A stretch of DNA of 64,000 nt from Leifsonia aquatica (GTDB taxonomy: Bacteria > Actinomycetota > Actinomycetes > Actinomycetales > Microbacteriaceae), in NCBI RefSeq assembly GCF_014190775.1, contig NZ_JACHVP010000001.1, positions 1,922,001 to 1,986,000 of the forward strand, given 5' to 3'. The notes beneath the pieces are model-generated. The model searched no databases. It saw nothing but the letters and a program-made list of their open reading frames with translations, and was not told where the DNA came from. The position numbers were made by a program, and so were the translations under genes. Below, piece after piece: positions 1 through 64,000 of this stretch; position 1 is the first letter of the stretch; each line of letters opens with the position of its first letter.

Positions 1-1
1 C

Positions 2-208
2 GCGCAGCACGCCGACCATGTGCTCGTCACCAGCGCCAGCGAGACCCGCTACCGGCCGGGCGCGATGTCGAGCCGGATCGCGCAGCTCGCCGTCGTCGAC
101 TTCCTGTTCGTGCGCATCGTGCAGCGGCTCGACCCCGACTCCCTCCCCTCGCTGCAGCTGACCTACGACGCGGTACAGACCCACCGCCACCCGCACCGCG
201 ACGAGTGA
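2..208 (+). CDS. RpiR/MurR-type regulator, SIS domain C-terminus (partial)
   Basis: The reading frame is open from the first bases of the window and ends at TGA 206-208, so only the last 68 residues are present. The visible part has the end of a sugar-isomerase (SIS) domain as found in RpiR/MurR regulators: a strand with VLVTSASET, then the segment RYRPGAMSSRIAQLAVVD, a typical helix start of the family. In such proteins the SIS domain binds a phosphosugar and controls an N-terminal HTH, which would lie upstream of the window. Which sugar is sensed cannot be told. A different SIS-domain protein is possible, but SET-R-G-AMSSRIAQL is characteristic of the RpiR group. Confidence 0.75.
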   Translation, partial: AQHADHVLVTSASETRYRPGAMSSRIAQLAVVDFLFVRIVQRLDPDSLPSLQLTYDAVQTHRHPHRDE

Positions 209-280
209 GCAGCGGTTGAGCCGCCGCTGAGTCTTCGCTGTGGACCGCCTCCCGGCGCCCCGAGCCGCGCCGAGACGTCT

Positions 281-286
281 TACGCT
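281..286 (+). promoter_or_regulatory. -10 element, probable leaderless start of the peroxidase gene
   Basis: TACGCT lies exactly six bases before the ATG at 293. That spacing would put the transcript start on or next to the A of the ATG, and no Shine-Dalgarno sequence lies between. No clear -35 is seen. Confidence 0.5.
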
Positions 287-292
287 CGCATC

Positions 293-781
293 ATGAGCCT
301 CATGGACATCCCCTTCAGCACCATCGACGGCGCTCCCGCCTCGCTCGCCGACTACTCCGGCAAGGTGATCCTGATCGTCAACGTGGCCTCCCGCTGCGGC
401 CTGGCGCCGCAGTACGAGAAGCTCGAGAAGTTGCAGGAGACCTACGGCGATCGCGGCTTCACCGTGATCGGGTTCCCGAGCAACCAGTTCCTCCAGGAGC
501 TGAGCTCGACCGACGCCATCAAGGAGTACTGCTCCACCACGTGGGGCGTGACCTTCCCGATGATGGAGAAGGTGCGCGTGAACGGCCGTTCGGCGCACCC
601 CCTCTACGCGGAGCTGACCACGCACCCCGATCAGGCGGGCAAGGCCGGCAAGGTCAAGTGGAACTTCGAGAAGTTCGTGGTGACGCCCGACGGCGCCGTC
701 CACCGCTTCCGTCCGACGACGGAGCCCGACGACCCGGCGATCCTCTCGCTGATCGAGGAGACCCTGCCCGCTGCGGCCTGA
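293..781 (+). CDS. Glutathione peroxidase family thiol peroxidase
   Basis: This 162-residue protein is a full-length member of the glutathione peroxidase family, which in bacteria mostly uses thioredoxin to reduce hydroperoxides in the cytoplasm. The peroxidatic cysteine is C35 in NVASRCGL, the active-site Gln lies in GFPSNQF, and the Trp/Asn pair in KWNFEKF completes the usual tetrad. The middle cysteine often found in FPCNQF is Ser here, but a second cysteine in KEYCSTTWGVTFP sits where the resolving cysteine of thioredoxin-dependent members lies. The ATG follows a -10 element by six bases with no ribosome binding site, so the mRNA may be leaderless. The gene stands alone. Confidence 0.93.
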   Translation: MSLMDIPFSTIDGAPASLADYSGKVILIVNVASRCGLAPQYEKLEKLQETYGDRGFTVIGFPSNQFLQELSSTDAIKEYCSTTWGVTFPMMEKVRVNGRSAHPLYAELTTHPDQAGKAGKVKWNFEKFVVTPDGAVHRFRPTTEPDDPAILSLIEETLPAAA

Positions 782-808
782 GCGCCGCCTCGGTGACCGG
801 AGGCCGGT

Positions 809-1099
809 TCAGGCCCGGCGGAACCAGCGTCCGCCGACGCGCTCGGTGAGCCGCCAGCCGGATGTCTCGGCCAGTGCTCGCACGCTCGCCAGCGTGTGCT
901 CGGCGATGTCGAGCGCCTCCGGCACGGACTCGGCGACGAAGCGGACGGTGAGGCGGGCCTCCCGTGCGACCACGTCGACACTCGAGGCCTCGACGACCGT
1001 CCGTTCGGCGGCGGCAGCTGCAGCGGCCGGCTCGACGGCCTGCGGGGCGACCCCGGCGCGCAGAGCGCCGACAGACACGATGACACGATAAGAAGGCAC
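809..1099 (-). CDS. Small conserved-looking protein of unknown function
   Basis: This 96-residue frame starts with GTG (1097-1099) and ends at TGA 809-811, convergent with the peroxidase gene. The start is supported by a GGAG just upstream. The protein opens with a strand, PSYRVIVSVGAL, and is followed by an Ala-rich helix and further strands (VDVVAREARLTVRFVAES), then a helix PEALDIAEHTLASV and an aromatic end, so it looks like a small alpha/beta fold rather than chance sequence. No catalytic motif or signal peptide is visible. I do not recognise the family. It lies between two unrelated plus-strand genes and could be a free-standing single-gene unit. Confidence 0.6.
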   Translation of the reverse strand: MPSYRVIVSVGALRAGVAPQAVEPAAAAAAAERTVVEASSVDVVAREARLTVRFVAESVPEALDIAEHTLASVRALAETSGWRLTERVGGRWFRRA

Positions 1100-1159
1100 G
1101 GCTCCGAGCCTACGGGCGCAGCCGGGGTTACCCTCTGACGGGGGGAAAGGAGTGCGCCG

Positions 1160-1570
1160 ATGCACACGACGGATACGGGAACGCTCGATCTCTACGGCGT
1201 GAGCGGTCTGAGCGAGGACGAGCTCGAGGAGTTCGCCGCCGTGCTCGATCGACGACGCCACGACGACATCGCCGAGGGCGAGCACATCGCCGAGACGCTG
1301 GGCTCGCTGCTGGCCTCGCGGTCGGAGTCGACCGCGGACGACGAGCACGATCCCGAGGGGCCCACGCTCAGCTCGGAGTGGAGCCGGTTGCAGGCGCTGC
1401 GCTCCGACACCGCGCGGGATCTGGCGGCCGTGGACGCCGCCGGCGAGCGCCTCCGCCTCGGCACCTTCGGCATCTGCGCCCACTGCGGCCGGCCGATCGG
1501 CGTCGACCGCCTGCGCGCCCGCCCGACCGCCGAGTTCTGCATCCACTGCGCGATCGCGTCCGAACGCTGA
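1160..1570 (+). CDS. TraR/DksA family zinc-finger protein
   Basis: A 136-residue protein with a helical, acidic N-terminal half (the coiled coil of this family) and a C-terminal four-cysteine zinc finger, CAHCG at about residue 107 and CIHC near the end, the pattern of TraR/DksA proteins. DksA relatives bind RNA polymerase through the secondary channel and adjust promoter use; in actinobacteria many small relatives have no proven role. The ATG has a good AAAGGAG ribosome binding site eight bases upstream. The N-terminal 15 residues look disordered. It is convergent with the rhamnose transporter genes that follow, and the 60-base gap between them holds only short GC-rich inverted repeats. Confidence 0.85.
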   Translation: MHTTDTGTLDLYGVSGLSEDELEEFAAVLDRRRHDDIAEGEHIAETLGSLLASRSESTADDEHDPEGPTLSSEWSRLQALRSDTARDLAAVDAAGERLRLGTFGICAHCGRPIGVDRLRARPTAEFCIHCAIASER

Positions 1571-1631
1571 GAACGGGCCGGCGCACGCGGCGCAGACCCG
1601 TCCCCATCACCGCCTCGCGGCGGCGCGTCGA

Positions 1632-2678
1632 TCAGAAGTTGAACTTGTCGATGTTGTCCTTGTTGAACACGTACGGGTCGCCCAGGAGCACGGTGTTGTC
1701 GTCACCCACCGTGAACTTGCCGAGCTTGCCCGCCTCGAAGGAGTCGCCCTTCTTGCCGGTGATGGTGCCGTCGATCAGCGCCTTGGCGGTGAAGGCCGCC
1801 AGGTAGCCGAGGTCCTCCGGGTTCCAGAGGGCGAACTCGTCGACGGTGCCGTCCTTGACGAACTCGCGCATCTGGTTCGGGGTGCCGAGCCCGGTCAGCT
1901 TGACCTTGCCCTTGGCGTCCGAGGTGGAGAGGTAGCGCGCGGCGGCCGCGACGCCCACCGTGGTCGGCGAGATGATGCCCTTCAGGTCCGGGTGGGTCTG
2001 GAGGAGCGCTGCGGTCTTGTCGAACGAGGTCTGGTCGTCGTCGTTGCCGTAGACGGTGTCGACGAGCTTGACGTTCGGGTGGTTCGCGGCGAGGTCCTTC
2101 TTCATCAGGTCGATCCAGGCGTTCTGGTTCGTCGCGTTGGCGGCGGCGGAGAGGATGGCGATCTCGCCGCTGTCCCCGATCTCCTTGGTGATGATGTCGA
2201 CCTGGACCTTGGCGATGCCCTCGGCGGTCGCCTGGTTGACGAACACGTCGCGGTACTTGGCGTCGGTGTCGGAGTCGAACGTCACGATCTTCACCCCGGC
2301 CGACTTGGCCTGGGTGAGGGCGCTGCCGAGTGCCGTCGGGTCGTTGGCCGAGAGCACGATCGCGCCGACCTGCTGCTGGGTCAGGGTGTTGATGTAGCTG
2401 ACCTGGGCGTCCGCGGTCGCGGTCGACGGGCCGACCTGGTTGTAGGTGCCCTTGAAGGACTTGATGGCGGTCTCGCCGCCCTTGTCCGAGGTGTCGAAGT
2501 ACGGGTTGCCGAGGTTCTTGGGCAGGAAGGTGATCTTGTAGTTCTTGTCACCGCCGGAGGACGAGCTCGAGCCCGAGCCGGAGGAGCACGCGGTCAGCGC
2601 GAGCGCGACCGCGACGACTCCGGCGCCGACGGTGAGGAGCCGGCGCGTGGCGCGGCGCTTGGTGGAGGGCAACATCAT
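1632..2678 (-). CDS. rhaS: Rhamnose-type ABC transporter substrate-binding lipoprotein
   Basis: A 348-residue extracellular sugar-binding lipoprotein. The signal peptide has a positive start (STKRRATRR), a hydrophobic stretch and the lipobox LTAC with the lipidated cysteine at residue 31, followed by a Ser/Gly linker. The mature part follows the periplasmic-binding-protein type 1 fold of rhizobial RhaS closely: SANDPTALG, AILSAAANATNQNAWID, IISPTTVGV and FALWNPEDLGY are all family blocks. It is the last gene of the minus-strand transporter operon, 37 bases after the second permease, with its own AAAGGA site before a tandem ATG-ATG start. The substrate is inferred as L-rhamnose or a related 6-deoxyhexose; the AI-2 binding protein LsrB is a cousin and the main alternative. 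Confidence 0.88.
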   Translation of the reverse strand: MMLPSTKRRATRRLLTVGAGVVAVALALTACSSGSGSSSSSGGDKNYKITFLPKNLGNPYFDTSDKGGETAIKSFKGTYNQVGPSTATADAQVSYINTLTQQQVGAIVLSANDPTALGSALTQAKSAGVKIVTFDSDTDAKYRDVFVNQATAEGIAKVQVDIITKEIGDSGEIAILSAAANATNQNAWIDLMKKDLAANHPNVKLVDTVYGNDDDQTSFDKTAALLQTHPDLKGIISPTTVGVAAAARYLSTSDAKGKVKLTGLGTPNQMREFVKDGTVDEFALWNPEDLGYLAAFTAKALIDGTITGKKGDSFEAGKLGKFTVGDDNTVLLGDPYVFNKDNIDKFNF

Positions 2679-2715
2679 TGTTCCTTTCGATGGTGGTTGC
2701 AGTGGTGCGGGAGGG

Positions 2716-3756
2716 TCAGGTGAGCGTTCTGTGCCTGGTCGCGCGGGAGGCCTTGAACCAGGCCAGCACCCGCGGCGAGAGCACGGAGACGATCAGCAGG
2801 ACGCCGGTGATGATGTTGATGGCGTCGGAGCTGACGTTGGCGAGGCGGAGCGCGCTCTGCAGCACGCCGATGAGGAGCACGCCGGCGACGACGCCGTGGA
2901 GCGCGCCCTTTCCGCCGAAGATGGACACCCCGCCGAGGAGCACGGCGGCGATGACCGACAGCTCCAGGCCGGTCGCGTTGTCACCGCGGGCGCTGCCGTA
3001 GCGGAGCGTCCAGTAGATGCCGGCGAGGGCCGAGATCAGTCCGGTGAGCATGAAGGCGATGAACTTCGTGCGGGCGACGTTGACGCCCGAGAACGCCGCG
3101 GTCTCCTTGCTGAGTCCGAGGGCGAAGAGCCCGCGTCCGTACGGCGTCGCGTGCAGCACGACGGCGAACACGATGATCAGCACGACGACCAGGACCATCA
3201 CCACGGGGATCCCGGAGGTGCCGAACCGCATCTGCACGAGGTTCTGCCAGAAGAACGGGAAGTCGGTGATCGCGGTGGTGCCGAGCAGACCGACGGCGAT
3301 GCCGCGGAACAGCGCGAGCGTGCCGATGGTGACGGCGAGGGAGGGCAGGCCCACGACCGTGACGAGGAAGCCGTTGACGGCCCCTGCCAGCAGCCCGACC
3401 ACGAGGCAGGCGACCATCGCCGCCTCGATCGGCCAGCCGGCCTTCGTCAGCACACCGAGCAGCACGCTGCTGAGGCCCAGGGTGCTCGCCACCGAGAGAT
3501 CGATCTCGCCCGAGACGATCACGAAGGTCATCGGCAGGGCGATCATCAGGATGGGCGTCACGTCCAGCAGCAGGAAGCCCAGCGTCACGGTGGTGCCGAA
3601 GTTCGGGACGACCACCGAGGCGACCACGGCGACGACGATGAGGGCGCCGATCACCGCCGTCTCGCGCGTGAGCGTCCAGCGCTGCCAGAGCGGGCGGCTG
3701 TAGTCGGGGTACGTGCGGGGTGCCGCTGTCGTGGCGGCGGTGTCGATGCCGGTCAT
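2716..3756 (-). CDS. rhaQ: Rhamnose-type ABC transporter permease
   Basis: A 346-residue inner-membrane permease of the ribose/rhamnose class (BPD_transp_2 fold). About ten hydrophobic segments are visible, and the family signature SGEIDLSVASTLGL, which contacts the ATPase, lies near residue 85. GGVSIFGGKGALHG in the second half is a further hallmark. Its ATG overlaps the stop of the upstream permease gene by four bases (ATGA), indicating translational coupling. With its partner permease it should form a heterodimeric channel. The Q and P names are assigned by gene order and are interchangeable on this evidence. Confidence 0.85.
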   Translation of the reverse strand: MTGIDTAATTAAPRTYPDYSRPLWQRWTLTRETAVIGALIVVAVVASVVVPNFGTTVTLGFLLLDVTPILMIALPMTFVIVSGEIDLSVASTLGLSSVLLGVLTKAGWPIEAAMVACLVVGLLAGAVNGFLVTVVGLPSLAVTIGTLALFRGIAVGLLGTTAITDFPFFWQNLVQMRFGTSGIPVVMVLVVVLIIVFAVVLHATPYGRGLFALGLSKETAAFSGVNVARTKFIAFMLTGLISALAGIYWTLRYGSARGDNATGLELSVIAAVLLGGVSIFGGKGALHGVVAGVLLIGVLQSALRLANVSSDAINIITGVLLIVSVLSPRVLAWFKASRATRHRTLT

Positions 3757-4802
3757 GCGCCGACCTCCCTTTCGGCGACGAGGCGGCGCGAGAGCCGCAG
3801 GGCGAGGACGCGGTCGAGGACGATGGCGCCGATGATGAGCACGCCGACCACCGCCTGCTGCCAGAAGTCCTGGATGCCGAGGATCGGCAGCGCCCGGTTG
3901 ATCGTGAGCAGGAGCATCGCGCCGAGGGCGGCGCCGTACACCGAGCCGCTGCCGCCGAAGATGGCGACACCGCCGATGACGGCCGCGCCGACCGCCTGCA
4001 GTTCGAGCCCGGTGCCGGTCTGCGAGCTGACCGTGCCGTAGCGGGCGACGAACAGGACGCCGGCGAGCCCGGCGAGCGCGCCCGAGAGCACGAACGCGGT
4101 GAGCACGCGGCGGGTGACCTTCAGGCCGTAGAGCTCGGCGGCGGCCGGGTCGGACCCGATCGCGTAGAGCTCGCGGCCGCCGCGGCGGTTGCGCAGGTAC
4201 CAGCCGGCGACGAGCAGCACCACGAGGGCGAGGATCGTCAGGTACGGGATGCTGAGGAACGATCCCGTGCCGAGGTTCAGGAACGCGGAGGGCACGTCGC
4301 TCGCGTTGATGCGGTTGCTGCCGGCCCAGAGCACGTTGATCCCGCGGTACGCGTAGAGCGTGCCGAGCGTGATCACCAGCGCGGGCACCTTGCCGTAGGC
4401 GACCAGGGCGCCGTTGACCAGCCCGAGCAGGCCGCCGGCGATCGCGCCGATCACGAACACCAGGATGATCGGGATGCCCGGGATGCCGACGAACAGCTGA
4501 CCGGTCAGGTATGCCGTCAGCCCCACCACCGAGCCGACCGACAGGTCGACGTTGCGGGTGATGATGACGATCGCCTGGCCGATGGCGACGAGCGCCAGGA
4601 TGGCCGGGGTCAGCAGCAGGTCGCGCCAGCCGTCGGGGCTGAACAGGAAGCCCGGGTTGATCGCCGTGGTCACCGCGATCACGATGATCAGCGCGACGAG
4701 GATGCCGGTCTCGCGGGCTCGCGTGAACGAGCGGAAGATCCGGCTCGCCGCGCTCGAACCGGCGGGTGCCGGGGCGGGCGGGGTGATGGTCGGGGCGGTC
4801 AT
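3753..4802 (-). CDS. rhaP: Rhamnose-type ABC transporter permease
   Basis: A 349-residue polytopic permease paired with the next gene. The start chosen is the ATG at 4800-4802, which overlaps the stop of the ATPase gene by four bases. An open frame continues further upstream but runs through the ATPase gene in another frame. The ATPase-contact loop [14 protein letters not shown] lies near residue 85 and [14 protein letters not shown] near residue 280. The N-terminus is a Pro/Ala/Thr-rich cytoplasmic tail before the first membrane helix at about residue 33. It is the second gene of the operon transcribed from the promoter at 6388-6416. Confidence 0.86.
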
Positions 4803-6328
4803 CGTGCGGCCTCCTCGGCGGCGTGCGTGGCGGCGAACATGACGTTCTCGGCGTCGGCGTCGGCGCGATCCAGTTCGGCGGTGATGCGTCCCTCCCGCAC
4901 GACGAGCACGCGGTCCGCCATCCCGAGCACCTCCGGCAGCTCGGACGAGATCATCAGGATGCCCATCCCCCGTCCGGCGAGCTCGGAGAGCAGGCGGTGC
5001 ACCTCGGCCTTGGTGCCGACGTCGATGCCGCGGGTGGGCTCGTCGATGATGAGCACGCGCGGCTCGGTCGAGAGCCACTTGCCCAGGACGACCTTCTGCT
5101 GGTTGCCGCCGGAGAGCGTGCCGACCAGCGTGTCGAGAGCGTTGGTCTTCAGCTGCAGCCGACTCGCCCAGACGCGCGCCGACGCGTTCTCGGCGGAGTT
5201 GCGGATGAGGCCGAGCTTCGAGAGCCGGGTGCGGATCGCGAGGGTGGAGTTGCGCGCCACCGACTCCTCCAGCACGAGGCCCTGCTTGCGGCGGTCCTCG
5301 GGGACCAGCGCGAGGCCGGCGGCCATCGCGGCCGTCGGGCGGCGCTTCGGGATGGCGCGGCCGGCGAGCCGGACGGTGCCGCTGTCGTAGCCGTCGACGC
5401 CGAAGACCGCGCGGGCGATCTCGCTGCGCCCGGCGCCGACCAGGCCGGCGAGAGCCACGATCTCGCCGGAGCGGACGGTGAAGCGCACGTCGGCGAACAC
5501 ACCCGTCGACGTGAGCCCGTCGACCTCGAGGAGGGGCTCGCCGATCGTGGTCTCCTGCTTGGGGAACAGCTCGGTGACGTCGCGGCCGACCATGCGGCGC
5601 ACGATCTCGTCCTCGGTGACCGCGGTCGTCGGGTCGGAGGAGACGAACGAGCCGTCGCGCATGACCGTGATCGTGTCGCAGAGCGAGAAGACCTCGTCGA
5701 AGCGGTGGGAGATGAAGACGATGCCGCGGCCCTCGTCGCGCAGGCTGCGGGCGACCGCGAAGAGCCGCTCGACCTCCACGCCCGAGAGCGCGGCGGTGGG
5801 CTCGTCCATGATCAGGAGGCGCGCGTCCAGCGAGACGGCCTTGGCGATCTCGATGATCTGCTGGTCGGCGATCGAGAGACCCTCGGCCAGGCGGTCGGGG
5901 TCGATGCGCACGCCGAGCCGGCGGAAGAGCGAGTCGACCTCCTGGCGCATGCGGCGGCGGTCGATGCGGCCGAGCCTGTCCGTGGGCTGGCGGCCCATGA
6001 AGACGTTCTCGGTGACCGACAGGTCGGGGAAGAGGGTGGGCTCCTGGTAGATGACCGCCACGCCCGCCTCCTTGGACTGAGCGGTCGTGGAGAAGTCGAC
6101 GTCCTCGCCGCGGAGGCGGAACTCGCCCGCGTCGCGGCGGTACAGACCGGCGACGATCTTGACGAGCGTCGACTTGCCTGCTCCGTTCTCGCCGACGAGC
6201 GCGTGGATCGAGCCGGACTCGACGCGGATGCTGCCGGAGCGCAGGGCCACGACGGCCCCGAACGACTTCACCACCCGCGACAGTTCCAGCACCGGCGGTG
6301 CCACTGTCGTGGGGTTGCTGCTGGACAC
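4799..6328 (-). CDS. rhaT: Sugar ABC transporter ATPase with two ABC domains (rhamnose type)
   Basis: A 509-residue double ATPase of the RbsA/XylG/RhaT class that drives sugar import. The N-terminal domain has an intact Walker A (GENGAGKST), a degenerate signature region (LSIADQQ) and Walker [12 protein letters not shown]; the C-terminal domain has the family's usual altered Walker A (GLVGAGRSE) with an intact [15 protein letters not shown] signature and [11 protein letters not shown]. That asymmetry is normal for the class. Translation starts at a GTG with a strong AGGAGG five bases upstream. It is the first gene of the rhamnose transporter operon; the divergent LacI gene starts 127 bases away. 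Confidence 0.9.
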
Positions 6329-6357
6329 TGCTGCCTCCTCGTTGAGGTGAACGGATT

Positions 6358-6373
6358 CATGAATCGATTCATG
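6358..6373. promoter_or_regulatory. 16-bp perfect palindrome, probable LacI-family operator
   Basis: CATGAATCGATTCATG is identical on both strands. A second overlapping palindrome (ATTCATGAAT, 6355-6364) shares one arm and a further half site GATTCA follows at 6378-6382. It lies downstream of the transporter -10 and just before the ribosome binding site, where a bound repressor would block elongation or open-complex escape. The divergent gene encodes a LacI-type protein, the natural ligand. Confidence 0.75.
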
Positions 6374-6387
6374 GACGATTCAGCTAC

Positions 6388-6416
6388 ACTATATTTGGGG
6401 TGGGCGGCTCGGTCAA
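6388..6416 (-). promoter_or_regulatory. Sigma-70-type promoter of the rhamnose transporter operon
   Basis: Read on the minus strand, TTGACC (6416-6411) and TATAGT (6393-6388) are separated by 17 bases. This is the best consensus promoter in the window. The expected start point is near 6381, leaving about 50 bases of leader that include the operator. Confidence 0.8.
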
Positions 6417-6455
6417 GCGCGGCCCGTGAACACGAGAACCGGACGAGGAGCAACG

Positions 6456-7475
6456 ATGCAACCGGCCAGTATCCGGGATGTCGCGCAGCACGCGGGCGTC
6501 TCCGTCGGCACCGTTTCGAACGTCTTGAACCGGCCGGACGAGGTCTCGGCCGAGCTCGTCGTGCGCGTCACCCGCTCCATCCAGACCCTCGGCTACGTGC
6601 CGAACGACGCCGCTCGCCGGTTGCGCAAGGGCGTCAGCACGATCGTCGGGTTCGTCGTGCTCGACGGCCAGAACCCGTTCTTCAACGACGTGGTCCGCGG
6701 CGCGGAGGACGAGGCGTCGAAGCACAGCATCGCGATCCTCTACGGCAACACGGACGAGGACGTCGACCGGGAGCGCCTGTATCTCGATCTGTTCGAGGAG
6801 CAGCAGGTGCGCGGGGTGCTCATCGCGCCGTTCGGCGACATCCAGCCCCGCTTGGAGCATCTGCGTCAGCGCGGCATCCGCGCGGTGCTCGTCGACCGTT
6901 TCGGCGGCAGCAGCCGGTTCAGCTCGGTCTCGGTCGACAGTGTCGCGGGCGGCCGGATGGCGGTCGAGCACCTGATCGACACGGGACGGCGCCGGCTCGC
7001 GTTCGTGGGCGGCCCGTTCGAGATCCGGCAGGTGCAGGATCGGCTCGCCGGCGCCCGGGTCGCGGCGGAGAACGCCACGACCCCCGTCGAACTGGAGGTC
7101 GTGGCGACCGCGGCGATGACGGTCGAGCAGGGTGCGGAGGCGGGCGCCCGCATCCTGAGCCGCCCCCGGCACGAACTGCCGGACGCGCTGTTCGCCGCGA
7201 ACGATCTGATCGCGCTCGGCCTCCTGCAGGCGATCGTGGCCGACGGCCGCGTGGTCGTGCCGGACGACATCGCGATCATCGGCTTCGACGACATCGCCTT
7301 CGCCGGCGCCGCGGCCGTCCCGCTGTCGTCCATGCGGCAGCCGCGCTCGATGATCGGGCGCACGGCGCTGCGCATCCTGCTGGAGGAGACGGGCGACCCC
7401 GAGCTCATCCCGCGGCAGACGGTGTTCCAGCCGGAGCTGGTGGCCCGGCGCTCCACCGCGCCGAAGGTTCGCTGA
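6456..7475 (+). CDS. LacI family transcriptional regulator of the rhamnose transporter
   Basis: A 339-residue repressor with the LacI-type HTH at the extreme N-terminus (SIRDVAQHAGVSVGTVSNVLNRP) and hinge residues DAARRLRKG, then a periplasmic-binding-like effector domain with VGFVVLDGQNPFF and the terminal FDDI segment. The ATG at 6456 is preferred over an in-frame ATG 30 bases upstream because GAGGAG lies seven bases before it and the HTH then begins at residue 5. Divergence from the transporter genes and the palindrome between them argue that it represses the operon until the sugar or its phosphate binds. Its stop lies six bases from the end of the convergent LuxR gene. Confidence 0.88.
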   Translation: MQPASIRDVAQHAGVSVGTVSNVLNRPDEVSAELVVRVTRSIQTLGYVPNDAARRLRKGVSTIVGFVVLDGQNPFFNDVVRGAEDEASKHSIAILYGNTDEDVDRERLYLDLFEEQQVRGVLIAPFGDIQPRLEHLRQRGIRAVLVDRFGGSSRFSSVSVDSVAGGRMAVEHLIDTGRRRLAFVGGPFEIRQVQDRLAGARVAAENATTPVELEVVATAAMTVEQGAEAGARILSRPRHELPDALFAANDLIALGLLQAIVADGRVVVPDDIAIIGFDDIAFAGAAAVPLSSMRQPRSMIGRTALRILLEETGDPELIPRQTVFQPELVARRSTAPKVR

Positions 7476-7481
7476 GGAGGC

Positions 7482-10400
7482 TTATCGCACGCCCTGCCCG
7501 GCGCGGTAGACCGCCTCGGTGCGGGAGGACGCCCCGACTTTGCGCAGGATGCTGGACACGTGGACGCTCGCGGTCTTCGCGCTGATGAAGAGCCGTTCGC
7601 CGATCTGCTTGTTGCTGAGCCCCTGCTCGATCAGGGCGAGCACCTGCTCCTCCCGCTCCGTCAGGGGCGCTCCCGGACCGGAGACACCGGCCGGCGCGCG
7701 CACGCCCCTCGGCGAGGTGAGAGCCGCGGCGGCCACGGAGATCAGGCCGTAGCCGAGCGCGTCGGCGGCGGCGCCGGCCTGCACCGCCAGCCGGTCGGCC
7801 GCCGGTCGGTCGCCCGCGGCGATCGCCACGCGGGCTGCTCGGGCGAGCGCGTATGGGCCCAGCTGCGCGGGCGCGAGTGCGGACGACGTCGCCTCGATGG
7901 CCTGACGCCAGGCGTCGACCGCCGCGGTGAACGCGGCATCCCGACCGTCCACGGCCACGGCCGCACGAGCGGTCGCGATCTCGGCGGTCGTCATCGCACC
8001 CCACACCGGTGCGGTGGGCCACGCGGCGTGACGGGCGAGCGCCGCCTCCACTTCGGCCGCCGCGGCCAGGACCTCGGCGCGCTCCTTCTCCGGATCGGCC
8101 AGCGCCCGGTCTGCCAGTGCGCGGGCCGCGGCGGCGATCACGGGGAGGTCCTTCGCCGGGATGGAGCGGTGGCCCTCGTCGAGGACGACGCGCGCCTCGC
8201 TCCACGCGTGCCCGGCGTCGCCGCGCGCGAGTGCGATCTCCGCCTCGATGCGCGCCACGCCCAGGAACGACTGGGCTTCGAGGTCGCCCTGGAGCCGCAG
8301 ACCCGTCCGCCAGCGGCGGAGCAGCGCGTCCGCTCCCTCGACGTCGCCGCGCCACAGGGTCACCCAGAGCTTCAGGTGCTGTAGGTGCGCGCGGAAGCTG
8401 GGCGGCGGGTCGAGCGCGAGCGCCGGGTCGAGCAGCGCCTCCGCCCGCGCGAGCTCGCCCAGCGCGAGGAGGGGCTCGATCGTGTTGGACGAGAGGATGA
8501 CGCCGGAGGTGCGTTCCACCCCGCGTTCGCGCGCTCGGGCGGCGCCGGCCTCGGCGATCCGCACGGCGTCGGCGTAGCGGCCCAGCCCGTTGAGGGCGTC
8601 GGAGGCGTTGACCGCGTGCCGGAGCAGCGCGGCGATGTCCCCGCCGGCGACGACGCGCGCACGCTCGAGCTCTGCCAAGCCGCGCTCGATCTCTCCGGTG
8701 GCGATGAGCGCGCAGCCGCGGATGTTGTGGGCGATGGAGAGCCGGGGGTCCGGGGCGTCGCCGAGCTCCTCGACGGCCTCGGTGGTGGTGTCGATCGCCT
8801 CGTCGAACCGCGCGGCGAGCATCAGCCGTGCCGCCAGCTCGGCGAGCAGTTGCGGGCGGAGAGCGTCGCCCGGGCCGACGGACCCGGCCGGGACGAGTTC
8901 GAGAGCCTGCCGCAGGAGCTCGATGCTGCCGGGGCGGTTGAGGTTCGTGAGGTACTGCGCCTTGTCGCGCAGCAACCGCGCGTGCCGGGTGGGCGCGAGG
9001 CCGGATGCGTCCTCGAGGGCGACGGAGACCATCGCGAGGGCGCGCTCGCTGTCTCCGGCGTTGCGGAGCGCCGAGGCCGTCCGCGCCTGGAGGTCGACCC
9101 GGCTCAGGCCGCCGAGCGCCTCGGCGTCGGGGACCCGCTCCCACAGCTCGAGCGCGCGATCGCCCATCGCGGCGACCGTCGCGTAGGCGTACGAGAGGCG
9201 CGCCTCGTCCATCGCCTCGACGGACGAGGTGAAGGCGCGGCGCAGATCGTGCGCGGCCATCCAGTGGGTGGAGAGCTGGATGGCGGAGCGCTGCGGCCCG
9301 GCCTCCAGCGCTTCCGCGTACCGCGTGTGGAAGCGGGTGCGCTCCCCCGGCAGGAGGTCGGCGTGCACGGCCTCCCGCACCAGGGCGTTGCGGAAGACGT
9401 ACTCGGTCGTGTCGGCGACCAGGACGTTGGCGACGATCGCCTCGCGGGCCGCGGCGTCGAGCTGCTCGGGCGTGCCGTCGAAGACGGCGGTGAGCAGGTC
9501 GTGCTCGACGCACACGCCGCCGGCGGACACGATGCGCAGCAGGCGCTGCGCCGGTTCGGTGAGCCGCTCGTAGCGTGCGAGCAGGAGCTCGCGCAGCGTC
9601 TCGGGGAGGTCGTCGCCCGTGGCGAGTCCGTCGATGCCGGCGAGCTCCTCGACGAAGAACGGCACCCCCTCACTGAAGCGGTTGACCTGGTCGACCGTCG
9701 CGGTGTCGGGCACGCAGCCGAGGAGCAGCTCCAGCTGGGCGGCGACCTGGGCGCGGGTGAGTCGGCCCAGCTCCCAGCGGGTGACCCGGCGGGTGCGCTC
9801 CAGCTCGGCCAGGTAGGCGCGGAGCGGATGCCCGCGGGTGACCTCGTCGCTGCGGTAGCCGAGCAGGACGAGCACGCGACCGCGCTCGCTCATGCGCACG
9901 ACGAAGCGCAGCAGCTCCAGGGTGGAGGTGTCGGCCCAGTGGATGTCGTCGATGGCCAGCACGATCGGGCGCTCGGCCGACAGGTTCTCGAAGAGCACGG
10001 TCACCAGCTCGTAGAGCCGTTCCGCCCCGGTCCGGGCGGGGACCGACGTGTGGTCGGCCAGCTCCGGCAGCAGCGCGGAGAGGCCGCCGGCTCCCGGTCC
10101 GGCGGCCGCGAGCACGGCATCCAGGCCGACCAGTTCGATGAGGCGGCGGAGCGCCGCCGCGAAGGGTCCGAAGGGCGCGCCGTCGCTGCCGAGGTCGACG
10201 CACCGGCCGAGCAGCACGGTCGCCGACGGCTCCGCCTGCTCGAGGAACTCGGAGATCAGCCGCGTCTTGCCGATGCCCGCCTCGCCGCCGATCACGACCG
10301 CGCGGGTGCCACCGGCCGACACGGCCTCCAACTCGTCGTGCAGCGCCGTCAGATCGGACTCCCGCCCGATCATCGTGGGGCTCGACGCCGGTGATCGCAT
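7482..10400 (-). CDS. LAL-type LuxR regulator with AAA ATPase domain
   Basis: A 972-residue regulator of the large ATP-binding LuxR (LAL) group. The N-terminal NTPase domain has Walker A VIGGEAGIGKTRL near residue 40 and Walker B IVLAIDDIHWAD near residue 150. The middle is Ala/Leu-rich and helical, like a TPR-type sensor region. The C-terminal 60 residues are a LuxR HTH (LTEREEQVLALIEQGLSNKQIG, then SVHVSSILRKVG). Relatives switch on sugar, glycerol or antibiotic genes after binding ATP and an inducer. A GGAGG site precedes the ATG. It abuts the LacI gene tail-to-tail, but nothing shows that it controls that operon. Confidence 0.9.
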   Translation of the reverse strand: MRSPASSPTMIGRESDLTALHDELEAVSAGGTRAVVIGGEAGIGKTRLISEFLEQAEPSATVLLGRCVDLGSDGAPFGPFAAALRRLIELVGLDAVLAAAGPGAGGLSALLPELADHTSVPARTGAERLYELVTVLFENLSAERPIVLAIDDIHWADTSTLELLRFVVRMSERGRVLVLLGYRSDEVTRGHPLRAYLAELERTRRVTRWELGRLTRAQVAAQLELLLGCVPDTATVDQVNRFSEGVPFFVEELAGIDGLATGDDLPETLRELLLARYERLTEPAQRLLRIVSAGGVCVEHDLLTAVFDGTPEQLDAAAREAIVANVLVADTTEYVFRNALVREAVHADLLPGERTRFHTRYAEALEAGPQRSAIQLSTHWMAAHDLRRAFTSSVEAMDEARLSYAYATVAAMGDRALELWERVPDAEALGGLSRVDLQARTASALRNAGDSERALAMVSVALEDASGLAPTRHARLLRDKAQYLTNLNRPGSIELLRQALELVPAGSVGPGDALRPQLLAELAARLMLAARFDEAIDTTTEAVEELGDAPDPRLSIAHNIRGCALIATGEIERGLAELERARVVAGGDIAALLRHAVNASDALNGLGRYADAVRIAEAGAARARERGVERTSGVILSSNTIEPLLALGELARAEALLDPALALDPPPSFRAHLQHLKLWVTLWRGDVEGADALLRRWRTGLRLQGDLEAQSFLGVARIEAEIALARGDAGHAWSEARVVLDEGHRSIPAKDLPVIAAAARALADRALADPEKERAEVLAAAAEVEAALARHAAWPTAPVWGAMTTAEIATARAAVAVDGRDAAFTAAVDAWRQAIEATSSALAPAQLGPYALARAARVAIAAGDRPAADRLAVQAGAAADALGYGLISVAAAALTSPRGVRAPAGVSGPGAPLTEREEQVLALIEQGLSNKQIGERLFISAKTASVHVSSILRKVGASSRTEAVYRAGQGVR

Positions 10401-10473
10401 GCCTCCATGCTGGCACGCGCCACCGACATCGGTGAGTGGTCCTGCGACCCCTCTGGGCTCGGCGGAAGAACGC

Positions 10474-10743
10474 TCACCGAGGGGTGCCGGCCAGGTCGCG
10501 CTCGTCCGCCTCGGTGGTCGCCTGCGCGCCCGCCACGCCAGCCACTCCGACCGGGCGCCGCGTCTCCTCGACGCGACCCGCGCGCCGCGACGTGCGCACG
10601 ATCCGGCGCGCTTGCAGCGCCTCGCGCCACCGCACCACGATCCCGCGTTCGCGCACCTGCCGCAGCATCTCCCGCTCCGCCTGCCGGCGGGCGTCCTCCG
10701 CGGCGTTGACCCGTGCGTTCACATACTCTTCGAGCAGTTGCAT
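10474..10743 (-). CDS. Small charged helical protein, unknown
   Basis: An 89-residue frame beginning MQLLEEYVNARVNAAEDARRQ and continuing as an amphipathic, Arg/Glu-rich helix up to about residue 50, then a low-complexity Arg/Val/Ala tail. It has a GAGAGGGA sequence about eight bases before the ATG and fills the gap between the LuxR gene and the flavin reductase gene. No domain is recognised. The first half looks like a genuine helical protein; the tail looks like background coding of GC-rich DNA, so both the reality of the gene and its end are uncertain. Confidence 0.45.
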   Translation of the reverse strand: MQLLEEYVNARVNAAEDARRQAEREMLRQVRERGIVVRWREALQARRIVRTSRRAGRVEETRRPVGVAGVAGAQATTEADERDLAGTPR

Positions 10744-10863
10744 CCGTCCATCCCTCTCGTCGATCCGACCACCTCAGACTGCTCGCTAAGGCAGCGGCCG
10801 AACATCGGGCAGATGCCCTATTCCGGTCTTCCGCTCCGCCGCGACCGGGTGCACTCTGGCGGC

Positions 10864-11457
10864 ATGGCAACCATCAACGTCCTGCAACCGCCGTACCGGG
10901 TCGGCTACTTCGTCGGCAGCCTCTCCACGAAGTCGATCAACCGGCACCTCGCCCGCGCGCTCATCCGCCTCGCGCCCGCCGAGCTGGAGTTCACCGAGAT
11001 CGAGATCGGCGGCCTCCCGCTCTACAACCGCGACCTCGACGGCGACTTCCCCGCCTCCGCGCTGGAGTTCAAGGCGACGATCGCCGCACAGGACGCCCTG
11101 CTCTTCGTCACGCCGGAGTACAACCGCTCCATCCCGGGCGCCCTGAAGAACGCGATCGACTGGGCGAGCCGCCCGCACGGCGAGAACGTCATCGCCCGCA
11201 AGGCGTCCGCCGTCATCGGGGCATCGACCGGCGCGATCGGGACCGCGGTCGCCCAGCAGCAGCTGCGCAGCGTGCTCAGCTTCCTGCAGGCGCCGCAGAT
11301 GAACGCGCCGGAGGCCTACCTCCAGCTGAAGCCGGGCCTGATCGAGGAGGACGGCACGGTCACGAACGAGGGCACCGAAGCGTTCCTGCGCGGCTTCATG
11401 GTCTCGTTCTTCGAGTACATCGAGCGGGTGCTCACGGTCGTGCCGAAGCCGGTCTGA
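10864..11457 (+). CDS. NADPH-dependent FMN reductase family protein
   Basis: A 197-residue flavodoxin-like protein of the NADPH-dependent FMN reductase/azoreductase (ArsH/ChrR-like) family. The phosphate loop GSLSTKSINRHLARAL near residue 18 and the flavin-contact motif TPEYNRSIPGALKNAIDW near residue 80 are clear. Such enzymes reduce quinones, azo dyes or chromate, or supply reduced FMN to monooxygenases; the physiological substrate is not shown here. The ATG has no good ribosome binding site; CACTCT six bases upstream could be a weak -10 of a leaderless gene. It is convergent with the phosphoesterase gene, seven bases away. Confidence 0.9.
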   Translation: MATINVLQPPYRVGYFVGSLSTKSINRHLARALIRLAPAELEFTEIEIGGLPLYNRDLDGDFPASALEFKATIAAQDALLFVTPEYNRSIPGALKNAIDWASRPHGENVIARKASAVIGASTGAIGTAVAQQQLRSVLSFLQAPQMNAPEAYLQLKPGLIEEDGTVTNEGTEAFLRGFMVSFFEYIERVLTVVPKPV

Positions 11458-11464
11458 CCCCCGC

Positions 11465-11962
11465 TTATCGACGCACCGGGACGAGCCGCACGTCCGAGAG
11501 GGCGCCATCGGCCACGCTCGCGGTGAGGTACGTGCACTCGGGCTGACGGCGGCGATCCGTCGGCGACCCCGGGTTCAGGAGGCGCAGGCCCGCGGGCGAC
11601 ACCGTGTCCCACGGAATGTGGGAGTGGCCGAACACCAGCACATCCGCATCCGGGTAGTCGCCATCGGCGCGCGTCTCGCGCCCGGCAGCCGGACCCGTCT
11701 CGTGCACGACCGCGAACCGGAGGCCGCCCAGCCCGACCCGCGCCACCTCCGGCAGGCGCCCGCGCAGCTCCGGGCCGTCGTTGTTGCCCCACACGCCGAC
11801 GAGGCGGCGCGACCGCTCCTCGAGCACGTCGAGCGTGGCCGCATCCACCCAGTCGCCCGCGTGGATGACGACATCGGCGGCGTCGACCGCGGCCAGCACC
11901 TGTTCGGGCAGCGTCCGTGCGCGCTTCGGGACGTGGGTGTCGGAGATCATCAGCAGCTTCAT
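11465..11962 (-). CDS. YfcE/MJ0936-type metallophosphoesterase
   Basis: A 165-residue calcineurin-like phosphoesterase of the small YfcE/MJ0936 class. The metal and active-site motifs run in order: SDTHVP (residues 7-12), HAGDW (35-39), GNND (about 63), VVHE and GHSHIP near residue 117. Members hydrolyse phosphodiesters in test tubes and their natural substrate is generally unknown. The start is the ATG at 11960-11962 with GGAGGG directly before it; the longer upstream frame runs through the opposite-strand aldo/keto reductase gene and lacks the motif pattern. A -10-like TACCGT (11971-11976, minus strand) lies eight bases before the ATG, back-to-back with the promoter of the divergent gene. 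Confidence 0.9.
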   Translation of the reverse strand: MKLLMISDTHVPKRARTLPEQVLAAVDAADVVIHAGDWVDAATLDVLEERSRRLVGVWGNNDGPELRGRLPEVARVGLGGLRFAVVHETGPAAGRETRADGDYPDADVLVFGHSHIPWDTVSPAGLRLLNPGSPTDRRRQPECTYLTASVADGALSDVRLVPVRR

Positions 11963-11997
11963 CCCTCCGAACGGTAGGCGAGCGCGCCGCGCAGGGC

Positions 11998-12003
11998 TAG
12001 CTT
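11998..12003 (+). promoter_or_regulatory. -10 element, probable leaderless start of aldo/keto reductase gene
   Basis: TAGCTT lies seven bases before the ATG at 12011 and no Shine-Dalgarno sequence intervenes, so transcription probably begins at the start codon. Confidence 0.5.
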
Positions 12004-12010
12004 CGCGGGT

Positions 12011-13042
12011 ATGGAACTTCGCAATCTCGGAAACAGCGGGACGATGGTGTCGGAGCTGGCGCTCGGCACGATGACGTTCGGGGCGGAGGCGGACGAGCAG
12101 TCCTCCCACGCCATCCTGGAGCGCTATCTCGACGCCGGCGGCAACTTCGTGGACACGGCCGACGTGTACAGCGCGGGCGTCTCGGAGTCGATCATCGGGC
12201 GGTGGCTGGCGCGCAACCACGGCCGCCGCGACGGCATCGTGCTCGCGACCAAGGGCCGCTTCCCGATGGGGGCGGGGCCGAACGACCTCGGTCTCTCCCG
12301 CACGCACCTTCGGCGCGCTCTCGACGACTCGCTGCGCCGGCTCGGCGTCGACCACGTCGACCTCTACCAGCTGCACGCCTGGGACGCCCTGACACCGCTG
12401 GAGGAGACGCTGCGCTTCCTCGACGACGCCGTCTCGGCGGGGAAGATCTCGTACTACGGCTTCTCGAACTACCTCGGCTGGCAGCTCACCAAGGCCGTGC
12501 GGCTCGCGGCCGAGCACGGCTGGTCTCCCCCGGTCACCCTCCAGCCCCAGTACAACCTCCTCGTCCGCGGCATCGAGCACGAGATCGTGCCGGCCGCGCT
12601 CGACGCCGGGATGGGGCTGCTGCCGTGGTCCCCGCTGGCCGGCGGCTGGCTGAGCGGCAAGTACCGCCGCGACGAGTCCCCCACCGGCTCCACCCGCCTG
12701 GGCGAGAACCCGACGCGCGGCATGGAGGCGTGGGAGGCCCGCAACGCCGACCCGCGCACGTGGGAGGTGGTCGACGCGGTCGCGAACGTCGCCTCCGAGG
12801 TCGGCGCGAGCCCGTCGCAGGTGGCGCTCCGCTGGCTGGCGGACCGGCCCGCCGTGACGTCGGTCATCCTCGGTGCGCGCACGATCGAGCAGCTGGACGA
12901 CAACCTCGGCGCCGCGAATGTGGTCCTCCCCGACGACCTGCGCCGCACCCTCGACGACGCGAGCACTCCCCGTGCGGAGGTGTACCCGTACGGCGAGCAG
13001 GCCGTGGCGCAGCGGCACCGCAAGCGCGAGGGCGGTCGGTAG
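12011..13042 (+). CDS. Aldo/keto reductase (AKR, Kvbeta-like)
   Basis: A 343-residue NADPH-dependent aldo/keto reductase with a complete catalytic set: Asp and Tyr in FVDTADVYSAGVSE (about residues 46-54), Lys in LATKGRF and His in LYQLHAWD. The cofactor segment LGARTIEQLDDNL near residue 300 is intact. The size and LGNSGTMVSELALGTMTFG opening place it with the YajO/Kvbeta-like reductases that act on small aldehydes and ketones; the substrate is unknown. It is a single-gene unit read divergently from the phosphoesterase gene and is followed by a palindromic repeat. Confidence 0.92.
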   Translation: MELRNLGNSGTMVSELALGTMTFGAEADEQSSHAILERYLDAGGNFVDTADVYSAGVSESIIGRWLARNHGRRDGIVLATKGRFPMGAGPNDLGLSRTHLRRALDDSLRRLGVDHVDLYQLHAWDALTPLEETLRFLDDAVSAGKISYYGFSNYLGWQLTKAVRLAAEHGWSPPVTLQPQYNLLVRGIEHEIVPAALDAGMGLLPWSPLAGGWLSGKYRRDESPTGSTRLGENPTRGMEAWEARNADPRTWEVVDAVANVASEVGASPSQVALRWLADRPAVTSVILGARTIEQLDDNLGAANVVLPDDLRRTLDDASTPRAEVYPYGEQAVAQRHRKREGGR

Positions 13043-13058
13043 GCGCGAGGAGCGCGCC

Positions 13059-13139
13059 AAGGGAGGAGATCACGGCTCGTTCGGGCCGGATCTCCTCCCT
13101 TCCCCGCTTTCTCCGCGACTCGCGTCCCGAATCTCCTCC
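13059..13139. repeat. GGAGGAGAT palindromic element, copy A
   Basis: Two perfect 13-base arms, AAGGGAGGAGATC (13059-13071) and its complement (13089-13101), enclose a 17-base loop containing GCTCGTTCGGGC. A third, unpaired AATCTCCTCC follows at 13130-13139. The same arms, nearly the same loop and the same downstream sequence occur at 22370-22552. It stands at the 3' end of the aldo/keto reductase gene and could act as a terminator, but no T-run follows. Confidence 0.8.
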
Positions 13140-13178
13140 GTTCGCGACTGTCGGGCCGCGCAACAGCGTGACGCACGA

Positions 13179-13190
13179 CTTGTCAACAAG
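13179..13190. promoter_or_regulatory. Probable GntR operator upstream of the deaminase gene
   Basis: CTTGTCAACAAG is an 11-of-12 match to the perfect palindrome CTTGTCGACAAG found upstream of the transporter genes. TTGTCA here can also serve as a -35 with TAGAGT 18 bases later (13205-13210), so a bound regulator would cover the promoter. Confidence 0.65.
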
Positions 13191-13243
13191 CGGGGGCGCC
13201 GATTAGAGTCGGCTGGCCTGTCACCGCGAAAGGATGGCGCCTG

Positions 13244-14344
13244 ATGACCACCGTCCTGCCCCAGACAGACCCATCCTCGACGGACCTGCCCGAGACCGGG
13301 CGCCGCGCCCGCATCGACGAGTCGTGGATCCGCGCCCTGCCGAAGGCGGAGGTGCACGTGCACCTGGAGGGCAACTTCACGCTGGTCGACCTGCTCGACC
13401 TCGCCAAGCAGGCGGGAGAGCCGCTCCCCGGACCGGCGGCGACGCTCTTCGACGTCACCACCCACCACGACTCCGACGGCGCGGGCGACCTCGGCGCCTT
13501 CCTCCGCTTCCTCGACTGGGAGTGCGGGCTCATCCGCACGCCGGAGCAGGCGGCACGCCACGCCTACACGTTCGCCGCACGCCAGACGGCGTCGGGGATC
13601 CGCTACACCGACGCGATCATCAACCCGACGCACTGGAGCGCCTGGGAGGGCCGCGTGCCCAAGCTGTTCGACGCGCTCGCCGCCGGTCTCGACGAGGCGG
13701 AGCAGGACGGCCTCGCTCCGGTCCGGCTCTGTTATTCGCTGCTGCGCCAGCAGAGCGCGACGGAGGCGCGGGAGGCCGCCGACTGGCTCGCCGCCGCACG
13801 GCCGCGCCACGTGGTCGCGCTCTCGATCGACGGCGACGAGCGGGCCGCGGGCCGTGTCAGCGCGCGCTTCGCCGAGGCGTTCGCGATCGCCCGCGACGCC
13901 GGCCTCCATCGCACCGTGCACGCGGGCGAGTCCAGCGGGCCCGAGGGCGTCCGCGACGCCCTCGACCTCCTGCACGCCGAGCGCATCGACCATGGCATCC
14001 GCTCCGTCGAGGACCGGGCGCTCGTGCGGCGTCTGGCCGACGAGCAGATCCCGGTCGGCGTGTGCCCGCGCTCGAACATCGTGCTCGGTCTCTACGACGA
14101 CTGGGCGCAGCACCCCCTCCTCGCGCTGCGCGACGCCGGCGTGAACGTGACGATCAACACCGACGACCCCGCTCCGCTCGGCACCACGCTCGAGGCCGAC
14201 TGGGCCGTGTGCGCGGAGGCGTTCGCCCTCGGGCACGACGACCTGGCCGGGTTCGCGGCGGCGTCGATCGCCGCCTCTTTCGCCGATGACGACACGAAAC
14301 GCCGCCTGACGGCGGAGCTGGCCGCCACCCTCGCCGCCCACTAA
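13244..14344 (+). CDS. add: Adenosine deaminase family hydrolase
   Basis: A 366-residue metal-dependent amidohydrolase of the adenosine deaminase family. The zinc set is present: HVHLEG (about residues 38-43), HAGE near 226, and NTDDP near 305, with the catalytic Glu in HAGESSG and the His in RIDHGIRS. Bacterial relatives deaminate adenosine, adenine or modified adenine compounds, so the exact substrate is open. The ATG has AAAGGA nine bases upstream. The GntR gene begins six bases after the stop, so the two are likely co-transcribed. Its position with a purine-nucleoside-type transporter supports a nucleoside or nucleoside-like substrate. Confidence 0.85.
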   Translation: MTTVLPQTDPSSTDLPETGRRARIDESWIRALPKAEVHVHLEGNFTLVDLLDLAKQAGEPLPGPAATLFDVTTHHDSDGAGDLGAFLRFLDWECGLIRTPEQAARHAYTFAARQTASGIRYTDAIINPTHWSAWEGRVPKLFDALAAGLDEAEQDGLAPVRLCYSLLRQQSATEAREAADWLAAARPRHVVALSIDGDERAAGRVSARFAEAFAIARDAGLHRTVHAGESSGPEGVRDALDLLHAERIDHGIRSVEDRALVRRLADEQIPVGVCPRSNIVLGLYDDWAQHPLLALRDAGVNVTINTDDPAPLGTTLEADWAVCAEAFALGHDDLAGFAAASIAASFADDDTKRRLTAELAATLAAH

Positions 14345-14349
14345 GTTCG

Positions 14350-15072
14350 GTGACTGTGACGGACGACAGGCGGCTGCACAACGAGCTGCTCCGCGAGGTG
14401 CGGGAGGCCGCGGCCGCGAACGCCGCGCTGCCCGGCGAGCTGGAGCTCACCGCCCGACTCGGCTGCACGCGCCAGCAGCTGCGCAACGCCCTCGCCGAGC
14501 TCGAGCGCCAGGGCATCCTTCGCCGCCGCCAGGGCGCAGCGACCACCGTCGACCACGTCGGGCTGCGGATGAGCGTGCGGCTGGAGGACCAGTTCGAGCA
14601 CACCGTGCTGCTCTCGCGGATGGGCTACCAGGCGGGCGTCGAGATCCTGGAGTCCGGGGTCGTGCCCCTGCCGGCGCACGTCGCCGCCCTCCTCGACGTG
14701 GAGGCCGGGCATCCCGCGCTCCGCAGCGTGAAGCGGTGGCGTGCCGACGGCGAACCGGCCATGCTCGCCTCCGGGTACCTGCTGCTGCCGGACGACTCCC
14801 CGCGCGAGCTGGACGCGTCGGTGTTCACCGCGGTCGGCCAGGCCTGGGGCGAGTCGCTGGTCTGGGAGGTCGCGACACCGGGCGCCGCCGCGCTCACGGG
14901 AGCGGACGCCGACCTGCTCGGCCGGCCCGAGGGGACGCCCGTGCTCACCTTCGAGCTCATCGGCGTCTCGGTGAGCGGCCGGCGCCTGTTCTACGCCTTC
15001 GAGCACCACCTGCCGGAAGTCGTGCGCTACTCGTTCGTGCGCTCCGTGCGGCCGCCGTGGGACGCGATCTGA
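14350..15072 (+). CDS. GntR/HutC family transcriptional regulator
   Basis: A 240-residue regulator with an N-terminal winged helix (LPGELELTARLGCTRQQLRNALAELERQGILRRRQG, in a compact form about residues 28-62) and a C-terminal UTRA-type effector domain (HPALRSVKRWRADGEPAMLASGYLL, then FYAFEHHLPEVVRYSFVRSV). The first of two in-frame GTG codons (14350 and 14356) is given; either is possible. It sits between the deaminase and the transporter genes, and a palindrome CTTGTC-N-ACAAG stands before both, so it most likely represses both in the absence of a small-molecule ligand. The N-terminus is shorter than in typical HutC proteins. Confidence 0.83.
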   Translation: MTVTDDRRLHNELLREVREAAAANAALPGELELTARLGCTRQQLRNALAELERQGILRRRQGAATTVDHVGLRMSVRLEDQFEHTVLLSRMGYQAGVEILESGVVPLPAHVAALLDVEAGHPALRSVKRWRADGEPAMLASGYLLLPDDSPRELDASVFTAVGQAWGESLVWEVATPGAAALTGADADLLGRPEGTPVLTFELIGVSVSGRRLFYAFEHHLPEVVRYSFVRSVRPPWDAI

Positions 15073-15140
15073 CGCCCTGATCCGGGCTCTGTGGCGTTTC
15101 GTTACGGCCGGCATCGCGGTCGGGATGGCCTCCCGTGCAC

Positions 15141-15154
15141 ACTTGTCGACAAGT
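15141..15154. promoter_or_regulatory. 14-bp perfect palindrome, probable GntR operator of the transporter operon
   Basis: ACTTGTCGACAAGT is perfectly symmetric, with further outer repeats GTGCA/TGCAC offset by one base. It lies 62 bases before the lipoprotein start and matches the site at 13179-13190. Confidence 0.75.
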
Positions 15155-15215
15155 TGCACCGCACCCGTCCCGCGACCTCGCGATTTCGCGATCCCCCGAA
15201 AGGCCCCGAACCCCC

Positions 15216-16238
15216 ATGAAGCTGCGCTCCCTGCTCGCCCCGCTGCTCGCCGTGCCCGTCGTGGCCGTGCTCGCCGCCTGCTCGTCCGGCGCCACCGCCG
15301 GCTCCACCTCCGCCGCCGCGGACAAGCCGAAGGTCGCCGTCGTGCTCGGCGGTCTCGCCAACGACGGCGGATTCAACCAGTACGCGGCCGACGCCGCGCA
15401 CGCCCTCGAGAAGAAGGGCGAGATCACCGCCCAGATCCGCGAGTCCGTCACCAGCTCGTCCGACGCCGAGGCGGCCTTCCGCCAGTACGCGTCGCAGGGC
15501 TACGACCTGATCATCGGCTGGGGCCTCGACTTCAGCAACTCGGTGTTCACCGTCGCGAAGGAGCTGCCCAAGGCGCACTTCGTCGCCACCGGCTCCGCCG
15601 ACATCCTGGACAAGGCCACCGCCAACGTCGAGACCTGGACGTACGCGAGCGACCAGCAGGGCTACCTGACCGGCTGGGTCGCCGGCAAGACCGGGCTCTC
15701 CCCGATCGGCGTCGTGGACGGCCAGCTCGCGCCGTTCAACGAGACCTCGTACAAGGCCCTCACCGTCGGCCTGAAGGCGGCGAACCCCACGGCCACCGAG
15801 CTCGAGCCGATCTTCACCGGCAGCTGGGAGGACCCGACCCTGGCGAACCAGGCCGCCAAGGCCCAGATCGCGGCCGGCGCGAAGCTGATCGTCACCGGCG
15901 CCGAGGGCTACACCTCGGGCGTCCTCTCCGCCGCCAAGGCGGGCGGCATCGCGACCCTCGGCGCGTCCAGCACCTCCTCGTCCGATGCGAAGGCCGTCAA
16001 CGTCGGCCTGGTGAAGCTCGACTTCACTCCCACCCTCGAAGAGGTCGTCGGCCACCTGAAGAAGGGCGACTTCGGCACGCACTCCTACACCTCCACCATC
16101 GCCAACAAGGGCCTGATCTTCGCCGACATCAACGCCGTCGACGCCGCACCGGACCTGCCGAAGGACATCAGCGCGCAGGTCGACGAGCTCGCCAAGAAGC
16201 TCGCGAGCGGCGAGGTCACCATCCCGGCCATCGGCTAG
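15216..16238 (+). CDS. BMP/PnrA-type substrate-binding lipoprotein
   Basis: A 340-residue lipoprotein of the basic membrane protein (BMP, PnrA/Med) family, which binds purine nucleosides in characterised members. The signal peptide ends in LAAC with the lipidated cysteine at residue 22, then a Ser/Ala/Thr linker. The nucleoside-site opening LANDGGFNQYAADAA corresponds to the Asn/Asp/Phe/Asn motif of PnrA, and WGLDFSN, GVVDGQLAPF and TGAEGYTSG follow. The ATG at 15216 is chosen because the signal peptide starts there; earlier in-frame starts would add a charged leader over the operator. It is the first gene of a six-gene run with overlapping or nearly touching ends. Confidence 0.88.
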   Translation: MKLRSLLAPLLAVPVVAVLAACSSGATAGSTSAAADKPKVAVVLGGLANDGGFNQYAADAAHALEKKGEITAQIRESVTSSSDAEAAFRQYASQGYDLIIGWGLDFSNSVFTVAKELPKAHFVATGSADILDKATANVETWTYASDQQGYLTGWVAGKTGLSPIGVVDGQLAPFNETSYKALTVGLKAANPTATELEPIFTGSWEDPTLANQAAKAQIAAGAKLIVTGAEGYTSGVLSAAKAGGIATLGASSTSSSDAKAVNVGLVKLDFTPTLEEVVGHLKKGDFGTHSYTSTIANKGLIFADINAVDAAPDLPKDISAQVDELAKKLASGEVTIPAIG

Positions 16239-16268
16239 GACCGACCGCACCCCGGACCGCAGACAGCG

Positions 16269-17768
16269 ATGACCGCATCCCTCGCCCTCCTGGGCGCCTC
16301 CAAGTCGTACGGAGGCGCCCAGGTGCTGCACGCCGTCGACCTGGCTGTGCAGCCGGGCAGCATCCACGCCCTGGTCGGAGAGAACGGCGCGGGCAAGTCC
16401 ACCGCACTCAAGATCCTCGCCGGGCTGGAGCAGCCGACCGCCGGAACCGTGACGGTCGACGGGGAGGCCGCGGTCTTCTCGGGCCGCGCCTCGGCGATCC
16501 GACACGGGATCGGACTGGTGCCGCAGCAGCTCAGCCTCATCCCCGAGCTCACCCTCGCCGAGAACCTCGTGCTCGGGCAGCCCGAACGCCTCGCCCGCCG
16601 TCGCCGCGCCGCCCGGCTGCTGCGCGAGGCCGCCGGCTCGGCCGGTCTCGCCGTCGAGCCCGACGTGCGGGTGCGGGAGCTGGGCCTCGCGCAGCGCCAG
16701 CTGGGCGAGCTGGCGATCGCGCTCGCCCAGGGCGCGCGCATCCTGCTGCTCGACGAGCCCACGTCGGCGCTCGGACCGTTCGAGACGGCCGCCCTGTTCG
16801 ATCGCGTGCGCTCGCTCGCGGCGGCCGGCTACGCCGTGCTCCTCATCACCCACCGGCTCGACGAGGTGCGTCTCGTCGCCGACACGGTCACCGTGCTCTC
16901 GCACGGGCACGTGACCCTCTCCTCCCCCGTCGCCGACGTCACCGACGAGGACCTCGTGCGGGCGATGGTCGGCAGCGTGCCTCCGGTGCCGCGGCGCGAG
17001 CACACGATCGCCGGGGAGGCGCGCCTCGAATTGCACGAGGCGACGACCGGGACCACCGGCACCGGCATCGACGGCGTCAGCCTGAGCGTGCGCGGCGGCG
17101 AGGTCGTCGGCGTGCTGGGCGTCGCCGGCAACGGCCAGACCGCGCTCGCGGAGGCCGCCGCAGGCATCCTCCCCCTCCGTTCGGGCACGGTCGCCGTCGA
17201 CGGAACCGCGGTCACGGGCCGACCGGATCGCGCCGCCCAGGCGGGACTCGCCTACGTGCCCGAAGTGCGCATCGACGCTCTGCTGCCCGACGCCCCGCTC
17301 ACCCGCTCCGCCGTGCTGCGCACGCTCGGGCTGGGCGGCCGGTTCCTGCGCCACGGACGCATCGACACCCGGGCGGTGCGCGCCTTCACCACGGCCCTCC
17401 TCGAACGCCACGACGTGCGCCCGCGCAACCCCGACCTCCCGGCCCGCGCGCTCTCCGGCGGCAACCAGCAGAAGCTGCTCGTCGGGCGCGAGCTCGACGG
17501 CGCCCCCGCGGTCGCCGTGCTGCACGGGCCGACCCAGGGGCTCGACCTGCACGCCAGCGCGGTGATCCGCGGCGAGGTGCGCGCGGCCGCCGCCGCCGGC
17601 ACCGCCGTGCTGCTGGTCAGCGCCGACACCGACGAGATCCGCGACCTCGCGGACCGCATCCTCATCCTCTCGAAGGGACGCATCGTGGACAGCCTCGACG
17701 CCGCCGACTTCGACAGCGCCCGCATCGGGCGCGGCATGGCCGGTCTCGGCGGGGAGGTCACCGCATGA
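16269..17768 (+). CDS. Nucleoside-type ABC transporter ATPase, two ABC domains
   Basis: A 499-residue double ATPase of the class that works with BMP lipoproteins. Domain 1 has Walker [10 protein letters not shown] (about residue 40), LGLAQRQLGELAIAL in place of a classical signature and Walker B ILLLDEPTSAL. Domain 2 has a degenerate Walker A (GVAGNGQT), a good [16 protein letters not shown] signature and AVAVLHGPTQGLD, in which the usual Asp-Glu of Walker B is missing; this asymmetry is typical of the class. The stop overlaps the first permease ATG by four bases. The ribosome binding site is poor, so it may depend on coupling to the lipoprotein gene 30 bases upstream. Confidence 0.88.
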   Translation: MTASLALLGASKSYGGAQVLHAVDLAVQPGSIHALVGENGAGKSTALKILAGLEQPTAGTVTVDGEAAVFSGRASAIRHGIGLVPQQLSLIPELTLAENLVLGQPERLARRRRAARLLREAAGSAGLAVEPDVRVRELGLAQRQLGELAIALAQGARILLLDEPTSALGPFETAALFDRVRSLAAAGYAVLLITHRLDEVRLVADTVTVLSHGHVTLSSPVADVTDEDLVRAMVGSVPPVPRREHTIAGEARLELHEATTGTTGTGIDGVSLSVRGGEVVGVLGVAGNGQTALAEAAAGILPLRSGTVAVDGTAVTGRPDRAAQAGLAYVPEVRIDALLPDAPLTRSAVLRTLGLGGRFLRHGRIDTRAVRAFTTALLERHDVRPRNPDLPARALSGGNQQKLLVGRELDGAPAVAVLHGPTQGLDLHASAVIRGEVRAAAAAGTAVLLVSADTDEIRDLADRILILSKGRIVDSLDAADFDSARIGRGMAGLGGEVTA

Positions 17769-18853
17769 CCGCCCTCGCCACCTGGCTGCACCGCCGCCGC
17801 GGACCGCTGATCGCCGCCCTCTACGTCGTCGCGGGCTTCGCCGTCGTCTTCGTGCTCGTCGTCGCCACCGGCGGCGACCTCGGCGCGGCACTCGGCGGCT
17901 GGTTCACCGGCGCGTTCGGCGACGGCTACAACCTCACCCAGACGCTCTCGAACGCCACGCCGCTCGCACTCGTGGCGATCGGGGTCTCGGTCGCGCTGCG
18001 CGCGGGCGTCGTCACCGTCGGTGCGGAAGGGCAGCTGATCGTCGGCGCCATCCTGTCGACGGTGGTCGCCCTCCTGCTCGGTCCGGAGGCCAGCCCGGCC
18101 GTCGCCCTCCCGCTCGGCGCGGTCGCGGGCGTCGTCGGCGGGATGCTGTGGGCACTCCCAGCCGCGGTCGCCAAGATCCGCTGGAACGTCAACGAGATCC
18201 TCTTCACCCTGCTCGCCAACTACCTCGCCGTCTCGCTGCTGACCTACCTGCTCCGCACGGTGCTGCGGGATCCCGCGACCAACGCCAGCCCGCAGTCGCC
18301 GCCTCTGCCCCTGCCGTCGCAGCTCCCGCAGCTGCCGGTGAGCGGCCGCATCCACGTCGGCATCGTCATCGTCGCGTTGATCCTGCTCGGCGCCTGGTGG
18401 TGGTCGCGCACGCGGCGGGCGTTCGTGCTCGAGGTCTACGGGTCGCGTCCGGTGCTCGCCGCGCGGCTCGGCCTGACGCCGCGCTCCGCGGTGCTCACCG
18501 CCCTCCTCGTCTCCGGCGCCGCCGCGGGGCTGGCGGGATGGATGCAGGTCGCCGGCGTCACCCAGCGCCTCGAACCGTCGGTGTCGGGAGGCATCGGCTT
18601 CGCCGGGCTCGCGGTCGCGGTGCTCGGCCGGGGCAACCCGCTCGGGATCGCGCTGGCCGCGATCGTCTATTCCGCGCTGGGCACCGGAGCGGCGGGCGTC
18701 CAGATCGCCACGGGGACGACCCCGACCGCGATCGGCACGGTCACCCAGGGCATCCTGCTGCTGACGGCCGCGCTCGCCCTCGCGGCCCTGCAGCTCAGCC
18801 GCATCGAGAAGGCGGACACCATCGCCGCGAAGACCGAGGCGGTGCCCGCGTGA
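17765..18853 (+). CDS. Nucleoside-type ABC transporter permease 1
   Basis: A 362-residue membrane permease of the BPD_transp_2 class as found with BMP lipoproteins. Hydrophobic segments begin near residue 15; the ATPase-contact region VALRAGVVTVGAEGQLIVGAI is characteristic of the first permease of these systems, and a long periplasmic loop rich in Pro/Ser/Leu lies near residue 175. The start ATG overlaps the ATPase stop (ATGA), and its own stop overlaps the next gene's GTG (GTGA), so all three should be made in fixed ratio. The C-terminus is short and charged. Confidence 0.87.
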   Translation: MTALATWLHRRRGPLIAALYVVAGFAVVFVLVVATGGDLGAALGGWFTGAFGDGYNLTQTLSNATPLALVAIGVSVALRAGVVTVGAEGQLIVGAILSTVVALLLGPEASPAVALPLGAVAGVVGGMLWALPAAVAKIRWNVNEILFTLLANYLAVSLLTYLLRTVLRDPATNASPQSPPLPLPSQLPQLPVSGRIHVGIVIVALILLGAWWWSRTRRAFVLEVYGSRPVLAARLGLTPRSAVLTALLVSGAAAGLAGWMQVAGVTQRLEPSVSGGIGFAGLAVAVLGRGNPLGIALAAIVYSALGTGAAGVQIATGTTPTAIGTVTQGILLLTAALALAALQLSRIEKADTIAAKTEAVPA

Positions 18854-19821
18854 GCCCCGTCGAATTCTGGACCGTCGTGCTCTCGGGGGCGCTCGCCCTC
18901 TGCGCGCCCATCGTCATCGCCGGTCTCGGCGAGATCTTCCTCGAGCGCACCGGCGGGTTCAACGTCGGCATCGAGGGGATGATGCTGGTCGGCGCCGTCT
19001 TCGGCGTGCTCGGCGCTCACGTCGGCGGCGTGTGGGTCGGCGTGCTCGCCGGCATCCTCGCCGGGCTCGTCCTCGGCCTGCTGATGGGCGTCGCCTCGGC
19101 GATCGCCAAGGCCGACATCGTGATCGTCGGCATCGCGATCGGGCTGCTCGGCGCCGGCCTCAGCGTGTTCCTGTTCCAGGCGCTCAACCCGGCCGGCTCG
19201 ACCAACCAGACCGTCGAGACACAGCCTCCCCTGCACCTGCCGTTCATCGAGGGCATCCCGGTGATCGGCCCGGGACTCGCCCACGCGGGCACGTTCTTCT
19301 ACCTCTCCCTCCTGCTCGTCGTGCTCTCCTGGCTGGTGCTCGACCACACCCGGTTCGGGCTGCGGCTGCGCGCGGTCGGCGACGACGAGTCGGTGGCGAG
19401 GACCCGCGGCATCTCGCCCACCGGCTTCCGGCTCGTCGCGGCCGTGATCGCGGGCGGCTTCGCCGGACTCGCCGGAGCGACCGTGCCGCTCGCCAGCATC
19501 GGGACGTTCTCGCCCGGGATGACGGGAGGCGCGGGCTTCGTCGCCCTCGCGGTCGTCATCATCGGCCGTCGCAACCCGTTCGGCCTGATCGCGGGAGCGC
19601 TGCTGTTCTCGTTCTTCAACTCGCTCGCGCTGCTCGCCCAGACCCAGAGCCTCGGGCTGCCGGTCGAGCTGTTCCAGGCCCTCCCCTACCTGGCGACGCT
19701 CGTCGTGCTCTGCGTCGTCTCCCGGCGCGTCTGGCGGCGGAGCCGTGTCGCGCGCCGAGCCTCCACGTCCTCCACGTCCCCCACGCCCTCCACCTCCCCC
19801 GAACCCGAAGGAGCCCGATGA
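18850..19821 (+). CDS. Nucleoside-type ABC transporter permease 2
   Basis: A 323-residue permease, the shorter partner of the preceding one. ERTGGFNVGIEGMMLVGAVFG near residue 28 is the signature of the second permease of BMP systems, and GDDESVARTRGIS is the cytoplasmic coupling loop. The last 25 residues are an Arg-, Ser-, Thr- and Pro-rich tail after the final membrane helix. Translation starts at a GTG overlapping the upstream stop; a longer upstream frame lies wholly inside permease 1 and is spurious. The stop overlaps the ATG of the acyl-CoA-dehydrogenase-like gene, tying the transporter to the flavin enzymes. Confidence 0.87.
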   Translation: MSPVEFWTVVLSGALALCAPIVIAGLGEIFLERTGGFNVGIEGMMLVGAVFGVLGAHVGGVWVGVLAGILAGLVLGLLMGVASAIAKADIVIVGIAIGLLGAGLSVFLFQALNPAGSTNQTVETQPPLHLPFIEGIPVIGPGLAHAGTFFYLSLLLVVLSWLVLDHTRFGLRLRAVGDDESVARTRGISPTGFRLVAAVIAGGFAGLAGATVPLASIGTFSPGMTGGAGFVALAVVIIGRRNPFGLIAGALLFSFFNSLALLAQTQSLGLPVELFQALPYLATLVVLCVVSRRVWRRSRVARRASTSSTSPTPSTSPEPEGAR

Positions 19822-20966
19822 CCGCCCCGACCAGCCTGCACGACCTCCCGGACGCCGAGCGCGCCCTGCTCGAGAAGGTCGGCGCGCTCGCGGCCGGCTT
19901 CGAGACCGAGGCCGCCGCTCACGACGAGCGCGCCGAGATCGCCGTCGACAGCCTCACCGCGCTGCACGAGGCCGGTCTCAGCCGCGCGACCCTCCCGGAG
20001 CACCTGGGCGGCGAGGGCCTCAGCTACCAGGCCTTCGGCGAGGTCGTGCGCGTGCTCGCCGCCGCCGACCCGTCGATCGCCACGATCGTGACGATGCACA
20101 CCGGTGCCGGCGTCGGGCTCGCCGAGCTGACCCGCGAGAAGAAGGGCTCCTTCTTCGCCGACGAGTTCCTCGCCGGCAAGCGCTTCGCCAACGCGCTCTC
20201 GGAGCCGACCAGCGGCAACCGCTTCCTCAACCCGCAGCAGGCCGCCCGGCCGACCGAGGGCGGCTGGCTGCTCGACGGCGCCAAGCGCTTCGTCTCCGGC
20301 AGCGAGATCGCCGACTACCTGCTCGTCAACGCGCTCGTCGACGACGCCCCCACCTTCTTCGCCGTCATCCCCGACGAGACGGTCTCGATCATCCCGATCT
20401 GGGACACCCTCGGCCTGCGCGCCACCCGCAGCCAGCTCCTGTCGTTCAGCGACACCCTCCTGAGCGAGGAGCACCGCGGACGCGCACCCGGTCCCGGCGA
20501 CTTCGCTGCGGTGCCCGCCGGCCTGCCCGCGATCTCGCTCGGCATCGCCGACGCCGCGCTCGCCGCGCTGGTCGACCACGCCAAGAACCGCTCCATCCTG
20601 GGCAAGCCGCTGTCGCACCAGCAGTGGATCCAGCACGAGGTCGCCGACGCGCAGTCGCGGCTCGAGGCGGTGCACGCGTTCTACGAGCGCACCCTCGCCG
20701 AGGCGGACGCGGGCCGGCCCGAGTTCTTCCCGAACCTCTCCCGCTCCAAGTACCTGGCGAACAAGATCGCGGTGGAGGTTGCCCAGCTCGGCGTCCGCGT
20801 GGGCGGCGCCTCCGGCTACCTCAAGCAGTCGCCCATCCAACGCCACCTGCGCAACGCCCAGGCCGGTCAGCTCATGGCCTACTCGACCGAAGTGCTCGCC
20901 GGCGAGATCGGCAAAGAGGTGCTCGGCGTCGTCGAGTCCCCCGCCGAGTACGAGCAGGTGGCGTGA
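19818..20966 (+). CDS. Acyl-CoA dehydrogenase-fold flavoprotein (SfnC/DszC-like)
   Basis: A 382-residue protein with the acyl-CoA dehydrogenase fold: N-terminal helical part, a middle beta domain (FANALSEPTSGNRFLN, GWLLDGAKRFVSGSEIADYLLV) and a C-terminal helical part (GKPLSHQQWIQHEVADAQSR, RVGGASGYLKQS). The consensus catalytic Glu of true dehydrogenases is not evident, and GGASGY plus its neighbourhood fit the DszC/SfnC-type monooxygenase branch, which uses reduced flavin and oxygen. The ATG overlaps the permease stop by four bases. With the next gene it would form a pair like DszC/DszA, but whether it oxidises N, S or C in its substrate cannot be told. Confidence 0.8.
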   Translation: MTAPTSLHDLPDAERALLEKVGALAAGFETEAAAHDERAEIAVDSLTALHEAGLSRATLPEHLGGEGLSYQAFGEVVRVLAAADPSIATIVTMHTGAGVGLAELTREKKGSFFADEFLAGKRFANALSEPTSGNRFLNPQQAARPTEGGWLLDGAKRFVSGSEIADYLLVNALVDDAPTFFAVIPDETVSIIPIWDTLGLRATRSQLLSFSDTLLSEEHRGRAPGPGDFAAVPAGLPAISLGIADAALAALVDHAKNRSILGKPLSHQQWIQHEVADAQSRLEAVHAFYERTLAEADAGRPEFFPNLSRSKYLANKIAVEVAQLGVRVGGASGYLKQSPIQRHLRNAQAGQLMAYSTEVLAGEIGKEVLGVVESPAEYEQVA

Positions 20967-20968
20967 CC

Positions 20969-22342
20969 ATGGCCGACCGTCAGAGGATGATCTTCAACGC
21001 GTTCAACATCTTCTCCGTCTCGCACCACGACCAGGGGATGTGGGCGTGGCCGGGCAGCAAGCAGCTCGACTACAACTCGATCGACTACTGGGCCGACATC
21101 GCCCGGCTGCTGGAGCGGGGCCGCTTCGACACCCTGTTCTTCGCGGACGTGCTCGCGCCGTACGAGGCGTTCGAGAACTCGCGCGAGCGTGCGGTCTACA
21201 GCGGCATGCAGTTCCCGATCAACGACCCCGGCGAGCTCATCCCGGCGCTCGCCTACGCGACCGAGAACCTCGGCTTCGTGCTGACGCAGAACATCCTACA
21301 GGAGCCGCCGTACGCGTTCGCCCGCAAGATGTCGACGCTCGACCACCTGACCCGCGGCCGCATCGCGTGGAACATCGTCACCACGTTCCTGCCCGGCGCC
21401 GGTCGCAACCTCGGCCTCGCCGGCCTCCCGGAGCACGAGGACCGCTATGCGCGCGCCGACGACTACGTCGACGTGGTCTACAAGCTGTGGGAGGCGAGCT
21501 GGGAGGACGACGCCGTCGTGCGCGATCTCGCCCGCAAGCAGTACTCCGACCCGGCGAAGGTGCACGAGATCAACCACGTCGGCCCGTTCTACGACGTCGT
21601 CGGCCCGCACCTCACCGAGCCGTCGCCGCAGCGGACGCCGTTCCTGATCCAGGCGGGCGTCTCGCCGCGGGGGCGCGACTTCGCCGGGCGCAACGCGGAG
21701 GGCCTGTTCATCAACGCCCTCAGTCCGGCCGAGGCCGCCCCGGTCGTCGCCGACGTGCGCGCCGCCGCCGTGCGTCACGGGAGGCGGGCGCAGGACGTGA
21801 AGCTCTTCGGCATCCTGGGCTTCGTCGTCGGCAGCACCGAGGAGGAGGCCAAGCGCCTCCACGAGGAGATCACCGACTTCCAGAGCATCGACGCCAACCT
21901 CGCCAAGCAGAGCGTCTTCCTCGGCTACGACTTCGGGCAGCTCGACCCGAAGGAGCCGATCCACGAGATCGCGAAGCGGCCCGAGGGCCAGGAGGGCATC
22001 GTCGGCAAGCTCATCGCGATGTCGCCGAACCCGCAGTACACGATCGGCGAGCTGGTCCGCTGGTTCGGCAACCTCCGCGTCGTCGGCACGCCCGAGCAGA
22101 TCGCGGACCACGTCGAGGCGTGGCAGGACGCGGGCGTCGACGGGATGAACGTGCAGTACGTCGTCTCCCCCGGCTCGTTCGAGGACTTCGTCGACCACGT
22201 GACGCCCGAGCTCCAGCGCCGCGGGATCATGCAGACCGAGTACCGCGAGGGCACGCTGCGCGAGAAGGTCTTCGGCAACGGCCCGTTCCTGCCCGACGAG
22301 CACCGCGCGCGCGGCTTCCGCCGCGCCGCGTTCGGCGGCTAG
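20969..22342 (+). CDS. NtaA/SnaA/DszA-family flavin-dependent monooxygenase
   Basis: A 457-residue luciferase-like monooxygenase of the NtaA/SnaA/SoxA(DszA) family, which uses reduced FMN and oxygen supplied by a separate reductase. Family blocks include FNIFSVSHHDQGMWAWPGS near the N-terminus, ARKMSTLDHLTRGRIAWNIVT (about residue 115), GPHLTEPSPQRTPFLIQAG and SPRGRDFAGRNAEGLFI (about residue 230). The ATG at 20969 lies two bases after the previous stop; a GTG six bases earlier would overlap it and is an alternative. It ends the transporter operon. A substrate taken up by the BMP transporter is a reasonable inference. A GGAGGAGAT palindrome array follows. Confidence 0.87.
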   Translation: MADRQRMIFNAFNIFSVSHHDQGMWAWPGSKQLDYNSIDYWADIARLLERGRFDTLFFADVLAPYEAFENSRERAVYSGMQFPINDPGELIPALAYATENLGFVLTQNILQEPPYAFARKMSTLDHLTRGRIAWNIVTTFLPGAGRNLGLAGLPEHEDRYARADDYVDVVYKLWEASWEDDAVVRDLARKQYSDPAKVHEINHVGPFYDVVGPHLTEPSPQRTPFLIQAGVSPRGRDFAGRNAEGLFINALSPAEAAPVVADVRAAAVRHGRRAQDVKLFGILGFVVGSTEEEAKRLHEEITDFQSIDANLAKQSVFLGYDFGQLDPKEPIHEIAKRPEGQEGIVGKLIAMSPNPQYTIGELVRWFGNLRVVGTPEQIADHVEAWQDAGVDGMNVQYVVSPGSFEDFVDHVTPELQRRGIMQTEYREGTLREKVFGNGPFLPDEHRARGFRRAAFGG

Positions 22343-22369
22343 GGCCGCGTCGCCTCGCATCAATTCGGC

Positions 22370-22552
22370 AAGGGAGGAGATCACTGCTCGTTCGGGCACG
22401 GATCTCCTCCCTTCCCCGCGTTCTGCCCAGCTCGCGCCCCGAATCTCCTCCGGTGCCCACCGCGTCGGTATGGGAGGAGATTCGGCGTGCCGACCTGGCC
22501 GATCGCGGTGAACGGAGGAGATTCCTGGCCCTATTGCGAGAATCTCCTCCGT
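22370..22552. repeat. GGAGGAGAT palindromic element, copy B (three hairpins)
   Basis: This fills most of the 312-base gap between the monooxygenase gene and the DUF1801 gene. Three successive hairpins have perfect 13-base arms: 22370-22382 with 22401-22413 (AAGGGAGGAGATC type), 22439-22451 with 22473-22485 (CCGAATCTCCTCC type), and 22512-22524 with 22540-22552 (ACGGAGGAGATTC type). The first has the loop core GCTCGTTCGGGC of copy A at 13059. All arms share GGAGGAGAT. No coding frame or T-run is seen; the remaining 100 bases before the next gene hold nothing recognised. Confidence 0.85.
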
Positions 22553-22654
22553 CGCCCACGCGCTCGACGGCCGGTCGAGCAGGAATGGAGAAGCGCGCGG
22601 GCGCGGGATGCGGGAGGCTGGACTCGTCAGCATCCAGAACTCCGGGAGGACACC

Positions 22655-23110
22655 ATGAGCCCCGCCACGACCGCCGACGACGGCTTCACCGCCGAGGAGC
22701 GCGCCGCCATGAAGGAGCGCGCGCAGGAGATCAAGGCCAAACGCGCGTCGAAGAAGCTCTCGAAGGAGGAGCAGGCCGCCGCCGACGCCGCCGAGGTGCA
22801 GGCGAAGATCGCCGAGATGACGGACGACGAGCAGGCCATCGCCCGCCGCCTCCACGAGCTCGTCGCCGAGCATGCCCCGTCGCTCGCGCCGAAGACCTGG
22901 TACGGGATGCCCGCCTACGCCAAGAACGGGAAGAACATCGTCTTCTTCCAGCCCGCCACGAAGTTCAAAGCCCGATACTCCACGATCGGCTTCAACGACC
23001 CGGCACAGCTCGACGACGGCACGATGTGGGCGACCGCGTTCGCCGTGATCGAGCTGACCCCCGCCGACGAGAAGATCATCGCCGCGCTGCTGGAGAAGGC
23101 GGCGGGCTGA
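22655..23110 (+). CDS. DUF1801 (YdhG-like) protein
   Basis: A 151-residue protein with a DUF1801/YdhG domain in its second half: APKTWYGMPAYAKNGKNIVFF near residue 80, FKARYSTIGFND, and TMWATAFAVIELTPADEKIIAALL at the end. Homologues include frataxin-like iron-binding proteins of Bacillus, but most are uncharacterised. The first 55 residues are a Lys/Glu/Ala-rich helix that looks like a coiled coil, and AKRASKKLSKEEQAAADAAEV may bind nucleic acid or a partner. A GGGAGGA site precedes the ATG. It is convergent with the methyltransferase gene, three bases away. Confidence 0.82.
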   Translation: MSPATTADDGFTAEERAAMKERAQEIKAKRASKKLSKEEQAAADAAEVQAKIAEMTDDEQAIARRLHELVAEHAPSLAPKTWYGMPAYAKNGKNIVFFQPATKFKARYSTIGFNDPAQLDDGTMWATAFAVIELTPADEKIIAALLEKAAG

Positions 23111-23113
23111 CCC

Positions 23114-24652
23114 TCAGCCCTGCGGCGGGACGGTGAGCAGGCCGTCCACCAGCATCCCGCGCACAGCAGGAAGCAGGTCGTCACGCAGAGCGGCCTCATC
23201 CACCTCCAGCAGCTGGGCGAGCGCACCGACGATCGCGGCGACGCTCAGCTCGCCGTCGCTCGCGCCGGTCAGGGCCGCGAGCCCGGTGTCGGCGGACACG
23301 GTGCGTCCGAAGCCGCCGCCCTGCCGGAGCAGGATGGCGGTCGGCGCGTCCGAGCCGGGCCAGAGGTGCCGCTCCTCGGTGACGTCTCCGGCCACCGCGA
23401 GCCGCAGCGCCGAGAGGGCGTCGTCGTCGAGAGCGGCTTGGAGGTCGTGGGCGGCCAGCGCCGCATCCAGCGCCACGCCCAGCCCGGCCTCGTTCGCGCC
23501 GAGCGAGCCGTGGATGCGCTCGAAGCGCCGGAGCGTCGGCACCCCTTCCGCCCGCCGCAGCAGCAGGTAGCCGAACCCGACCTGCCGCACGCCGCGCTCC
23601 TCGAAGTCGTCCAGCCACGCGCCCAGCAGCTGGTCGAAGGCCGCCGTGCCGGGCCGGGTGCCGCCGTCGCGGATCCACGTCTCGGCGTATCCGGCGGCGT
23701 CTTCGGTGTCGCGCTCGATCACCCAGGCGTCGAGCGGCGTGGCGGAGCCGTCCACCCATCCGCGCACGCGATCGAGCGCGTCGGTGTAGCCGTGGTACTC
23801 CCAGTTGCCGAGCAGCTGCGCGACCCCACCGGGCTCCAGGTGCTCGCCGCAGCCGGCAATGAAGGCCGCGACGAGGGCGTCGCCGACCATCCCGCCGTCG
23901 CGGTACTCGTACGCGGGCACGCCGTCGACGCGCGGGGTGATGACGAAGGGCGGGTTGGAGACGATGTGGTCGAATCGCTCCCCCGCCACCGGCTCGAACA
24001 TGCTGCCGAGCCGGAACTCGATGCCGTCGACGCCGTTGAGGTCGGCGTTCAGCGCGGCGAGCTCCAGGGCGCGCGGCGAGATGTCGGTCGCGACGACCCG
24101 CTCTGCGTGCCGGCGGGCGTGCAGGGCCTGGATGCCGCATCCCGTGCCCAGATCGAGCGCCGTGCGCGCGGGCCGCTGCAGCATCAGCCCGCTGAGGGTC
24201 ATGGAGGCGCCGCCCACGCCGAGCACGTGGTCCTCCGGAAGCGCGTGGCCCAGCGCCAGCTCGCCGAGATCGGAGACGATCCACCACTCGGCCGGACCGA
24301 GGGCGTCCACGAAGGAGTAGGGGCGCAGGTCGACGGCCGGGGTGACGCGTGCGTCGTCGCGGCGCAGCAGTCCGAGTTCCTGCGCGCCCTCGATGCCGAG
24401 CGTGGGAAGGGCGGCCTCAGCCGCCTCGACAGTCGCCGCGCGGCCGAGCACGAACAGGGAGGCGAGCGTGCCGAGGGGGGACGGCTCGCGGCGGCCGAGT
24501 GCCCGCTCGGCCGGGACGCGCTGGCCGCGGTGCAGCGCCTCTGCGGCCTCCTCGCCCCACAGGTCGGTGAGGGCGGAGACGGTGAACCCCGCCCCGGTCA
24601 GGTCGGAACGGAGTGCCGCGATCGATGCGGCGCGGTCGGCGGGTGAGCTCAC
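23114..24652 (-). CDS. HemK/PrmC-like class I methyltransferase
   Basis: A 512-residue SAM-dependent methyltransferase. The AdoMet loop is ALDLGTGCGIQALHA near residue 170, and the NPPF motif (VSNPPFVITPR near 237) marks the N6-adenine/N5-glutamine methyltransferase branch, which acts on planar amides or amines. An N-terminal winged-helix-like region and a C-terminal region of about 200 residues flank the catalytic core; the latter resembles the wing domains of actinobacterial 'DUF7059/DUF7782' proteins. The target is unknown. The start is a GTG (24650-24652); no ATG exists before the divergent acylphosphatase gene 31 bases away. Confidence 0.82.
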   Translation of the reverse strand: MSSPADRAASIAALRSDLTGAGFTVSALTDLWGEEAAEALHRGQRVPAERALGRREPSPLGTLASLFVLGRAATVEAAEAALPTLGIEGAQELGLLRRDDARVTPAVDLRPYSFVDALGPAEWWIVSDLGELALGHALPEDHVLGVGGASMTLSGLMLQRPARTALDLGTGCGIQALHARRHAERVVATDISPRALELAALNADLNGVDGIEFRLGSMFEPVAGERFDHIVSNPPFVITPRVDGVPAYEYRDGGMVGDALVAAFIAGCGEHLEPGGVAQLLGNWEYHGYTDALDRVRGWVDGSATPLDAWVIERDTEDAAGYAETWIRDGGTRPGTAAFDQLLGAWLDDFEERGVRQVGFGYLLLRRAEGVPTLRRFERIHGSLGANEAGLGVALDAALAAHDLQAALDDDALSALRLAVAGDVTEERHLWPGSDAPTAILLRQGGGFGRTVSADTGLAALTGASDGELSVAAIVGALAQLLEVDEAALRDDLLPAVRGMLVDGLLTVPPQG

Positions 24653-24683
24653 CGGACCATTCAAGCAGGAGCAGAATGGGCGT

Positions 24684-24959
24684 GTGATCCGCAAGAGAGC
24701 GATCGTGACCGGGACGGTGCAGGGCGTCGGCTTCCGCTGGGCGGCGCGCGAGCAGGCGCAGGCCATCGGCGTGACCGGCTGGGCGCGCAACCGTGCCGAC
24801 GGAAGCGTGGAGGTGGAGGTCGAGGGCGAGCCCGCCGCGGTCGACCGGATGCTCGCGTGGCTTCGGGAGGGGCCTCCCGGATCTGAGGTGGCCGGCCTCG
24901 ACGTCACCGACACCGCCCCCGACGGCGACGACGGCTTCCGCATCCGCCAGACCGCCTGA
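24684..24959 (+). CDS. acyP: Acylphosphatase
   Basis: A 91-residue acylphosphatase, full length for the family, hydrolysing carboxyl-phosphate bonds in the cytoplasm. The catalytic Arg lies in GTVQGVGFRWAAREQA (about residues 11-25) and the catalytic Asn in GWARNRADGSVEVEVEG. The GTG at 24684 is the only start near the first strand (VIRKRAIVTGTVQG). CAGAAT six bases before it could be a -10, and no Shine-Dalgarno sequence is seen, so the gene may be leaderless. It is divergent from the methyltransferase gene. Confidence 0.93.
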   Translation: MIRKRAIVTGTVQGVGFRWAAREQAQAIGVTGWARNRADGSVEVEVEGEPAAVDRMLAWLREGPPGSEVAGLDVTDTAPDGDDGFRIRQTA

Positions 24960-25121
24960 CCGCCTGACGGGTCCGCGGTGGCGACCGCTGCGCCCAGGTA
25001 CGTCTGCGGCGCGGCGACGCGGCGCAAACGTCCCGTGACACCGCACTCGACACATGCATCGCTGCCGCACGTGCGCGAGCTCGGCACTGTTCCGCGGCGC
25101 GCAGCGGTGGACAATGGGGGC

Positions 25122-26027
25122 ATGACCCGCGCCACTCTGCTGACCGTGACCGCACCGACCGTCTCCGACCCGGCCGCTACCCGCGCCGTCGGCGACCCGG
25201 GATTCGTGCTCGCCGATTTCGGCGCGCCGCAGGTCCGCATCACCGACCTCGGCATCACGCGCGGCGACGGCGTGTTCGAGACGGTCGCCGTGATCGACGG
25301 GCACGCGCAGGCGCTCGAACCGCACCTGGAGCGGCTGGCCCACTCGGCGGCGCTGCTCGACCTCCCGGAGCCGGATGCCGCCGTGTGGCGGGAGGCCGTG
25401 CTGGCCGGGGTCGCCGACTACCGGTCCCGCAACGGCGACGGCGGAGAGCTCTTCGCCAAGCTCATCCTGACCCGCGGCGTCGAAGGCGAGGGGCGCGCGA
25501 GCGGGTGGATCTTCGTCGACGAGGGCGAGGACTTCTCGGCCCAGCGCCTCGGCATCCGCGTCGTCTCGCTCGACCGCGGCTGGCGGCACGACGTCGCCGA
25601 GACCTCCCCGTGGCTGCTCGCAGGCGCGAAGACCCTGTCGTACGCGATCAACCGGGCGGCGGGCCGGGAGGCTGCGCGCCGGGGTGCCGACGACGTCATC
25701 TTCCTCAGTTCCGACGGCTACGCGCTGGAGGGGCCGACCTCCAACGTGATCCTGCTTTCCGACGGCGTCGTGCGCACCCCGCAGACCGATCAGGGCATCC
25801 TGGCCGGCACCACGCAGGCCGCGGTGTTCGCGTTCTTCGAGGAGCGCGGCTACCCGACCGAGTACCGCCGCATCACCGCGGACGAGCTGCGCGACGCCGA
25901 CGCCCTCTGGCTGGTGTCCAGCGTGCGGCAGGCCGCGCCCATCACCGCGCTCGACGACCGCGACTACCCCGTCGACGACGCGCTGACCGCCGACCTGAAC
26001 GCCTACCTCCTCTCGCGCACGGACTGA
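25122..26027 (+). CDS. pabC: Aminodeoxychorismate lyase / class IV aminotransferase
   Basis: A 301-residue PLP enzyme of fold type IV. ITDLGITRGDGVFETVAVIDG near residue 40 and LEPHLERLAHSAALLD are PabC/IlvE blocks, the PLP lysine lies in LAGAKTLSYAINRAAGREA (about residue 170), and EGPTSNVILL binds the cofactor phosphate. The pattern LAGAKTLSYA and the size favour 4-amino-4-deoxychorismate lyase, which makes p-aminobenzoate for folate, but a D-amino-acid or branched-chain aminotransferase cannot be excluded. GACAAT lies six bases before the ATG as a possible -10. The 162-base gap upstream shows nothing else. Confidence 0.82.
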   Translation: MTRATLLTVTAPTVSDPAATRAVGDPGFVLADFGAPQVRITDLGITRGDGVFETVAVIDGHAQALEPHLERLAHSAALLDLPEPDAAVWREAVLAGVADYRSRNGDGGELFAKLILTRGVEGEGRASGWIFVDEGEDFSAQRLGIRVVSLDRGWRHDVAETSPWLLAGAKTLSYAINRAAGREAARRGADDVIFLSSDGYALEGPTSNVILLSDGVVRTPQTDQGILAGTTQAAVFAFFEERGYPTEYRRITADELRDADALWLVSSVRQAAPITALDDRDYPVDDALTADLNAYLLSRTD

Positions 26028-26158
26028 GCGGCCCGGCCCCCTCCCGCCGGTAGACCTCTCGTTACGCCCCGATTCGCGAGCGTCGGTCGCGCCGTCTAGG
26101 CTGAACGCACCGTTCCGGCGACGAGGCCGGATCCACCGTCAGCGGAGGGAGGTCGCCC

Positions 26159-26494
26159 GTGACAGAACACGTACCCCGGAGCATCGAAGTGCTCCGTCAG
26201 CAGGCGCGCGACGAGCTCTCCGCGATCATCGAGCACCGCTGCCGGGCGGGCGAGGACCCCTGGCACTTCATCCCGGACCTCCCGAGCGTCGACGAGCAGG
26301 TCGTCATCTCGCTGCGGGCGACCGCGATCGAGGCGTTCGACCTCGGCGAGCAGCAGTCGCGCGCGCACCATCCTGCCGCGGGCCGCGAGATCTTCACTCG
26401 CTTCGAGTACTCGGTGCTGCGCCGCATCGCGCTGGAGCATCCCGAGCTCAGCGAAGCCGTCTGGGGCATGCTCGACAAGCTCGAGCGCGCCTGA
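26159..26494 (+). CDS. Conserved small protein, unknown function
   Basis: A 111-residue acidic helical protein that starts at a GTG with a strong GGAGGGAGG seven bases upstream. It contains LRQQARDELSAIIEHRCRAG, a Trp-His-Phe element (DPWHFIPDLPS) and a C-terminal helix pair (FEYSVLRRIALEHPELSEAVWGMLDKLE). No signal peptide, membrane segment or catalytic motif is seen. A possible promoter -10 TAGGCT lies at 26097-26102. The regular helices and good ribosome binding site make it a real gene, but I cannot assign a family. Confidence 0.7.
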   Translation: MTEHVPRSIEVLRQQARDELSAIIEHRCRAGEDPWHFIPDLPSVDEQVVISLRATAIEAFDLGEQQSRAHHPAAGREIFTRFEYSVLRRIALEHPELSEAVWGMLDKLERA

Positions 26495-26522
26495 CGGCCG
26501 GCGCCGCCAGCGCGGCGCCCAG

Positions 26523-26761
26523 CGCGGTGCCAACTCCGGAGATCTCCCGGCATCCCGGGCCGTTCTCCGTTCGAACGGCGAACTGAGCGGCGCGGCGTGG
26601 CAGATTGCCGGAGTCACACGGCCGCCGCCGGTGCCGCCGGTGCCACCGGCGCCACCGGCGCGACGGCCAACGCGGCGCCAACTCCGGAGATCCTCGACGA
26701 CACGCCGACCGGTTCGCAGTCGCTCCGGCGATTTCGCGCCGATCGGGCGAAATCACCGGAG
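26523..26761. repeat. Intergenic repeat block (CAACTCCGGAGATC repeats and hairpin)
   Basis: The 317-base gap between two convergent genes holds a 22-base direct repeat containing GCCAACTCCGGAGATC (26523-26544 and 26671-26692, one mismatch), an inverted relative (CCGGAGTTGCGCGG near 26757), four tandem 9-base units GCC(G/A)CCGG(T/C) at 26624-26659, and an imperfect hairpin with 15-base arms CTCCGGCGATTTCGC (26723-26737) and its near-complement (26747-26761). No coding sense or promoter was found. The hairpin could end transcription from both sides. Confidence 0.65.
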
Positions 26762-26772
26762 TTGCGCGGTGA

Positions 26773-29628
<2,856 letters not shown>

Positions 29629-29639
29629 CCCCCGCCGGA

Positions 29640-29645
29640 TAAGCT
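29640..29645 (+). promoter_or_regulatory. -10 element, probable leaderless start
   Basis: TAAGCT lies seven bases before the GTG at 29653 with no Shine-Dalgarno sequence between. Confidence 0.5.
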
Positions 29646-29652
29646 CTCCCTC

Positions 29653-30069
29653 GTGAAGTTGAGGATCACGACGGCAACGGGCAAGGTCGCCTACATCATC
29701 GGGGGCTACGGCCTCCTGCTGGCGTTGAACGTCTTCCTGTTCCAGCAGCTCGTCGACGCGACCGTCGACGTGCTGATCGTGGCCGTCCTCAACCTGCTCT
29801 ACGTCGGCATCGGCGTCCGCATCTTCCGCGGCGCCGGTGAGAATCGCGAGGACCCGCGCCCCTGGTGGCGCGCGACCGCCCGGCCCGCCGCCGGTTTCTG
29901 GATCGGCGGCGGGCTCGCGGCGGCCGCCTTCGTCTCGTGCGTCGGCGCTCTGGCCAGCCGGCCGGAGAACTCGTTCATTCCCACCGTGGCGTGCGTCTGT
30001 TACGCGGTGCTGGCGGCGTTCTACCTGCACTCGTCGGTGCGCCTGCTCACGATGGACACGGCGGCCTGA
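29653..30069 (+). CDS. Four-helix membrane protein, unknown
   Basis: A 138-residue integral membrane protein. Hydrophobic segments are seen near residues 10-30 (VAYIIGGYGLLLALNVFLF), 36-56 (TVDVLIVAVLNLLYVGIGV), 80-102 (GFWIGGGLAAAAFVSCVGAL) and 110-128 (IPTVACVCYAVLAAFYLH), separated by a basic cytoplasmic loop with FRGAGENREDPRPWWR. No enzymatic motif is present and I do not recognise the family. The GTG start is supported by the -10 seven bases upstream. It is convergent with the acyl-CoA ligase gene. Confidence 0.7.
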   Translation: MKLRITTATGKVAYIIGGYGLLLALNVFLFQQLVDATVDVLIVAVLNLLYVGIGVRIFRGAGENREDPRPWWRATARPAAGFWIGGGLAAAAFVSCVGALASRPENSFIPTVACVCYAVLAAFYLHSSVRLLTMDTAA

Positions 30070-30084
30070 CACCGGACGCCGACG

Positions 30085-31650
<1,566 letters not shown>

Positions 31651-31706
31651 GGGGTGGTCTCCTTCATCGTCGTTGACAAGGACCGGGTGAGGGAAACCTA
31701 CCCCAT

Positions 31707-31997
31707 TCACCCCCCGATGATGCTGCGAAGTGCCGCCGTGTAATCCTCGAATGCGCGGCGGCCGGTCGTCGTGAGTGCGAGGTAGGTGACGGGGACGCGT
31801 CCGCGGTGGGTCTTCTCGACCGCGATGTAGCCGGCGTCCTCCAGTTTGCGCAGGTGGGTGGCGAGGTTGCCGGCGGTCAGGTCGAGCAGCTCCTGCAGCC
31901 GAAGGAAGGACATGCTGCCGTCCTCGGGGACGGTGGCGAGGGTGGCCGTGATCTTCAGGCGCGCGGCCGCGTGGATGACCGGGTCGAGCTCGTCCAC
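31707..31997 (-). CDS. Small winged-helix transcriptional regulator
   Basis: A 96-residue single-domain regulator of the MarR/ArsR-like 'winged helix DNA-binding' group: VIHAAARLKITATLATVP, the recognition segment SFLRLQELLDLTAGNLATHLRKLEDAGYI and a wing KTHRGRVPVTYLALT. Such proteins are commonly paired with a membrane protein gene and repress their own operon. Here the membrane protein gene lies five bases upstream in the same direction, so the two form one transcript. The dyad at 32617-32633 in front of that transcript is a likely binding site. No metal-binding cysteines are present. Confidence 0.83.
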   Translation of the reverse strand: MDELDPVIHAAARLKITATLATVPEDGSMSFLRLQELLDLTAGNLATHLRKLEDAGYIAVEKTHRGRVPVTYLALTTTGRRAFEDYTAALRSIIGG

Positions 31998-32002
31998 GGG
32001 CC

Positions 32003-32611
32003 TCAGCTCCGCAGCGAGCGCGCCGTGATGACCGCTCCGGAGCCGAAGATGACGGCGGCCGCGATGGCGAGCACCAGGAGGTTCGGGCCGAGGCCGAGGA
32101 ACGGGACGACCGCTCCGACGACCAGCAGGGCCAGGCCGAGGACCAGCTGCACCGTGTCATGCCAGAGCGCCGCGCCGCCGAGATACAGCGTGCCGCACAT
32201 CAGGGCGTACGCGCTCGGGAAGTAGATACCGGCGAGGTCGTCCGGCATTCCCTGGGCCAGGAGGCCGATGCCGAGCAGGGCGAACGCGATCGAGCAGACC
32301 GACCACGAGATGCCGTAGACCGTGCCGGCGAACTGGGACTGGCCGCGCAGCCCGCGCCCGATGCGCGAGCCGATGACGGCGGACGCGACGATGGAGGCCA
32401 CGATCAGCACCGCGAAGACGATGCCGGCGGCCACGGGGTCGAGGACGCCGAGCACGGCCAGGTAGAGCGCGAGGAACCCGACCAGCCAGGCGAACGCCCA
32501 GATGGAGTAGAGCCACACGACGGGGAGGCGGAGTCCGCGGTCGACGCGACGCTGCTGACCATCGATCAGGTCGAGCATCTCCCGGGCGTCGCCGGAGTTG
32601 TCTTCGTTCAT
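32003..32611 (-). CDS. Membrane protein paired with the winged-helix regulator
   Basis: A 202-residue membrane protein with an acidic N-terminus (MNEDNSGDAREMLDLIDGQ) and about six hydrophobic segments between residues 30 and 190. No transporter motif stands out. The ATG at 32609-32611 is chosen since the sequence upstream of it contains the dyad. It is the first gene of a two-gene unit with the winged-helix regulator, an arrangement common in actinobacteria where the regulator controls the membrane protein. The function of both is unknown. Confidence 0.75.
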   Translation of the reverse strand: MNEDNSGDAREMLDLIDGQQRRVDRGLRLPVVWLYSIWAFAWLVGFLALYLAVLGVLDPVAAGIVFAVLIVASIVASAVIGSRIGRGLRGQSQFAGTVYGISWSVCSIAFALLGIGLLAQGMPDDLAGIYFPSAYALMCGTLYLGGAALWHDTVQLVLGLALLVVGAVVPFLGLGPNLLVLAIAAAVIFGSGAVITARSLRS

Positions 32612-32616
32612 GATTA

Positions 32617-32633
32617 ACTTTGTAGCACAAAGT
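32617..32633. promoter_or_regulatory. Dyad, probable operator of the membrane protein/regulator unit
   Basis: ACTTTGT and ACAAAGT are perfect 7-base inverted arms with a 3-base centre (AGC), directly before the ATG at 32611. An A+T-rich patch like this is rare in the region. The small winged-helix regulator encoded in the same unit is the likely ligand. Confidence 0.6.
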
Positions 32634-32687
32634 GCTCTGCATCCACAACGATTTTGTGATCGCTGCGCCGGATAGAATGGAGGGCTC

Positions 32688-35600
32688 ATGACTGCGACCT
32701 CCGCCCTCCCCCGCATCACGTTCCCGCCCGAGCTGCCGGTCAGTCAGAAGCGGGACGACATCGCGCGCGCCATCCGGGACAACCAGGTCGTGATCGTGGC
32801 CGGCGAGACGGGCTCGGGCAAGACGACGCAGCTGCCGAAGATCTGCCTCGAGCTGGGCCGCACCTCCATCGGCCACACCCAGCCGCGCCGCATCGCGGCC
32901 CGCACGATCGCCGAGCGCATCGCGGAGGAGCTGGGCCAGACCGTCGGCGAGCTGGTCGGCTACCAGGTGCGGTTCACCGACCGCGTGTCGGCCGAGACGC
33001 GCATCAAGCTGATGACCGACGGCATCCTGCTCAACGAGATCCACCGCGACCGGCTGCTGCGCAAGTACGACACGATCATCATCGACGAGGCCCACGAGCG
33101 CAGCCTCAACATCGACTTTTTGCTCGGCTACCTGCGCGAGCTGCTGCCGAAGCGGCCGGACCTCAAGGTGATCATCACCTCGGCGACCATCGACCCCGAG
33201 AGCTTCGCCGCGCACTTCGCCGCGGCCGACGGGTCACCCGCGCCGATCGTCGAGGTCTCCGGTCGCACGTTCCCGGTCGAGGTGCGTTACCGCCCCCTGG
33301 TCGCCGAGACGCTCGAGGACGAGGACGACCCCGATCCCGTCCCCACCGCCGACCGCGACTACCTGCAGGGCATCAACGACGCGCTCGACGAGCTCGCGCG
33401 CGAGGCTCCCGGCGACGTGCTCGTGTTCCTCTCCGGCGAGAACGAGATCCGGGATGCGGCCGACGCCATCCGCGGCCGCAACCTCCCGGGCACCGAGGTG
33501 CTGCCGCTGTACGGCCGCCTGTCGTCCGCCGAGCAGCACCGCGTCTTCCAGCCGTCGTCCACGCCCGGTGTCCGCCGCCGCGTCGTGCTCTCGACCAACG
33601 TCGCCGAGACCAGCCTCACCGTGCCCGGGATCAAGTACGTGGTGGATGCCGGGACCGCCCGCATCAGCCGCTACAGCACGCGCGCCAAGGTGCAGCGCCT
33701 CCCGATCGAGGCCGTCTCGCAGGCGAGCGCGAACCAGCGCTCCGGCCGTTCGGGCCGCACCAGCGACGGCATCGCGATCCGCCTGTACTCGCAGGAGGAT
33801 TTCGAGAAGCGCCCCGAGTTCACCGAGCCCGAGATCCTGCGCACGAACCTCGCGGCCGTCATCCTGCAGATGATCTCGCTCGGGCTCGGCGACATCGCCG
33901 CCTTCCCGTTCCTGACCCCGCCGGACTCCCGCGGAATCAAGGACGGGCTCGACCTCTTGACCGAGCTCGGCGCGATCACGACGGCGCGAGGCGGAGACCC
34001 TGCGCTCACGAAGGTCGGGCGCTCGCTCGCTCTGCTGCCGATCGACCCGCGGTTCGCGCGGATGGTCGTCGAGTCGAAGCGCCACAGCACCTCCCGCGAG
34101 GTGATGGCCATCGTCGCCGGGCTCACCATCCAGGACCCGCGTGAGCGCCCGGTCGAGAAGCGGGGCAGCGCGGACGAGAAGCACGCCCGCTTCGCCGACC
34201 CGACCAGCGACTTCCTCACCCTGCTGAACCTCTGGAACTACCTCGAGGAGCAGCAGAAGGAGCTCTCGTCGAGCGCCTTCCGCCGCCTCTGCAAGGCCGA
34301 GTACCTCAACTTCCTGCGCGTGCGCGAGTGGCAGGACGTCTACCGCCAGCTCCGCCAGCTCGCCAAGCCGCTCGGCCTGACGATCGGCGATGCGTCGGTG
34401 AACCCCGACGGCATCCACCGTTCGCTCCTCGCGGGCCTGCTGTCCCACATCGGGTTGAAGGACCTGCGCGAGTCAGGCAACAAGGGCGGCGCGCGCACCC
34501 GCCAGTCCGAGTACCTCGGCGCCCGCCAGGCACGCTTCGTGATCTTCCCGGGCTCGACGCTGGCCAAGAAGCAGCCCAACGCGCTGATGAGCGCCGAGCT
34601 GGTCGAGACGAGCCGGCTCTTCGCGCGGATGAACGCCGCGATCGACCCCGCCTGGGCCGAGCCGATCGCCGGCGATCTCTGCAAGCGGCAGTACAGCGAG
34701 CCGCACTGGGAGAAGAGCCAGGGCTCCGTCGTCGCGTACGAGAAGGTGACGCTGTTCGGCGTGCCGATCATCCCGCGCCGACGCATCCAGTACTCCCGCA
34801 TCGACGCGCCGCTCGCGCGCGAGCTGTTCATCCGGCACGCCCTCGTCGACGGCGAATGGGACTCGCACCAGGCCTTCGACCGCGCCAACCGTAAGCTCCG
34901 CGCCGAGCTGCGCGAGCTGGAGGAGCGCACCCGCCGCCGCGACATCCTGAACGACGACGAGAGCGTCTTCGACTTCTACGACCGGCGCATCCCGGCCGAG
35001 GTGGTCTCCACCCGCACCTTCGAGGGCTGGTGGAAGAAGGCGCGCACCGAGACGCCCGACCTGCTCACCATGACGCCGGAGTCGCTCATCGACGAGGATG
35101 CGGCGGAGATCGACGAGGAAGCGTTCCCGCCGGTCTGGCGTCAGGGCGACCAGCGCCTCACGCTGCGCTACCGGTTCGAGCCGGGCGCCGAGGATGACGG
35201 CGTCACCGTGCAGGTGCCGCTCCCGCTGCTCGCCGGGCTCGTTCCCGACGGCTTCGACTGGCAGGTCCCCGGCCTCCGCCACGAGCTGGTCACCGCGCTG
35301 ATCAAGTCGCTCCCGAAGGCGATCCGCCGCCAGGTCGTCCCCGCCGCCGACTGGGCGCAGCGCCTGCTCGGCGAGCTCTCCACGACCGCGGGGATGCGCG
35401 CCCACGAGGGCGAACGGCCCGCCGCCTCCCTCACCGACACCCTCGCTGCGACGATCTCGCGACTGACCGGCTCGCGGGTGAGCGGCACGGACTTCGACGC
35501 CGAGCGGCTCCCCGCGCACCTGCGCCCCACCTTCCAGGTGATCGGCGAGCGCGGCCGGCCGCTCGCCAGCGGAAAGGATCTCGGCGCCCTGCAGGAGAGC

Positions 35601-36542
35601 CTGCGTTCGCGCGCCCGCGACTCCGTCGCCCGCGTCGCCGAGGCGCGCACGCCCGACGCGATCGAGCGCACCGGGCTCACGACCTGGGACCTCGACGAGC
35701 TCCCCCGCTTCCTCGACAGCACGCACACCGGTCCAGGGGGCTCGACGAACACCATCCGCGCCTACCCGGCGCTGGTCGACGACGGGCAGAGCGTCTCCAT
35801 CCGCCTCATGAGCACGCCCGCCGACCAGGCCAAGGCCATGCCGGGCGGGGTGCGGAGGCTGCTGCTGGCGAGCATCCCGTCACCCGTCGCGTACGTGCAG
35901 CAGCACCTGACGGCCAACGAGAAGCTCACGCTCGCGGCGAGCCCGTACCCGAACACGAAGGCGCTCTTCGACGATTGCCTGCTCGCCGTGATCGACTCGG
36001 TGCTCTACCGGATGAAGCCGGACGGCCAGGTCTTCATGCGCGCCGAGTTCGAGGCGGTGCGCGACCGCGTCTCCGCCATCGTGATGGACTCGATGTTCGA
36101 GACGGTCGCGCTGGTCACCCGCATCCTCACCGCCTCCCGCGCCGCCGAGAAGGCGATCGGCGGGGCGACTTCGCTGGTGTTCCTCGCCTCCCTGAATGAC
36201 GCGAAGGCGCAGCTCGCCGGGCTGGTCTATCCGGGCTTCGTCTCGGCGACGGGGATCGAGCAGCTGCGGCATCTGCCGCGGTATCTGGCCGGCATCACCC
36301 AGCGCATCCAGGCGCTGCCGGTGAACCCCGGCCGCGACCGCGCGTGGCAGACCCAGGTGGAGACGGCCGTGGCGCTCTACACCGACGCCGGCGGCCGCAT
36401 CCCGCTCGCCCCGAACAGCCCGCCCAACATCGCGCACGCCCGGTGGATGCTGGAGGAGTTCCGCGTCTCGCTCTTCGCCCAGTCGCTCGGCACTGCCGAG
36501 AGCGTCTCTCTCCAACGCATCCGCAAGGTGCTCGCGGGCTGA
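32688..36542 (+). CDS. hrpA: ATP-dependent RNA helicase HrpA
   Basis: A 1,284-residue DEAH-box helicase, full length for HrpA. In order: Walker A GETGSGKTTQ (about residue 37), DEAH box IIDEAHERSLN (131), motif III SATID, motif V/VI STNVAETSLTVPG and QRSGRSGRTSDG (about 345), then the winged-helix/ratchet region and the long HrpA-specific C-terminal half with the DUF3418 domain. HrpA acts on structured mRNA and rescues stalled or collided ribosomes in Escherichia coli. The ATG follows GGAGGG, and TAGAAT at 32672-32677 is a probable -10. It is a single-gene unit followed by a long palindrome. Confidence 0.95.
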   Translation: MTATSALPRITFPPELPVSQKRDDIARAIRDNQVVIVAGETGSGKTTQLPKICLELGRTSIGHTQPRRIAARTIAERIAEELGQTVGELVGYQVRFTDRVSAETRIKLMTDGILLNEIHRDRLLRKYDTIIIDEAHERSLNIDFLLGYLRELLPKRPDLKVIITSATIDPESFAAHFAAADGSPAPIVEVSGRTFPVEVRYRPLVAETLEDEDDPDPVPTADRDYLQGINDALDELAREAPGDVLVFLSGENEIRDAADAIRGRNLPGTEVLPLYGRLSSAEQHRVFQPSSTPGVRRRVVLSTNVAETSLTVPGIKYVVDAGTARISRYSTRAKVQRLPIEAVSQASANQRSGRSGRTSDGIAIRLYSQEDFEKRPEFTEPEILRTNLAAVILQMISLGLGDIAAFPFLTPPDSRGIKDGLDLLTELGAITTARGGDPALTKVGRSLALLPIDPRFARMVVESKRHSTSREVMAIVAGLTIQDPRERPVEKRGSADEKHARFADPTSDFLTLLNLWNYLEEQQKELSSSAFRRLCKAEYLNFLRVREWQDVYRQLRQLAKPLGLTIGDASVNPDGIHRSLLAGLLSHIGLKDLRESGNKGGARTRQSEYLGARQARFVIFPGSTLAKKQPNALMSAELVETSRLFARMNAAIDPAWAEPIAGDLCKRQYSEPHWEKSQGSVVAYEKVTLFGVPIIPRRRIQYSRIDAPLARELFIRHALVDGEWDSHQAFDRANRKLRAELRELEERTRRRDILNDDESVFDFYDRRIPAEVVSTRTFEGWWKKARTETPDLLTMTPESLIDEDAAEIDEEAFPPVWRQGDQRLTLRYRFEPGAEDDGVTVQVPLPLLAGLVPDGFDWQVPGLRHELVTALIKSLPKAIRRQVVPAADWAQRLLGELSTTAGMRAHEGERPAASLTDTLAATISRLTGSRVSGTDFDAERLPAHLRPTFQVIGERGRPLASGKDLGALQESLRSRARDSVARVAEARTPDAIERTGLTTWDLDELPRFLDSTHTGPGGSTNTIRAYPALVDDGQSVSIRLMSTPADQAKAMPGGVRRLLLASIPSPVAYVQQHLTANEKLTLAASPYPNTKALFDDCLLAVIDSVLYRMKPDGQVFMRAEFEAVRDRVSAIVMDSMFETVALVTRILTASRAAEKAIGGATSLVFLASLNDAKAQLAGLVYPGFVSATGIEQLRHLPRYLAGITQRIQALPVNPGRDRAWQTQVETAVALYTDAGGRIPLAPNSPPNIAHARWMLEEFRVSLFAQSLGTAESVSLQRIRKVLAG

Positions 36543-36554
36543 GCCGCGGCTCGC

Positions 36555-36611
36555 CGAGTGCGCAGAAAGTGCACGAAGTGTCCGGTCACACGCGTACTTT
36601 TCGCGCACTCG
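36555..36611. repeat. Long imperfect palindrome between hrpA and the SDR gene
   Basis: Arms CGAGTGCGCAGAAAGT (36555-36570) and ACTTTTCGCGCACTCG (36596-36611) pair except for one position, and the 25-base centre contains further pairing (GTGT/ACAC). It lies between two convergent genes and may serve as a two-way terminator, though no T-run follows on either strand. Confidence 0.65.
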
Positions 36612-36635
36612 CCGACGTGCGAGCGGCGCGAGCGA

Positions 36636-37421
36636 CTAGACGCCGAGGTTGAAGCCGCCGTTGGAGTGGAGCAGCTGGCCGTTGATCCAGCCGCCGGCGG
36701 GCGAGAGCAGGAACCCGACCAGGTCCGCCGTGTCCTGCGGCGTGCCGAGCCGGCCGAGCGCGGTCTCGGCGGCCAGCTCGGTCGCGAGCTCGGGCGTCAT
36801 CCACCCCGTGTCGATCGGCCCCGGGTTGACGAGGTTCGCAGTGATCCCGAGGTGCGCAAGCTCGACGGCCGCCGCCTTCACGATGCGGTCGAGCGCTCCC
36901 TTGCTCGCGCCGTACGGGAGGTTGTGGGCGGTGTGATCGCTCGTGAGCGCAACGATGCGCCCCCAGCCGTGCGGCCCCTCGTACGCCTCGGCGAACGCCT
37001 TGATGAGCAGCCAGCTCGCCCGGGTGTTGACCGCGAAGTGGGCGTCGAAACTCTCGACCGACGTGTCGAGGATGCCGCTGTCCACCGAGTGCGCGTGGCT
37101 CAGCACCATCGCCCGCACCGGGCCCAGCTCGTCGCGCACACGGGCGATCAGGGCAGTGGGCGTCTCCGGATCGGCGAGGTCGGCCTCCAGAGGCAGCACC
37201 CGCGCTCCCGACGCGCGCAACTGCGCGGCCAGCTCGTCGTGGAACGAGGGCTCGCTGCCGAACGGCATCGTCGCGTCGTAGCCGTCCCAGTACGAGAACG
37301 CCACGTCGTAGACGGTGGCCAGGTCGGCGGCGATCTGTGCGCCGATGCTCCGCGCCCGCCCGACGCCGGTGATCAGGACCACGGGTCGTCGCTCGTCGTC
37401 CTGGATCGCCTCGTCGCTCAT
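36636..37421 (-). CDS. Short-chain dehydrogenase/reductase
   Basis: A 261-residue SDR. The cofactor loop is LITGVGRARSIGAQIA (residues 16-31); the insertion of Arg-Ala-Arg and the following SYWDGYD resemble the FabG/FabI-like or ketoreductase variants rather than a standard TGGGSGIG. The catalytic Ser is in ALTSDHTAHN and the Tyr/Lys in LPYGASKGALD (YxxxK). PGPIDTGWM near residue 195 is a typical SDR loop. The substrate is unknown. The ATG lies six bases after a -10 (TAGCAT), so the gene is probably leaderless. Its promoter overlaps the long palindrome at 37433-37494. Confidence 0.88.
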   Translation of the reverse strand: MSDEAIQDDERRPVVLITGVGRARSIGAQIAADLATVYDVAFSYWDGYDATMPFGSEPSFHDELAAQLRASGARVLPLEADLADPETPTALIARVRDELGPVRAMVLSHAHSVDSGILDTSVESFDAHFAVNTRASWLLIKAFAEAYEGPHGWGRIVALTSDHTAHNLPYGASKGALDRIVKAAAVELAHLGITANLVNPGPIDTGWMTPELATELAAETALGRLGTPQDTADLVGFLLSPAGGWINGQLLHSNGGFNLGV

Positions 37422-37427
37422 CCCGCG

Positions 37428-37433
37428 ATGCTA
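37428..37433 (-). promoter_or_regulatory. -10 element, probable leaderless start of the SDR gene
   Basis: TAGCAT on the minus strand, six bases before the ATG. The last base of the hexamer is the first base of the 16-base palindrome arm. Confidence 0.5.
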
Positions 37434-37494
37434 TCCGTTCCGGACTTCCGTCCGCGACACGCGGTGCGCGAGCGTGCAGAAGTCCGGAACGGAT
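37433..37494. repeat. Palindrome with perfect 16-base arms
   Basis: ATCCGTTCCGGACTTC (37433-37448) is perfectly complementary to 37479-37494, with a 30-base centre that can form further GC-rich stems. It is just downstream of the amino acid transporter operon, where it may end transcription, and immediately upstream of the SDR -10 element on the same strand. Confidence 0.75.
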
Positions 37495-37503
37495 GGCGGG
37501 AGG

Positions 37504-38292
37504 CTAGAGCACCTTCGAGAGGAAGGCCTGCGTGCGCTGGTGCTGCGGGTTCGCGAGCACTTCGCGCGGGTCGCCCGACTCGACGACGACGCCGCCGTCC
37601 ATGAAGACCAGCTCGTCCGCGACCTCGCGGGCGAAGCCCATCTCGTGGGTGACGACGACCATCGTCATGCCCGACTGCGCCAGGCCCTTCATCACGTCCA
37701 GCACCTCGCCGACCAGCTCCGGGTCGAGAGCGGAGGTCGGCTCGTCGAAGAGCATCAGCTTCGGGTCCATCGCCAGCGCGCGGGCGATCGCCACGCGCTG
37801 CTGCTGACCGCCCGAGAGCTGCGACGGGTAGTGGTCGCCCTTGTCGCTGAGGCCGACGCGCGCCAGCAGCTCCTTCGCCCGCTCGACCGCGCGGGCCTTC
37901 GGCAGGCCCTTCACCCGGATGGGCGCCTCGATGATGTTCTCGAGGGCGGTCATGTGCGGGAAGAGGTTGAACCGCTGGAACACCATCCCGATCTCGCGGC
38001 GCTGCTTCGACGCCTCCTTCGGCTTGAGCTCGTAGAGCTTGTCGCCGTGCTGGCGGTACCCGACGACCTCCCCGTCGACCGAGAGCCGCCCCGCATCCAC
38101 CCGCTCGAGGTGGTTGATGCAGCGCAGGAAGGTCGACTTGCCGGAGCCGGACGGGCCGATGATGCAGAGCACCTCGCCCTGCTTCACCGACAGGGAGATG
38201 CTCTTGAGCACCTCGTTGGAGCCGAAGCTCTTCGAGACGCCCTCCGCGAGGACCATGGGCGTCGCGGACGTGGCTGCGTTGATGTCGGTCAT
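37504..38292 (-). CDS. Polar amino acid ABC transporter ATPase
   Basis: A 262-residue single-domain ATPase of the GlnQ/HisP class. Walker [18 protein letters not shown] near residue 45, the Q-loop [17 protein letters not shown], signature [20 protein letters not shown] and Walker [21 protein letters not shown] with the H-loop [13 protein letters not shown] are all intact. The residue set fits glutamate, glutamine, cystine or histidine uptake but does not fix the substrate. Its ATG overlaps the permease stop by four bases. It is the last gene of the operon and is followed by the 16-base palindrome. Confidence 0.92.
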
Positions 38293-39275
38293 CCCTTGCC
38301 TCCGAGGTCGTTTCCGTCCGGTGCTCCCGCCGCAGGCAGCGCGCCTGTCGCGAGTGCCGGCTCCCGGTTGTCGGGACGGCGCGCGTTGATGCCGCGCGAG
38401 AACCGCTTCTCGAGGAAGTACTGCCCCACCATCAGGATGGAGGTGAAGAGCAGGTACCACAGCGAGGCCACGATCAGCAGCGGCACCGGCGTGTAGGTCA
38501 CCGCCGAGATGTCGCGCGCCACGCCGTACAGGTCGGTGGTGAGCGGGATGGCCGCCACCAGCGAGGTCGTCTTCAGCATCGAGATGACCTCGTTGCCCGT
38601 CGGCGGGATGATCACACGCATGGCCTGCGGGATGACGATGCGCGTCATCGTCTGCCACCACGACATGCCGAGAGCGGTCGCCGCCTCCTCCTGACCCTCG
38701 TCGACCGAGAGCAGGCCGGCGCGCACGATCTCCGCCATGTACGCGGCTTCATTGAGTGCGAGGCCGATGATGGCGATGATGAACGCGTTCTGCATGAAGC
38801 CGAGGTCGAAGGAGAAGTGGAACTCCGTCCACGGCACCCCGAGCACGATCTGCGGGTAGATCAGCGAGAACAGGCCCCAGAAGACGAGCTGGACGTACAC
38901 CGGCGTCCCGCGGAAGATCCACAGGTACAGCCAGGCGATCGACTTGACGACCGGGTTCGGGGAGAGGCGCATGACCGCGAGCACGAGGCCGAGGATGACG
39001 CCGATGACCATCGAGTAGACGGTCAGCTGGAGGGTGACCAGTGCAGCGGCACTGATGCGCCGGTCGAAGACGTACTTGCCGACGTACTCCCAGCCGTAGG
39101 CGCTGCGCTGCGCCGCGTCGACGACGAACCAGACGAGCACCAGGATGAGCAGCACGGCGAAGACGATCCGCCACGGGTGCTTGAGCTTGATGGCCTTGAT
39201 CGGCTCGGAGGCCGGGGCGCCGGCCGGCGGCGGGGTCGTCCCCGCCGCCGGCCGGCCCGGGTTGCCCTGGGACAT
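38289..39275 (-). CDS. Polar amino acid ABC transporter permease
   Basis: A 328-residue permease of the HisM/GlnP class. After a Pro/Ala-rich cytoplasmic tail of about 35 residues, membrane helices begin at [18 protein letters not shown]. The EAA loop that contacts the ATPase is seen at [30 protein letters not shown] sequence near residue 215. It is longer than usual for the class (about 220-240) at both ends. A single permease gene suggests a homodimer. The gene starts six bases after the substrate-binding protein gene ends. Confidence 0.9.
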
Positions 39276-39280
39276 GCGTG

Positions 39281-40189
39281 TCAGCCCTTCGAGGCGGCGT
39301 TGACCTCGGCCTTGGTGACGGCGCCGTCGGAGACGCCCCACTTGTCCAGGATCTTGCCGTAGGAGCCGTCGTCGATCAGCGCCTGGACCGTCTTCTGCAG
39401 CACCGGCGTGAGGTCGGAGCCCTTGGCGACCGGGAGGCCGTAGGGGGCCTCGTCGAACGTCTTGCCGGCCTCCTGGAGCTTGCCGTCGGTCTTCGAGATC
39501 GCGTACAGGGTGACGGGCGAGTCGGCGCTCAGGGCGTCCGCCTTGCCGAGGATGACCGCGTTGGTGGCGTCGTCCTGGGTGTCGTAGCGGAGCACCTGGA
39601 TGGCCGCCTTGCCCGCGTCGGTGCACGCCTTGGACTTGGCGGGGACCTCGTCGGTGTCCTCATACGTGGTCGACTGCACGGCGACCTTCAGCCCGCAGGC
39701 GTTGTCGGGGTCGACGGTCTTGCCCTTGGCGGACGCCCACAGGATGCCCGCGCTGTAGTAGTTGACGAAGTCGACCTGCTGCTCGCGCTCGGTCGTGTCG
39801 GTGAACGAGGACATGCCGAAATCGTCCTTGCCGCCGGCGACCGACGGGATGATGTTGTCGAACTTCGCGATGGCGAACTCGACCTTGACGCCGAGCTTGG
39901 CGGCGATCGCGTTAGTCAGGTCGACCTCCCAGCCGACGGGCTGGCTGTTGTCGTCCTTGTACTCGTTCGGCGGGTAGGTGTTGTCCATGCCGACGACGAG
40001 CTTGCCGGCCGACTTGATCTTCTCGGGCAGCGAGGCGGCGAGGGCGTCGTCCTTCTTCACGTCGACGGCGGCGGCGCTCGACGTCGAGGTGCCGCTGCTG
40101 GACGGGGTGGAGTTGTCGACACAGCCGGTGAGGGCCAGCGCGGCGACAGCGGCGAAAGCGGCCACCGGGGCCACGGATCGGATACGCAT
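39281..40189 (-). CDS. Polar amino acid ABC transporter substrate-binding lipoprotein
   Basis: A 302-residue family 3 solute-binding lipoprotein. The signal peptide ends in LTGC with the cysteine at residue 23. KLVVGMDNTYPPNEYKDDNSQ begins the mature binding domain and PVGWEVDLTNAIAAKLG follows as in the PAAT family; the C-terminus has GLPVAKGSDLTPVLQ and LIDDGSYGKILDKWGV. The amino acid is not fixed. The ATG at 40187-40189 is chosen because the signal peptide begins there; GAAGAAGGA is 11 bases upstream, and an earlier ATG would place that motif inside the gene. It is the first gene of the operon; TATGCT near 40238 on the minus strand is a possible -10. Confidence 0.9.
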   Translation of the reverse strand: MRIRSVAPVAAFAAVAALALTGCVDNSTPSSSGTSTSSAAAVDVKKDDALAASLPEKIKSAGKLVVGMDNTYPPNEYKDDNSQPVGWEVDLTNAIAAKLGVKVEFAIAKFDNIIPSVAGGKDDFGMSSFTDTTEREQQVDFVNYYSAGILWASAKGKTVDPDNACGLKVAVQSTTYEDTDEVPAKSKACTDAGKAAIQVLRYDTQDDATNAVILGKADALSADSPVTLYAISKTDGKLQEAGKTFDEAPYGLPVAKGSDLTPVLQKTVQALIDDGSYGKILDKWGVSDGAVTKAEVNAASKG

Positions 40190-40395
40190 GATGGTGATGG
40201 TCCTTCTTCCTGGATGCAAGGGTTGCAGGAGGTATGGGGAGCATACCCCAGCGCTCGGGCGCAGTTCTCACACTAATTTGCGCGTGAAACGGCGCTTTTC
40301 CTGCAGGTTTCCAACAGATTTCGCGTTTCCTTGCGTGGAATCCGTTGCGAATGACGATCTGTGACCCCGCTCCCGCGCGTGTCGCTGAGCTGTCG

Positions 40396-40401
40396 TATCG
40401 T
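40396..40401 (+). promoter_or_regulatory. -10 element, probable leaderless start of the GNAT gene
   Basis: TATCGT lies six bases before the GTG at 40408, with no Shine-Dalgarno sequence. It favours this GTG over earlier in-frame starts. The rest of the 218-base gap to the transporter operon is otherwise empty apart from several GGAAA-type motifs on the minus strand. Confidence 0.5.
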
Positions 40402-40407
40402 CGATGC

Positions 40408-40944
40408 GTGACCGAACCGAGATCCGGCGACGCGCCGCAGCAGACCCTGGCCGCGACCGCCCGCGTCGTCGTCACCCGCCCCGACGACCCTCGCGCCGCG
40501 CCTCTCGTCGAGGAGCTCTCGCGCGAGTACGACGAGCGCTACGGGCTGAACGACGGCATCCCCTCGTCCGTCGAGCTCACCCGCTACCCCGCCGAGCGTT
40601 TCACGGTCGCGGAGGGGGGAACGTTCCTCCTGCTCGTCGACGAGGAGGGGCACGCCGTCGCCGGCGGGGCCTTCATGCGGGAGGACGCGGACACCGTCGA
40701 GGTCAAGCGGGTCTGGACCCACTCGGCGCACCGCCGGCAGGGCCTGGCCCGCCGCGTGATGGCCGAGCTCGAGGCGGAGGCAGCCCGCCGCGGCATCCGG
40801 TCGATCGTGCTGACGACCGGCGCACGCCAGCCGGAGGCGGTCGCCCTCTACCTCTCGCTCGGCTACGCGCCGCTGTTCGATCTCGACGACGACTGGGAGA
40901 AGGTCTCCTACCTGGGGTTCCGCAAGGACGTCGCAGCCGGCTGA
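40408..40944 (+). CDS. GNAT family N-acetyltransferase
   Basis: A 178-residue acetyltransferase. The acetyl-CoA loop is HRRQGLARRVMAELEAEAARRG (about residues 105-126), preceded by the beta-4 strand VEVKRVWTHSA and followed by GARQPEAVALYLSLGYAPLF, which is motif B of the family. The acceptor (small molecule, peptide or protein N-terminus) is unknown. The last 37 bases overlap the 3' end of the convergent lyase gene on the other strand, so the two transcripts would be antisense at their ends. Confidence 0.88.
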   Translation: MTEPRSGDAPQQTLAATARVVVTRPDDPRAAPLVEELSREYDERYGLNDGIPSSVELTRYPAERFTVAEGGTFLLLVDEEGHAVAGGAFMREDADTVEVKRVWTHSAHRRQGLARRVMAELEAEAARRGIRSIVLTTGARQPEAVALYLSLGYAPLFDLDDDWEKVSYLGFRKDVAAG

Positions 40945-42413
40945 GCACGCAGCTCCGCCGCGGCCTGCTCGACCAGCGTGCGGGCCGGAGCACCGGCCTC
41001 GATGACCTCCTCCAGGCGCATGGCCAACGGCCCGGTGACGGAGCCGGCTGGGAGCGCGCCGTTCGCGTGGAGCAACTCGACGGCGTGCAGCGCCTCGGCA
41101 GCGAACACCTCGGCCGCGAGGGCGAGCGAGCGCTGAGCGAGGCGAAGGGCCAGCGGGGCGAAGGACGAGTGATCCTCCACTCCGGAGAGTGTCGTGCTTC
41201 CCAGGGTGGCGGGGACCGCCAGCTGCTTGAGCTCAGCAGCCGCCGATGCCGCGGAATACAGCAGCAGTCCGGGGACCCGGGTGCGCCCGTCGGCACGTGC
41301 AGGCGCCAGTGCGACGGAATGCGCCGCGGTACGCCGCTCGGACGCCGCCGCGACGTGCGCGATCGCGAGCCGCAGCCCCTCGAACGCGAGCGCGAGCGGG
41401 AGGGCCTGGAAGTTGCCGCCCGAGACCAGCCGGCCTGAGGCGATGTCGACGACCGGGTTCTCGCTGCGCGCGGCGAGCTCCAGCTCGAGTTCCGTGCGGA
41501 CACGCTCGACGGCCTCCCTCAGTGCACCGTGCAGCTGCGGTGCGCTGCGGAAGGCGAGCGGATCCTGCACGGTCACGGGCCGCGCCGGGTCGTGCAGCAC
41601 GCTGCCGTCGAGCGCCGCGCGGATCGCGGCCGCCGAGTCGATCTGGCCCCGGCCGCCGCGGGCCTCGGCCACGATCGCCGTGTACGGGCTCGGGTTCCCG
41701 GCAGGACCCGCCGCGGCTGCGGCTTCCAGCGAGAGGGCCACGGCATGGTCCGCGACGGCGGTCAGCGCCTCGGCGTCGAGGAGCGCGAGAGAGCCGACGC
41801 CGATGCTGTACGCGTTCGAGCTGAGGGCGGCGAGGGCTTCGTGCGGCGCGGGATCGAGCGGTTCGAGTCCCGCCGCGGCCAGCGCCTCCCGGGCCGGGCC
41901 GCCGCTCACGCTCCCGTCGATCACGGCGCCGTCGCCGGTCACCACGGCCACGACCTCCGCCAACGCGGTCAGGTCGGCCGCGCCCACCGAGCCCCGTGAG
42001 GGGATGAAGGGGACGACGCCCGCGTTCAGGATGTCGGCGTAGGCCTGGGCGAGCACCGGACGGACCCCGGCTCCCCCGCGCGTGAAGCCGGCCAGCCGGG
42101 CGACGACGACCGCGCGCGCCTCCGGCTCCGACAGCGGGTCGCCCACCCCGCCGCGGTGGTTCGCGATCGTGCGGCGCTGGAAGGCGGCGAACTCCTCCGG
42201 GTCCACGGCGTCGTCGCGGCCTGCACCCAGCCGGCGGTTCAGGCCGTAGACCGGCTCGCCCGAGGCGATGGCGTGTTCGACGACGGCACGGGAGGCCGCG
42301 AGCGTCTCGCGCGCCTCGGGCGTCAGCTCCACCACCGCGCCGTCGGCGACGGCCGCGATGTCCTCCGGGCGCGGGGCCGCGGCGCCGAGGCGGATCGGAG
42401 CGGCGGCGGCCAT
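40908..42413 (-). CDS. Aromatic amino acid lyase superfamily protein lacking the MIO triad
   Basis: A 501-residue homologue of histidine/phenylalanine ammonia-lyase, the expected length. Family blocks are present: PVYGLNRRLGAGR (normally YGxNTGFG), QRRTIANHRGGVGDPL, SRGSVGAADLTALAE, VQDPLAFRSAPQL, NPVVDIASGRLVSGGNFQA and GVEDHSSFAP. In true ammonia-lyases the third block reads GSVGASGDLAPLAH and Ala-Ser-Gly cyclises to the MIO cofactor; here one residue is missing and no Ser remains, so MIO cannot form. The YGxNTGFG and YS positions are also altered. It cannot be a normal ammonia-lyase. Other MIO-less members, such as ergothionase, eliminate different groups. It starts one base inside the upstream monooxygenase stop (TGATG). 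Confidence 0.8.
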   Translation of the reverse strand: MAAAAPIRLGAAAPRPEDIAAVADGAVVELTPEARETLAASRAVVEHAIASGEPVYGLNRRLGAGRDDAVDPEEFAAFQRRTIANHRGGVGDPLSEPEARAVVVARLAGFTRGGAGVRPVLAQAYADILNAGVVPFIPSRGSVGAADLTALAEVVAVVTGDGAVIDGSVSGGPAREALAAAGLEPLDPAPHEALAALSSNAYSIGVGSLALLDAEALTAVADHAVALSLEAAAAAGPAGNPSPYTAIVAEARGGRGQIDSAAAIRAALDGSVLHDPARPVTVQDPLAFRSAPQLHGALREAVERVRTELELELAARSENPVVDIASGRLVSGGNFQALPLALAFEGLRLAIAHVAAASERRTAAHSVALAPARADGRTRVPGLLLYSAASAAAELKQLAVPATLGSTTLSGVEDHSSFAPLALRLAQRSLALAAEVFAAEALHAVELLHANGALPAGSVTGPLAMRLEEVIEAGAPARTLVEQAAAELRAQPAATSLRNPR

Positions 42414-43714
42414 CAGAAGTCCTGGAGGTTGCGGCGCAGTCCGCCGTCGCCCAGCTCGGTGCGTAGCAGCCCACGGCGCCGGAGTGCGGGCACCAGCGGG
42501 TCGAGCGTGCGGTGCACGTTGGCGGGATGCACCTGGCCGGTGAAGAGGAAGCCGTCGCCGCCGACCGCCTCCCCCAGCTCGCCGAGGTGGTCGGCGATCC
42601 CGTCCGCCGTCCCGACGATCGCCAGGCCGTCCTTCTTGGCGCGCGTCTGCAGGATCTCGCGCAGCGTCGAACCGGCCGGAGCCGAGCGGACGAAGTTGTC
42701 GAGCGTGCCCTGGTTGCTGTTGGTCGTGAGTTCGGGCAGGGGCGCGTCCAGATCGAACGTCTTGAAGTCGACCCCGGTGAGGTACGAGATCGACTGCAGC
42801 TGCTCATCGATCGCGGCTTGCGTCAGCTCGGCGCGGGCGGCCCGCACCGTCGCGGTCTCCTCGGCGTTCGCGGTGACGATCGGCTGCACGACGAAGAGGA
42901 CCTTGATGGCGTCGGCGTCGCGGCCGTTCTCGACCGCGACGGCCCGGATGCTGTCGCGGTACTCCCGCATCCGCTCGGCCGTCGAGGCCAGGGCCAGCAC
43001 CACGTCGGAGTTCTTGCCCGCGAAGTCGCGCCCGCGGCCGGACGCGCCGGCCTGGACCATCACCGGCTCCTCGGCGGCAGGAGCAGTGTTCAGGGGCCCG
43101 CGCACCCGGAAGAACCGGCCTTCGTGGTCGATCGTGTGCACCTTGCGGAAGTCGGCGTAGACGCCGTTCGCGACGTCCTCGACGATCGCGTCGGGCTCCC
43201 AGCTGCGCCAGAGCTTGCGGACGACATCCACCCACTCGTCGGCGCGGTCGTAGCGGAGGTCGTGATCGATCTGCTTGTCGAGGCCGTAGTTCTGCGCCGC
43301 GAGATCGGAGCCGCTGGTCACGACATTGAAGCCGAGCCGGCCTCCCGCGAAATGCTGCAGCGTGCTGAGCAGGCGGGCCGCGGTGAACGGCTCGTAGAAG
43401 CTCGCGCTCAGGGTCGGGACGATGCCGAGCCGGCTCGTCGCACCGAGGAGGTACGGGACGAGCGGCAGCGGATCGTGCTTCGGGACGAACCGCGCGGCCG
43501 AGAGGTTGACCTCGGCGCTGCCGCCGTAGGTGTCGGGCACGGCGACGCCGTCCTCGATGATGAACAGGTCGAGGCCGCTCGCCTCGAACGCGCGCGCGGC
43601 GTCCTGGTAGATCGGCGGCTGGCGCCAGTCGTACCCGACGCCGTAGGTCGGGTCGCCCCAGCCCTGCACGCCGAAGCCCGCGCCGAGGAACCAGCCGAAA
43701 TGGAGGAGTGCCAT
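42413..43714 (-). CDS. NtaA/SnaA-family flavin-dependent monooxygenase
   Basis: A 433-residue luciferase-like monooxygenase of the NtaA/SnaA/SsuD branch, requiring reduced FMN. HFGWFLGAGFGVQGWG, the flavin-site segment FAGGRLGFNVVTSGSDLAAQNYG near residue 130, and VMVQAGASGRGRDFAGKNSDVVL near residue 225 are diagnostic. Members oxidise sulfonates, sulfones or N-compounds. It is 28 bases downstream of the cysteine synthase-like gene and overlaps the lyase gene by one base, so the three are one operon. In that context, release of sulfur from an organic compound is a reasonable guess. Confidence 0.87.
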   Translation of the reverse strand: MALLHFGWFLGAGFGVQGWGDPTYGVGYDWRQPPIYQDAARAFEASGLDLFIIEDGVAVPDTYGGSAEVNLSAARFVPKHDPLPLVPYLLGATSRLGIVPTLSASFYEPFTAARLLSTLQHFAGGRLGFNVVTSGSDLAAQNYGLDKQIDHDLRYDRADEWVDVVRKLWRSWEPDAIVEDVANGVYADFRKVHTIDHEGRFFRVRGPLNTAPAAEEPVMVQAGASGRGRDFAGKNSDVVLALASTAERMREYRDSIRAVAVENGRDADAIKVLFVVQPIVTANAEETATVRAARAELTQAAIDEQLQSISYLTGVDFKTFDLDAPLPELTTNSNQGTLDNFVRSAPAGSTLREILQTRAKKDGLAIVGTADGIADHLGELGEAVGGDGFLFTGQVHPANVHRTLDPLVPALRRRGLLRTELGDGGLRRNLQDF

Positions 43715-43742
43715 GTGTCTCTTTCGTCCGCGTCGTCAGTCG

Positions 43743-44765
43743 TCAGTCGGCGTCGACGCCGGAGGCCTGCAGCCACAGCGGGTCGAACGCCTTCGTCAGG
43801 TAGTTGATGCCGCCGTCCGGCGCGATCGCCACGACCACGGAGCCCGCGGGAGCCCGCTCCGCGATGCGCAGAGCGGCCGCGACCGCCAGCCCTGACGACG
43901 GGCCGAGCAGAAGGGCCTCCTCGGCCGCCAGACGGCGCACCGTACGGTACACCTCGGCGTCCTCGATGGTGTGGACCTCGTCCACCACCCCGTGATCGAA
44001 CGTCTCGGGCCAGAACTCCCGTGGCCACGCGCTGCCGACGCCGTCGACGAGGATGCGCCCGGCGGGGCCGCCGCCGTAGGTGGAGCCGACCGGGTTGGCG
44101 CCGTAGACGCGCACGGCGCCTCCGGTGACGTCTTTGAGGAAGCGGCCGGTGCCGCTGACCGTGCCGCCGGTGCCGATCGAGGCCACGAAGTGGGTGACCT
44201 GGCCGCCGGTCTGCCGCCAGATCTCCGGGCCGGTGCCGCGGTAGTGCGCGTCGGGGTTCGCGGTGTTCGCGAACTGCGCCGGTCGCCAGGCGCCGGGCGT
44301 CTCGGCGGCGATCCGGTCGGCGAGGGCACGCGGGTTGGCCGGGTCGTCCGGTGCGGCCTCCCAGTCGGCCTCCACCAGGCGGGCGCCGTAGGCGGCGAGC
44401 ACCTTGCGCTTCTCGTCCGAGACGTCCGCGGCGTGCACGATGACCACGGGATGCCCGGTCAGGCGGCCGATGAGCGCCAGGCCGATCCCGGTGTTGCCGC
44501 TCGTGGCCTCCACGATCGTGGCACCGGGCGCGAGGGCGCCGGACGCCTCCGCGGTCCGGATCATGTTGAGCGCGATCCGGTCCTTCGACGAGCCACCCGG
44601 ATTGCGGCCCTCGAGCTTCACGAGCACGCGCGAGCCCAGCCCCCGCGTCAGCGTGTGCAGTTCGACGACGGGAGTGTTCCCGATGAGCGCCGCGACCGAG
44701 TCGCAGACCTCGACCTCCGGCAGGGCGCCGGGGAGGTCGGAGGGGCGGACGTCGAGCGTGGTCAT
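43743..44765 (-). CDS. Cysteine synthase family PLP enzyme
   Basis: A 340-residue fold-type II PLP enzyme of the cysteine synthase/cystathionine beta-synthase group. The PLP lysine is K61 in NPGGSSKDRIALNMI, the substrate loop is EATSGNTGIGLA and the phosphate loop VASIGTGGTVSGTGRF. It is a little longer than CysK/CysM and lacks a C-terminal CBS domain. It should make cysteine from O-acetylserine (or a related acceptor) and a sulfur donor. It heads the operon with the flavin monooxygenase and the MIO-less lyase. The ATG is six bases after a -10 (TAGTCT), suggesting a leaderless mRNA. Confidence 0.88.
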   Translation of the reverse strand: MTTLDVRPSDLPGALPEVEVCDSVAALIGNTPVVELHTLTRGLGSRVLVKLEGRNPGGSSKDRIALNMIRTAEASGALAPGATIVEATSGNTGIGLALIGRLTGHPVVIVHAADVSDEKRKVLAAYGARLVEADWEAAPDDPANPRALADRIAAETPGAWRPAQFANTANPDAHYRGTGPEIWRQTGGQVTHFVASIGTGGTVSGTGRFLKDVTGGAVRVYGANPVGSTYGGGPAGRILVDGVGSAWPREFWPETFDHGVVDEVHTIEDAEVYRTVRRLAAEEALLLGPSSGLAVAAALRIAERAPAGSVVVAIAPDGGINYLTKAFDPLWLQASGVDAD

Positions 44766-44771
44766 GGAGGG

Positions 44772-44777
44772 AGACTA
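44772..44777 (-). promoter_or_regulatory. -10 element, probable leaderless start of the cysteine synthase-like operon
   Basis: TAGTCT on the minus strand, six bases before the ATG; the intervening CCCTCC is not a Shine-Dalgarno sequence. Confidence 0.5.
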
Positions 44778-44857
44778 GGCGCTCACGCTGGGAAGGCGCA
44801 CGCCTGTTGCCGCGTATTACAACCGAGCAGGGCGCGTCGCGGACGGTCGTCCCGGAT

Positions 44858-45691
44858 TCACTCCCCGGTCGCGACCGGCCGCGCGGGGTCGTTGGACCAG
44901 GCGGAGAACGAGCCGGGATAGAGGGCGGGCGTCGGCAGGCCCGCGACCTCCAGGGCGAGCACGGTGTGCGCGGCCGTCACGCCGGAGCCGCAGTACACGG
45001 CGACGGCCGTGCCGGGCACCGCGCCGAGCGCCGCGAACCGCTCGGCGAGCCGTTCGGCCGGCAACAGGAGTCCGTCGGCGTCGAGCGCCTCCACGGTCGG
45101 TGCACTGAGCGCGCCCGGGATGTGACCCGCCCGCGGATCGACCGGTTCCACCTCTCCGCGGTACCGCTCCCCGGCGCGGGCGTCGAGGAGCACGCCGCGC
45201 TCGGAGAACGACGCGGCATCGTCCGCATCGATGGTCGGGAGGCTGCCGAACGCGAGAGACACCTGTCCGGGCTCCGGGGCCGTCGCTCCGGTCTCCACGT
45301 CACCGCCCGCCGAGATCCAGGCGGTGAGGCCGCCGTCGAGCACACGAACATTCCGCACCCCGGCGTGGCGGAGCAGCCACCAGGCGCGGGAGGCGGAGGT
45401 CCCGGAGACGTCGTCATAGACCACGACCGCGTCTCCATCGTTCAGCCCCCACTGGCGCGCGGCGTCCTGGAACTCGGCCTCGTCGGGCAGCGGATGCCGT
45501 CCCTCCGTCGGTGCGCCGTGCCTGGCGAGCTCGGTGTCCAGATCGACGTATACCGCTCCGGGAATGTGGCCACGCTCGAACTCGGCGGCACCGGGAGGTC
45601 CGCCCAGCTTCCAGCGGACGTCGAGCAGCCGGGGCGGGGTCGACGTCGCGAGTTCTGCGGCGAGTTCGGGAGCGGAGACGAGAGGACGCAT
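44858..45691 (-). CDS. sseA: Thiosulfate/3-mercaptopyruvate sulfurtransferase (two-rhodanese)
   Basis: A 277-residue sulfurtransferase with two rhodanese domains. Domain 1 (RLLDVRWKLGGPPG, HIPGAVYVDLDTELA) has no active cysteine; domain 2 ends with the active-site loop VYCGSGVTAAH, whose cysteine carries the persulfide. CGSGVTA is the loop of the SseA/mercaptopyruvate type. It moves sulfur from thiosulfate or 3-mercaptopyruvate to a thiol or cyanide. It lies 92 bases upstream of the cysteine synthase-like operon in the same direction and is likely linked to the same sulfur metabolism, but the gap has its own promoter signal. Confidence 0.92.
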   Translation of the reverse strand: MRPLVSAPELAAELATSTPPRLLDVRWKLGGPPGAAEFERGHIPGAVYVDLDTELARHGAPTEGRHPLPDEAEFQDAARQWGLNDGDAVVVYDDVSGTSASRAWWLLRHAGVRNVRVLDGGLTAWISAGGDVETGATAPEPGQVSLAFGSLPTIDADDAASFSERGVLLDARAGERYRGEVEPVDPRAGHIPGALSAPTVEALDADGLLLPAERLAERFAALGAVPGTAVAVYCGSGVTAAHTVLALEVAGLPTPALYPGSFSAWSNDPARPVATGE

Positions 45692-45749
45692 GACCCGATT
45701 CTCGCACCGCTTCCGCCGTGCTCTCGCCTGAGGCGTTGTGGTCGTACGA

Positions 45750-45769
45750 GAGTGAGTGTACAGTCACTC
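45750..45769. promoter_or_regulatory. TetR-family operator at the regulator gene
   Basis: A 20-base dyad, GAGTGA-N-TGTACA-N-TCACTC, symmetric except at one base pair, ending two bases before the ATG of the TetR gene. It shares its outer GAGTGA/TCACTC arms and TG/CA pairs with the site at 46376-46395. Confidence 0.75.
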
Positions 45770-45771
45770 AC

Positions 45772-46323
45772 ATGCCACGAACGCTCTCCACCGCCGACGA
45801 CCGCCGCGAGGCCGTGCTCGCCAGTGCGATCACCGTCTTCGCCCGCACCGGCTACCTCGGCACGCCGATCGCCGCCGTCGCCTCGGACGCCGACATCTCC
45901 CCTGCGTACGTCTTCAAGCTGTTCCCCGGCAAGGAGAGCCTCTTCGTCGCCGCCCTCGACCGGTGCTTCGAGCTCATCGAGGACGCGCTCGAGCGCGGAG
46001 CCCGTACGGCGGCGGACGGCACCCCGGACGAGATCCTCGATGCCATGGGTCTCGCCTATGCCGAGTTGATCTCCGACCGCTCGCTCCTCATGCTGCAGGT
46101 GCACGCACAGTCCGCGGCCGACGTGCCCGAGATCCATGATGCGCTCCGCCGCGGCCTGGCCCGGGTCACCCGGTTCGCAGCCACGCGCTCAGGGGCAGAC
46201 GGCGCCGCCATCCAGCACTTCATCGCCTGGGGCCAGCTGTGCCACCTGACGGTGACCCTCGGTCTCGACGACCTCCCCGACGAGTGGGCGCGCACGCTCA
46301 CCCGCGGCATCCGTCACCCCTGA
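45772..46323 (+). CDS. TetR family regulator of the multidrug exporter
   Basis: A 183-residue TetR-type repressor. The HTH is ASAITVFARTGYLGTPIAAVASDADISPAYVFKLFPGKESLF in compact form (residues about 16-57), with the recognition helix ISPAYVFKLF. The remainder is a helical ligand-binding domain. The ATG at 45772 is chosen because the operator runs up to it; an in-frame start 54 bases earlier would include the operator in the gene. The matching operators in front of this gene and of the exporter 90 bases downstream indicate that it represses both, being relieved by an exported compound. Confidence 0.88.
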   Translation: MPRTLSTADDRREAVLASAITVFARTGYLGTPIAAVASDADISPAYVFKLFPGKESLFVAALDRCFELIEDALERGARTAADGTPDEILDAMGLAYAELISDRSLLMLQVHAQSAADVPEIHDALRRGLARVTRFAATRSGADGAAIQHFIAWGQLCHLTVTLGLDDLPDEWARTLTRGIRHP

Positions 46324-46375
46324 GGCGGCCGCCGGCTTCTCCCTATCGGCCCTCCATTCCTGCTCCATCCCTCAA

Positions 46376-46395
46376 GAGTGATTGATCAATCACTC
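46376..46395. promoter_or_regulatory. 20-bp perfect palindrome, TetR operator of the exporter gene
   Basis: GAGTGATTGATCAATCACTC is identical on both strands and lies 18 bases before the exporter ATG, ahead of its GAAAGGA ribosome binding site. It matches the operator at 45750-45769. Confidence 0.82.
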
Positions 46396-46413
46396 ACACC
46401 GAAAGGACAGAAC

Positions 46414-47847
46414 ATGACATCGTCAACCCGCATCGCGCCTCACCCCGGCGGCCTCGCATCCGGCGCCCGCTCCATGCACCCGTGGTGGGCTCTGACCGTC
46501 CTGGCGCTGGCCCAGTTCCTCGTCGTCCTGGACGCGTCCATCGTGAACATCGCCCTCCCCAGCGTCGGCGCAGCACTCCACCTGGGTACCGCCTCCCTGG
46601 CGTGGGTCGTCACCGCATACGTGCTGCCGTTCGGCGGCCTGCTCCTGCTCGGCGGGCGCCTGGCCGACCGCTTCGGCCACCGGCGGATGTTCCTCGTCGG
46701 GGTGGCCGGGTTCGCCGCGGCGTCCCTGCTGGCGGGCCTCTCGACGAGCGGAGGGATGCTGCTCGCCTCCCGCGCTCTCCAGGGCGGGTTCGCGGCACTG
46801 CTCGCGCCGGCGGCCCTTGCGCTGCTCACGCTCCTCTTCCCCGACGGCGCCGCCCGAGGCAAAGCGCTGGGCGTCTGGGGCGCGGTTGCCGGGATGGGAA
46901 GCGCCGCCGGCGTGCTCCTCGGCGGGGTGCTCACCGCCTCCTTCGGCTGGGCGTCGGTGTTCTTCGTGAACGTACCCGTGGGGGTCCTCGTCGTCCTCGT
47001 GCTCCCGCGACTGCTTTCCCGGGACCCCCGGACGAGCAGTGCGCCGATCGACACCGCGGGCGCCGTCACCGCGACCCTGGGCCTCGCGTCCGCCGTCGCT
47101 GCTCTGAGCGAGGGTGGCGTCTTGGGCTGGACGCACCCGATCGTCCTCGGCCTCGTCGTCGCCGCGCTCGCCCTCCTCACGGCGTTCGTCATCGTCGAGC
47201 GTCGCGTCGCGCACCCGTTGCTGCCCTTCGGCTTCTTCCGCAACCGGGATGCCGCCGCGGGCAACGTGGTGATGCTGCTGGTCGGAGGCTCGACCGTGGC
47301 CCTGTTCTTCGCCCTCTCGGTCTACCTGCAGGAGGTGCTCGGGCTCGACGCCCTGAGCGCCGGCCTCAGCCAGCTGCCGCTCGCCCTCGCTCTGGTCGCG
47401 GTCGCAGGCGGGGTCCCCGCTGTGGTGGCCCGCGTCGGACTGCGGCCCGCCCTCACCGGCGCGCTCCTGCTGCTCGCCGCGGGCGTGACGTGGTTCGCGC
47501 TGGCCGGACGGACCGGGCTCGTGACCGGGTTCATCCTCCCGAGCGTGGTCATCGGAGCCGCCCTGGGCGCGACGTTCGTGACGGCCACCCAGCTCGCCGT
47601 CCGCGGTACGGTCGAGGCCGAGTCCGGCCTCGCGAGCGGCCTCGTCAACACCAGTCAGCAGGTCGGCGGCGCAGTGGGACTGGCCGTCCTCGGCGGGATC
47701 GCAGCGGCCCAGACGGCGTCGCTCGTGCACTCGGGATCGACGCCGGTGGACGCGACGGCCGGCGGATTCCAGCTGCTCTTCTTCGGAGTGGCCGGGTTCG
47801 CCGTGGTGGGCGCGATCGTGACGACCGTCATGCGGCGCCGAGCCTGA
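46414..47847 (+). CDS. DHA2 (EmrB/QacA) family MFS multidrug exporter
   Basis: A 477-residue proton-coupled exporter with about 14 hydrophobic segments. Motif D of the DHA2 group is at QFLVVLDASIVNIALPSVGAAL (near residue 33), motif A at GGRLADRFGHRRMFLVG (about residue 82) and motif C-like GAVAGMGSAAGVLLGGVL near 165. Drug or toxic metabolite export is inferred from family and the upstream TetR regulator. GAAAGGA lies seven bases before the ATG. A strong hairpin follows at 47860-47898. Confidence 0.9.
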   Translation: MTSSTRIAPHPGGLASGARSMHPWWALTVLALAQFLVVLDASIVNIALPSVGAALHLGTASLAWVVTAYVLPFGGLLLLGGRLADRFGHRRMFLVGVAGFAAASLLAGLSTSGGMLLASRALQGGFAALLAPAALALLTLLFPDGAARGKALGVWGAVAGMGSAAGVLLGGVLTASFGWASVFFVNVPVGVLVVLVLPRLLSRDPRTSSAPIDTAGAVTATLGLASAVAALSEGGVLGWTHPIVLGLVVAALALLTAFVIVERRVAHPLLPFGFFRNRDAAAGNVVMLLVGGSTVALFFALSVYLQEVLGLDALSAGLSQLPLALALVAVAGGVPAVVARVGLRPALTGALLLLAAGVTWFALAGRTGLVTGFILPSVVIGAALGATFVTATQLAVRGTVEAESGLASGLVNTSQQVGGAVGLAVLGGIAAAQTASLVHSGSTPVDATAGGFQLLFFGVAGFAVVGAIVTTVMRRRA

Positions 47848-47859
47848 CGGCGCGAACGG

Positions 47860-47898
47860 CGAAGGGGCGGCCCGGGATGTCCCGGGGCCGCCCCTTCG
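47860..47898. terminator. Bidirectional terminator hairpin
   Basis: Arms CGAAGGGGCGGCC (47860-47872) and GGCCGCCCCTTCG (47886-47898) are perfectly complementary and an inner CGGG/CCCG extends the stem. It lies in the 65-base gap between the convergent exporter and nrdB genes. No long T-run follows, as is common in actinobacteria. Confidence 0.75.
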
Positions 47899-47912
47899 TG
47901 TGCGCGCGTGCG

Positions 47913-48902
47913 TCAGTGCCCGGTGGACGCCTTCGCGTTCGACTCGTACGAGGTGTTGGTCGACTCGAAGAAGTTGACCAGCTCGAGGGTGTCGTTGGCG
48001 GTCGCCATCCACTTGGCCGGGTTGGAGACCTTGTACTCAGCCTCGAACCCCAGCTCCTCCAGGCGACGGTCGGCCAGGTAGCGGACGTACTGGTTGATGT
48101 AGTTCGCGTTGAGGCCCAGGATGCCGCCCGGCAGGAGGTCGCGGTTGTACTGCTCCTCCATCTCGACGGCGTCGAGGATCATCTGCCGGATCTCGTTGGC
48201 GAACTCCGGCGTCTGCAGGTCGGGGTTCTCCTCGAGGACCGTGAGGATGAGGTTGATGCCGAACTTGAGGTGCAGCGACTCGTCGCGCACCACCCAGTCG
48301 ATCAGCGAACCGAAGTTGCGCAACAGGTTCCGCTGGCGGAACGAGAGCGCGACCATGAAGCCCGAATAGAACCAGATGCCCTCGAGGATCACGTTGTACG
48401 CGACGAGGTTGCGGATGAAGTCCTGCTTGCCCTCGGTCGTCGTGATGTCGAGGGTCTGCTCGGTCATCCGCTTGATGAACTGGACCTCGAACTCCTCCTT
48501 GCGGGCCATCGACGGCACGTCGACGTGGGAGTTGTAGGCCTGCTCGCGGTCGATCGGGAACGTCTCGAGGACGTACTCGAACGACATGCAGTGGTTCGCC
48601 TCCTCCCACATCTGCTTGGCGAGGTAGAGGTGCGCCTCGGCCGCGTTGATGTAGGGGTAGACGCCGAACGCGAGCGCCTTGTTGACGAGGAGCTCGTTCG
48701 GGTTGAAGTAGCTCATCAGGAAGGTGACCGCGTGACGCTCCTCGTCGGTCATCTTCTTGAAGTCGGCGATGTCCTCACCGAGCTGGATCTCGTTCGGGAA
48801 CCAGGTGTTCGCGACGGCCTGGTCGTACAGGTCCATCGCCCACTGGTACTTCACCGGCTTGAGCAGCAGGCCCTCTTCGATCCCGGTACCCAGGATGCCC
48901 AT
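47913..48902 (-). CDS. nrdB: Ribonucleotide reductase small subunit, class Ic-like
   Basis: A 329-residue R2 protein. The six metal ligands read E70, E101, H104, E174, E208 and H211 (NPNELL, EEANHCMSF, ILEGIWFY, RDESLHL). Class Ia R2 has Asp at the first position and a radical Tyr three residues after the first His ligand plus one; here E101-x2-H104-x3-F108 places Phe exactly there. Glu as first ligand plus Phe at the radical site is the pattern of the Mn/Fe class Ic R2 of Chlamydia trachomatis. It therefore probably works without a tyrosyl radical. It is the third gene after nrdA and the tail ORF, 46 bases after the latter. Confidence 0.93.
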   Translation of the reverse strand: MGILGTGIEEGLLLKPVKYQWAMDLYDQAVANTWFPNEIQLGEDIADFKKMTDEERHAVTFLMSYFNPNELLVNKALAFGVYPYINAAEAHLYLAKQMWEEANHCMSFEYVLETFPIDREQAYNSHVDVPSMARKEEFEVQFIKRMTEQTLDITTTEGKQDFIRNLVAYNVILEGIWFYSGFMVALSFRQRNLLRNFGSLIDWVVRDESLHLKFGINLILTVLEENPDLQTPEFANEIRQMILDAVEMEEQYNRDLLPGGILGLNANYINQYVRYLADRRLEELGFEAEYKVSNPAKWMATANDTLELVNFFESTNTSYESNAKASTGH

Positions 48903-48948
48903 AGTTCTGTTTCTCCTCTTCAGACTCGACGGCGCGCGCAGTGCGTGA

Positions 48949-49029
48949 TTACTGGCAGGACTCGCACTGCAGGTCGTCCATCGGGTCGACCGGCACGTAG
49001 TACTCCTCGATCTTGGTGGCGGTGTTCAT
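48949..49029 (-). CDS. 26-residue CxxC peptide: detached NrdA C-terminal redox tail
   Basis: The ATG (49027-49029) overlaps the nrdA stop by one base (TAATG). Six bases before it lies GGAGGTGA (49043-49036), a perfect complement of the 16S anti-Shine-Dalgarno sequence. The product starts MNTATKIEEYYVP and ends DDLQCESCQ. A CxxC at the very C-terminus is what class I NrdA/NrdE proteins carry on a flexible tail to re-reduce their active-site disulfide and pass electrons from thioredoxin or NrdH. NrdA here ends after an Ala/Pro-rich linker without any cysteine pair, so the peptide supplies the missing tail. It may act in trans or be fused by occasional -1 frameshifting. Confidence 0.8.
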   Translation of the reverse strand: MNTATKIEEYYVPVDPMDDLQCESCQ

Positions 49030-51503
49030 TACTTGTCACCTCCCGAGAGACCTCCGAAGCCGAACCCGCGGCGAGCGGGGGCGGCGGGAGCCGGTGCGGC
49101 GGCGGGCTCGGCCGCGGCGGCCGGCGCACCGGCGCCGACGGTCGCGAAGCCCTTGCGGCCGCCCGAGATCTCCTCGGACTTGTTGACCTTGACCGTCGAC
49201 TGCTCGGCCTGGTGACGCGGCTTCATGTGGAGGTAGTACGTCGTCTTGACGCCCTTCTCCCACGCTGCGTAGTAGATGTCCATCATGTCGCCGAGGTCCC
49301 GGGTCTCCAGGTACATGTTGCGGCTGATGGCCTGGTCGATCCACTTCTGAGCGCGGGCCGCGACCTCGATGAAGGCGTGCGGCGAGAGCTGGAAGCTCGT
49401 CTTGAACGTCGCCTTGATCTCGTCCGGGATCGCAGCGATGCCCTGGATGTCGCCCTGCGAACGGAGGATGGACTCGCGCACGTCCTCCCACAGGCCACGC
49501 TCCTGGAGCGCGGCGACCAGGTTGCGGTTGACCTCGAGGAACTTGCCCGACGAGGTGGACCGGCTGAAGATCTGCGAGAACTGCGGGTCGAAGCCGGGGG
49601 TCGTGCCGGCCACGAGGCCGATCGACGCCGTCGGGGCGATCGCCATCAGGGTGGCGTTGCGCATGCCGCCCTTGACCTTCTCGCGCAGGCGGTCCCAGTC
49701 GAGGCGGATGGTGCGGTCCACGGTGATCGGGACGCCGCGGTCGGCCTCGGTGAGCGCGATCGAGTCGTAGGGGACGAGGCCCTTCGACCAGCGCGAGCCC
49801 TCGAAGTTCGGGTACGCGCCGCGCTCCTGAGCGAGGTCGGCGCTCTCGTCGATCGCCGCGTACGAGACGTGCTCCATGATCTCGTCGATCAGGGCGTACG
49901 CCTCCTCGCTCTCGTAGCTGAGGCCGAGTCGCTCGACGATGTCGGTGAAGCCCATCACGCCGAGGCCGATGGCGCGGTTCTGCTGGTTCGAGAAGTCGGC
50001 CTCGTCGACGCTCGACACGGTGATGTCGATGAGGTTGTCCAGCTGGCGGACCGCCTGGCGGGCGCTCTCCTCGATGCGGGCGAAGTCCATCTTGCCGTCG
50101 ACGATGTGACGGGAGAGGTTGATCGACGCCAGGTTGCAGACCGAGACGTTGTCGCGGTCCTGCGGCAGCGTGATCTCGGTGCAGAGGTTCGACAGGTGGA
50201 TGGTGCCGGTGTTGTTGTTGAGGGCACGGTTGTTGATCGTGTCCTTCCAGGTCAGCCACGGGTGGCTGGTGGTCTGGAGGCTCATCAGGATGTCCTTGAA
50301 CTGGGCGCGCGCGCTCATCTTCTTGAACATCACGATGCGGCCGGCCTCGGCCTCGTCGATGTAGTGCTGGTAGCGCTCCGAGAACTCCTTGCCGTAGAGC
50401 TCGTTGAGGTCCGAGACCTCCAGCGGGTCGAACAGGTACCAGTCCTGGTCGTTCTGGACACGCTTCATGAACTCGTCACTGATCCACACCGCGGTGTTGG
50501 CGGTGCGGGTGCGGCGGTAGGGGTCGCCGGAGTTCTGGCGCAGGTCCAGGAACTCCGGGAAGTCCATGTGCCAGTTCTCCATGTAGAAGCACAGGGCACC
50601 GAACTTCTTGCCGCCACGGCTGACCGCGCGCAGCACCGAGTCGATGGTGTGCATGAACGGGATCGGACCGGTGGAGGTCGTGTTGTTCGAGCGGATGGGC
50701 GAGCCCTGAGCACGCAGCTTGGTGACCGAGAGGCCGATGCCGCCGGTGCCCTTGGTGAGCCACATGACGTCGCGGACCGACTTGGCGATGTGCTCGATGT
50801 CGTCCTGCATCTCCATGACGAAGCAGTTGGAGAGCTGCGGGTACGCGGTGCCGGCGTTGACGAGCGTGGAGCCCGCGGCCAGGTACTCGAGCTTCGACAT
50901 CTTCTCGTAGAAGGCGAGGGCGTGGCTCGTCGGGTCGGCCTCGTTGAGCGAGAGGCCCATCGCGATGCGCATCCAGAAGTACTGGGGCACCTCGAGCGAG
51001 TCGCCGTTGCGGGCCTTGATGCCGTAGCGGTTGTTGAGGGTCACGACGCCGATGTACTTGAGCAGCTCGTCGCGCGACGGGTCGAGCGCGGAGGAGAGGC
51101 GGTCGAGGTCGAAGAGCTGGGTGAAGCGGGAGTCGAGGAGGGTCTCGGCGACGCCGCGCTCGACGTACGCGCGGAAGTGCGAGCCGTGGAGGGAGACGAG
51201 CTCCTCGAAGTCGGCGTAGTCACCGAGGACGCGCTTGTAGATCGTCTTGAGGAGGAGGCGTGCGGCGACGGTGTCGAACGCCGGGTCGTCCTTGACGTTC
51301 TGCAGGGCGACCTGGATGACGGCCTCGTCGAGCTGCTGGGTCGTGATGCCGTCGAAGAGAGTGAGCTCGAGCTCGCTCGCGATCTGGGTGACCCAGGTGA
51401 TGTTGTCGTCCAGACCCTGGGCCGCCGTCTCGATGGCCAGGTTGATCTTGTTGGCGTCGTACGGCTCGCGCTCGCCATTCCGCTTCACGACGGTGATTGG
51501 CAC
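49029..51503 (-). CDS. nrdA: Ribonucleotide reductase large subunit, class I with ATP cone
   Basis: An 824-residue alpha subunit reducing ribonucleoside diphosphates. An N-terminal ATP cone (VVKRNGEREPYDANKINLAI, about residues 5-95) provides activity control as in class Ia. The catalytic set is C227 (QLSNCFVM), N439, C441 and E443 (LSNLCTEI), C456 (VSVCNLAS) and the radical-transfer pair Y756-Y757 (TTYYLHMKPR). After about residue 780 comes an Ala/Pro linker ending GFGGLSGGDK with no cysteines; the usual tail is the separate ORF that overlaps the stop. The start is a GTG with GAGGGAGAG upstream. Leader and promoter region hold NrdR boxes and a structured RNA. Confidence 0.95.
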   Translation of the reverse strand: MPITVVKRNGEREPYDANKINLAIETAAQGLDDNITWVTQIASELELTLFDGITTQQLDEAVIQVALQNVKDDPAFDTVAARLLLKTIYKRVLGDYADFEELVSLHGSHFRAYVERGVAETLLDSRFTQLFDLDRLSSALDPSRDELLKYIGVVTLNNRYGIKARNGDSLEVPQYFWMRIAMGLSLNEADPTSHALAFYEKMSKLEYLAAGSTLVNAGTAYPQLSNCFVMEMQDDIEHIAKSVRDVMWLTKGTGGIGLSVTKLRAQGSPIRSNNTTSTGPIPFMHTIDSVLRAVSRGGKKFGALCFYMENWHMDFPEFLDLRQNSGDPYRRTRTANTAVWISDEFMKRVQNDQDWYLFDPLEVSDLNELYGKEFSERYQHYIDEAEAGRIVMFKKMSARAQFKDILMSLQTTSHPWLTWKDTINNRALNNNTGTIHLSNLCTEITLPQDRDNVSVCNLASINLSRHIVDGKMDFARIEESARQAVRQLDNLIDITVSSVDEADFSNQQNRAIGLGVMGFTDIVERLGLSYESEEAYALIDEIMEHVSYAAIDESADLAQERGAYPNFEGSRWSKGLVPYDSIALTEADRGVPITVDRTIRLDWDRLREKVKGGMRNATLMAIAPTASIGLVAGTTPGFDPQFSQIFSRSTSSGKFLEVNRNLVAALQERGLWEDVRESILRSQGDIQGIAAIPDEIKATFKTSFQLSPHAFIEVAARAQKWIDQAISRNMYLETRDLGDMMDIYYAAWEKGVKTTYYLHMKPRHQAEQSTVKVNKSEEISGGRKGFATVGAGAPAAAAEPAAAPAPAAPARRGFGFGGLSGGDK

Positions 51504-51648
51504 GTTCTCTCCCTCTTCGCACTGCCGTCAACCCGAGTGGCGGCATGGTCGTGCACCGGCTCCCTCGAAGGGCTGGTCCGGCGCTGTTTCCCCGTGGATC
51601 GAGCCGCAGCGAGGCGATTTCCGCGTGCTGCGGCGATCCGTGTTTGAC
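51504..51648 (-). ncRNA. Structured 5' leader of nrdA (possible regulatory RNA)
   Basis: About 140 bases separate the likely promoter from the nrdA start. On the minus-strand RNA, a stem of 6 plus 7 base pairs (GGAUCG and CCGCAGC pairing with GCUGCGG and CGAUCC, 51639-51596) is followed by a CGCCGG/CCGGUG stem around a CCCUUCGAGGG hairpin, then UGCCG/CGGCA near the start codon. The pieces GCCGGUGCACGACC and GCCGCCACU recall parts of cobalamin riboswitches, which control nrd genes in Streptomyces, but the conserved core is incomplete, so I do not assign it. The rest of this 309-base intergenic region holds the boxes listed separately. Confidence 0.4.
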
Positions 51649-51662
51649 CACTATATAGCGGG
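51649..51662 (-). promoter_or_regulatory. NrdR box 1
   Basis: On the minus strand the 14-mer ends TATATAGTG and matches the NrdR box in 11 of 14 positions (consensus CACWATATMTWGTG). Its centre is 32 bases from box 2, about three helical turns, the usual spacing for NrdR pairs. TATAGT within it may also be the -10. Confidence 0.65.
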
Positions 51663-51680
51663 GTGCCGACATTTCCATCC

Positions 51681-51694
51681 CCCCATATCTAGTG
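51681..51694 (+). promoter_or_regulatory. NrdR box 2
   Basis: CCCCATATCTAGTG matches the NrdR consensus in 12 of 14 positions. It pairs with box 1 at 32-base centre-to-centre spacing. Confidence 0.68.
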
Positions 51695-51700
51695 GGCGTG

Positions 51701-51738
51701 TCGTCCACAGATGTGCATGAGTTATGCACATATCCACA
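51701..51738. promoter_or_regulatory. Cluster of three DnaA-box-like sites
   Basis: TCGTCCACA (51701-51709), TTATGCACA (51722-51730) and ATATCCACA (51730-51738) each differ by one base or so from the DnaA box TTRTCCACA and point the same way. They lie just upstream of the NrdR boxes with respect to nrdA. DnaA boxes are known in the Escherichia coli nrdAB promoter. Confidence 0.55.
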
Positions 51739-51812
51739 GGCCCTCATGCGGGTGACGCACTCTGCGTGGACCCTCGTGGAAGGCCGTTTCCGCCCGATAG
51801 AGTGATCGGATT

Positions 51813-53024
51813 GTGAGCAGTTACTCGAGCCTTCTGAAGACCCCCGGTGTCGCGCGGATCATCGCCGCACAGCTGACGGCGCGGTTCCCCTTCGGCATGC
51901 TCTCGCTCGCCTTCCTGCTGCACATCGAGCGCGTCCACCACTCCTACGGGGCGGCCGGACTCGTGCTCGCCGCGATGAGCATCGGCCAGGCGATCGCCGG
52001 ACCGATGACGAGCCGCCTCATGGGCGTGCTCGGGATGCGCGTGGTGCTGTGGACGACGCTGGCGTTCTGCGCCGTCGCCGTCGCCGTGATCGGCCTCGTC
52101 GTGATGCCGATCCCCGTGACGATGGCCGTCGCCTTCTTCGCCGGCCTCAGCATGCCGCCGATCCAGCCCGCCGTGCGCACCATCTATCCCAAGATGGTCA
52201 ACTCGCGGCAGCTCACCCCGCTCTTCTCGCTCGATGCGTCCGCGCAGGAAATCATCTGGATCGCGGGTCCGGTGGCGATCACCTTCGTCTCGACCCAGAT
52301 CGGCACCGTCGAGGGCATCCTGATGTCCGTGGCGATCATGCTGCTCGGCGGCTTCTGGTTCATCGCGTCGCCCGAGGTCGGGCGCGTGCGCATCCCGCGC
52401 AGCAAGCGGCGCTTCGGCGTGGTGCTCACCCGGCCGCCCGTGCTGCTGGCGACGGTCGTCGGCTTCCTGCTCATCGGCTCGTGCGCCGCCGTCGAGGCGG
52501 GCGTCGTCGCCACCTTCGACGAAGGCTCCCCACTCTCGGGCATCGTCCTCGCCATCTGGTCCGTCGGCTCCCTCGTCGGCGGTCTCGCCTTCGGCCACGT
52601 CCCGATCGGGCCGTGGGCCACCGCCCGCCGCATGCTGCTCGTGTTCATCGGCGTCAGCCTCTCGAGCTTCATGCTCTGGTCGCCGTGGGCCCTGTCCGCC
52701 ACCCTCCTCATCGCCGGTGTGGGCATCGCCCCGGCCCTCGCGGTGCTCTTCGCGATCGTCTCCGCCAGCGTGAAGTTCTCCGACACCGCCGAGGCGTACG
52801 GCTGGGTCGGTACCGGACAGCTCATCGGTGCGGCCCTCGGCTCGGCCCTCGCGGGGTTCCTCATCGACGGCTTCGGCGCCCTCGGTGCCTTCTGGGCCGC
52901 CGCGCTCTTCGCCCTGGTCGGATTCGTCGTCGCCGCCCTGGCGCACCGCATCCACCCCGATCTCCGCGGCCGCGACGCCTCCCCCATCCCCGACACCGAG
53001 CCCGTCCCCGTCCAGCCCTCCTGA
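51813..53024 (+). CDS. MFS transporter, unknown substrate
   Basis: A 403-residue major facilitator with about 12 hydrophobic segments. It opens LLKTPGVARIIAAQLTARFPFGMLSL, and the loop MTSRLMGVLGMRVVLW corresponds to motif A in degenerate form. GFWFIASPEVGRVRIPRSKRRFG is the central cytoplasmic loop, and a short hydrophilic Pro-rich tail ends the protein. This type is common in actinobacteria and uncharacterised. The start is a GTG, with TAGAGT (51798-51803) nine bases upstream as a -10. It is divergent from nrdA, sharing the upstream region with the NrdR and DnaA sites. A long palindrome begins eight bases after its stop. Confidence 0.85.
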   Translation: MSSYSSLLKTPGVARIIAAQLTARFPFGMLSLAFLLHIERVHHSYGAAGLVLAAMSIGQAIAGPMTSRLMGVLGMRVVLWTTLAFCAVAVAVIGLVVMPIPVTMAVAFFAGLSMPPIQPAVRTIYPKMVNSRQLTPLFSLDASAQEIIWIAGPVAITFVSTQIGTVEGILMSVAIMLLGGFWFIASPEVGRVRIPRSKRRFGVVLTRPPVLLATVVGFLLIGSCAAVEAGVVATFDEGSPLSGIVLAIWSVGSLVGGLAFGHVPIGPWATARRMLLVFIGVSLSSFMLWSPWALSATLLIAGVGIAPALAVLFAIVSASVKFSDTAEAYGWVGTGQLIGAALGSALAGFLIDGFGALGAFWAAALFALVGFVVAALAHRIHPDLRGRDASPIPDTEPVPVQPS

Positions 53025-53031
53025 CCCGCTT

Positions 53032-53097
53032 CTCGCGAGACGTGACTTGTTGCGGGTGTGGGGCACTCCCCACCCGCAACAAGTCACATCTCGCGAG
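53032..53097. repeat. Palindrome with 27-base arms, left copy
   Basis: The arms 53032-53058 and 53071-53097 pair at 26 of 27 positions; the left arm begins CTCGCGAGACGTGACTTG and ends TTGCGGGTG, and the centre is TGGGGCACTCCC. A near-identical palindrome lies at 54025-54090. Two base pairs differ between the copies with both strands of the stem changed (C53046-G53083 versus G54039-C54076; T53048-A53081 versus A54041-T54074). Confidence 0.9.
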
Positions 53098-53151
53098 GGA
53101 GGGGTGTGGATAAGGGACCGGACGAAGGGAACGTCCGGGCAGGGTGAGGGG

Positions 53152-54042
53152 ATGGTACGGATCACACCCCTCCCGCACGCACTCCGCGGGCCCTTCCACG
53201 TGCAGGATGCGCTGCAGAGCGGCGTGAGCGCGGGGCGACTCCGGGCGTCCGATCTGCACGCGCCCCTGCGCGGAGTGCGGATCGCGGCGGCTGCGCCCAC
53301 GCTCCAGGAGCGCTGCTCAGCCCTGCTGTGCCACCGCGACGATCGCCTCCTGTTCAGCCATGTCACGGCGGCACGGCTGTACGGCGCGCCGCTCCCCCGC
53401 CATCTCGACGTGGATGACCCGATCCATGTGACCGTCCCCGCAGGCGAGCGTGCGCCACAGATAGCGGGCATCCATTCCCACACGATCGCGAGCTGGTCTC
53501 CCGCGCTGGTCGGTGCCTTTCCGGTGACCTCACCTGCGCAGACATGGCTCGACCTGGTCCCGCTGCTGGACCGCTCATCGTCGATCGCCGTGGCCGACTA
53601 TCTGGTCTCAGGATCGGCACCGTGGACGACACGAGATCACCTCGAGAGCATCGTGGCGGCGTGGCCGGGGCGGCGCGGGGTGAAGCAGGCGCGAGCCCAG
53701 CTCCCGGCCGTCCGCACGGGCGTCGACTCGCCCGGTGAGACTCGCCTGCGGCTGCTCTTGACCGACGCGGGTCTCCCGGAGCCCGCGGTGAACTTCACCC
53801 TGCTCGATCGCGTCGGCGCTGCGATCGCGCGCGCAGACCTCGCCTATCCGATCGAGCAGATCGCGATCGAATACGAGGGCGACATCCACCGCGTCGACCG
53901 CCAGGTCTGGATGAAGGATCTGCGACGTCGCGAGCGGGTGGAGGATCTCGGCTGGCGGATGGTCCGCGTGACCGCCTCCGACCTCCACGAACCCGCCGCA
54001 CTTCTCACACGTCTGCGAAAACTCCTCGCGAGACGTGAGTAG
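53152..54042 (+). CDS. AbiEi-like N-terminus / DUF559 nuclease-fold protein
   Basis: A 296-residue protein common in actinobacteria. The N-terminus (FHVQDALQSGVSAGRLRASDLHAPLRGVRIA, here split: residues 15-45) resembles the winged-helix of AbiEi-type antitoxins. The C-terminal 100 residues are DUF559, related to Vsr endonucleases: SPGETRLRLLL, then RADLAYPIEQIAIEYEGDIH with Asp, Glu and Asp-His positions like a PD-(D/E)XK core, then RREDVEDLGWRMVRVTA-like sequence. Nuclease activity is not proven. The ATG has GAGGGG before it. The gene is bracketed by two matching palindromes, and its stop codon lies inside the left arm of the second, so the last residues are encoded by the repeat. Confidence 0.8.
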   Translation: MVRITPLPHALRGPFHVQDALQSGVSAGRLRASDLHAPLRGVRIAAAAPTLQERCSALLCHRDDRLLFSHVTAARLYGAPLPRHLDVDDPIHVTVPAGERAPQIAGIHSHTIASWSPALVGAFPVTSPAQTWLDLVPLLDRSSSIAVADYLVSGSAPWTTRDHLESIVAAWPGRRGVKQARAQLPAVRTGVDSPGETRLRLLLTDAGLPEPAVNFTLLDRVGAAIARADLAYPIEQIAIEYEGDIHRVDRQVWMKDLRRRERVEDLGWRMVRVTASDLHEPAALLTRLRKLLARRE

Positions 54043-54090
54043 TTGCGGGTGTGGGGCCTCCCGCACCCGCAACTACTCACGTCTCGCGTA
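54025..54090. repeat. Palindrome, right copy
   Basis: Arms 54027-54051 and 54064-54088 are perfectly complementary over 25 bases, around TGGGGCCTCCCG. It shares CTCGCGAGACGTGA and GTTGCGGGTGTGGGGC with the copy at 53032. It overlaps the 3' end of the DUF559 gene (stop at 54040-54042) and lies between convergent genes. Confidence 0.9.
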
Positions 54091-54118
54091 AGGGCGGGGC
54101 GGGAAGGGCGGGAGGCGG

Positions 54119-55099
54119 CTACCAGCGGGGGTGGATGGCGGCGCGGAAGTGGGTGTCGTAGATGGCGTGGACGGCGGGGTCGAGGTCCGGGAGGTGCGGG
54201 AAGCGGGCCGCCTCGGCGTTGGCCCGGGCCTGCTCGGCGGAGCGGGCGCCCGGGATGACGGTGGAGACGCCGGGCTGGGCGATGATCCAGGCGAGGGCGG
54301 TCTGCGCCGGGGTGAACCCTTCGGGCGCGAGCGCCGCGAACTCGCGGGCGGCGAGCACACCCTCGGCATAGTCGACGCCCGAGAAGGTCTCGCCCACGTC
54401 GAACGCCTCGCCGTGGCGGTTGTAGGAGCGGTGGTCGTCCGCCGAGAACTCGGTCTGCTCGGTGTAGCGACCGGTGAGCAGCCCCGACGCGAGCGGCACG
54501 CGGGCGATGATCCCGACGCCGGCTGCACGCGCGGCGGGCAGCACCTGGTCGAGCGGCTTCAAGCGGAAGGCGTTGAGGATGATCTGCACGCTGGCGGTCC
54601 CGGGACGAGCGATCGCGGCGAGCGCCTCGTCGCAGGTCTCGACGCTGACGCCGTAATTCGCGATCGCGCCGTCGGCCACCAGGGTGTCGAGCGCGTCGTA
54701 CACCGCGTCGTTCGAGAAGACGGGGGTCGGCGGGCAGTGCAGCTGGACGAGGTCGAGTGTGTCGACGCCGAGGTTGCGGCGCGAGCGGTCGGTCCACTCG
54801 CGGAACTTCGCGAGGGTGAAGTTCGCGGGATCCTGCGCCTCCCGGCGGCCCATCTTGGTCGCGACGGTCAGCGGGAGGTCGGGCCGCGCCGCCCGGAACC
54901 GGCCGATGAGCTGCTCGCTGCGACCATCGCCGTAGACGTCGGCCGTATCGAAGAAGGTGACGCCGGCCTCGGCCGCCGCGTCGAGCACCTCGAAGGCGTC
55001 CTCCTCGCGCACGTCGCCCCAGTCGGCGCCGAGCTGCCAGGTTCCGAGTCCGACGACCGAGACCTCGCGGCCGGTCCTGCCCAGCGTCCGTTGCTCCAT
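54119..55099 (-). CDS. Aldo/keto reductase (AKR11/YajO-like)
   Basis: A 326-residue aldo/keto reductase with Asp and Tyr in FFDTADVYGDGRSE (about residues 50-63), Lys in VATKMGRRE and His in LVQLHCPPTP. The cofactor segment VIPGARSAEQARANAEA near residue 285 is intact. Three other aldo/keto or SDR-type genes occur in the window; this one is closest to general stress/AKR11 proteins such as those of Bacillus (YhdN/IolS). Substrate unknown. TAAGGT (55111-55106) lies six bases before the ATG without a Shine-Dalgarno sequence. Its 3' end faces the right palindrome. Confidence 0.9.
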   Translation of the reverse strand: MEQRTLGRTGREVSVVGLGTWQLGADWGDVREEDAFEVLDAAAEAGVTFFDTADVYGDGRSEQLIGRFRAARPDLPLTVATKMGRREAQDPANFTLAKFREWTDRSRRNLGVDTLDLVQLHCPPTPVFSNDAVYDALDTLVADGAIANYGVSVETCDEALAAIARPGTASVQIILNAFRLKPLDQVLPAARAAGVGIIARVPLASGLLTGRYTEQTEFSADDHRSYNRHGEAFDVGETFSGVDYAEGVLAAREFAALAPEGFTPAQTALAWIIAQPGVSTVIPGARSAEQARANAEAARFPHLPDLDPAVHAIYDTHFRAAIHPRW

Positions 55100-55105
55100 G
55101 CGCCC

Positions 55106-55111
55106 ACCTTA
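55106..55111 (-). promoter_or_regulatory. -10 element, probable leaderless start of aldo/keto reductase gene
   Basis: TAAGGT on the minus strand, six bases (GGGCGC) before the ATG at 55099. Confidence 0.5.
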
Positions 55112-55165
55112 GCCGGGCGGTCCGCGTCCCGCGGTCTGCGACCAACGCCCGCGGCGGGCGACGCC

Positions 55166-56308
55166 TCAGACGGCTACGGCAGCGCCCTCCGGTGCGGCCG
55201 TACCCGCGCGCCCGGCGGCACCCGTCGACTCGAGGGCTCCCGCTCCCGACACCTCCGGCGCCGCTGCGGCCACCACCCGCTGGTTGCGGAAGTGCCCGAC
55301 GGTCATCCCGATCAGCCCGAGCACCGCCCAGCCGAGCAGGATGAGCCACGACCCGCTCGCGTCGGCGTCGGGGAAGTAGGACAGGTCGCGCAGCAGGGTG
55401 ACGGAGGCGCCCGGAACGAACCACTGCCCGATCTCGCCCCACGGCCCGGCGATGAACTGCATCGGCTGAGCCGCGGCCGACAGCGGGTTGCCGACGAGGA
55501 TGGTGAGCACCGCGCCGAGCGGGATGCCCGCCGTGCCGATGAGCGCGTTCATCCCGACGATGAAAGCAGCGGTGGCGAACATCGAGAGACCCACCGCGAG
55601 CGCGTTGACCGCGTAGTCGCCCTGGAGGATGCCGAATCCGGCCTGCAGGACGGCGGCGACACCGAGACCGCCCACGACGGCGTACACGACGACCGCCGTC
55701 AGTCGCCGCCAGCTCCCGGCCACCAGCAGGGAGATCAGCACGCCACCGAGCATCCCACCGAGGACGAGCGGGAAGGAGGCCGCCGAAAGTCCGAGCCCGC
55801 GGGCGTCGGTCGAGGCAAGCGGGACGACGTCGGTGACGGCGACCGTGATGGTGGGTGCGACGGTCCCTGCAGGCGCCTGCCCGGCGGCGACGGCCTTCGC
55901 GACGGCGGCGGAGGCCTGCGCGTTCGCCTGCTTCTGGATGGTCGCGGCGACCTGCCCGAGCAACTGGCTGACCGCGGCGCCGTTCGCGGAGGCCGTGAGC
56001 ACCTCCGGCCGGTCGCCGAGCACGATCGCTCCGTCGACTGCGCGGGTGCGGATGAGGTGCACGGCGTCATCGCGGGAGGCGACCGTCGTCAGGTCGAAGA
56101 CGCCGTCGGCGGACGAGGCGAGCTGCTTCTCGACCTGCGCGGCGGCAGCGGAGTCTCCGGCGACGGCGACGGGGAGGTCCTTGACCGTGGAGGTCATCGT
56201 CGGCCAGAGGAAGGCGAGGACGACGATCAGTACGGCGACCGCGGCCCCGAGCGCGAGCAGGATCGAGCGCAGCCACGGCGTGTGCGGGGTGAGGGTGTTG
56301 CTAGACAT
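55166..56308 (-). CDS. DUF3533/YhgE-like membrane protein (ABC-2 permease-like)
   Basis: A 380-residue membrane protein with one N-terminal membrane helix (WLRSILLALGAAVAVLIVVLAFLW), a periplasmic domain of about 150 residues (KDLPVAVAGDSAAAAQVEKQL, DAVHLIRTRAVDGAIVL) and five or six C-terminal helices. This layout is that of DUF3533/YhgE-Pip proteins and ABC-2-type permeases. Function is unknown; several are linked to drug resistance or lipid export. The ATG has GGAGG five bases upstream. It is divergent from a TetR gene, and two similar dyads lie between, so TetR control is likely. The C-terminal 40 residues are an Ala/Gly/Glu-rich tail. Confidence 0.78.
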   Translation of the reverse strand: MSSNTLTPHTPWLRSILLALGAAVAVLIVVLAFLWPTMTSTVKDLPVAVAGDSAAAAQVEKQLASSADGVFDLTTVASRDDAVHLIRTRAVDGAIVLGDRPEVLTASANGAAVSQLLGQVAATIQKQANAQASAAVAKAVAAGQAPAGTVAPTITVAVTDVVPLASTDARGLGLSAASFPLVLGGMLGGVLISLLVAGSWRRLTAVVVYAVVGGLGVAAVLQAGFGILQGDYAVNALAVGLSMFATAAFIVGMNALIGTAGIPLGAVLTILVGNPLSAAAQPMQFIAGPWGEIGQWFVPGASVTLLRDLSYFPDADASGSWLILLGWAVLGLIGMTVGHFRNQRVVAAAAPEVSGAGALESTGAAGRAGTAAPEGAAVAV

Positions 56309-56324
56309 GACGACGCCTCCATTA

Positions 56325-56344
56325 AAAACGAATGATCGTTCTTT
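56325..56344. promoter_or_regulatory. TetR operator candidate at the membrane protein gene
   Basis: AAAACGAATGATCGTTCTTT contains the arms AACGA and TCGTT. The other site, at 56372-56390, read on the minus strand is AAAACGAATGCTCGTTCTT, almost the same, so the two sites are inverted copies 45 bases apart. The region is A+T-rich compared with its surroundings. Confidence 0.7.
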
Positions 56345-56371
56345 ATAGTGAGGCACAGGTCCGCTATTGTC

Positions 56372-56390
56372 AAGAACGAGCATTCGTTTT
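56372..56390. promoter_or_regulatory. TetR operator candidate at the regulator gene
   Basis: AAGAACGAGCATTCGTTTT is the inverted counterpart of the site at 56325-56344 and lies 21 bases before the TetR ATG. Confidence 0.7.
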
Positions 56391-56411
56391 CGGAGCGCGA
56401 GGAGGGCGGCG

Positions 56412-57011
56412 ATGCCGAAAGTCACCGAGGAGCACAAGAACGCCCGGCGCGAGCAGATCGCGCAGGCGGCACTCCGCCGTTTCGCCCGCTCGGGCTTCGC
56501 CGCGACGTCGATGGCCGACATCATCGAGGAGTCCGGCCTCTCGGCCGGTGCGATCTACAGCCACTACAAGAGCAAGGACGAGCTGATCCGCCTCGCCGTC
56601 GCGGAGATCATGGATGCGCGCTTCTTCGAGGTCGCGGCGGCGCGCGACCGCGACCCCCTCCCCTCGCCCGGTGCGGTCGTACGCCTCCTGGTCTCCGGTC
56701 TCACGGAGCAGGTCGGCGAGCTCCAGCTCCTCCTCCAGGTCTGGGGGCAGGTGCCGATCAACCCCGAGCTCGGCACGGTGGCGGCCGAGATCGGCGAGCG
56801 GATCACCGGGATGCTGCGCGACTATCTGACGCACTGGTACGCGAGCGGCCTCGGCGTGCCGGAGGATCGCGCCGCAACGCTGGCCCAGCGCTATGTGGGC
56901 ATCTACGTCGGCTTGGTCCACGGCTACGTCACGCAGTCGTCCCTCTTCACCGGCTTCGACGGCGAGGCCTACCTCACCGCGATCGACGAGATCGCGCTGC
57001 CGACCGACTGA
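56412..57011 (+). CDS. TetR family transcriptional regulator
   Basis: A 199-residue TetR protein with the HTH at residues about 15-58 (REQIAQAALRRFARSGFAATS, then IIEESGLSAGAIYSHYKSKDELI) and a helical ligand domain ending YVGIYVGLVHGYVTQSSLF. The ATG at 56412 has GAGGAGG six bases upstream and is preferred over an in-frame TTG 45 bases before. Divergent arrangement and the paired operators suggest that it represses the membrane protein gene and itself. The ligand is unknown. Confidence 0.88.
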   Translation: MPKVTEEHKNARREQIAQAALRRFARSGFAATSMADIIEESGLSAGAIYSHYKSKDELIRLAVAEIMDARFFEVAAARDRDPLPSPGAVVRLLVSGLTEQVGELQLLLQVWGQVPINPELGTVAAEIGERITGMLRDYLTHWYASGLGVPEDRAATLAQRYVGIYVGLVHGYVTQSSLFTGFDGEAYLTAIDEIALPTD

Positions 57012-57059
57012 CGCGGATCGGCCGGGCCGGCCCCGGCGAGGGCGCGGCGCCCGCACACC

Positions 57060-57854
57060 TCACCCGCACGCCGTCGCGACCACTCGCGCGAGCCGTTTAC
57101 GGATGATGTGGTCGTTGGCCTCCACGCGGTGCATGGTCACGTTGCGCAGCGCTTCGAGCACGGCGAGGCTCCCGGGGGCGATGAAGGCGTCGAGCGTCCC
57201 GTAGACGACGTGCACCGGTACGCGCACGCGGGCGAGGTCGCTGACGAGGGTCTGCCGTTCGATGCAGTTCTCCAGCGAGCGGACGAAGGGCGTCCAGTTG
57301 CGCTCGGTGATCTCGAAGACGCCCTTGATGGGGAGCGTGCGCGCCAGGATGGTGGCGTTCCGCATCGTGAACTCCTTGTTCGCCCGCAGGAACTCGTACG
57401 CGCGCAGGTAGGCGCTGACCCGGGTGCGCACGCGGCGGTCGCCGATCGCGGCGGGCGGACCGTAGACCGGCGGGCCGACCAGCACCAGGCGGGTGAGCGC
57501 AGCGGGATGGTCGGCGGCGTAGCGCGCGACGATCAGGCTCCCGAGCGAGTGCCCGATGAGCACGAACGGAGCGCGGAGCCGCAGCGACCGCAGTGTGCGA
57601 TGCAGGGCGTCCACGTGCTCCTCGAGCGTGTACTGCGCATCCTCCGGCGCCGGCGAGCGGCCGAAGCCGAGGATGTCGATCGAGATCACGCGGTGCGCGG
57701 GCTCGAGCAGCGGGACGAGGTTCTGGAACGTCACCGAGGACGACGCGATGCCGTGCACCAGGACGACGACCGGCCCCTCCCCCTCGTCACCGGCGACGTG
57801 GAGCAGCGGGGCGCGGCGGAACCAGCGGTCGAGGGTGTCGCGCAGCCGGCCCAT
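57060..57854 (-). CDS. Alpha/beta hydrolase
   Basis: A 264-residue alpha/beta hydrolase with the nucleophile elbow GHSLGS near residue 103, the oxyanion region VLVHGIASSSVTF, the acid Asp in YGTLDAFIAP and the His in EANDHIIRK. It belongs with esterases, epoxide hydrolases and meta-cleavage product hydrolases that share this core; the substrate is unknown. GATAAT lies six bases before the ATG and GGAGG directly before it, so both leaderless and standard starts are possible. It lies between two TetR-type genes without clear linkage. Confidence 0.88.
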   Translation of the reverse strand: MGRLRDTLDRWFRRAPLLHVAGDEGEGPVVVLVHGIASSSVTFQNLVPLLEPAHRVISIDILGFGRSPAPEDAQYTLEEHVDALHRTLRSLRLRAPFVLIGHSLGSLIVARYAADHPAALTRLVLVGPPVYGPPAAIGDRRVRTRVSAYLRAYEFLRANKEFTMRNATILARTLPIKGVFEITERNWTPFVRSLENCIERQTLVSDLARVRVPVHVVYGTLDAFIAPGSLAVLEALRNVTMHRVEANDHIIRKRLARVVATACG

Positions 57855-57878
57855 GCCTCCATTATCCGTGCGGGCCTC

Positions 57879-58481
57879 TCAGGAGGCTGAGGAGTCGCGC
57901 GCCGGCACGGGTCGGTCCGGCCACCACGCCGGGGTGAGCCGCCCGATGAGGTCGAGCAGCCCGTCCACGTCCCGCGGGCGCGGCCGGCTCAGCCAGACGT
58001 CGATCGCGCCGATCGTGCCGTCGGCGAGGTAGCGCGCGATGGCCCGGCGCTCGACGTCGTCGGCCGCGGGCACGTCGACGCTGTGCTGGTCGAGCAGCAG
58101 TTCGATGGAGCCCTCGAAGTGCTCGCTCAGGAGGGCGTGGAGGCTGGAGCTGCCGCTCTCGGCGCCGAGGCCGCGCCGGTAGATCACGTCGTGCGCATCC
58201 ACGTGCTGGAGCACCGCGCGCGTCACGCCCCGCACGGCGGCGGCCGCGTCCTCCGGGGCGATGTCCACGAGGTATGCGGCTCGAAGGTCGTAGAGCTCCG
58301 AGCGCAGCACGCGCTGGAGCAGGTCGACGGGCGACGCGGCGTACGTGTACACGGTCGAACGGTGAACGCTGGCCGCCGTCGCCAGCGCGGAGACCGACAC
58401 GTCGGCGACCGGGCCGGCCGTCGCGAGGTCGAGGATGGCCGCCGTCAAGCGGCCGAGGGTCTTCTCCTGGCGTGCATCCAC
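57879..58481 (-). CDS. TetR family regulator (of the divergent SDR gene)
   Basis: A 200-residue TetR-type protein with HTH sequence DLATAGPVADVSVSALATAASVHRSTVYTYAASPVDLL (residues 17-54 in compact form) and a helical ligand domain. The start given is a GTG (58479-58481), after the operator. An in-frame ATG 60 bases earlier would include the dyad and is less likely. It faces the SDR gene, and the 20-base dyad between them is its probable target. No Shine-Dalgarno sequence is clear. The ligand is unknown. Confidence 0.82.
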   Translation of the reverse strand: MDARQEKTLGRLTAAILDLATAGPVADVSVSALATAASVHRSTVYTYAASPVDLLQRVLRSELYDLRAAYLVDIAPEDAAAAVRGVTRAVLQHVDAHDVIYRRGLGAESGSSSLHALLSEHFEGSIELLLDQHSVDVPAADDVERRAIARYLADGTIGAIDVWLSRPRPRDVDGLLDLIGRLTPAWWPDRPVPARDSSAS

Positions 58482-58502
58482 TTTTCGATCGTACAATGGA
58501 GT

Positions 58503-58522
58503 TATCCGACAGGTGTCGGATA
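58503..58522. promoter_or_regulatory. 20-bp dyad, TetR operator candidate
   Basis: TATCCGACA and TGTCGGATA are perfect 9-base inverted arms with a GG centre. The dyad lies between the TetR gene and the SDR gene, upstream of the SDR's GAAGGGAG ribosome binding site. Confidence 0.75.
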
Positions 58523-58539
58523 TCTGAAGGGAGATTTTC

Positions 58540-59295
58540 ATGGCTCAGTACGACGTCGCCGACCGGTCCGCGATCGTGACCGGAGGCGGCTCGGGCATCG
58601 GGCGCGCCGTGGCGCTCACCCTGGCGGCGAGCGGCGCAGCCGTCCTCGTCACCGACCTGAACGAGGAGCACGCGCAGGCCGTCGTGGCCGAGATCGAGGC
58701 CGCGGGCGGAAAGGCCGCCGCGCTCGCCGGCGACGTGACCGACCCCGCGTTCGGCGAGGCGAGCGTCGCCGCGGCGAACGCTCTGGCACCGCTCAAGATC
58801 GCGGTGAACAACGCGGGCATCGGCGGCGAGGCCGCCACCGTCGGCGACTACTCGCTCGACAGCTGGCGCAAGGTCATCGAGGTCAACCTCAACGCCGTGT
58901 TCTACGGGATGCAGCCGCAGCTGAAGGCCATGGCCGCGAACGGCGGCGGTGCGATCGTCAACATGGCGTCCATCCTGGGCAGCGTCGGCTTCGCGAATTC
59001 GTCGGCCTACGTCACCGCCAAGCACGCGCTGCTCGGCCTCACGCAGAACGCCGCGCTCGAGTACGCCGCCGACAAGGTGCGCGTCGTCGCGGTCGGCCCC
59101 GGCTTCATCCGCACCCCGCTCGTGGAGGCCAACCTCTCCGCCGAGGCGCTGGCGTTCCTCGAGGGCAAGCACGCCCTCGGCCGCCTGGGCGAGCCGGAGG
59201 AGGTCGCCTCCCTGGTCGCGTTCCTCGCCTCCGACGCGGCGAGCTTCATCACCGGCAGCTACCACCTGGTGGACGGCGGCTACACCGCTCAGTGA
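58540..59295 (+). CDS. Short-chain dehydrogenase/reductase
   Basis: A 251-residue classical SDR: cofactor loop VTGGGSGIGRAVALTL (residues 14-29), NNAGIGGEAA, catalytic Ser in NMASILGSVG and Tyr/Lys in SAYVTAKHALLGL, then GPGFIRTPL. VTDLN after beta-2 favours NAD. It resembles cyclopentanol- or 3-ketoacyl-type reductases without a clear substrate. GAAGGGAG precedes the ATG. The divergent TetR gene and the dyad upstream suggest induction by a ligand of that regulator. The acyl-CoA dehydrogenase operon starts 51 bases later and may be partly co-transcribed. Confidence 0.92.
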   Translation: MAQYDVADRSAIVTGGGSGIGRAVALTLAASGAAVLVTDLNEEHAQAVVAEIEAAGGKAAALAGDVTDPAFGEASVAAANALAPLKIAVNNAGIGGEAATVGDYSLDSWRKVIEVNLNAVFYGMQPQLKAMAANGGGAIVNMASILGSVGFANSSAYVTAKHALLGLTQNAALEYAADKVRVVAVGPGFIRTPLVEANLSAEALAFLEGKHALGRLGEPEEVASLVAFLASDAASFITGSYHLVDGGYTAQ

Positions 59296-59346
59296 CCGGG
59301 CGACAGCCCGTATCGTGCTCGGTCGCGCTCCCCTAGGCTGAGGAGC

Positions 59347-60504
59347 GTGACCGAGCACGAGCTGTTGGGCGACGACCTCCTGGAGCGGTTCCGGGGCCGT
59401 GCGGCCGTCTACGACGCCGAGAACCGCTTCTTCGACGAGGACTTCGCCGAGCTGGTCGAGATCGGCTATCTGCGCGCTCTCGTGCCGACCGAGTTCGGCG
59501 GGCTCGGGCTGGGCCTCGAGCAGACCGCCCGCCTGCAGGTGCGCCTGGCCGGCGCCGCTCCGGCGACCGCCCTCGCGGTCAACATGCACCTGGTCTGGAC
59601 GGGCATCGCCAAGACCCTGCACGACCGCGGCGACGACTCCCTCGACTTCGTGCTCCGGGAGGCCGGCGCGGGCGAGGTGTTCGCCTTCGGCCTCAGCGAG
59701 GCAGGCAACGACCTCGTGCTGTTCGGCTCGACGACGGAGGCGCGGCCCGCGGACGACGGCTCGTACACCTTCCACGGCCGCAAGATCTTCACCTCCCTCT
59801 CCCCCGCCTGGACGCGGCTCGGCACGATGGGACTCGACGCGACGAGCCCCGACGGCCCCAAGATCGTCTACGGCTTCGTCGACCGCGACGACGGCGGCTT
59901 CGAGATCCGCGACGACTGGGACACCATCGGGATGCGCGCCACGCAGAGCCGCACGACGATCCTCGACGGCGCCCGCTCCCCCGCCGACCGGATTGTGCGC
60001 CGGCTGGATCCTGGCCCCAACCCCGACCCGCTGGTCTTCGCGATCTTCGCCAACTTCGAGATCCTGCTCGCGTCGGTCTACACCGGCATCGGCGCCCGCG
60101 CCCTCGACCTCGCCGTCGCCGCCGCCCACCGGCGCACCAGCCTGAAGGACGGCGGCCGCAGCTACGCGAGCGACCCCGACATCCGCTGGCGGGTGGCCGA
60201 GGCGGCGATCGATCAGGATGCGCTGCTCCCGCAGCTCGACGCGCTCGCCCGCGACATCGACACCCAGGCGAACCATGGCGCGCTCTGGTTCCCGAAGCTG
60301 GTCGGGCTCAAGGTCCGCGCGACCGAGACGGCCCGACGCGTGGTCGACCAGGCGATCCGGGTCTCGGGAGGCTCGACCTACTTCTCCGGGAACGAGCTCG
60401 GCCGGCTCTACCGCGACGTGCTGGCCGGCATCTTCCATCCCTCCGACGCCGAGTCCGCCCACAACACCGTGGCGAACGCCTGGCTCGGCCCGGCGGAGAG
60501 CTGA
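59347..60504 (+). CDS. Acyl-CoA dehydrogenase family protein
   Basis: A 385-residue acyl-CoA dehydrogenase-fold flavoprotein: FGGLGLGLEQTARLQ (N-terminal helices), FAFGLSEAGNDLVLFGS and YTFHGRKIFTSLSPAW (beta domain, FAD site), DTIGMRATQS, and the C-terminal segment VSGGSTYFSGNELGRLYRDVL. As in many non-fatty-acid members, the usual catalytic Glu is not obvious. Start at GTG with GAGGAG four bases upstream; TAGGCT seven bases before the GTG could also be a -10. It is followed six bases later by an M24 peptidase gene, an unusual combination. The substrate is unknown. Confidence 0.85.
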   Translation: MTEHELLGDDLLERFRGRAAVYDAENRFFDEDFAELVEIGYLRALVPTEFGGLGLGLEQTARLQVRLAGAAPATALAVNMHLVWTGIAKTLHDRGDDSLDFVLREAGAGEVFAFGLSEAGNDLVLFGSTTEARPADDGSYTFHGRKIFTSLSPAWTRLGTMGLDATSPDGPKIVYGFVDRDDGGFEIRDDWDTIGMRATQSRTTILDGARSPADRIVRRLDPGPNPDPLVFAIFANFEILLASVYTGIGARALDLAVAAAHRRTSLKDGGRSYASDPDIRWRVAEAAIDQDALLPQLDALARDIDTQANHGALWFPKLVGLKVRATETARRVVDQAIRVSGGSTYFSGNELGRLYRDVLAGIFHPSDAESAHNTVANAWLGPAES

Positions 60505-60510
60505 CCGACC

Positions 60511-61623
60511 ATGCAGCAGATCACCGCGCAGCACTTCTCCGAGCGGCTCCGGCGGGGAGCCGCACAGGCCCGCGCCGCCGGGTTCGACGCCCTGCTCGTC
60601 GCCCCGGGCCCCGACCTCGCCTATTTCGCCGACTACCTTCCGATCGCGACGACCGAGCGCATCACCCTCCTGGTCGTCCCGGCGGAGGGCGAGCCGACGA
60701 TGATCGTTCCCGTGCTCGAGCACGACAGCGCCGCGGCCACCCGCGCAAACGGCGCCTTCCGCATCGTCGACTGGTCGGACGGGGAGGACGAGTACGTGCC
60801 GACCGCCGCGCTGCTCGACGCCTCCGGCCAGTACGCGGTGTCGGACGCGCTCTGGGCGATGCACCTCCTGGGCCTGCAGCAGAAGCTCCCGGAGGCGCGG
60901 TTCGCGGCGTTCTCGCGCGCCCTGCCGATGCTGCGCGCGGTGAAGGACGCCGATGAGATCGACCGGCTCGCCGCTGCGGGGGCTGCGGCCGACGCGACCT
61001 TCGAGCACATCCTCGGCGTCCGCTTCGCCGGGCGCACCGAGCTGGAGGTCGCGGCCGACCTCGACCGACTGCTGCGCGAGCACGGCCACTCGCAGGTCGA
61101 CTTCACCGTGGTCGGCTCCGGCCCCAACGGAGCCAACCCGCACCACGAGGCCGGCGATCGGACGATCGCCGAGGGCGATATGGTCGTGCTCGACTTCGGC
61201 GGCCTGATGGACGGCTACGGGTCCGACACCACGCGCACGGTGCACGTCGGCGAGCCGACCGACGAGGAGCACGAGGTCTTCGAGATCGTGAAGCGCGCCC
61301 AGCAGGCGGCGTTCGAGGCCGTCGCCGTCGGCATCCCGCTGCAGGAGATCGACCGCCTCGCCCGGGCCGTCATCCGGGATGCGGGATACGGCGATTTCTT
61401 CATCCACCGGGTCGGACACGGCATCGGCACCACCACGCACGAGCCGCCGTATCTGGTGGAGGGCGAGGAGCTGCCGATCGAGGCCGGGATGTGCTTCTCG
61501 ATCGAGCCGGGGATCTACCTGCCCGGCCGGTTCGGCGTGCGCATCGAGGACATCGTGGTCGCGGCGGAGGACGGCGCGCACCGGCTGAACAACACGAGCC
61601 GCGAACTGCACCTGGTCCAGTGA
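60511..61623 (+). CDS. M24 family metallopeptidase (Xaa-Pro aminopeptidase-like)
   Basis: A 370-residue protein with an N-terminal creatinase-type domain (FDALLVAPGPDLAYFADYLPIATTE-like region) and a C-terminal pita-bread M24 domain. All five metal ligands are visible: Asp in VVLDFGGLMDG, Asp in GSDTTRTVHVG, His in HRVGHGIGTTTHE, Glu in FSIEPGIYLPG and Glu in VRIEDIVVAAE. It would cleave X-Pro bonds or act on related C-N bonds as creatinase-like members do. The gene sits between the acyl-CoA dehydrogenase gene (six-base gap) and the DUF445 gene (four-base overlap). Confidence 0.9.
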   Translation: MQQITAQHFSERLRRGAAQARAAGFDALLVAPGPDLAYFADYLPIATTERITLLVVPAEGEPTMIVPVLEHDSAAATRANGAFRIVDWSDGEDEYVPTAALLDASGQYAVSDALWAMHLLGLQQKLPEARFAAFSRALPMLRAVKDADEIDRLAAAGAAADATFEHILGVRFAGRTELEVAADLDRLLREHGHSQVDFTVVGSGPNGANPHHEAGDRTIAEGDMVVLDFGGLMDGYGSDTTRTVHVGEPTDEEHEVFEIVKRAQQAAFEAVAVGIPLQEIDRLARAVIRDAGYGDFFIHRVGHGIGTTTHEPPYLVEGEELPIEAGMCFSIEPGIYLPGRFGVRIEDIVVAAEDGAHRLNNTSRELHLVQ

Positions 61624-62906
61624 CGCGCGCACCCGAGGTCCTCTCCCCCGCGGCGGAGCACGATGCCGAGCGCAGGCGCGCCCTCCGCCGGATGAAAATC
61701 CTCGCGACGTCGCTGCTCGTCGTCGCCGCCGTGATCTTCACCGTCGCCTTCGCGCTGCAGGACCGCTACCCCTGGCTCGGCTACGTGCGGGCGGCCGCGG
61801 AGGGGGCCATGGTCGGCGCGCTCGCGGACTGGTTCGCCGTGACCGCGCTGTTCCGGCATCCCCTCGGCCTGCGCATCCCGCACACGGCCATCATCCCGAC
61901 CCGCAAGGACGAGATCGGCGAGAGCCTCGGCGAGTTCGTGGAGACCAACTTCCTTGCGGACGACGTCGTCGCGGGCAAGCTCGCGTCGATCGACATCGCG
62001 GGCGCCATCGGCGGCTGGCTGGCCGAACCGGAGAACGCGCGCCGCGTCGTTGCGGAGGGCTCCGCCGCGATCGTCGGGCTGGCCGGGCTGCTCGACGACG
62101 AGCGGATGCGGGACGCGATCGAGGCGGTCGTGCGCACGCACCTGATCGCGCCGGAGTGGGGACCTCCGCTCGGCCGACTGGGCGAGAAGGTGCTCGCGTC
62201 CGGCGGACAGCGCGAGGTCGTGGACCTGGTGCTGGACCGAGTGGACGAATGGCTCGCCGGTCATCCCGACGCCTTCGCCACCCTCGTCTCGCGCCGGCTG
62301 CCCTCCTGGGTGCCGTCGTTCGTCGACCGCATGGTGGACGACCGGCTGCACGCGGAGGCGCGGCGCTTCCTCGGCGACGTGCGGCGGGATCCCGAGCACC
62401 GGATGCGGCACGCGATCGACGACGCGCTCGGCCAGCTCGCCGATCGACTGCAGCACGACCCCGAGACGATCGCCCGGCTCGAGGGCGCCAAGGAGCGCGC
62501 CTTCGACGACCCGCGCATCCGGGAGCTCGCCGCATCGGCGTGGGAGGCGGCGCGGAATGCCGCGGTCGACGCCCTGTCCGACCCGGAGAGCGAGCTGCGG
62601 AGCCGCGCGGAGGTCGCCCTCGCCGACGCCGCCCGCCGCGTCGCCGCGGACCCGGCGCTCCGCGCCTCCCTCAACGCCCGCATTACCGATGCCGCGCTGC
62701 ACCTCGTGACCGCCTACCGGCACGACATCGCCGGGGTCATCAGCGAGACCGTGCGCGGGTGGGATGCGGCCGAGACGACCGACAAGATCGAGACGCAGGT
62801 CGGGCGCGACCTGCAGTTCATCCGGATCAACGGCACCGTCGTCGGGGCGCTCGCGGGGCTCGCGATCTACACGGTCGCGACGCTCATCGCCGCCGCGGTC
62901 CGCTGA
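61620..62906 (+). CDS. DUF445 family membrane protein
   Basis: A 428-residue DUF445 protein. It has a charged N-terminus, a membrane helix (ILATSLLVVAAVIFTVAFAL), the family sequence GYVRAAAEGAMVGALADWFAVTALFRHPLGLRIPHTAIIP in order near residues 55-95, a long helical cytoplasmic or extracytoplasmic central part, and a C-terminal membrane helix (VGALAGLAIYTVATLIAAAV). Function unknown. The GTG start overlaps the M24 stop (GTGA); the longer upstream frame lies inside the M24 gene in another frame. It ends the operon and faces a palindrome. Confidence 0.85.
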   Translation: MTRAPEVLSPAAEHDAERRRALRRMKILATSLLVVAAVIFTVAFALQDRYPWLGYVRAAAEGAMVGALADWFAVTALFRHPLGLRIPHTAIIPTRKDEIGESLGEFVETNFLADDVVAGKLASIDIAGAIGGWLAEPENARRVVAEGSAAIVGLAGLLDDERMRDAIEAVVRTHLIAPEWGPPLGRLGEKVLASGGQREVVDLVLDRVDEWLAGHPDAFATLVSRRLPSWVPSFVDRMVDDRLHAEARRFLGDVRRDPEHRMRHAIDDALGQLADRLQHDPETIARLEGAKERAFDDPRIRELAASAWEAARNAAVDALSDPESELRSRAEVALADAARRVAADPALRASLNARITDAALHLVTAYRHDIAGVISETVRGWDAAETTDKIETQVGRDLQFIRINGTVVGALAGLAIYTVATLIAAAVR

Positions 62907-62920
62907 CCGCGCTCGCGCTG

Positions 62921-62982
62921 CGCGATTCGTGCCGAATGTCGAGAATGGCGGCGCTATTCGCTACATTCGGCACGAATGTGCG
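62921..62982. repeat. Palindrome with perfect 15-base arms
   Basis: ATTCGTGCCGAATGT (62925-62939) is perfectly complementary to 62963-62977, and the 23-base centre pairs further (CGAGAAT with ATTCGCT, GCG with CGC). It fills the 82-base gap between the convergent DUF445 and DUF3054 genes. Confidence 0.75.
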
Positions 62983-62988
62983 AGGCCA

Positions 62989-63372
62989 TCAGGCGGTGCG
63001 GCGCAGCGCGCGGCGGCGCACGAACGGCATCGCGACGAGCCGCCAGCCCACGAGGAAGGCGCCCAGCACGACGAAGGCGACGGCGATGAAGCTCGGCTGC
63101 ACACCCTGCCCCGCGGAGGTGCGGATCAGCATCCCGAGCGCGACCGTCATCAGCCAGATCGGGATGCCGGGCCAGACCACGGCGAGCGGACGACGCCAGG
63201 CCCAGGTGACGAGCCACCCGGCGATCAGCGCGACGAGGAACGGCCAGAGCGTGGTCATCAGGCCGGTGAACCCGGCCGTCTCGCCGTGACTGCGGCGCCC
63301 GACCAGCACGAAGATCAGCACGAAGGCGACGTCGATGACGAATGCCACGAGGGCCGACCTCCAGGGTTTCAC
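62989..63372 (-). CDS. DUF3054 membrane protein
   Basis: A 127-residue protein with four membrane helices and the DUF3054 signature: GRRSHGETAGFTGLMTT (residues about 25-41), WPFLVALIAGWLVTWAW, GIPIWLMTVALGMLIR and the end FIAVAFVVLGAFLVGWR. The family is widespread in actinobacteria and archaea and has no known function. The start ATG has no strong ribosome binding site. The gene is divergent from the kinase-like gene at 63475. Confidence 0.88.
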   Translation of the reverse strand: MKPWRSALVAFVIDVAFVLIFVLVGRRSHGETAGFTGLMTTLWPFLVALIAGWLVTWAWRRPLAVVWPGIPIWLMTVALGMLIRTSAGQGVQPSFIAVAFVVLGAFLVGWRLVAMPFVRRRALRRTA

Positions 63373-63474
63373 GCGTCGATGCTACGCGCCGATCCCCGTG
63401 CATTCGCTGGGTGCTGGGAGGGCGTTGCCCGTCACTAGACTGGCCTCAGCCCGCCGACGAGCCCTGGAGCATCC

Positions 63475-64000
63475 GTGCCGAATTCCGACTTCCTCGACCA
63501 GCCATCGCTTCCCCGCCCGGACATCACTCCGAGCGAAGCCGCCGCCATCGCCTCCGGACGCTTCGGCCTGAGCGGCGCGGTCACCGAGCTCGGCAGCCAG
63601 CAGGATCGCAACTTCCTCGTCGACACGGGCGAGAGCCGTTTCGTGCTCAAGATCGCGAATCCCGTCTTCACGGCGGACGAGCTTCTCGCGCAGAACGCCG
63701 CGCTCACGGCCCTTGCCGATTCCGGTATCCGCGTGCCCGCCGTCGTCCCCTCGATCGACGGAGCCGAGCTGGTCGCGGCCGACGTGCGCGGGGTGGAACT
63801 GCATGCCCGCGTCCTGACCTTCCTCGACGGCGAACCGCTCACCGAGGTCGCCCGTCTCAGCACCGAGCAGCTGCGCACCCTCGGCACGCTCGCCGGGGGA
63901 ATCGCCGCCGGCCTGGCCGGTCTGGAGCACGCGGGGCTCGACCGCTCGACGCAGTGGGACTCGCGGATCGGCGGGGAGGTCGTCGACCTCCTGCTCGACC
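63475..64000 (+). CDS. APH-fold kinase domain, possibly of a kinase/aminotransferase fusion (partial)
   Basis: Only the first 175 residues are in the window. They have the fold start of aminoglycoside phosphotransferase-like kinases: LGSQQDRNFLVDTGESRFVLKI in compact form (about residues 41-61, with the ATP-binding Lys in VLKIANP) and VLTFLDGEPL at the hinge. GSQQDRNF occurs in the large fusions in which this kinase precedes a peptidase M23-like and a class III aminotransferase domain, so the full gene may be such a fusion; this cannot be checked here. The start is a GTG; TAGACT near 63434 is a possible -10. Confidence 0.72.
   Translation, partial: MPNSDFLDQPSLPRPDITPSEAAAIASGRFGLSGAVTELGSQQDRNFLVDTGESRFVLKIANPVFTADELLAQNAALTALADSGIRVPAVVPSIDGAELVAADVRGVELHARVLTFLDGEPLTEVARLSTEQLRTLGTLAGGIAAGLAGLEHAGLDRSTQWDSRIGGEVVDLLLD

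What the first reader, a model, noticed from the sequence alone, without database searches (positions are those of the whole stretch)
48949..49045. NrdA redox tail encoded as a separate, translationally coupled 26-residue gene
Seen: NrdA ends ...GGLSGGDK with no C-terminal cysteine pair; the stop TAA overlaps an ATG (TAATG) that opens a 26-codon frame ending DDLQCESCQ; a perfect GGAGGTGA site lies six bases before that ATG, inside the nrdA 3' end. Known: class I alpha subunits need a C-terminal Cys pair on a flexible tail to re-reduce the active site, and the tail can serve the neighbouring subunit. Inference: here the tail is a free peptide acting in trans, or is joined by low-level -1 frameshifting at the stop. 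A detached RNR tail peptide is, as far as I know, not described. Sequencing error is the dull alternative, though the perfect ribosome binding site argues against it.
Basis: partly seen in the sequence, partly recalled or inferred. Interest (0 to 1): 0.85.

Follow-up and report, generated by a model that had tools for sequence, protein, structure and literature searches.

The report
Detached ribonucleotide reductase tail peptide gene
In a family of soil, water and plant bacteria, the short end-piece that recharges the enzyme making DNA building blocks appears to be made from its own tiny gene instead of being attached to the enzyme, and viruses and plasmids of these bacteria carry copies of that tiny gene too.

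Summary
The window's NrdA (49029-51503, -) lacks a C-terminal cysteine pair; a 26-codon frame (48949-49029, -) overlaps its stop and ends DPMDDLQCESCQ. It is no error: 0 of the 120 nearest listed NrdA proteins have a cysteine in the last 70 residues, and 90 distinct related loci carry the separate tail frame. Its frame relative to nrdA varies (76/9/5) and pN/pS is 0.28, so it is a translated peptide, not a frameshift extension. Demequina and Cellulomonas orthologues carry the motif fused (116 of 120). Tail and this NrdA co-occur in 70 of 70 family genomes. At least 50 of these 70 hold an unlinked tail gene under the same NrdR-like operator as nrdA; in the window's genome that operator pattern occurs exactly twice. 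Five genomes have only unlinked copies, so the tail must act in trans. Microbacteriaceae plasmids and phages carry stand-alone tail genes; 0 of 50 tail-bearing phage records tested encode an RNR alpha subunit. Best reading: a detached, separately regulated, mobile redox tail that recharges NrdA in trans. Biochemistry is untested. Split class II NrdJa/NrdJb is the nearest precedent.

The parts
49029..51503 (-). nrdA: class I RNR alpha subunit (ATP cone, all-alpha and barrel domains) with cysteines C227, C441, C456 at active-site positions but no C-terminal cysteine pair
   Evidence: cysteines by alignment to 5im3_A, positions checked; ends GFGFGGLSGGDK
48949..49029 (-). detached RNR tail gene, 26 codons, MNTATKIEEYYVPVDPMDDLQCESCQ; start overlaps the nrdA stop (TAATG)
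   Evidence: found in 90 distinct related loci with pN/pS 0.28
49036..49043 (-). GGAGGTGA Shine-Dalgarno sequence inside the nrdA 3' end, 6 bases before the tail ATG
   Evidence: only 10 of 90 relatives have a match of 7 bases or more
47913..48902 (-). nrdB: class I RNR beta subunit, downstream of the tail gene
51680..51695 (-). box 1 of a NrdR-like operator upstream of nrdA (CCACTAGATATGGGGG)
   Evidence: pattern match (G000:C1:1973649-1973694)
51648..51663 (-). box 2 of the NrdR-like operator (CCCCGCTATATAGTGG), 16 bp after box 1
   Evidence: same pattern at the unlinked tail gene, G000:C3:434880-434926

Best explanation
The 26-codon frame is the redox-active C-terminal tail of class I NrdA, split off as its own gene in an ancestor of this Microbacteriaceae NrdA clade. 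It is made as a free peptide (21-57 residues by my choice of start codons) that binds the tailless NrdA, reduces the active-site disulfide after each turnover with its CxSC pair, and is itself re-reduced by thioredoxin or another redoxin. One copy is translationally coupled between nrdA and nrdB. An unlinked copy stands alone under the same NrdR-like operator as nrdA, so peptide supply can be set separately. Phages and plasmids of these hosts carry their own copies, most simply to raise the host's dNTP output. Shown by sequence: split, conservation, clade, co-occurrence, shared operator, unlinked-only genomes, mobile copies. Inferred: binding, electron transfer, redoxin partner, benefit to phages.
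For: Homology: Demequina- and Cellulomonas-type NrdA, 71-75% identical to the window's, end with the same motif fused, e.g. CPVDPMERLQCESCQ, in 116 of 120 listed proteins and in all 15 such loci fetched. Detached: 0 of 120 listed proteins with Cys in the last 70 residues; 29 such rows form one side of a branch, support 100, against 32 rows with a fused tail seen (quick tree). Coding: pN/pS 0.28 in frame against 2.3 and 3.4 in the other frames; the motif used to pick tails missed none, since the loci without it were read and have no tail. Co-occurrence: 70 of 70 family genomes with this NrdA (some as fragments) have the tail; of 80 others, one 77%-complete genome has it and two give weak hits. 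In 61 of the 70 this NrdA is the only RNR alpha match, in a search that elsewhere found about 30%-identical RNR alphas at about 1e-44 (at most six candidates scored a genome). Regulation: operator in 65 of 150 genomes, all 65 with this NrdA, 110 sites, reversed control 0; 60 before nrdA, 47 before an unlinked tail gene, the other 3 too. NrdR is encoded. Trans: G150, G151, G152, G053, G015 have no linked tail but an unlinked one. Mobile copies: 19 plasmid records, all Microbacteriaceae; phages CN1A, CMP1, phiPsal1; 333 viral-contig stretches, 80 kept; no RNR alpha in 50 records tested. Precedent: NrdJb does dithiol exchange in trans (PMC4520616).
Against: No biochemistry, proteomics or structure of the complex. 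Peptides this short may bind weakly or be short-lived; the N-terminal part is variable. The AlphaFold2 model of a fused orthologue is of low confidence and shows no firm docking. Several phage copies lie by lysis genes or beside terminase or portal genes rather than among replication genes, which a dNTP-supply role does not predict. One Demequina-like NrdA (P0204) ends like the detached form, so the split may not be confined to one clade, or that entry is a chimera. Hits in single plasmid and phage records have weak E-values (1e-3 to 0.5).
Confidence: 0.9

Rival explanations
1. The tail is joined to a fraction of NrdA by programmed -1 frameshifting, hopping or readthrough at the nrdA stop.
For: 76 of 90 linked tails lie in the -1 frame, and 64 of 90 start at the nrdA stop.
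Against: 9 of 90 lie in frame after the stop and 5 in the +1 frame; each frame has an ATG or GTG before the core; five genomes have only unlinked tail genes; the three phages and two plasmids looked at have no annotated nrdA within 4 kb, and 50 phage records have no RNR alpha.
Confidence: 0.03
2. The short frame is a leader peptide or coupling device for nrdB translation, or a peptide with another job (regulator, metal carrier), and not the RNR tail.
For: It sits between nrdA and nrdB; three phage copies follow lysis genes.
Against: Protein-level selection, the same motif fused at the end of orthologous NrdA, presence with tailless NrdA in 70 of 70 and near-absence without it, and unlinked copies followed within 150 bases by terminator-like repeats, not nrdB (by eye).
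Confidence: 0.05
3. Sequencing error or a decayed nrdA in this one genome.
For: A one-base frame difference in a single genome would look like this.
Against: The same split in 90 distinct loci from many assemblies, with varying frames and spacers.
Confidence: 0.005
4. For the phage copies only: the peptide is a competitor or decoy that blocks or redirects host RNR rather than a booster.
For: Some phage copies sit in late or structural gene regions.
Against: The three named phages keep both cysteines and the PxDPMD core; so do the 76 of 80 viral loci matched, though there the motif was the criterion; one phage contig also carries an nrdB right after its tail gene; of four plasmid regions looked at, two have the tail near a single-strand-binding protein, one near ParA and one near conjugation genes.
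Confidence: 0.15

Closest known systems
Split class II RNR NrdJa/NrdJb of Pseudomonas aeruginosa (PMC4520616; abstract, introduction and discussion read)
   Same: The redox-active C-terminal piece is a separate polypeptide from the same operon and mediates dithiol exchange in trans; both parts are needed in vivo.
   Different: Class II and B12-dependent; NrdJb has 229 residues with folded domains (IscU-like and zinc finger, per passages of PMC9669993), not a peptide of about 26 residues; no stand-alone co-regulated second copy or phage-borne copies reported in the sections I read. That paper calls the split NrdJ the only split RNR found in a non-viral organism.
Split NrdA of Aeromonas phage Aeh1, nrdA-a/nrdA-b (passages of PMC3653736 and PMC2988022)
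   Same: A class I alpha subunit made as two polypeptides that work together.
   Different: [quoted passage not shown] here there is no insertion and only the tail is detached.
Class I NrdA of Demequina and Cellulomonas
   Same: Orthologous core and the same CPxDPMExLxC(E/D)SCQ end.
   Different: Tail fused through a linker, mostly long; one extra cysteine where the detached tails have valine.
Phage-encoded RNR genes as auxiliary metabolic genes (passages of PMC3653736)
   Same: A phage supplying part of the dNTP machinery.
   Different: Those phages encode RNR subunits; here only a short tail peptide is carried (one contig also has nrdB) and no alpha subunit was found in 50 records.

Membership tests
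Class I RNR alpha subunit (NrdA) | ATP cone, all-alpha and barrel domains | tested here: met
   Pfam PF03477, PF00317, PF02867 above cut-off; NCBIfam NF005101 1687.9 bits; best solved relative 5im3_A E 2.3e-200
Class I RNR alpha subunit (NrdA) | Three active-site cysteines | tested here: met
   C227, C441, C456 align with cysteines of 5im3_A; the same columns invariant in 60 sequences. That these are the active-site three is recalled from E. coli NrdA.
Class I RNR alpha subunit (NrdA) | C-terminal cysteine pair on the same chain | tested here: not met
   No Cys after 456 in the window protein and none in the last 70 residues of 120 relatives; supplied by a separate frame
Split RNR with redox tail in trans (NrdJa/NrdJb-like) | Cys pair on a separate polypeptide derived from the C-terminus | tested here: met
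   Fused in sister families, detached in this clade
Split RNR with redox tail in trans (NrdJa/NrdJb-like) | Class II barrel and folded NrdJb domain | tested here: not met
   NrdA scores below the cut-off of the class II model TIGR02504 (382.5 against 399.95) and is followed by nrdB; the peptide has 26 residues
Split RNR with redox tail in trans (NrdJa/NrdJb-like) | Dithiol exchange and binding shown biochemically | not testable with these tools
Programmed ribosomal frameshifting | Constant frame relation across relatives | tested here: not met
   Frames 76 / 9 / 5 of 90
Homing-endonuclease-split nrdA (Aeh1 type) | Insertion between the two parts | tested here: not met
   Chosen start overlaps the nrdA stop in 64 of 90 and lies at most 29 bases beyond it
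NrdR regulon | Pair of 16-bp boxes with a 14-17 bp spacer, and an NrdR gene | tested here: met
   Spacer 16 bp before nrdA, 17 bp before the unlinked tail gene in L133 (by eye); NrdR gene at C1:1577756; box rules from passages of PMC12051234
NrdR regulon | NrdR binds the boxes | not testable with these tools
   The consensus letters used to place the boxes are recalled; no binding test

The most novel reading that the evidence does not exclude
In this clade the RNR tail is an exchangeable, dosage-controlled activator: the cell sets dNTP synthesis partly by supplying tail peptide from an NrdR-controlled stand-alone gene, and phages and plasmids boost the host's tailless RNR with a peptide of roughly 20-30 codons, the smallest auxiliary metabolic gene of this kind that I know of (recalled, not searched systematically).
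Probability: 0.7. Interest if true: 0.93.

Novelty: new variant of a known kind. Interest (0 to 1): 0.88.

Why it matters
RNR is the route to new dNTPs, and its tail is usually viewed as an intrinsic part of the catalytic chain. Here a whole clade appears to live with it as a free peptide, in 61 of 70 sampled genomes with no other RNR alpha detected. This gives a natural two-component system to test how the tail docks, whether it limits the rate and whether it serves either protomer. It also points to mostly unannotated genes of about 20-30 codons with a likely essential role, and a way for phages and plasmids to influence host dNTP supply without carrying a whole RNR.

Tried and rejected
Frameshift, sequencing error, homing-endonuclease split and leader-peptide readings were tested and set aside. 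The perfect Shine-Dalgarno as the main argument was dropped: strong in only 10 of 90. A first version of the script had a wrong motif and gave no rows. The first tree labelled rows by search set; two of its fused rows (P0173, P0204) show no C..C end, so I rebuilt it without them and without the long row L164 (same result). AlphaFold2 of a fused orthologue (P0121, 60 rows) reached only mean pLDDT 66.9; the last 20 residues scored 59-65 against 32-44 for the linker, too weak to claim docking, and no fold search was run. The idea that the 316-aa gene after the tail in L224, L225 and L229 is nrdB was wrong: no Pfam match. Pfam on the 93-aa proteins of L128 and L129 gave nothing useful. Literature (listings with abstract starts only): searches showed no detached class I tail; the library is open-access only, and one search listed 20 of 36,516 loose matches. 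CN1A's announcement (PMC3853054, whole text) mentions no RNR gene.

Full report
What is there. On the minus strand lie nrdA (49029-51503), a 26-codon frame (48949-49029) and nrdB (47913-48902). NrdA is a complete class I alpha subunit by domain and by alignment with 5im3_A, a solved ribonucleoside-diphosphate reductase, including cysteines at 227, 441 and 456, but it stops at GFGFGGLSGGDK without a terminal cysteine pair. The 26-codon frame opens with ATG overlapping the nrdA stop and ends VPVDPMDDLQCESCQ.

Conservation. Two searches gave 109 related loci (L003-L111). L069 has no nrdA 3' end. Four have no tail frame just downstream: L018, L042, L044, and L066 at a contig end. 104 have it; 14 were dropped as identical over 200 bases, leaving 90. 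The tails were picked with the motif [VI]PxDPMxxxxCxxCQ, so the fixed letters of that motif are invariant by construction; but the loci that failed it were read and hold no tail, so no deviating tail was left out. V (where the motif allowed V or I) and S between the cysteines (left free) are the same in 90 of 90. pN/pS over the last 16 codons is 0.28 in frame and 2.3 and 3.4 in the two other frames (77 distinct codon strings). The frame relation to nrdA is -1 in 76, 0 in 9, +1 in 5; the chosen start overlaps the nrdA stop in 64. Of the 120 nearest NrdA proteins listed by the protein search none has a cysteine in its last 70 residues.

Origin. In a sample of 248 genomes of the order, the tail profile matched 16: the window's own genome, and 15 others in which the match lies in a long open frame of 873-1098 residues. 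Reading these 15 loci shows the motif fused to the end of NrdA, e.g. ...CPVDPMEALQCESCQ. The families are Demequinaceae and Cellulomonadaceae, inferred from named proteins on contigs of the same length. More distant NrdA (L161-L165) end ...CPVDPQERLQCEACQ or similar. Of 120 listed proteins nearest to one of these, 116 end fused; P0159 is marked partial, P0173 and P0191 look frame-shifted, and P0204 ends like the detached form. A tree of 61 rows puts the 29 detached rows on one side of a branch with support 100, one change, against 32 rows with a fused tail seen (quick method; one origin is not ruled out rather than proved). P0204, which falls among the Demequina rows, is an exception: a second split, a transfer or a chimeric assembly.

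Co-occurrence. In 150 genomes sampled from the family, 70 have this NrdA (some as fragments) and all 70 have the tail; of the other 80, G113 (77% complete) has a tail, and G133 and G141 give weak hits (E 0.0085 and 0.001), likely noise. In 61 of the 70 the NrdA search found one RNR alpha match only; in four of the other nine (G022, G039, G054, G124) the two matches look like pieces of one gene (counted by eye). The same search finds about 30%-identical RNR alphas elsewhere at about 1e-44, but it scored at most six candidates a genome and some genomes are incomplete. The window's own genome has a second RNR alpha, 29% identical and not classified here, which keeps its own end GCVSCML.

A second, unlinked tail gene. 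Many of these genomes hold more than one tail gene; the window's genome has seven matches. One, at C3:434989, stands alone and has the same upstream architecture in 15 of the 20 regions fetched (the other five are further copies of the window's genome): a CACTACATGTAGTG-like box, a spacer, then TATATAGTG or close to it. The region before nrdA has the same pair. By a loose TATATA criterion 83 of 86 distinct nrdA upstream regions have it, though two of the 83 (L029, L093) matched elsewhere; nine loci gave no start. As a pattern it occurs exactly twice in the window's genome, before nrdA and before this tail gene, with 0 for the reversed pattern. In 150 family genomes it occurs 110 times in 65 genomes, all with this NrdA, reversed control 0 in all 150; 60 sites lie before nrdA, 47 before an unlinked tail gene, and the last three also precede tail genes that the truncated list had not shown. 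So at least 50 of the 70 genomes have an operator-bearing unlinked tail gene. Five of the 70 (G015, G067, G083, G097, G131) have no exact match; the unlinked tail genes of G015, G067, G097 and G131 have diverged versions (by eye), and G083 was not looked at. An NrdR gene is present. The spacers, 16 bp before nrdA and 17 bp before the tail gene in L133, fit the 14-17 bp range described for NrdR (PMC12051234, passages); the consensus letters are recalled and NrdR binding is inferred.

Action in trans. L018 (Naasia lichenicola), L042 and L044 lack the linked tail, but their genomes G150, G151 and G152 carry an unlinked one; G150 has a further weak hit (E 1.8e-4) on what by its length is the nrdA contig, but hundreds of kilobases from nrdA. 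G053 and G015, 100% and 98% complete with a single RNR alpha match, likewise have only an unlinked gene, on another contig and about 33 kb away. In these the tail cannot reach NrdA by frameshift or readthrough.

Mobile copies. tblastn found the tail in 19 plasmid records: 15 Clavibacter, 3 Leifsonia, 1 Gryllotalpicola (family), and in five phage records: CN1A and CMP1 (each twice) and phiPsal1, whose hosts are Clavibacter and Pontimonas. E-values of single records are weak (1e-3 to 0.5) because the query has 26 residues; the reading rests on the intact motif at the end of a short frame. A degenerate scan of viral contigs gave 361 stretches, 333 confirmed, 80 kept, some of them near-duplicates. 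In 76 of the 80 the script found the motif at the end of a frame; that frame is open over at most 100 codons in 62 and longer in 14, where I did not settle the start. None of 50 records tested (47 viral contigs and the 3 phages) has an RNR alpha domain; the control search rang in 11 of 14 genomes. Many contigs are fragments, so absence is not proof for each, but CN1A, CMP1 and phiPsal1 are deposited as complete. Among 50 mechanically picked upstream neighbours 4 match a terminase and 4 a holin family; among 40 downstream ones 4 match a portal family. In L237 the tail gene is followed by an nrdB. Of four plasmid regions looked at, two have the tail near a single-strand-binding protein, one near ParA, one near conjugation genes.

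Mechanism. For other RNRs it is established that a C-terminal cysteine pair re-reduces the active site, and NrdJb of P. aeruginosa does this as a separate polypeptide needed in vivo (PMC4520616; abstract, introduction and discussion read). The simplest account here is the same chemistry with a much smaller partner. That the peptide binds NrdA and turns it over is inferred. The conserved VPxDPMD stretch is a candidate docking part; it is inherited from the fused form, where a cysteine stands in place of the valine. The low-confidence model gives no docking site.

Novelty. Split RNRs are known, so this is a new variant of a known kind. The size of the piece, its separate NrdR-like control and its carriage by phages and plasmids did not appear in the listings (open-access library, titles and abstract starts seen). 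PMC4520616 (2015) calls the split NrdJ the only split RNR found in a non-viral organism.

Noticed in passing
G000:C3:434880-435060 (L124): Stand-alone tail gene with its own NrdR-like operator and, by eye, a GC-rich inverted repeat with a T run downstream; outside the window.
   Followed up: yes
L126, L127 (G000:C6:116806 and C2:45186): Two similar loci where the tail frame follows a small gene that looks excisionase-like by eye. Among 18 proteins scanned from L125-L129, single Pfam matches include a phage integrase, an IS110 transposase and ParA, suggesting mobile elements.
   Followed up: partly
L128, L129 (G000:C6:39218 and C8:15561): The tail motif forms the C-terminus of a 93-aa frame with an unknown N-terminal part: a tail fused to something other than NrdA.
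   Followed up: partly
L169:3977-4078 (NZ_CP065038.1): NCBI names the 33-aa plasmid tail peptide WP_223361114.1 'ribonucleotide-diphosphate reductase subunit beta', a misleading name; nearly all other plasmid copies are under 'hypothetical protein' or no listed feature.
   Followed up: no
L237:2191-3448 and L234: Phage contig with a tail gene followed by its own nrdB; the 65-kb contig L234 with the same tail shows no RNR alpha.
   Followed up: partly
phages CN1A, CMP1, phiPsal1 (L166-L168): In all three phages the tail gene lies in or just after the lysis (holin/endolysin) region, which a dNTP-supply role does not explain.
   Followed up: no
window 49029-49200 (NrdA C-terminus): A short (R/K)(R/K)GFG(FG) motif recurs in the NrdA linker and near its stop, and is also repeated in fused orthologues; possible docking or spacing element.
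   Followed up: no
P0204, P0173, P0191: P0204, a Demequina-like NrdA, ends ARRGFGGLAPRADSSSAGA like the detached form; P0173 and P0191 end in what looks like a frame-shifted tail. Could be independent splits, transfers or errors.
   Followed up: partly
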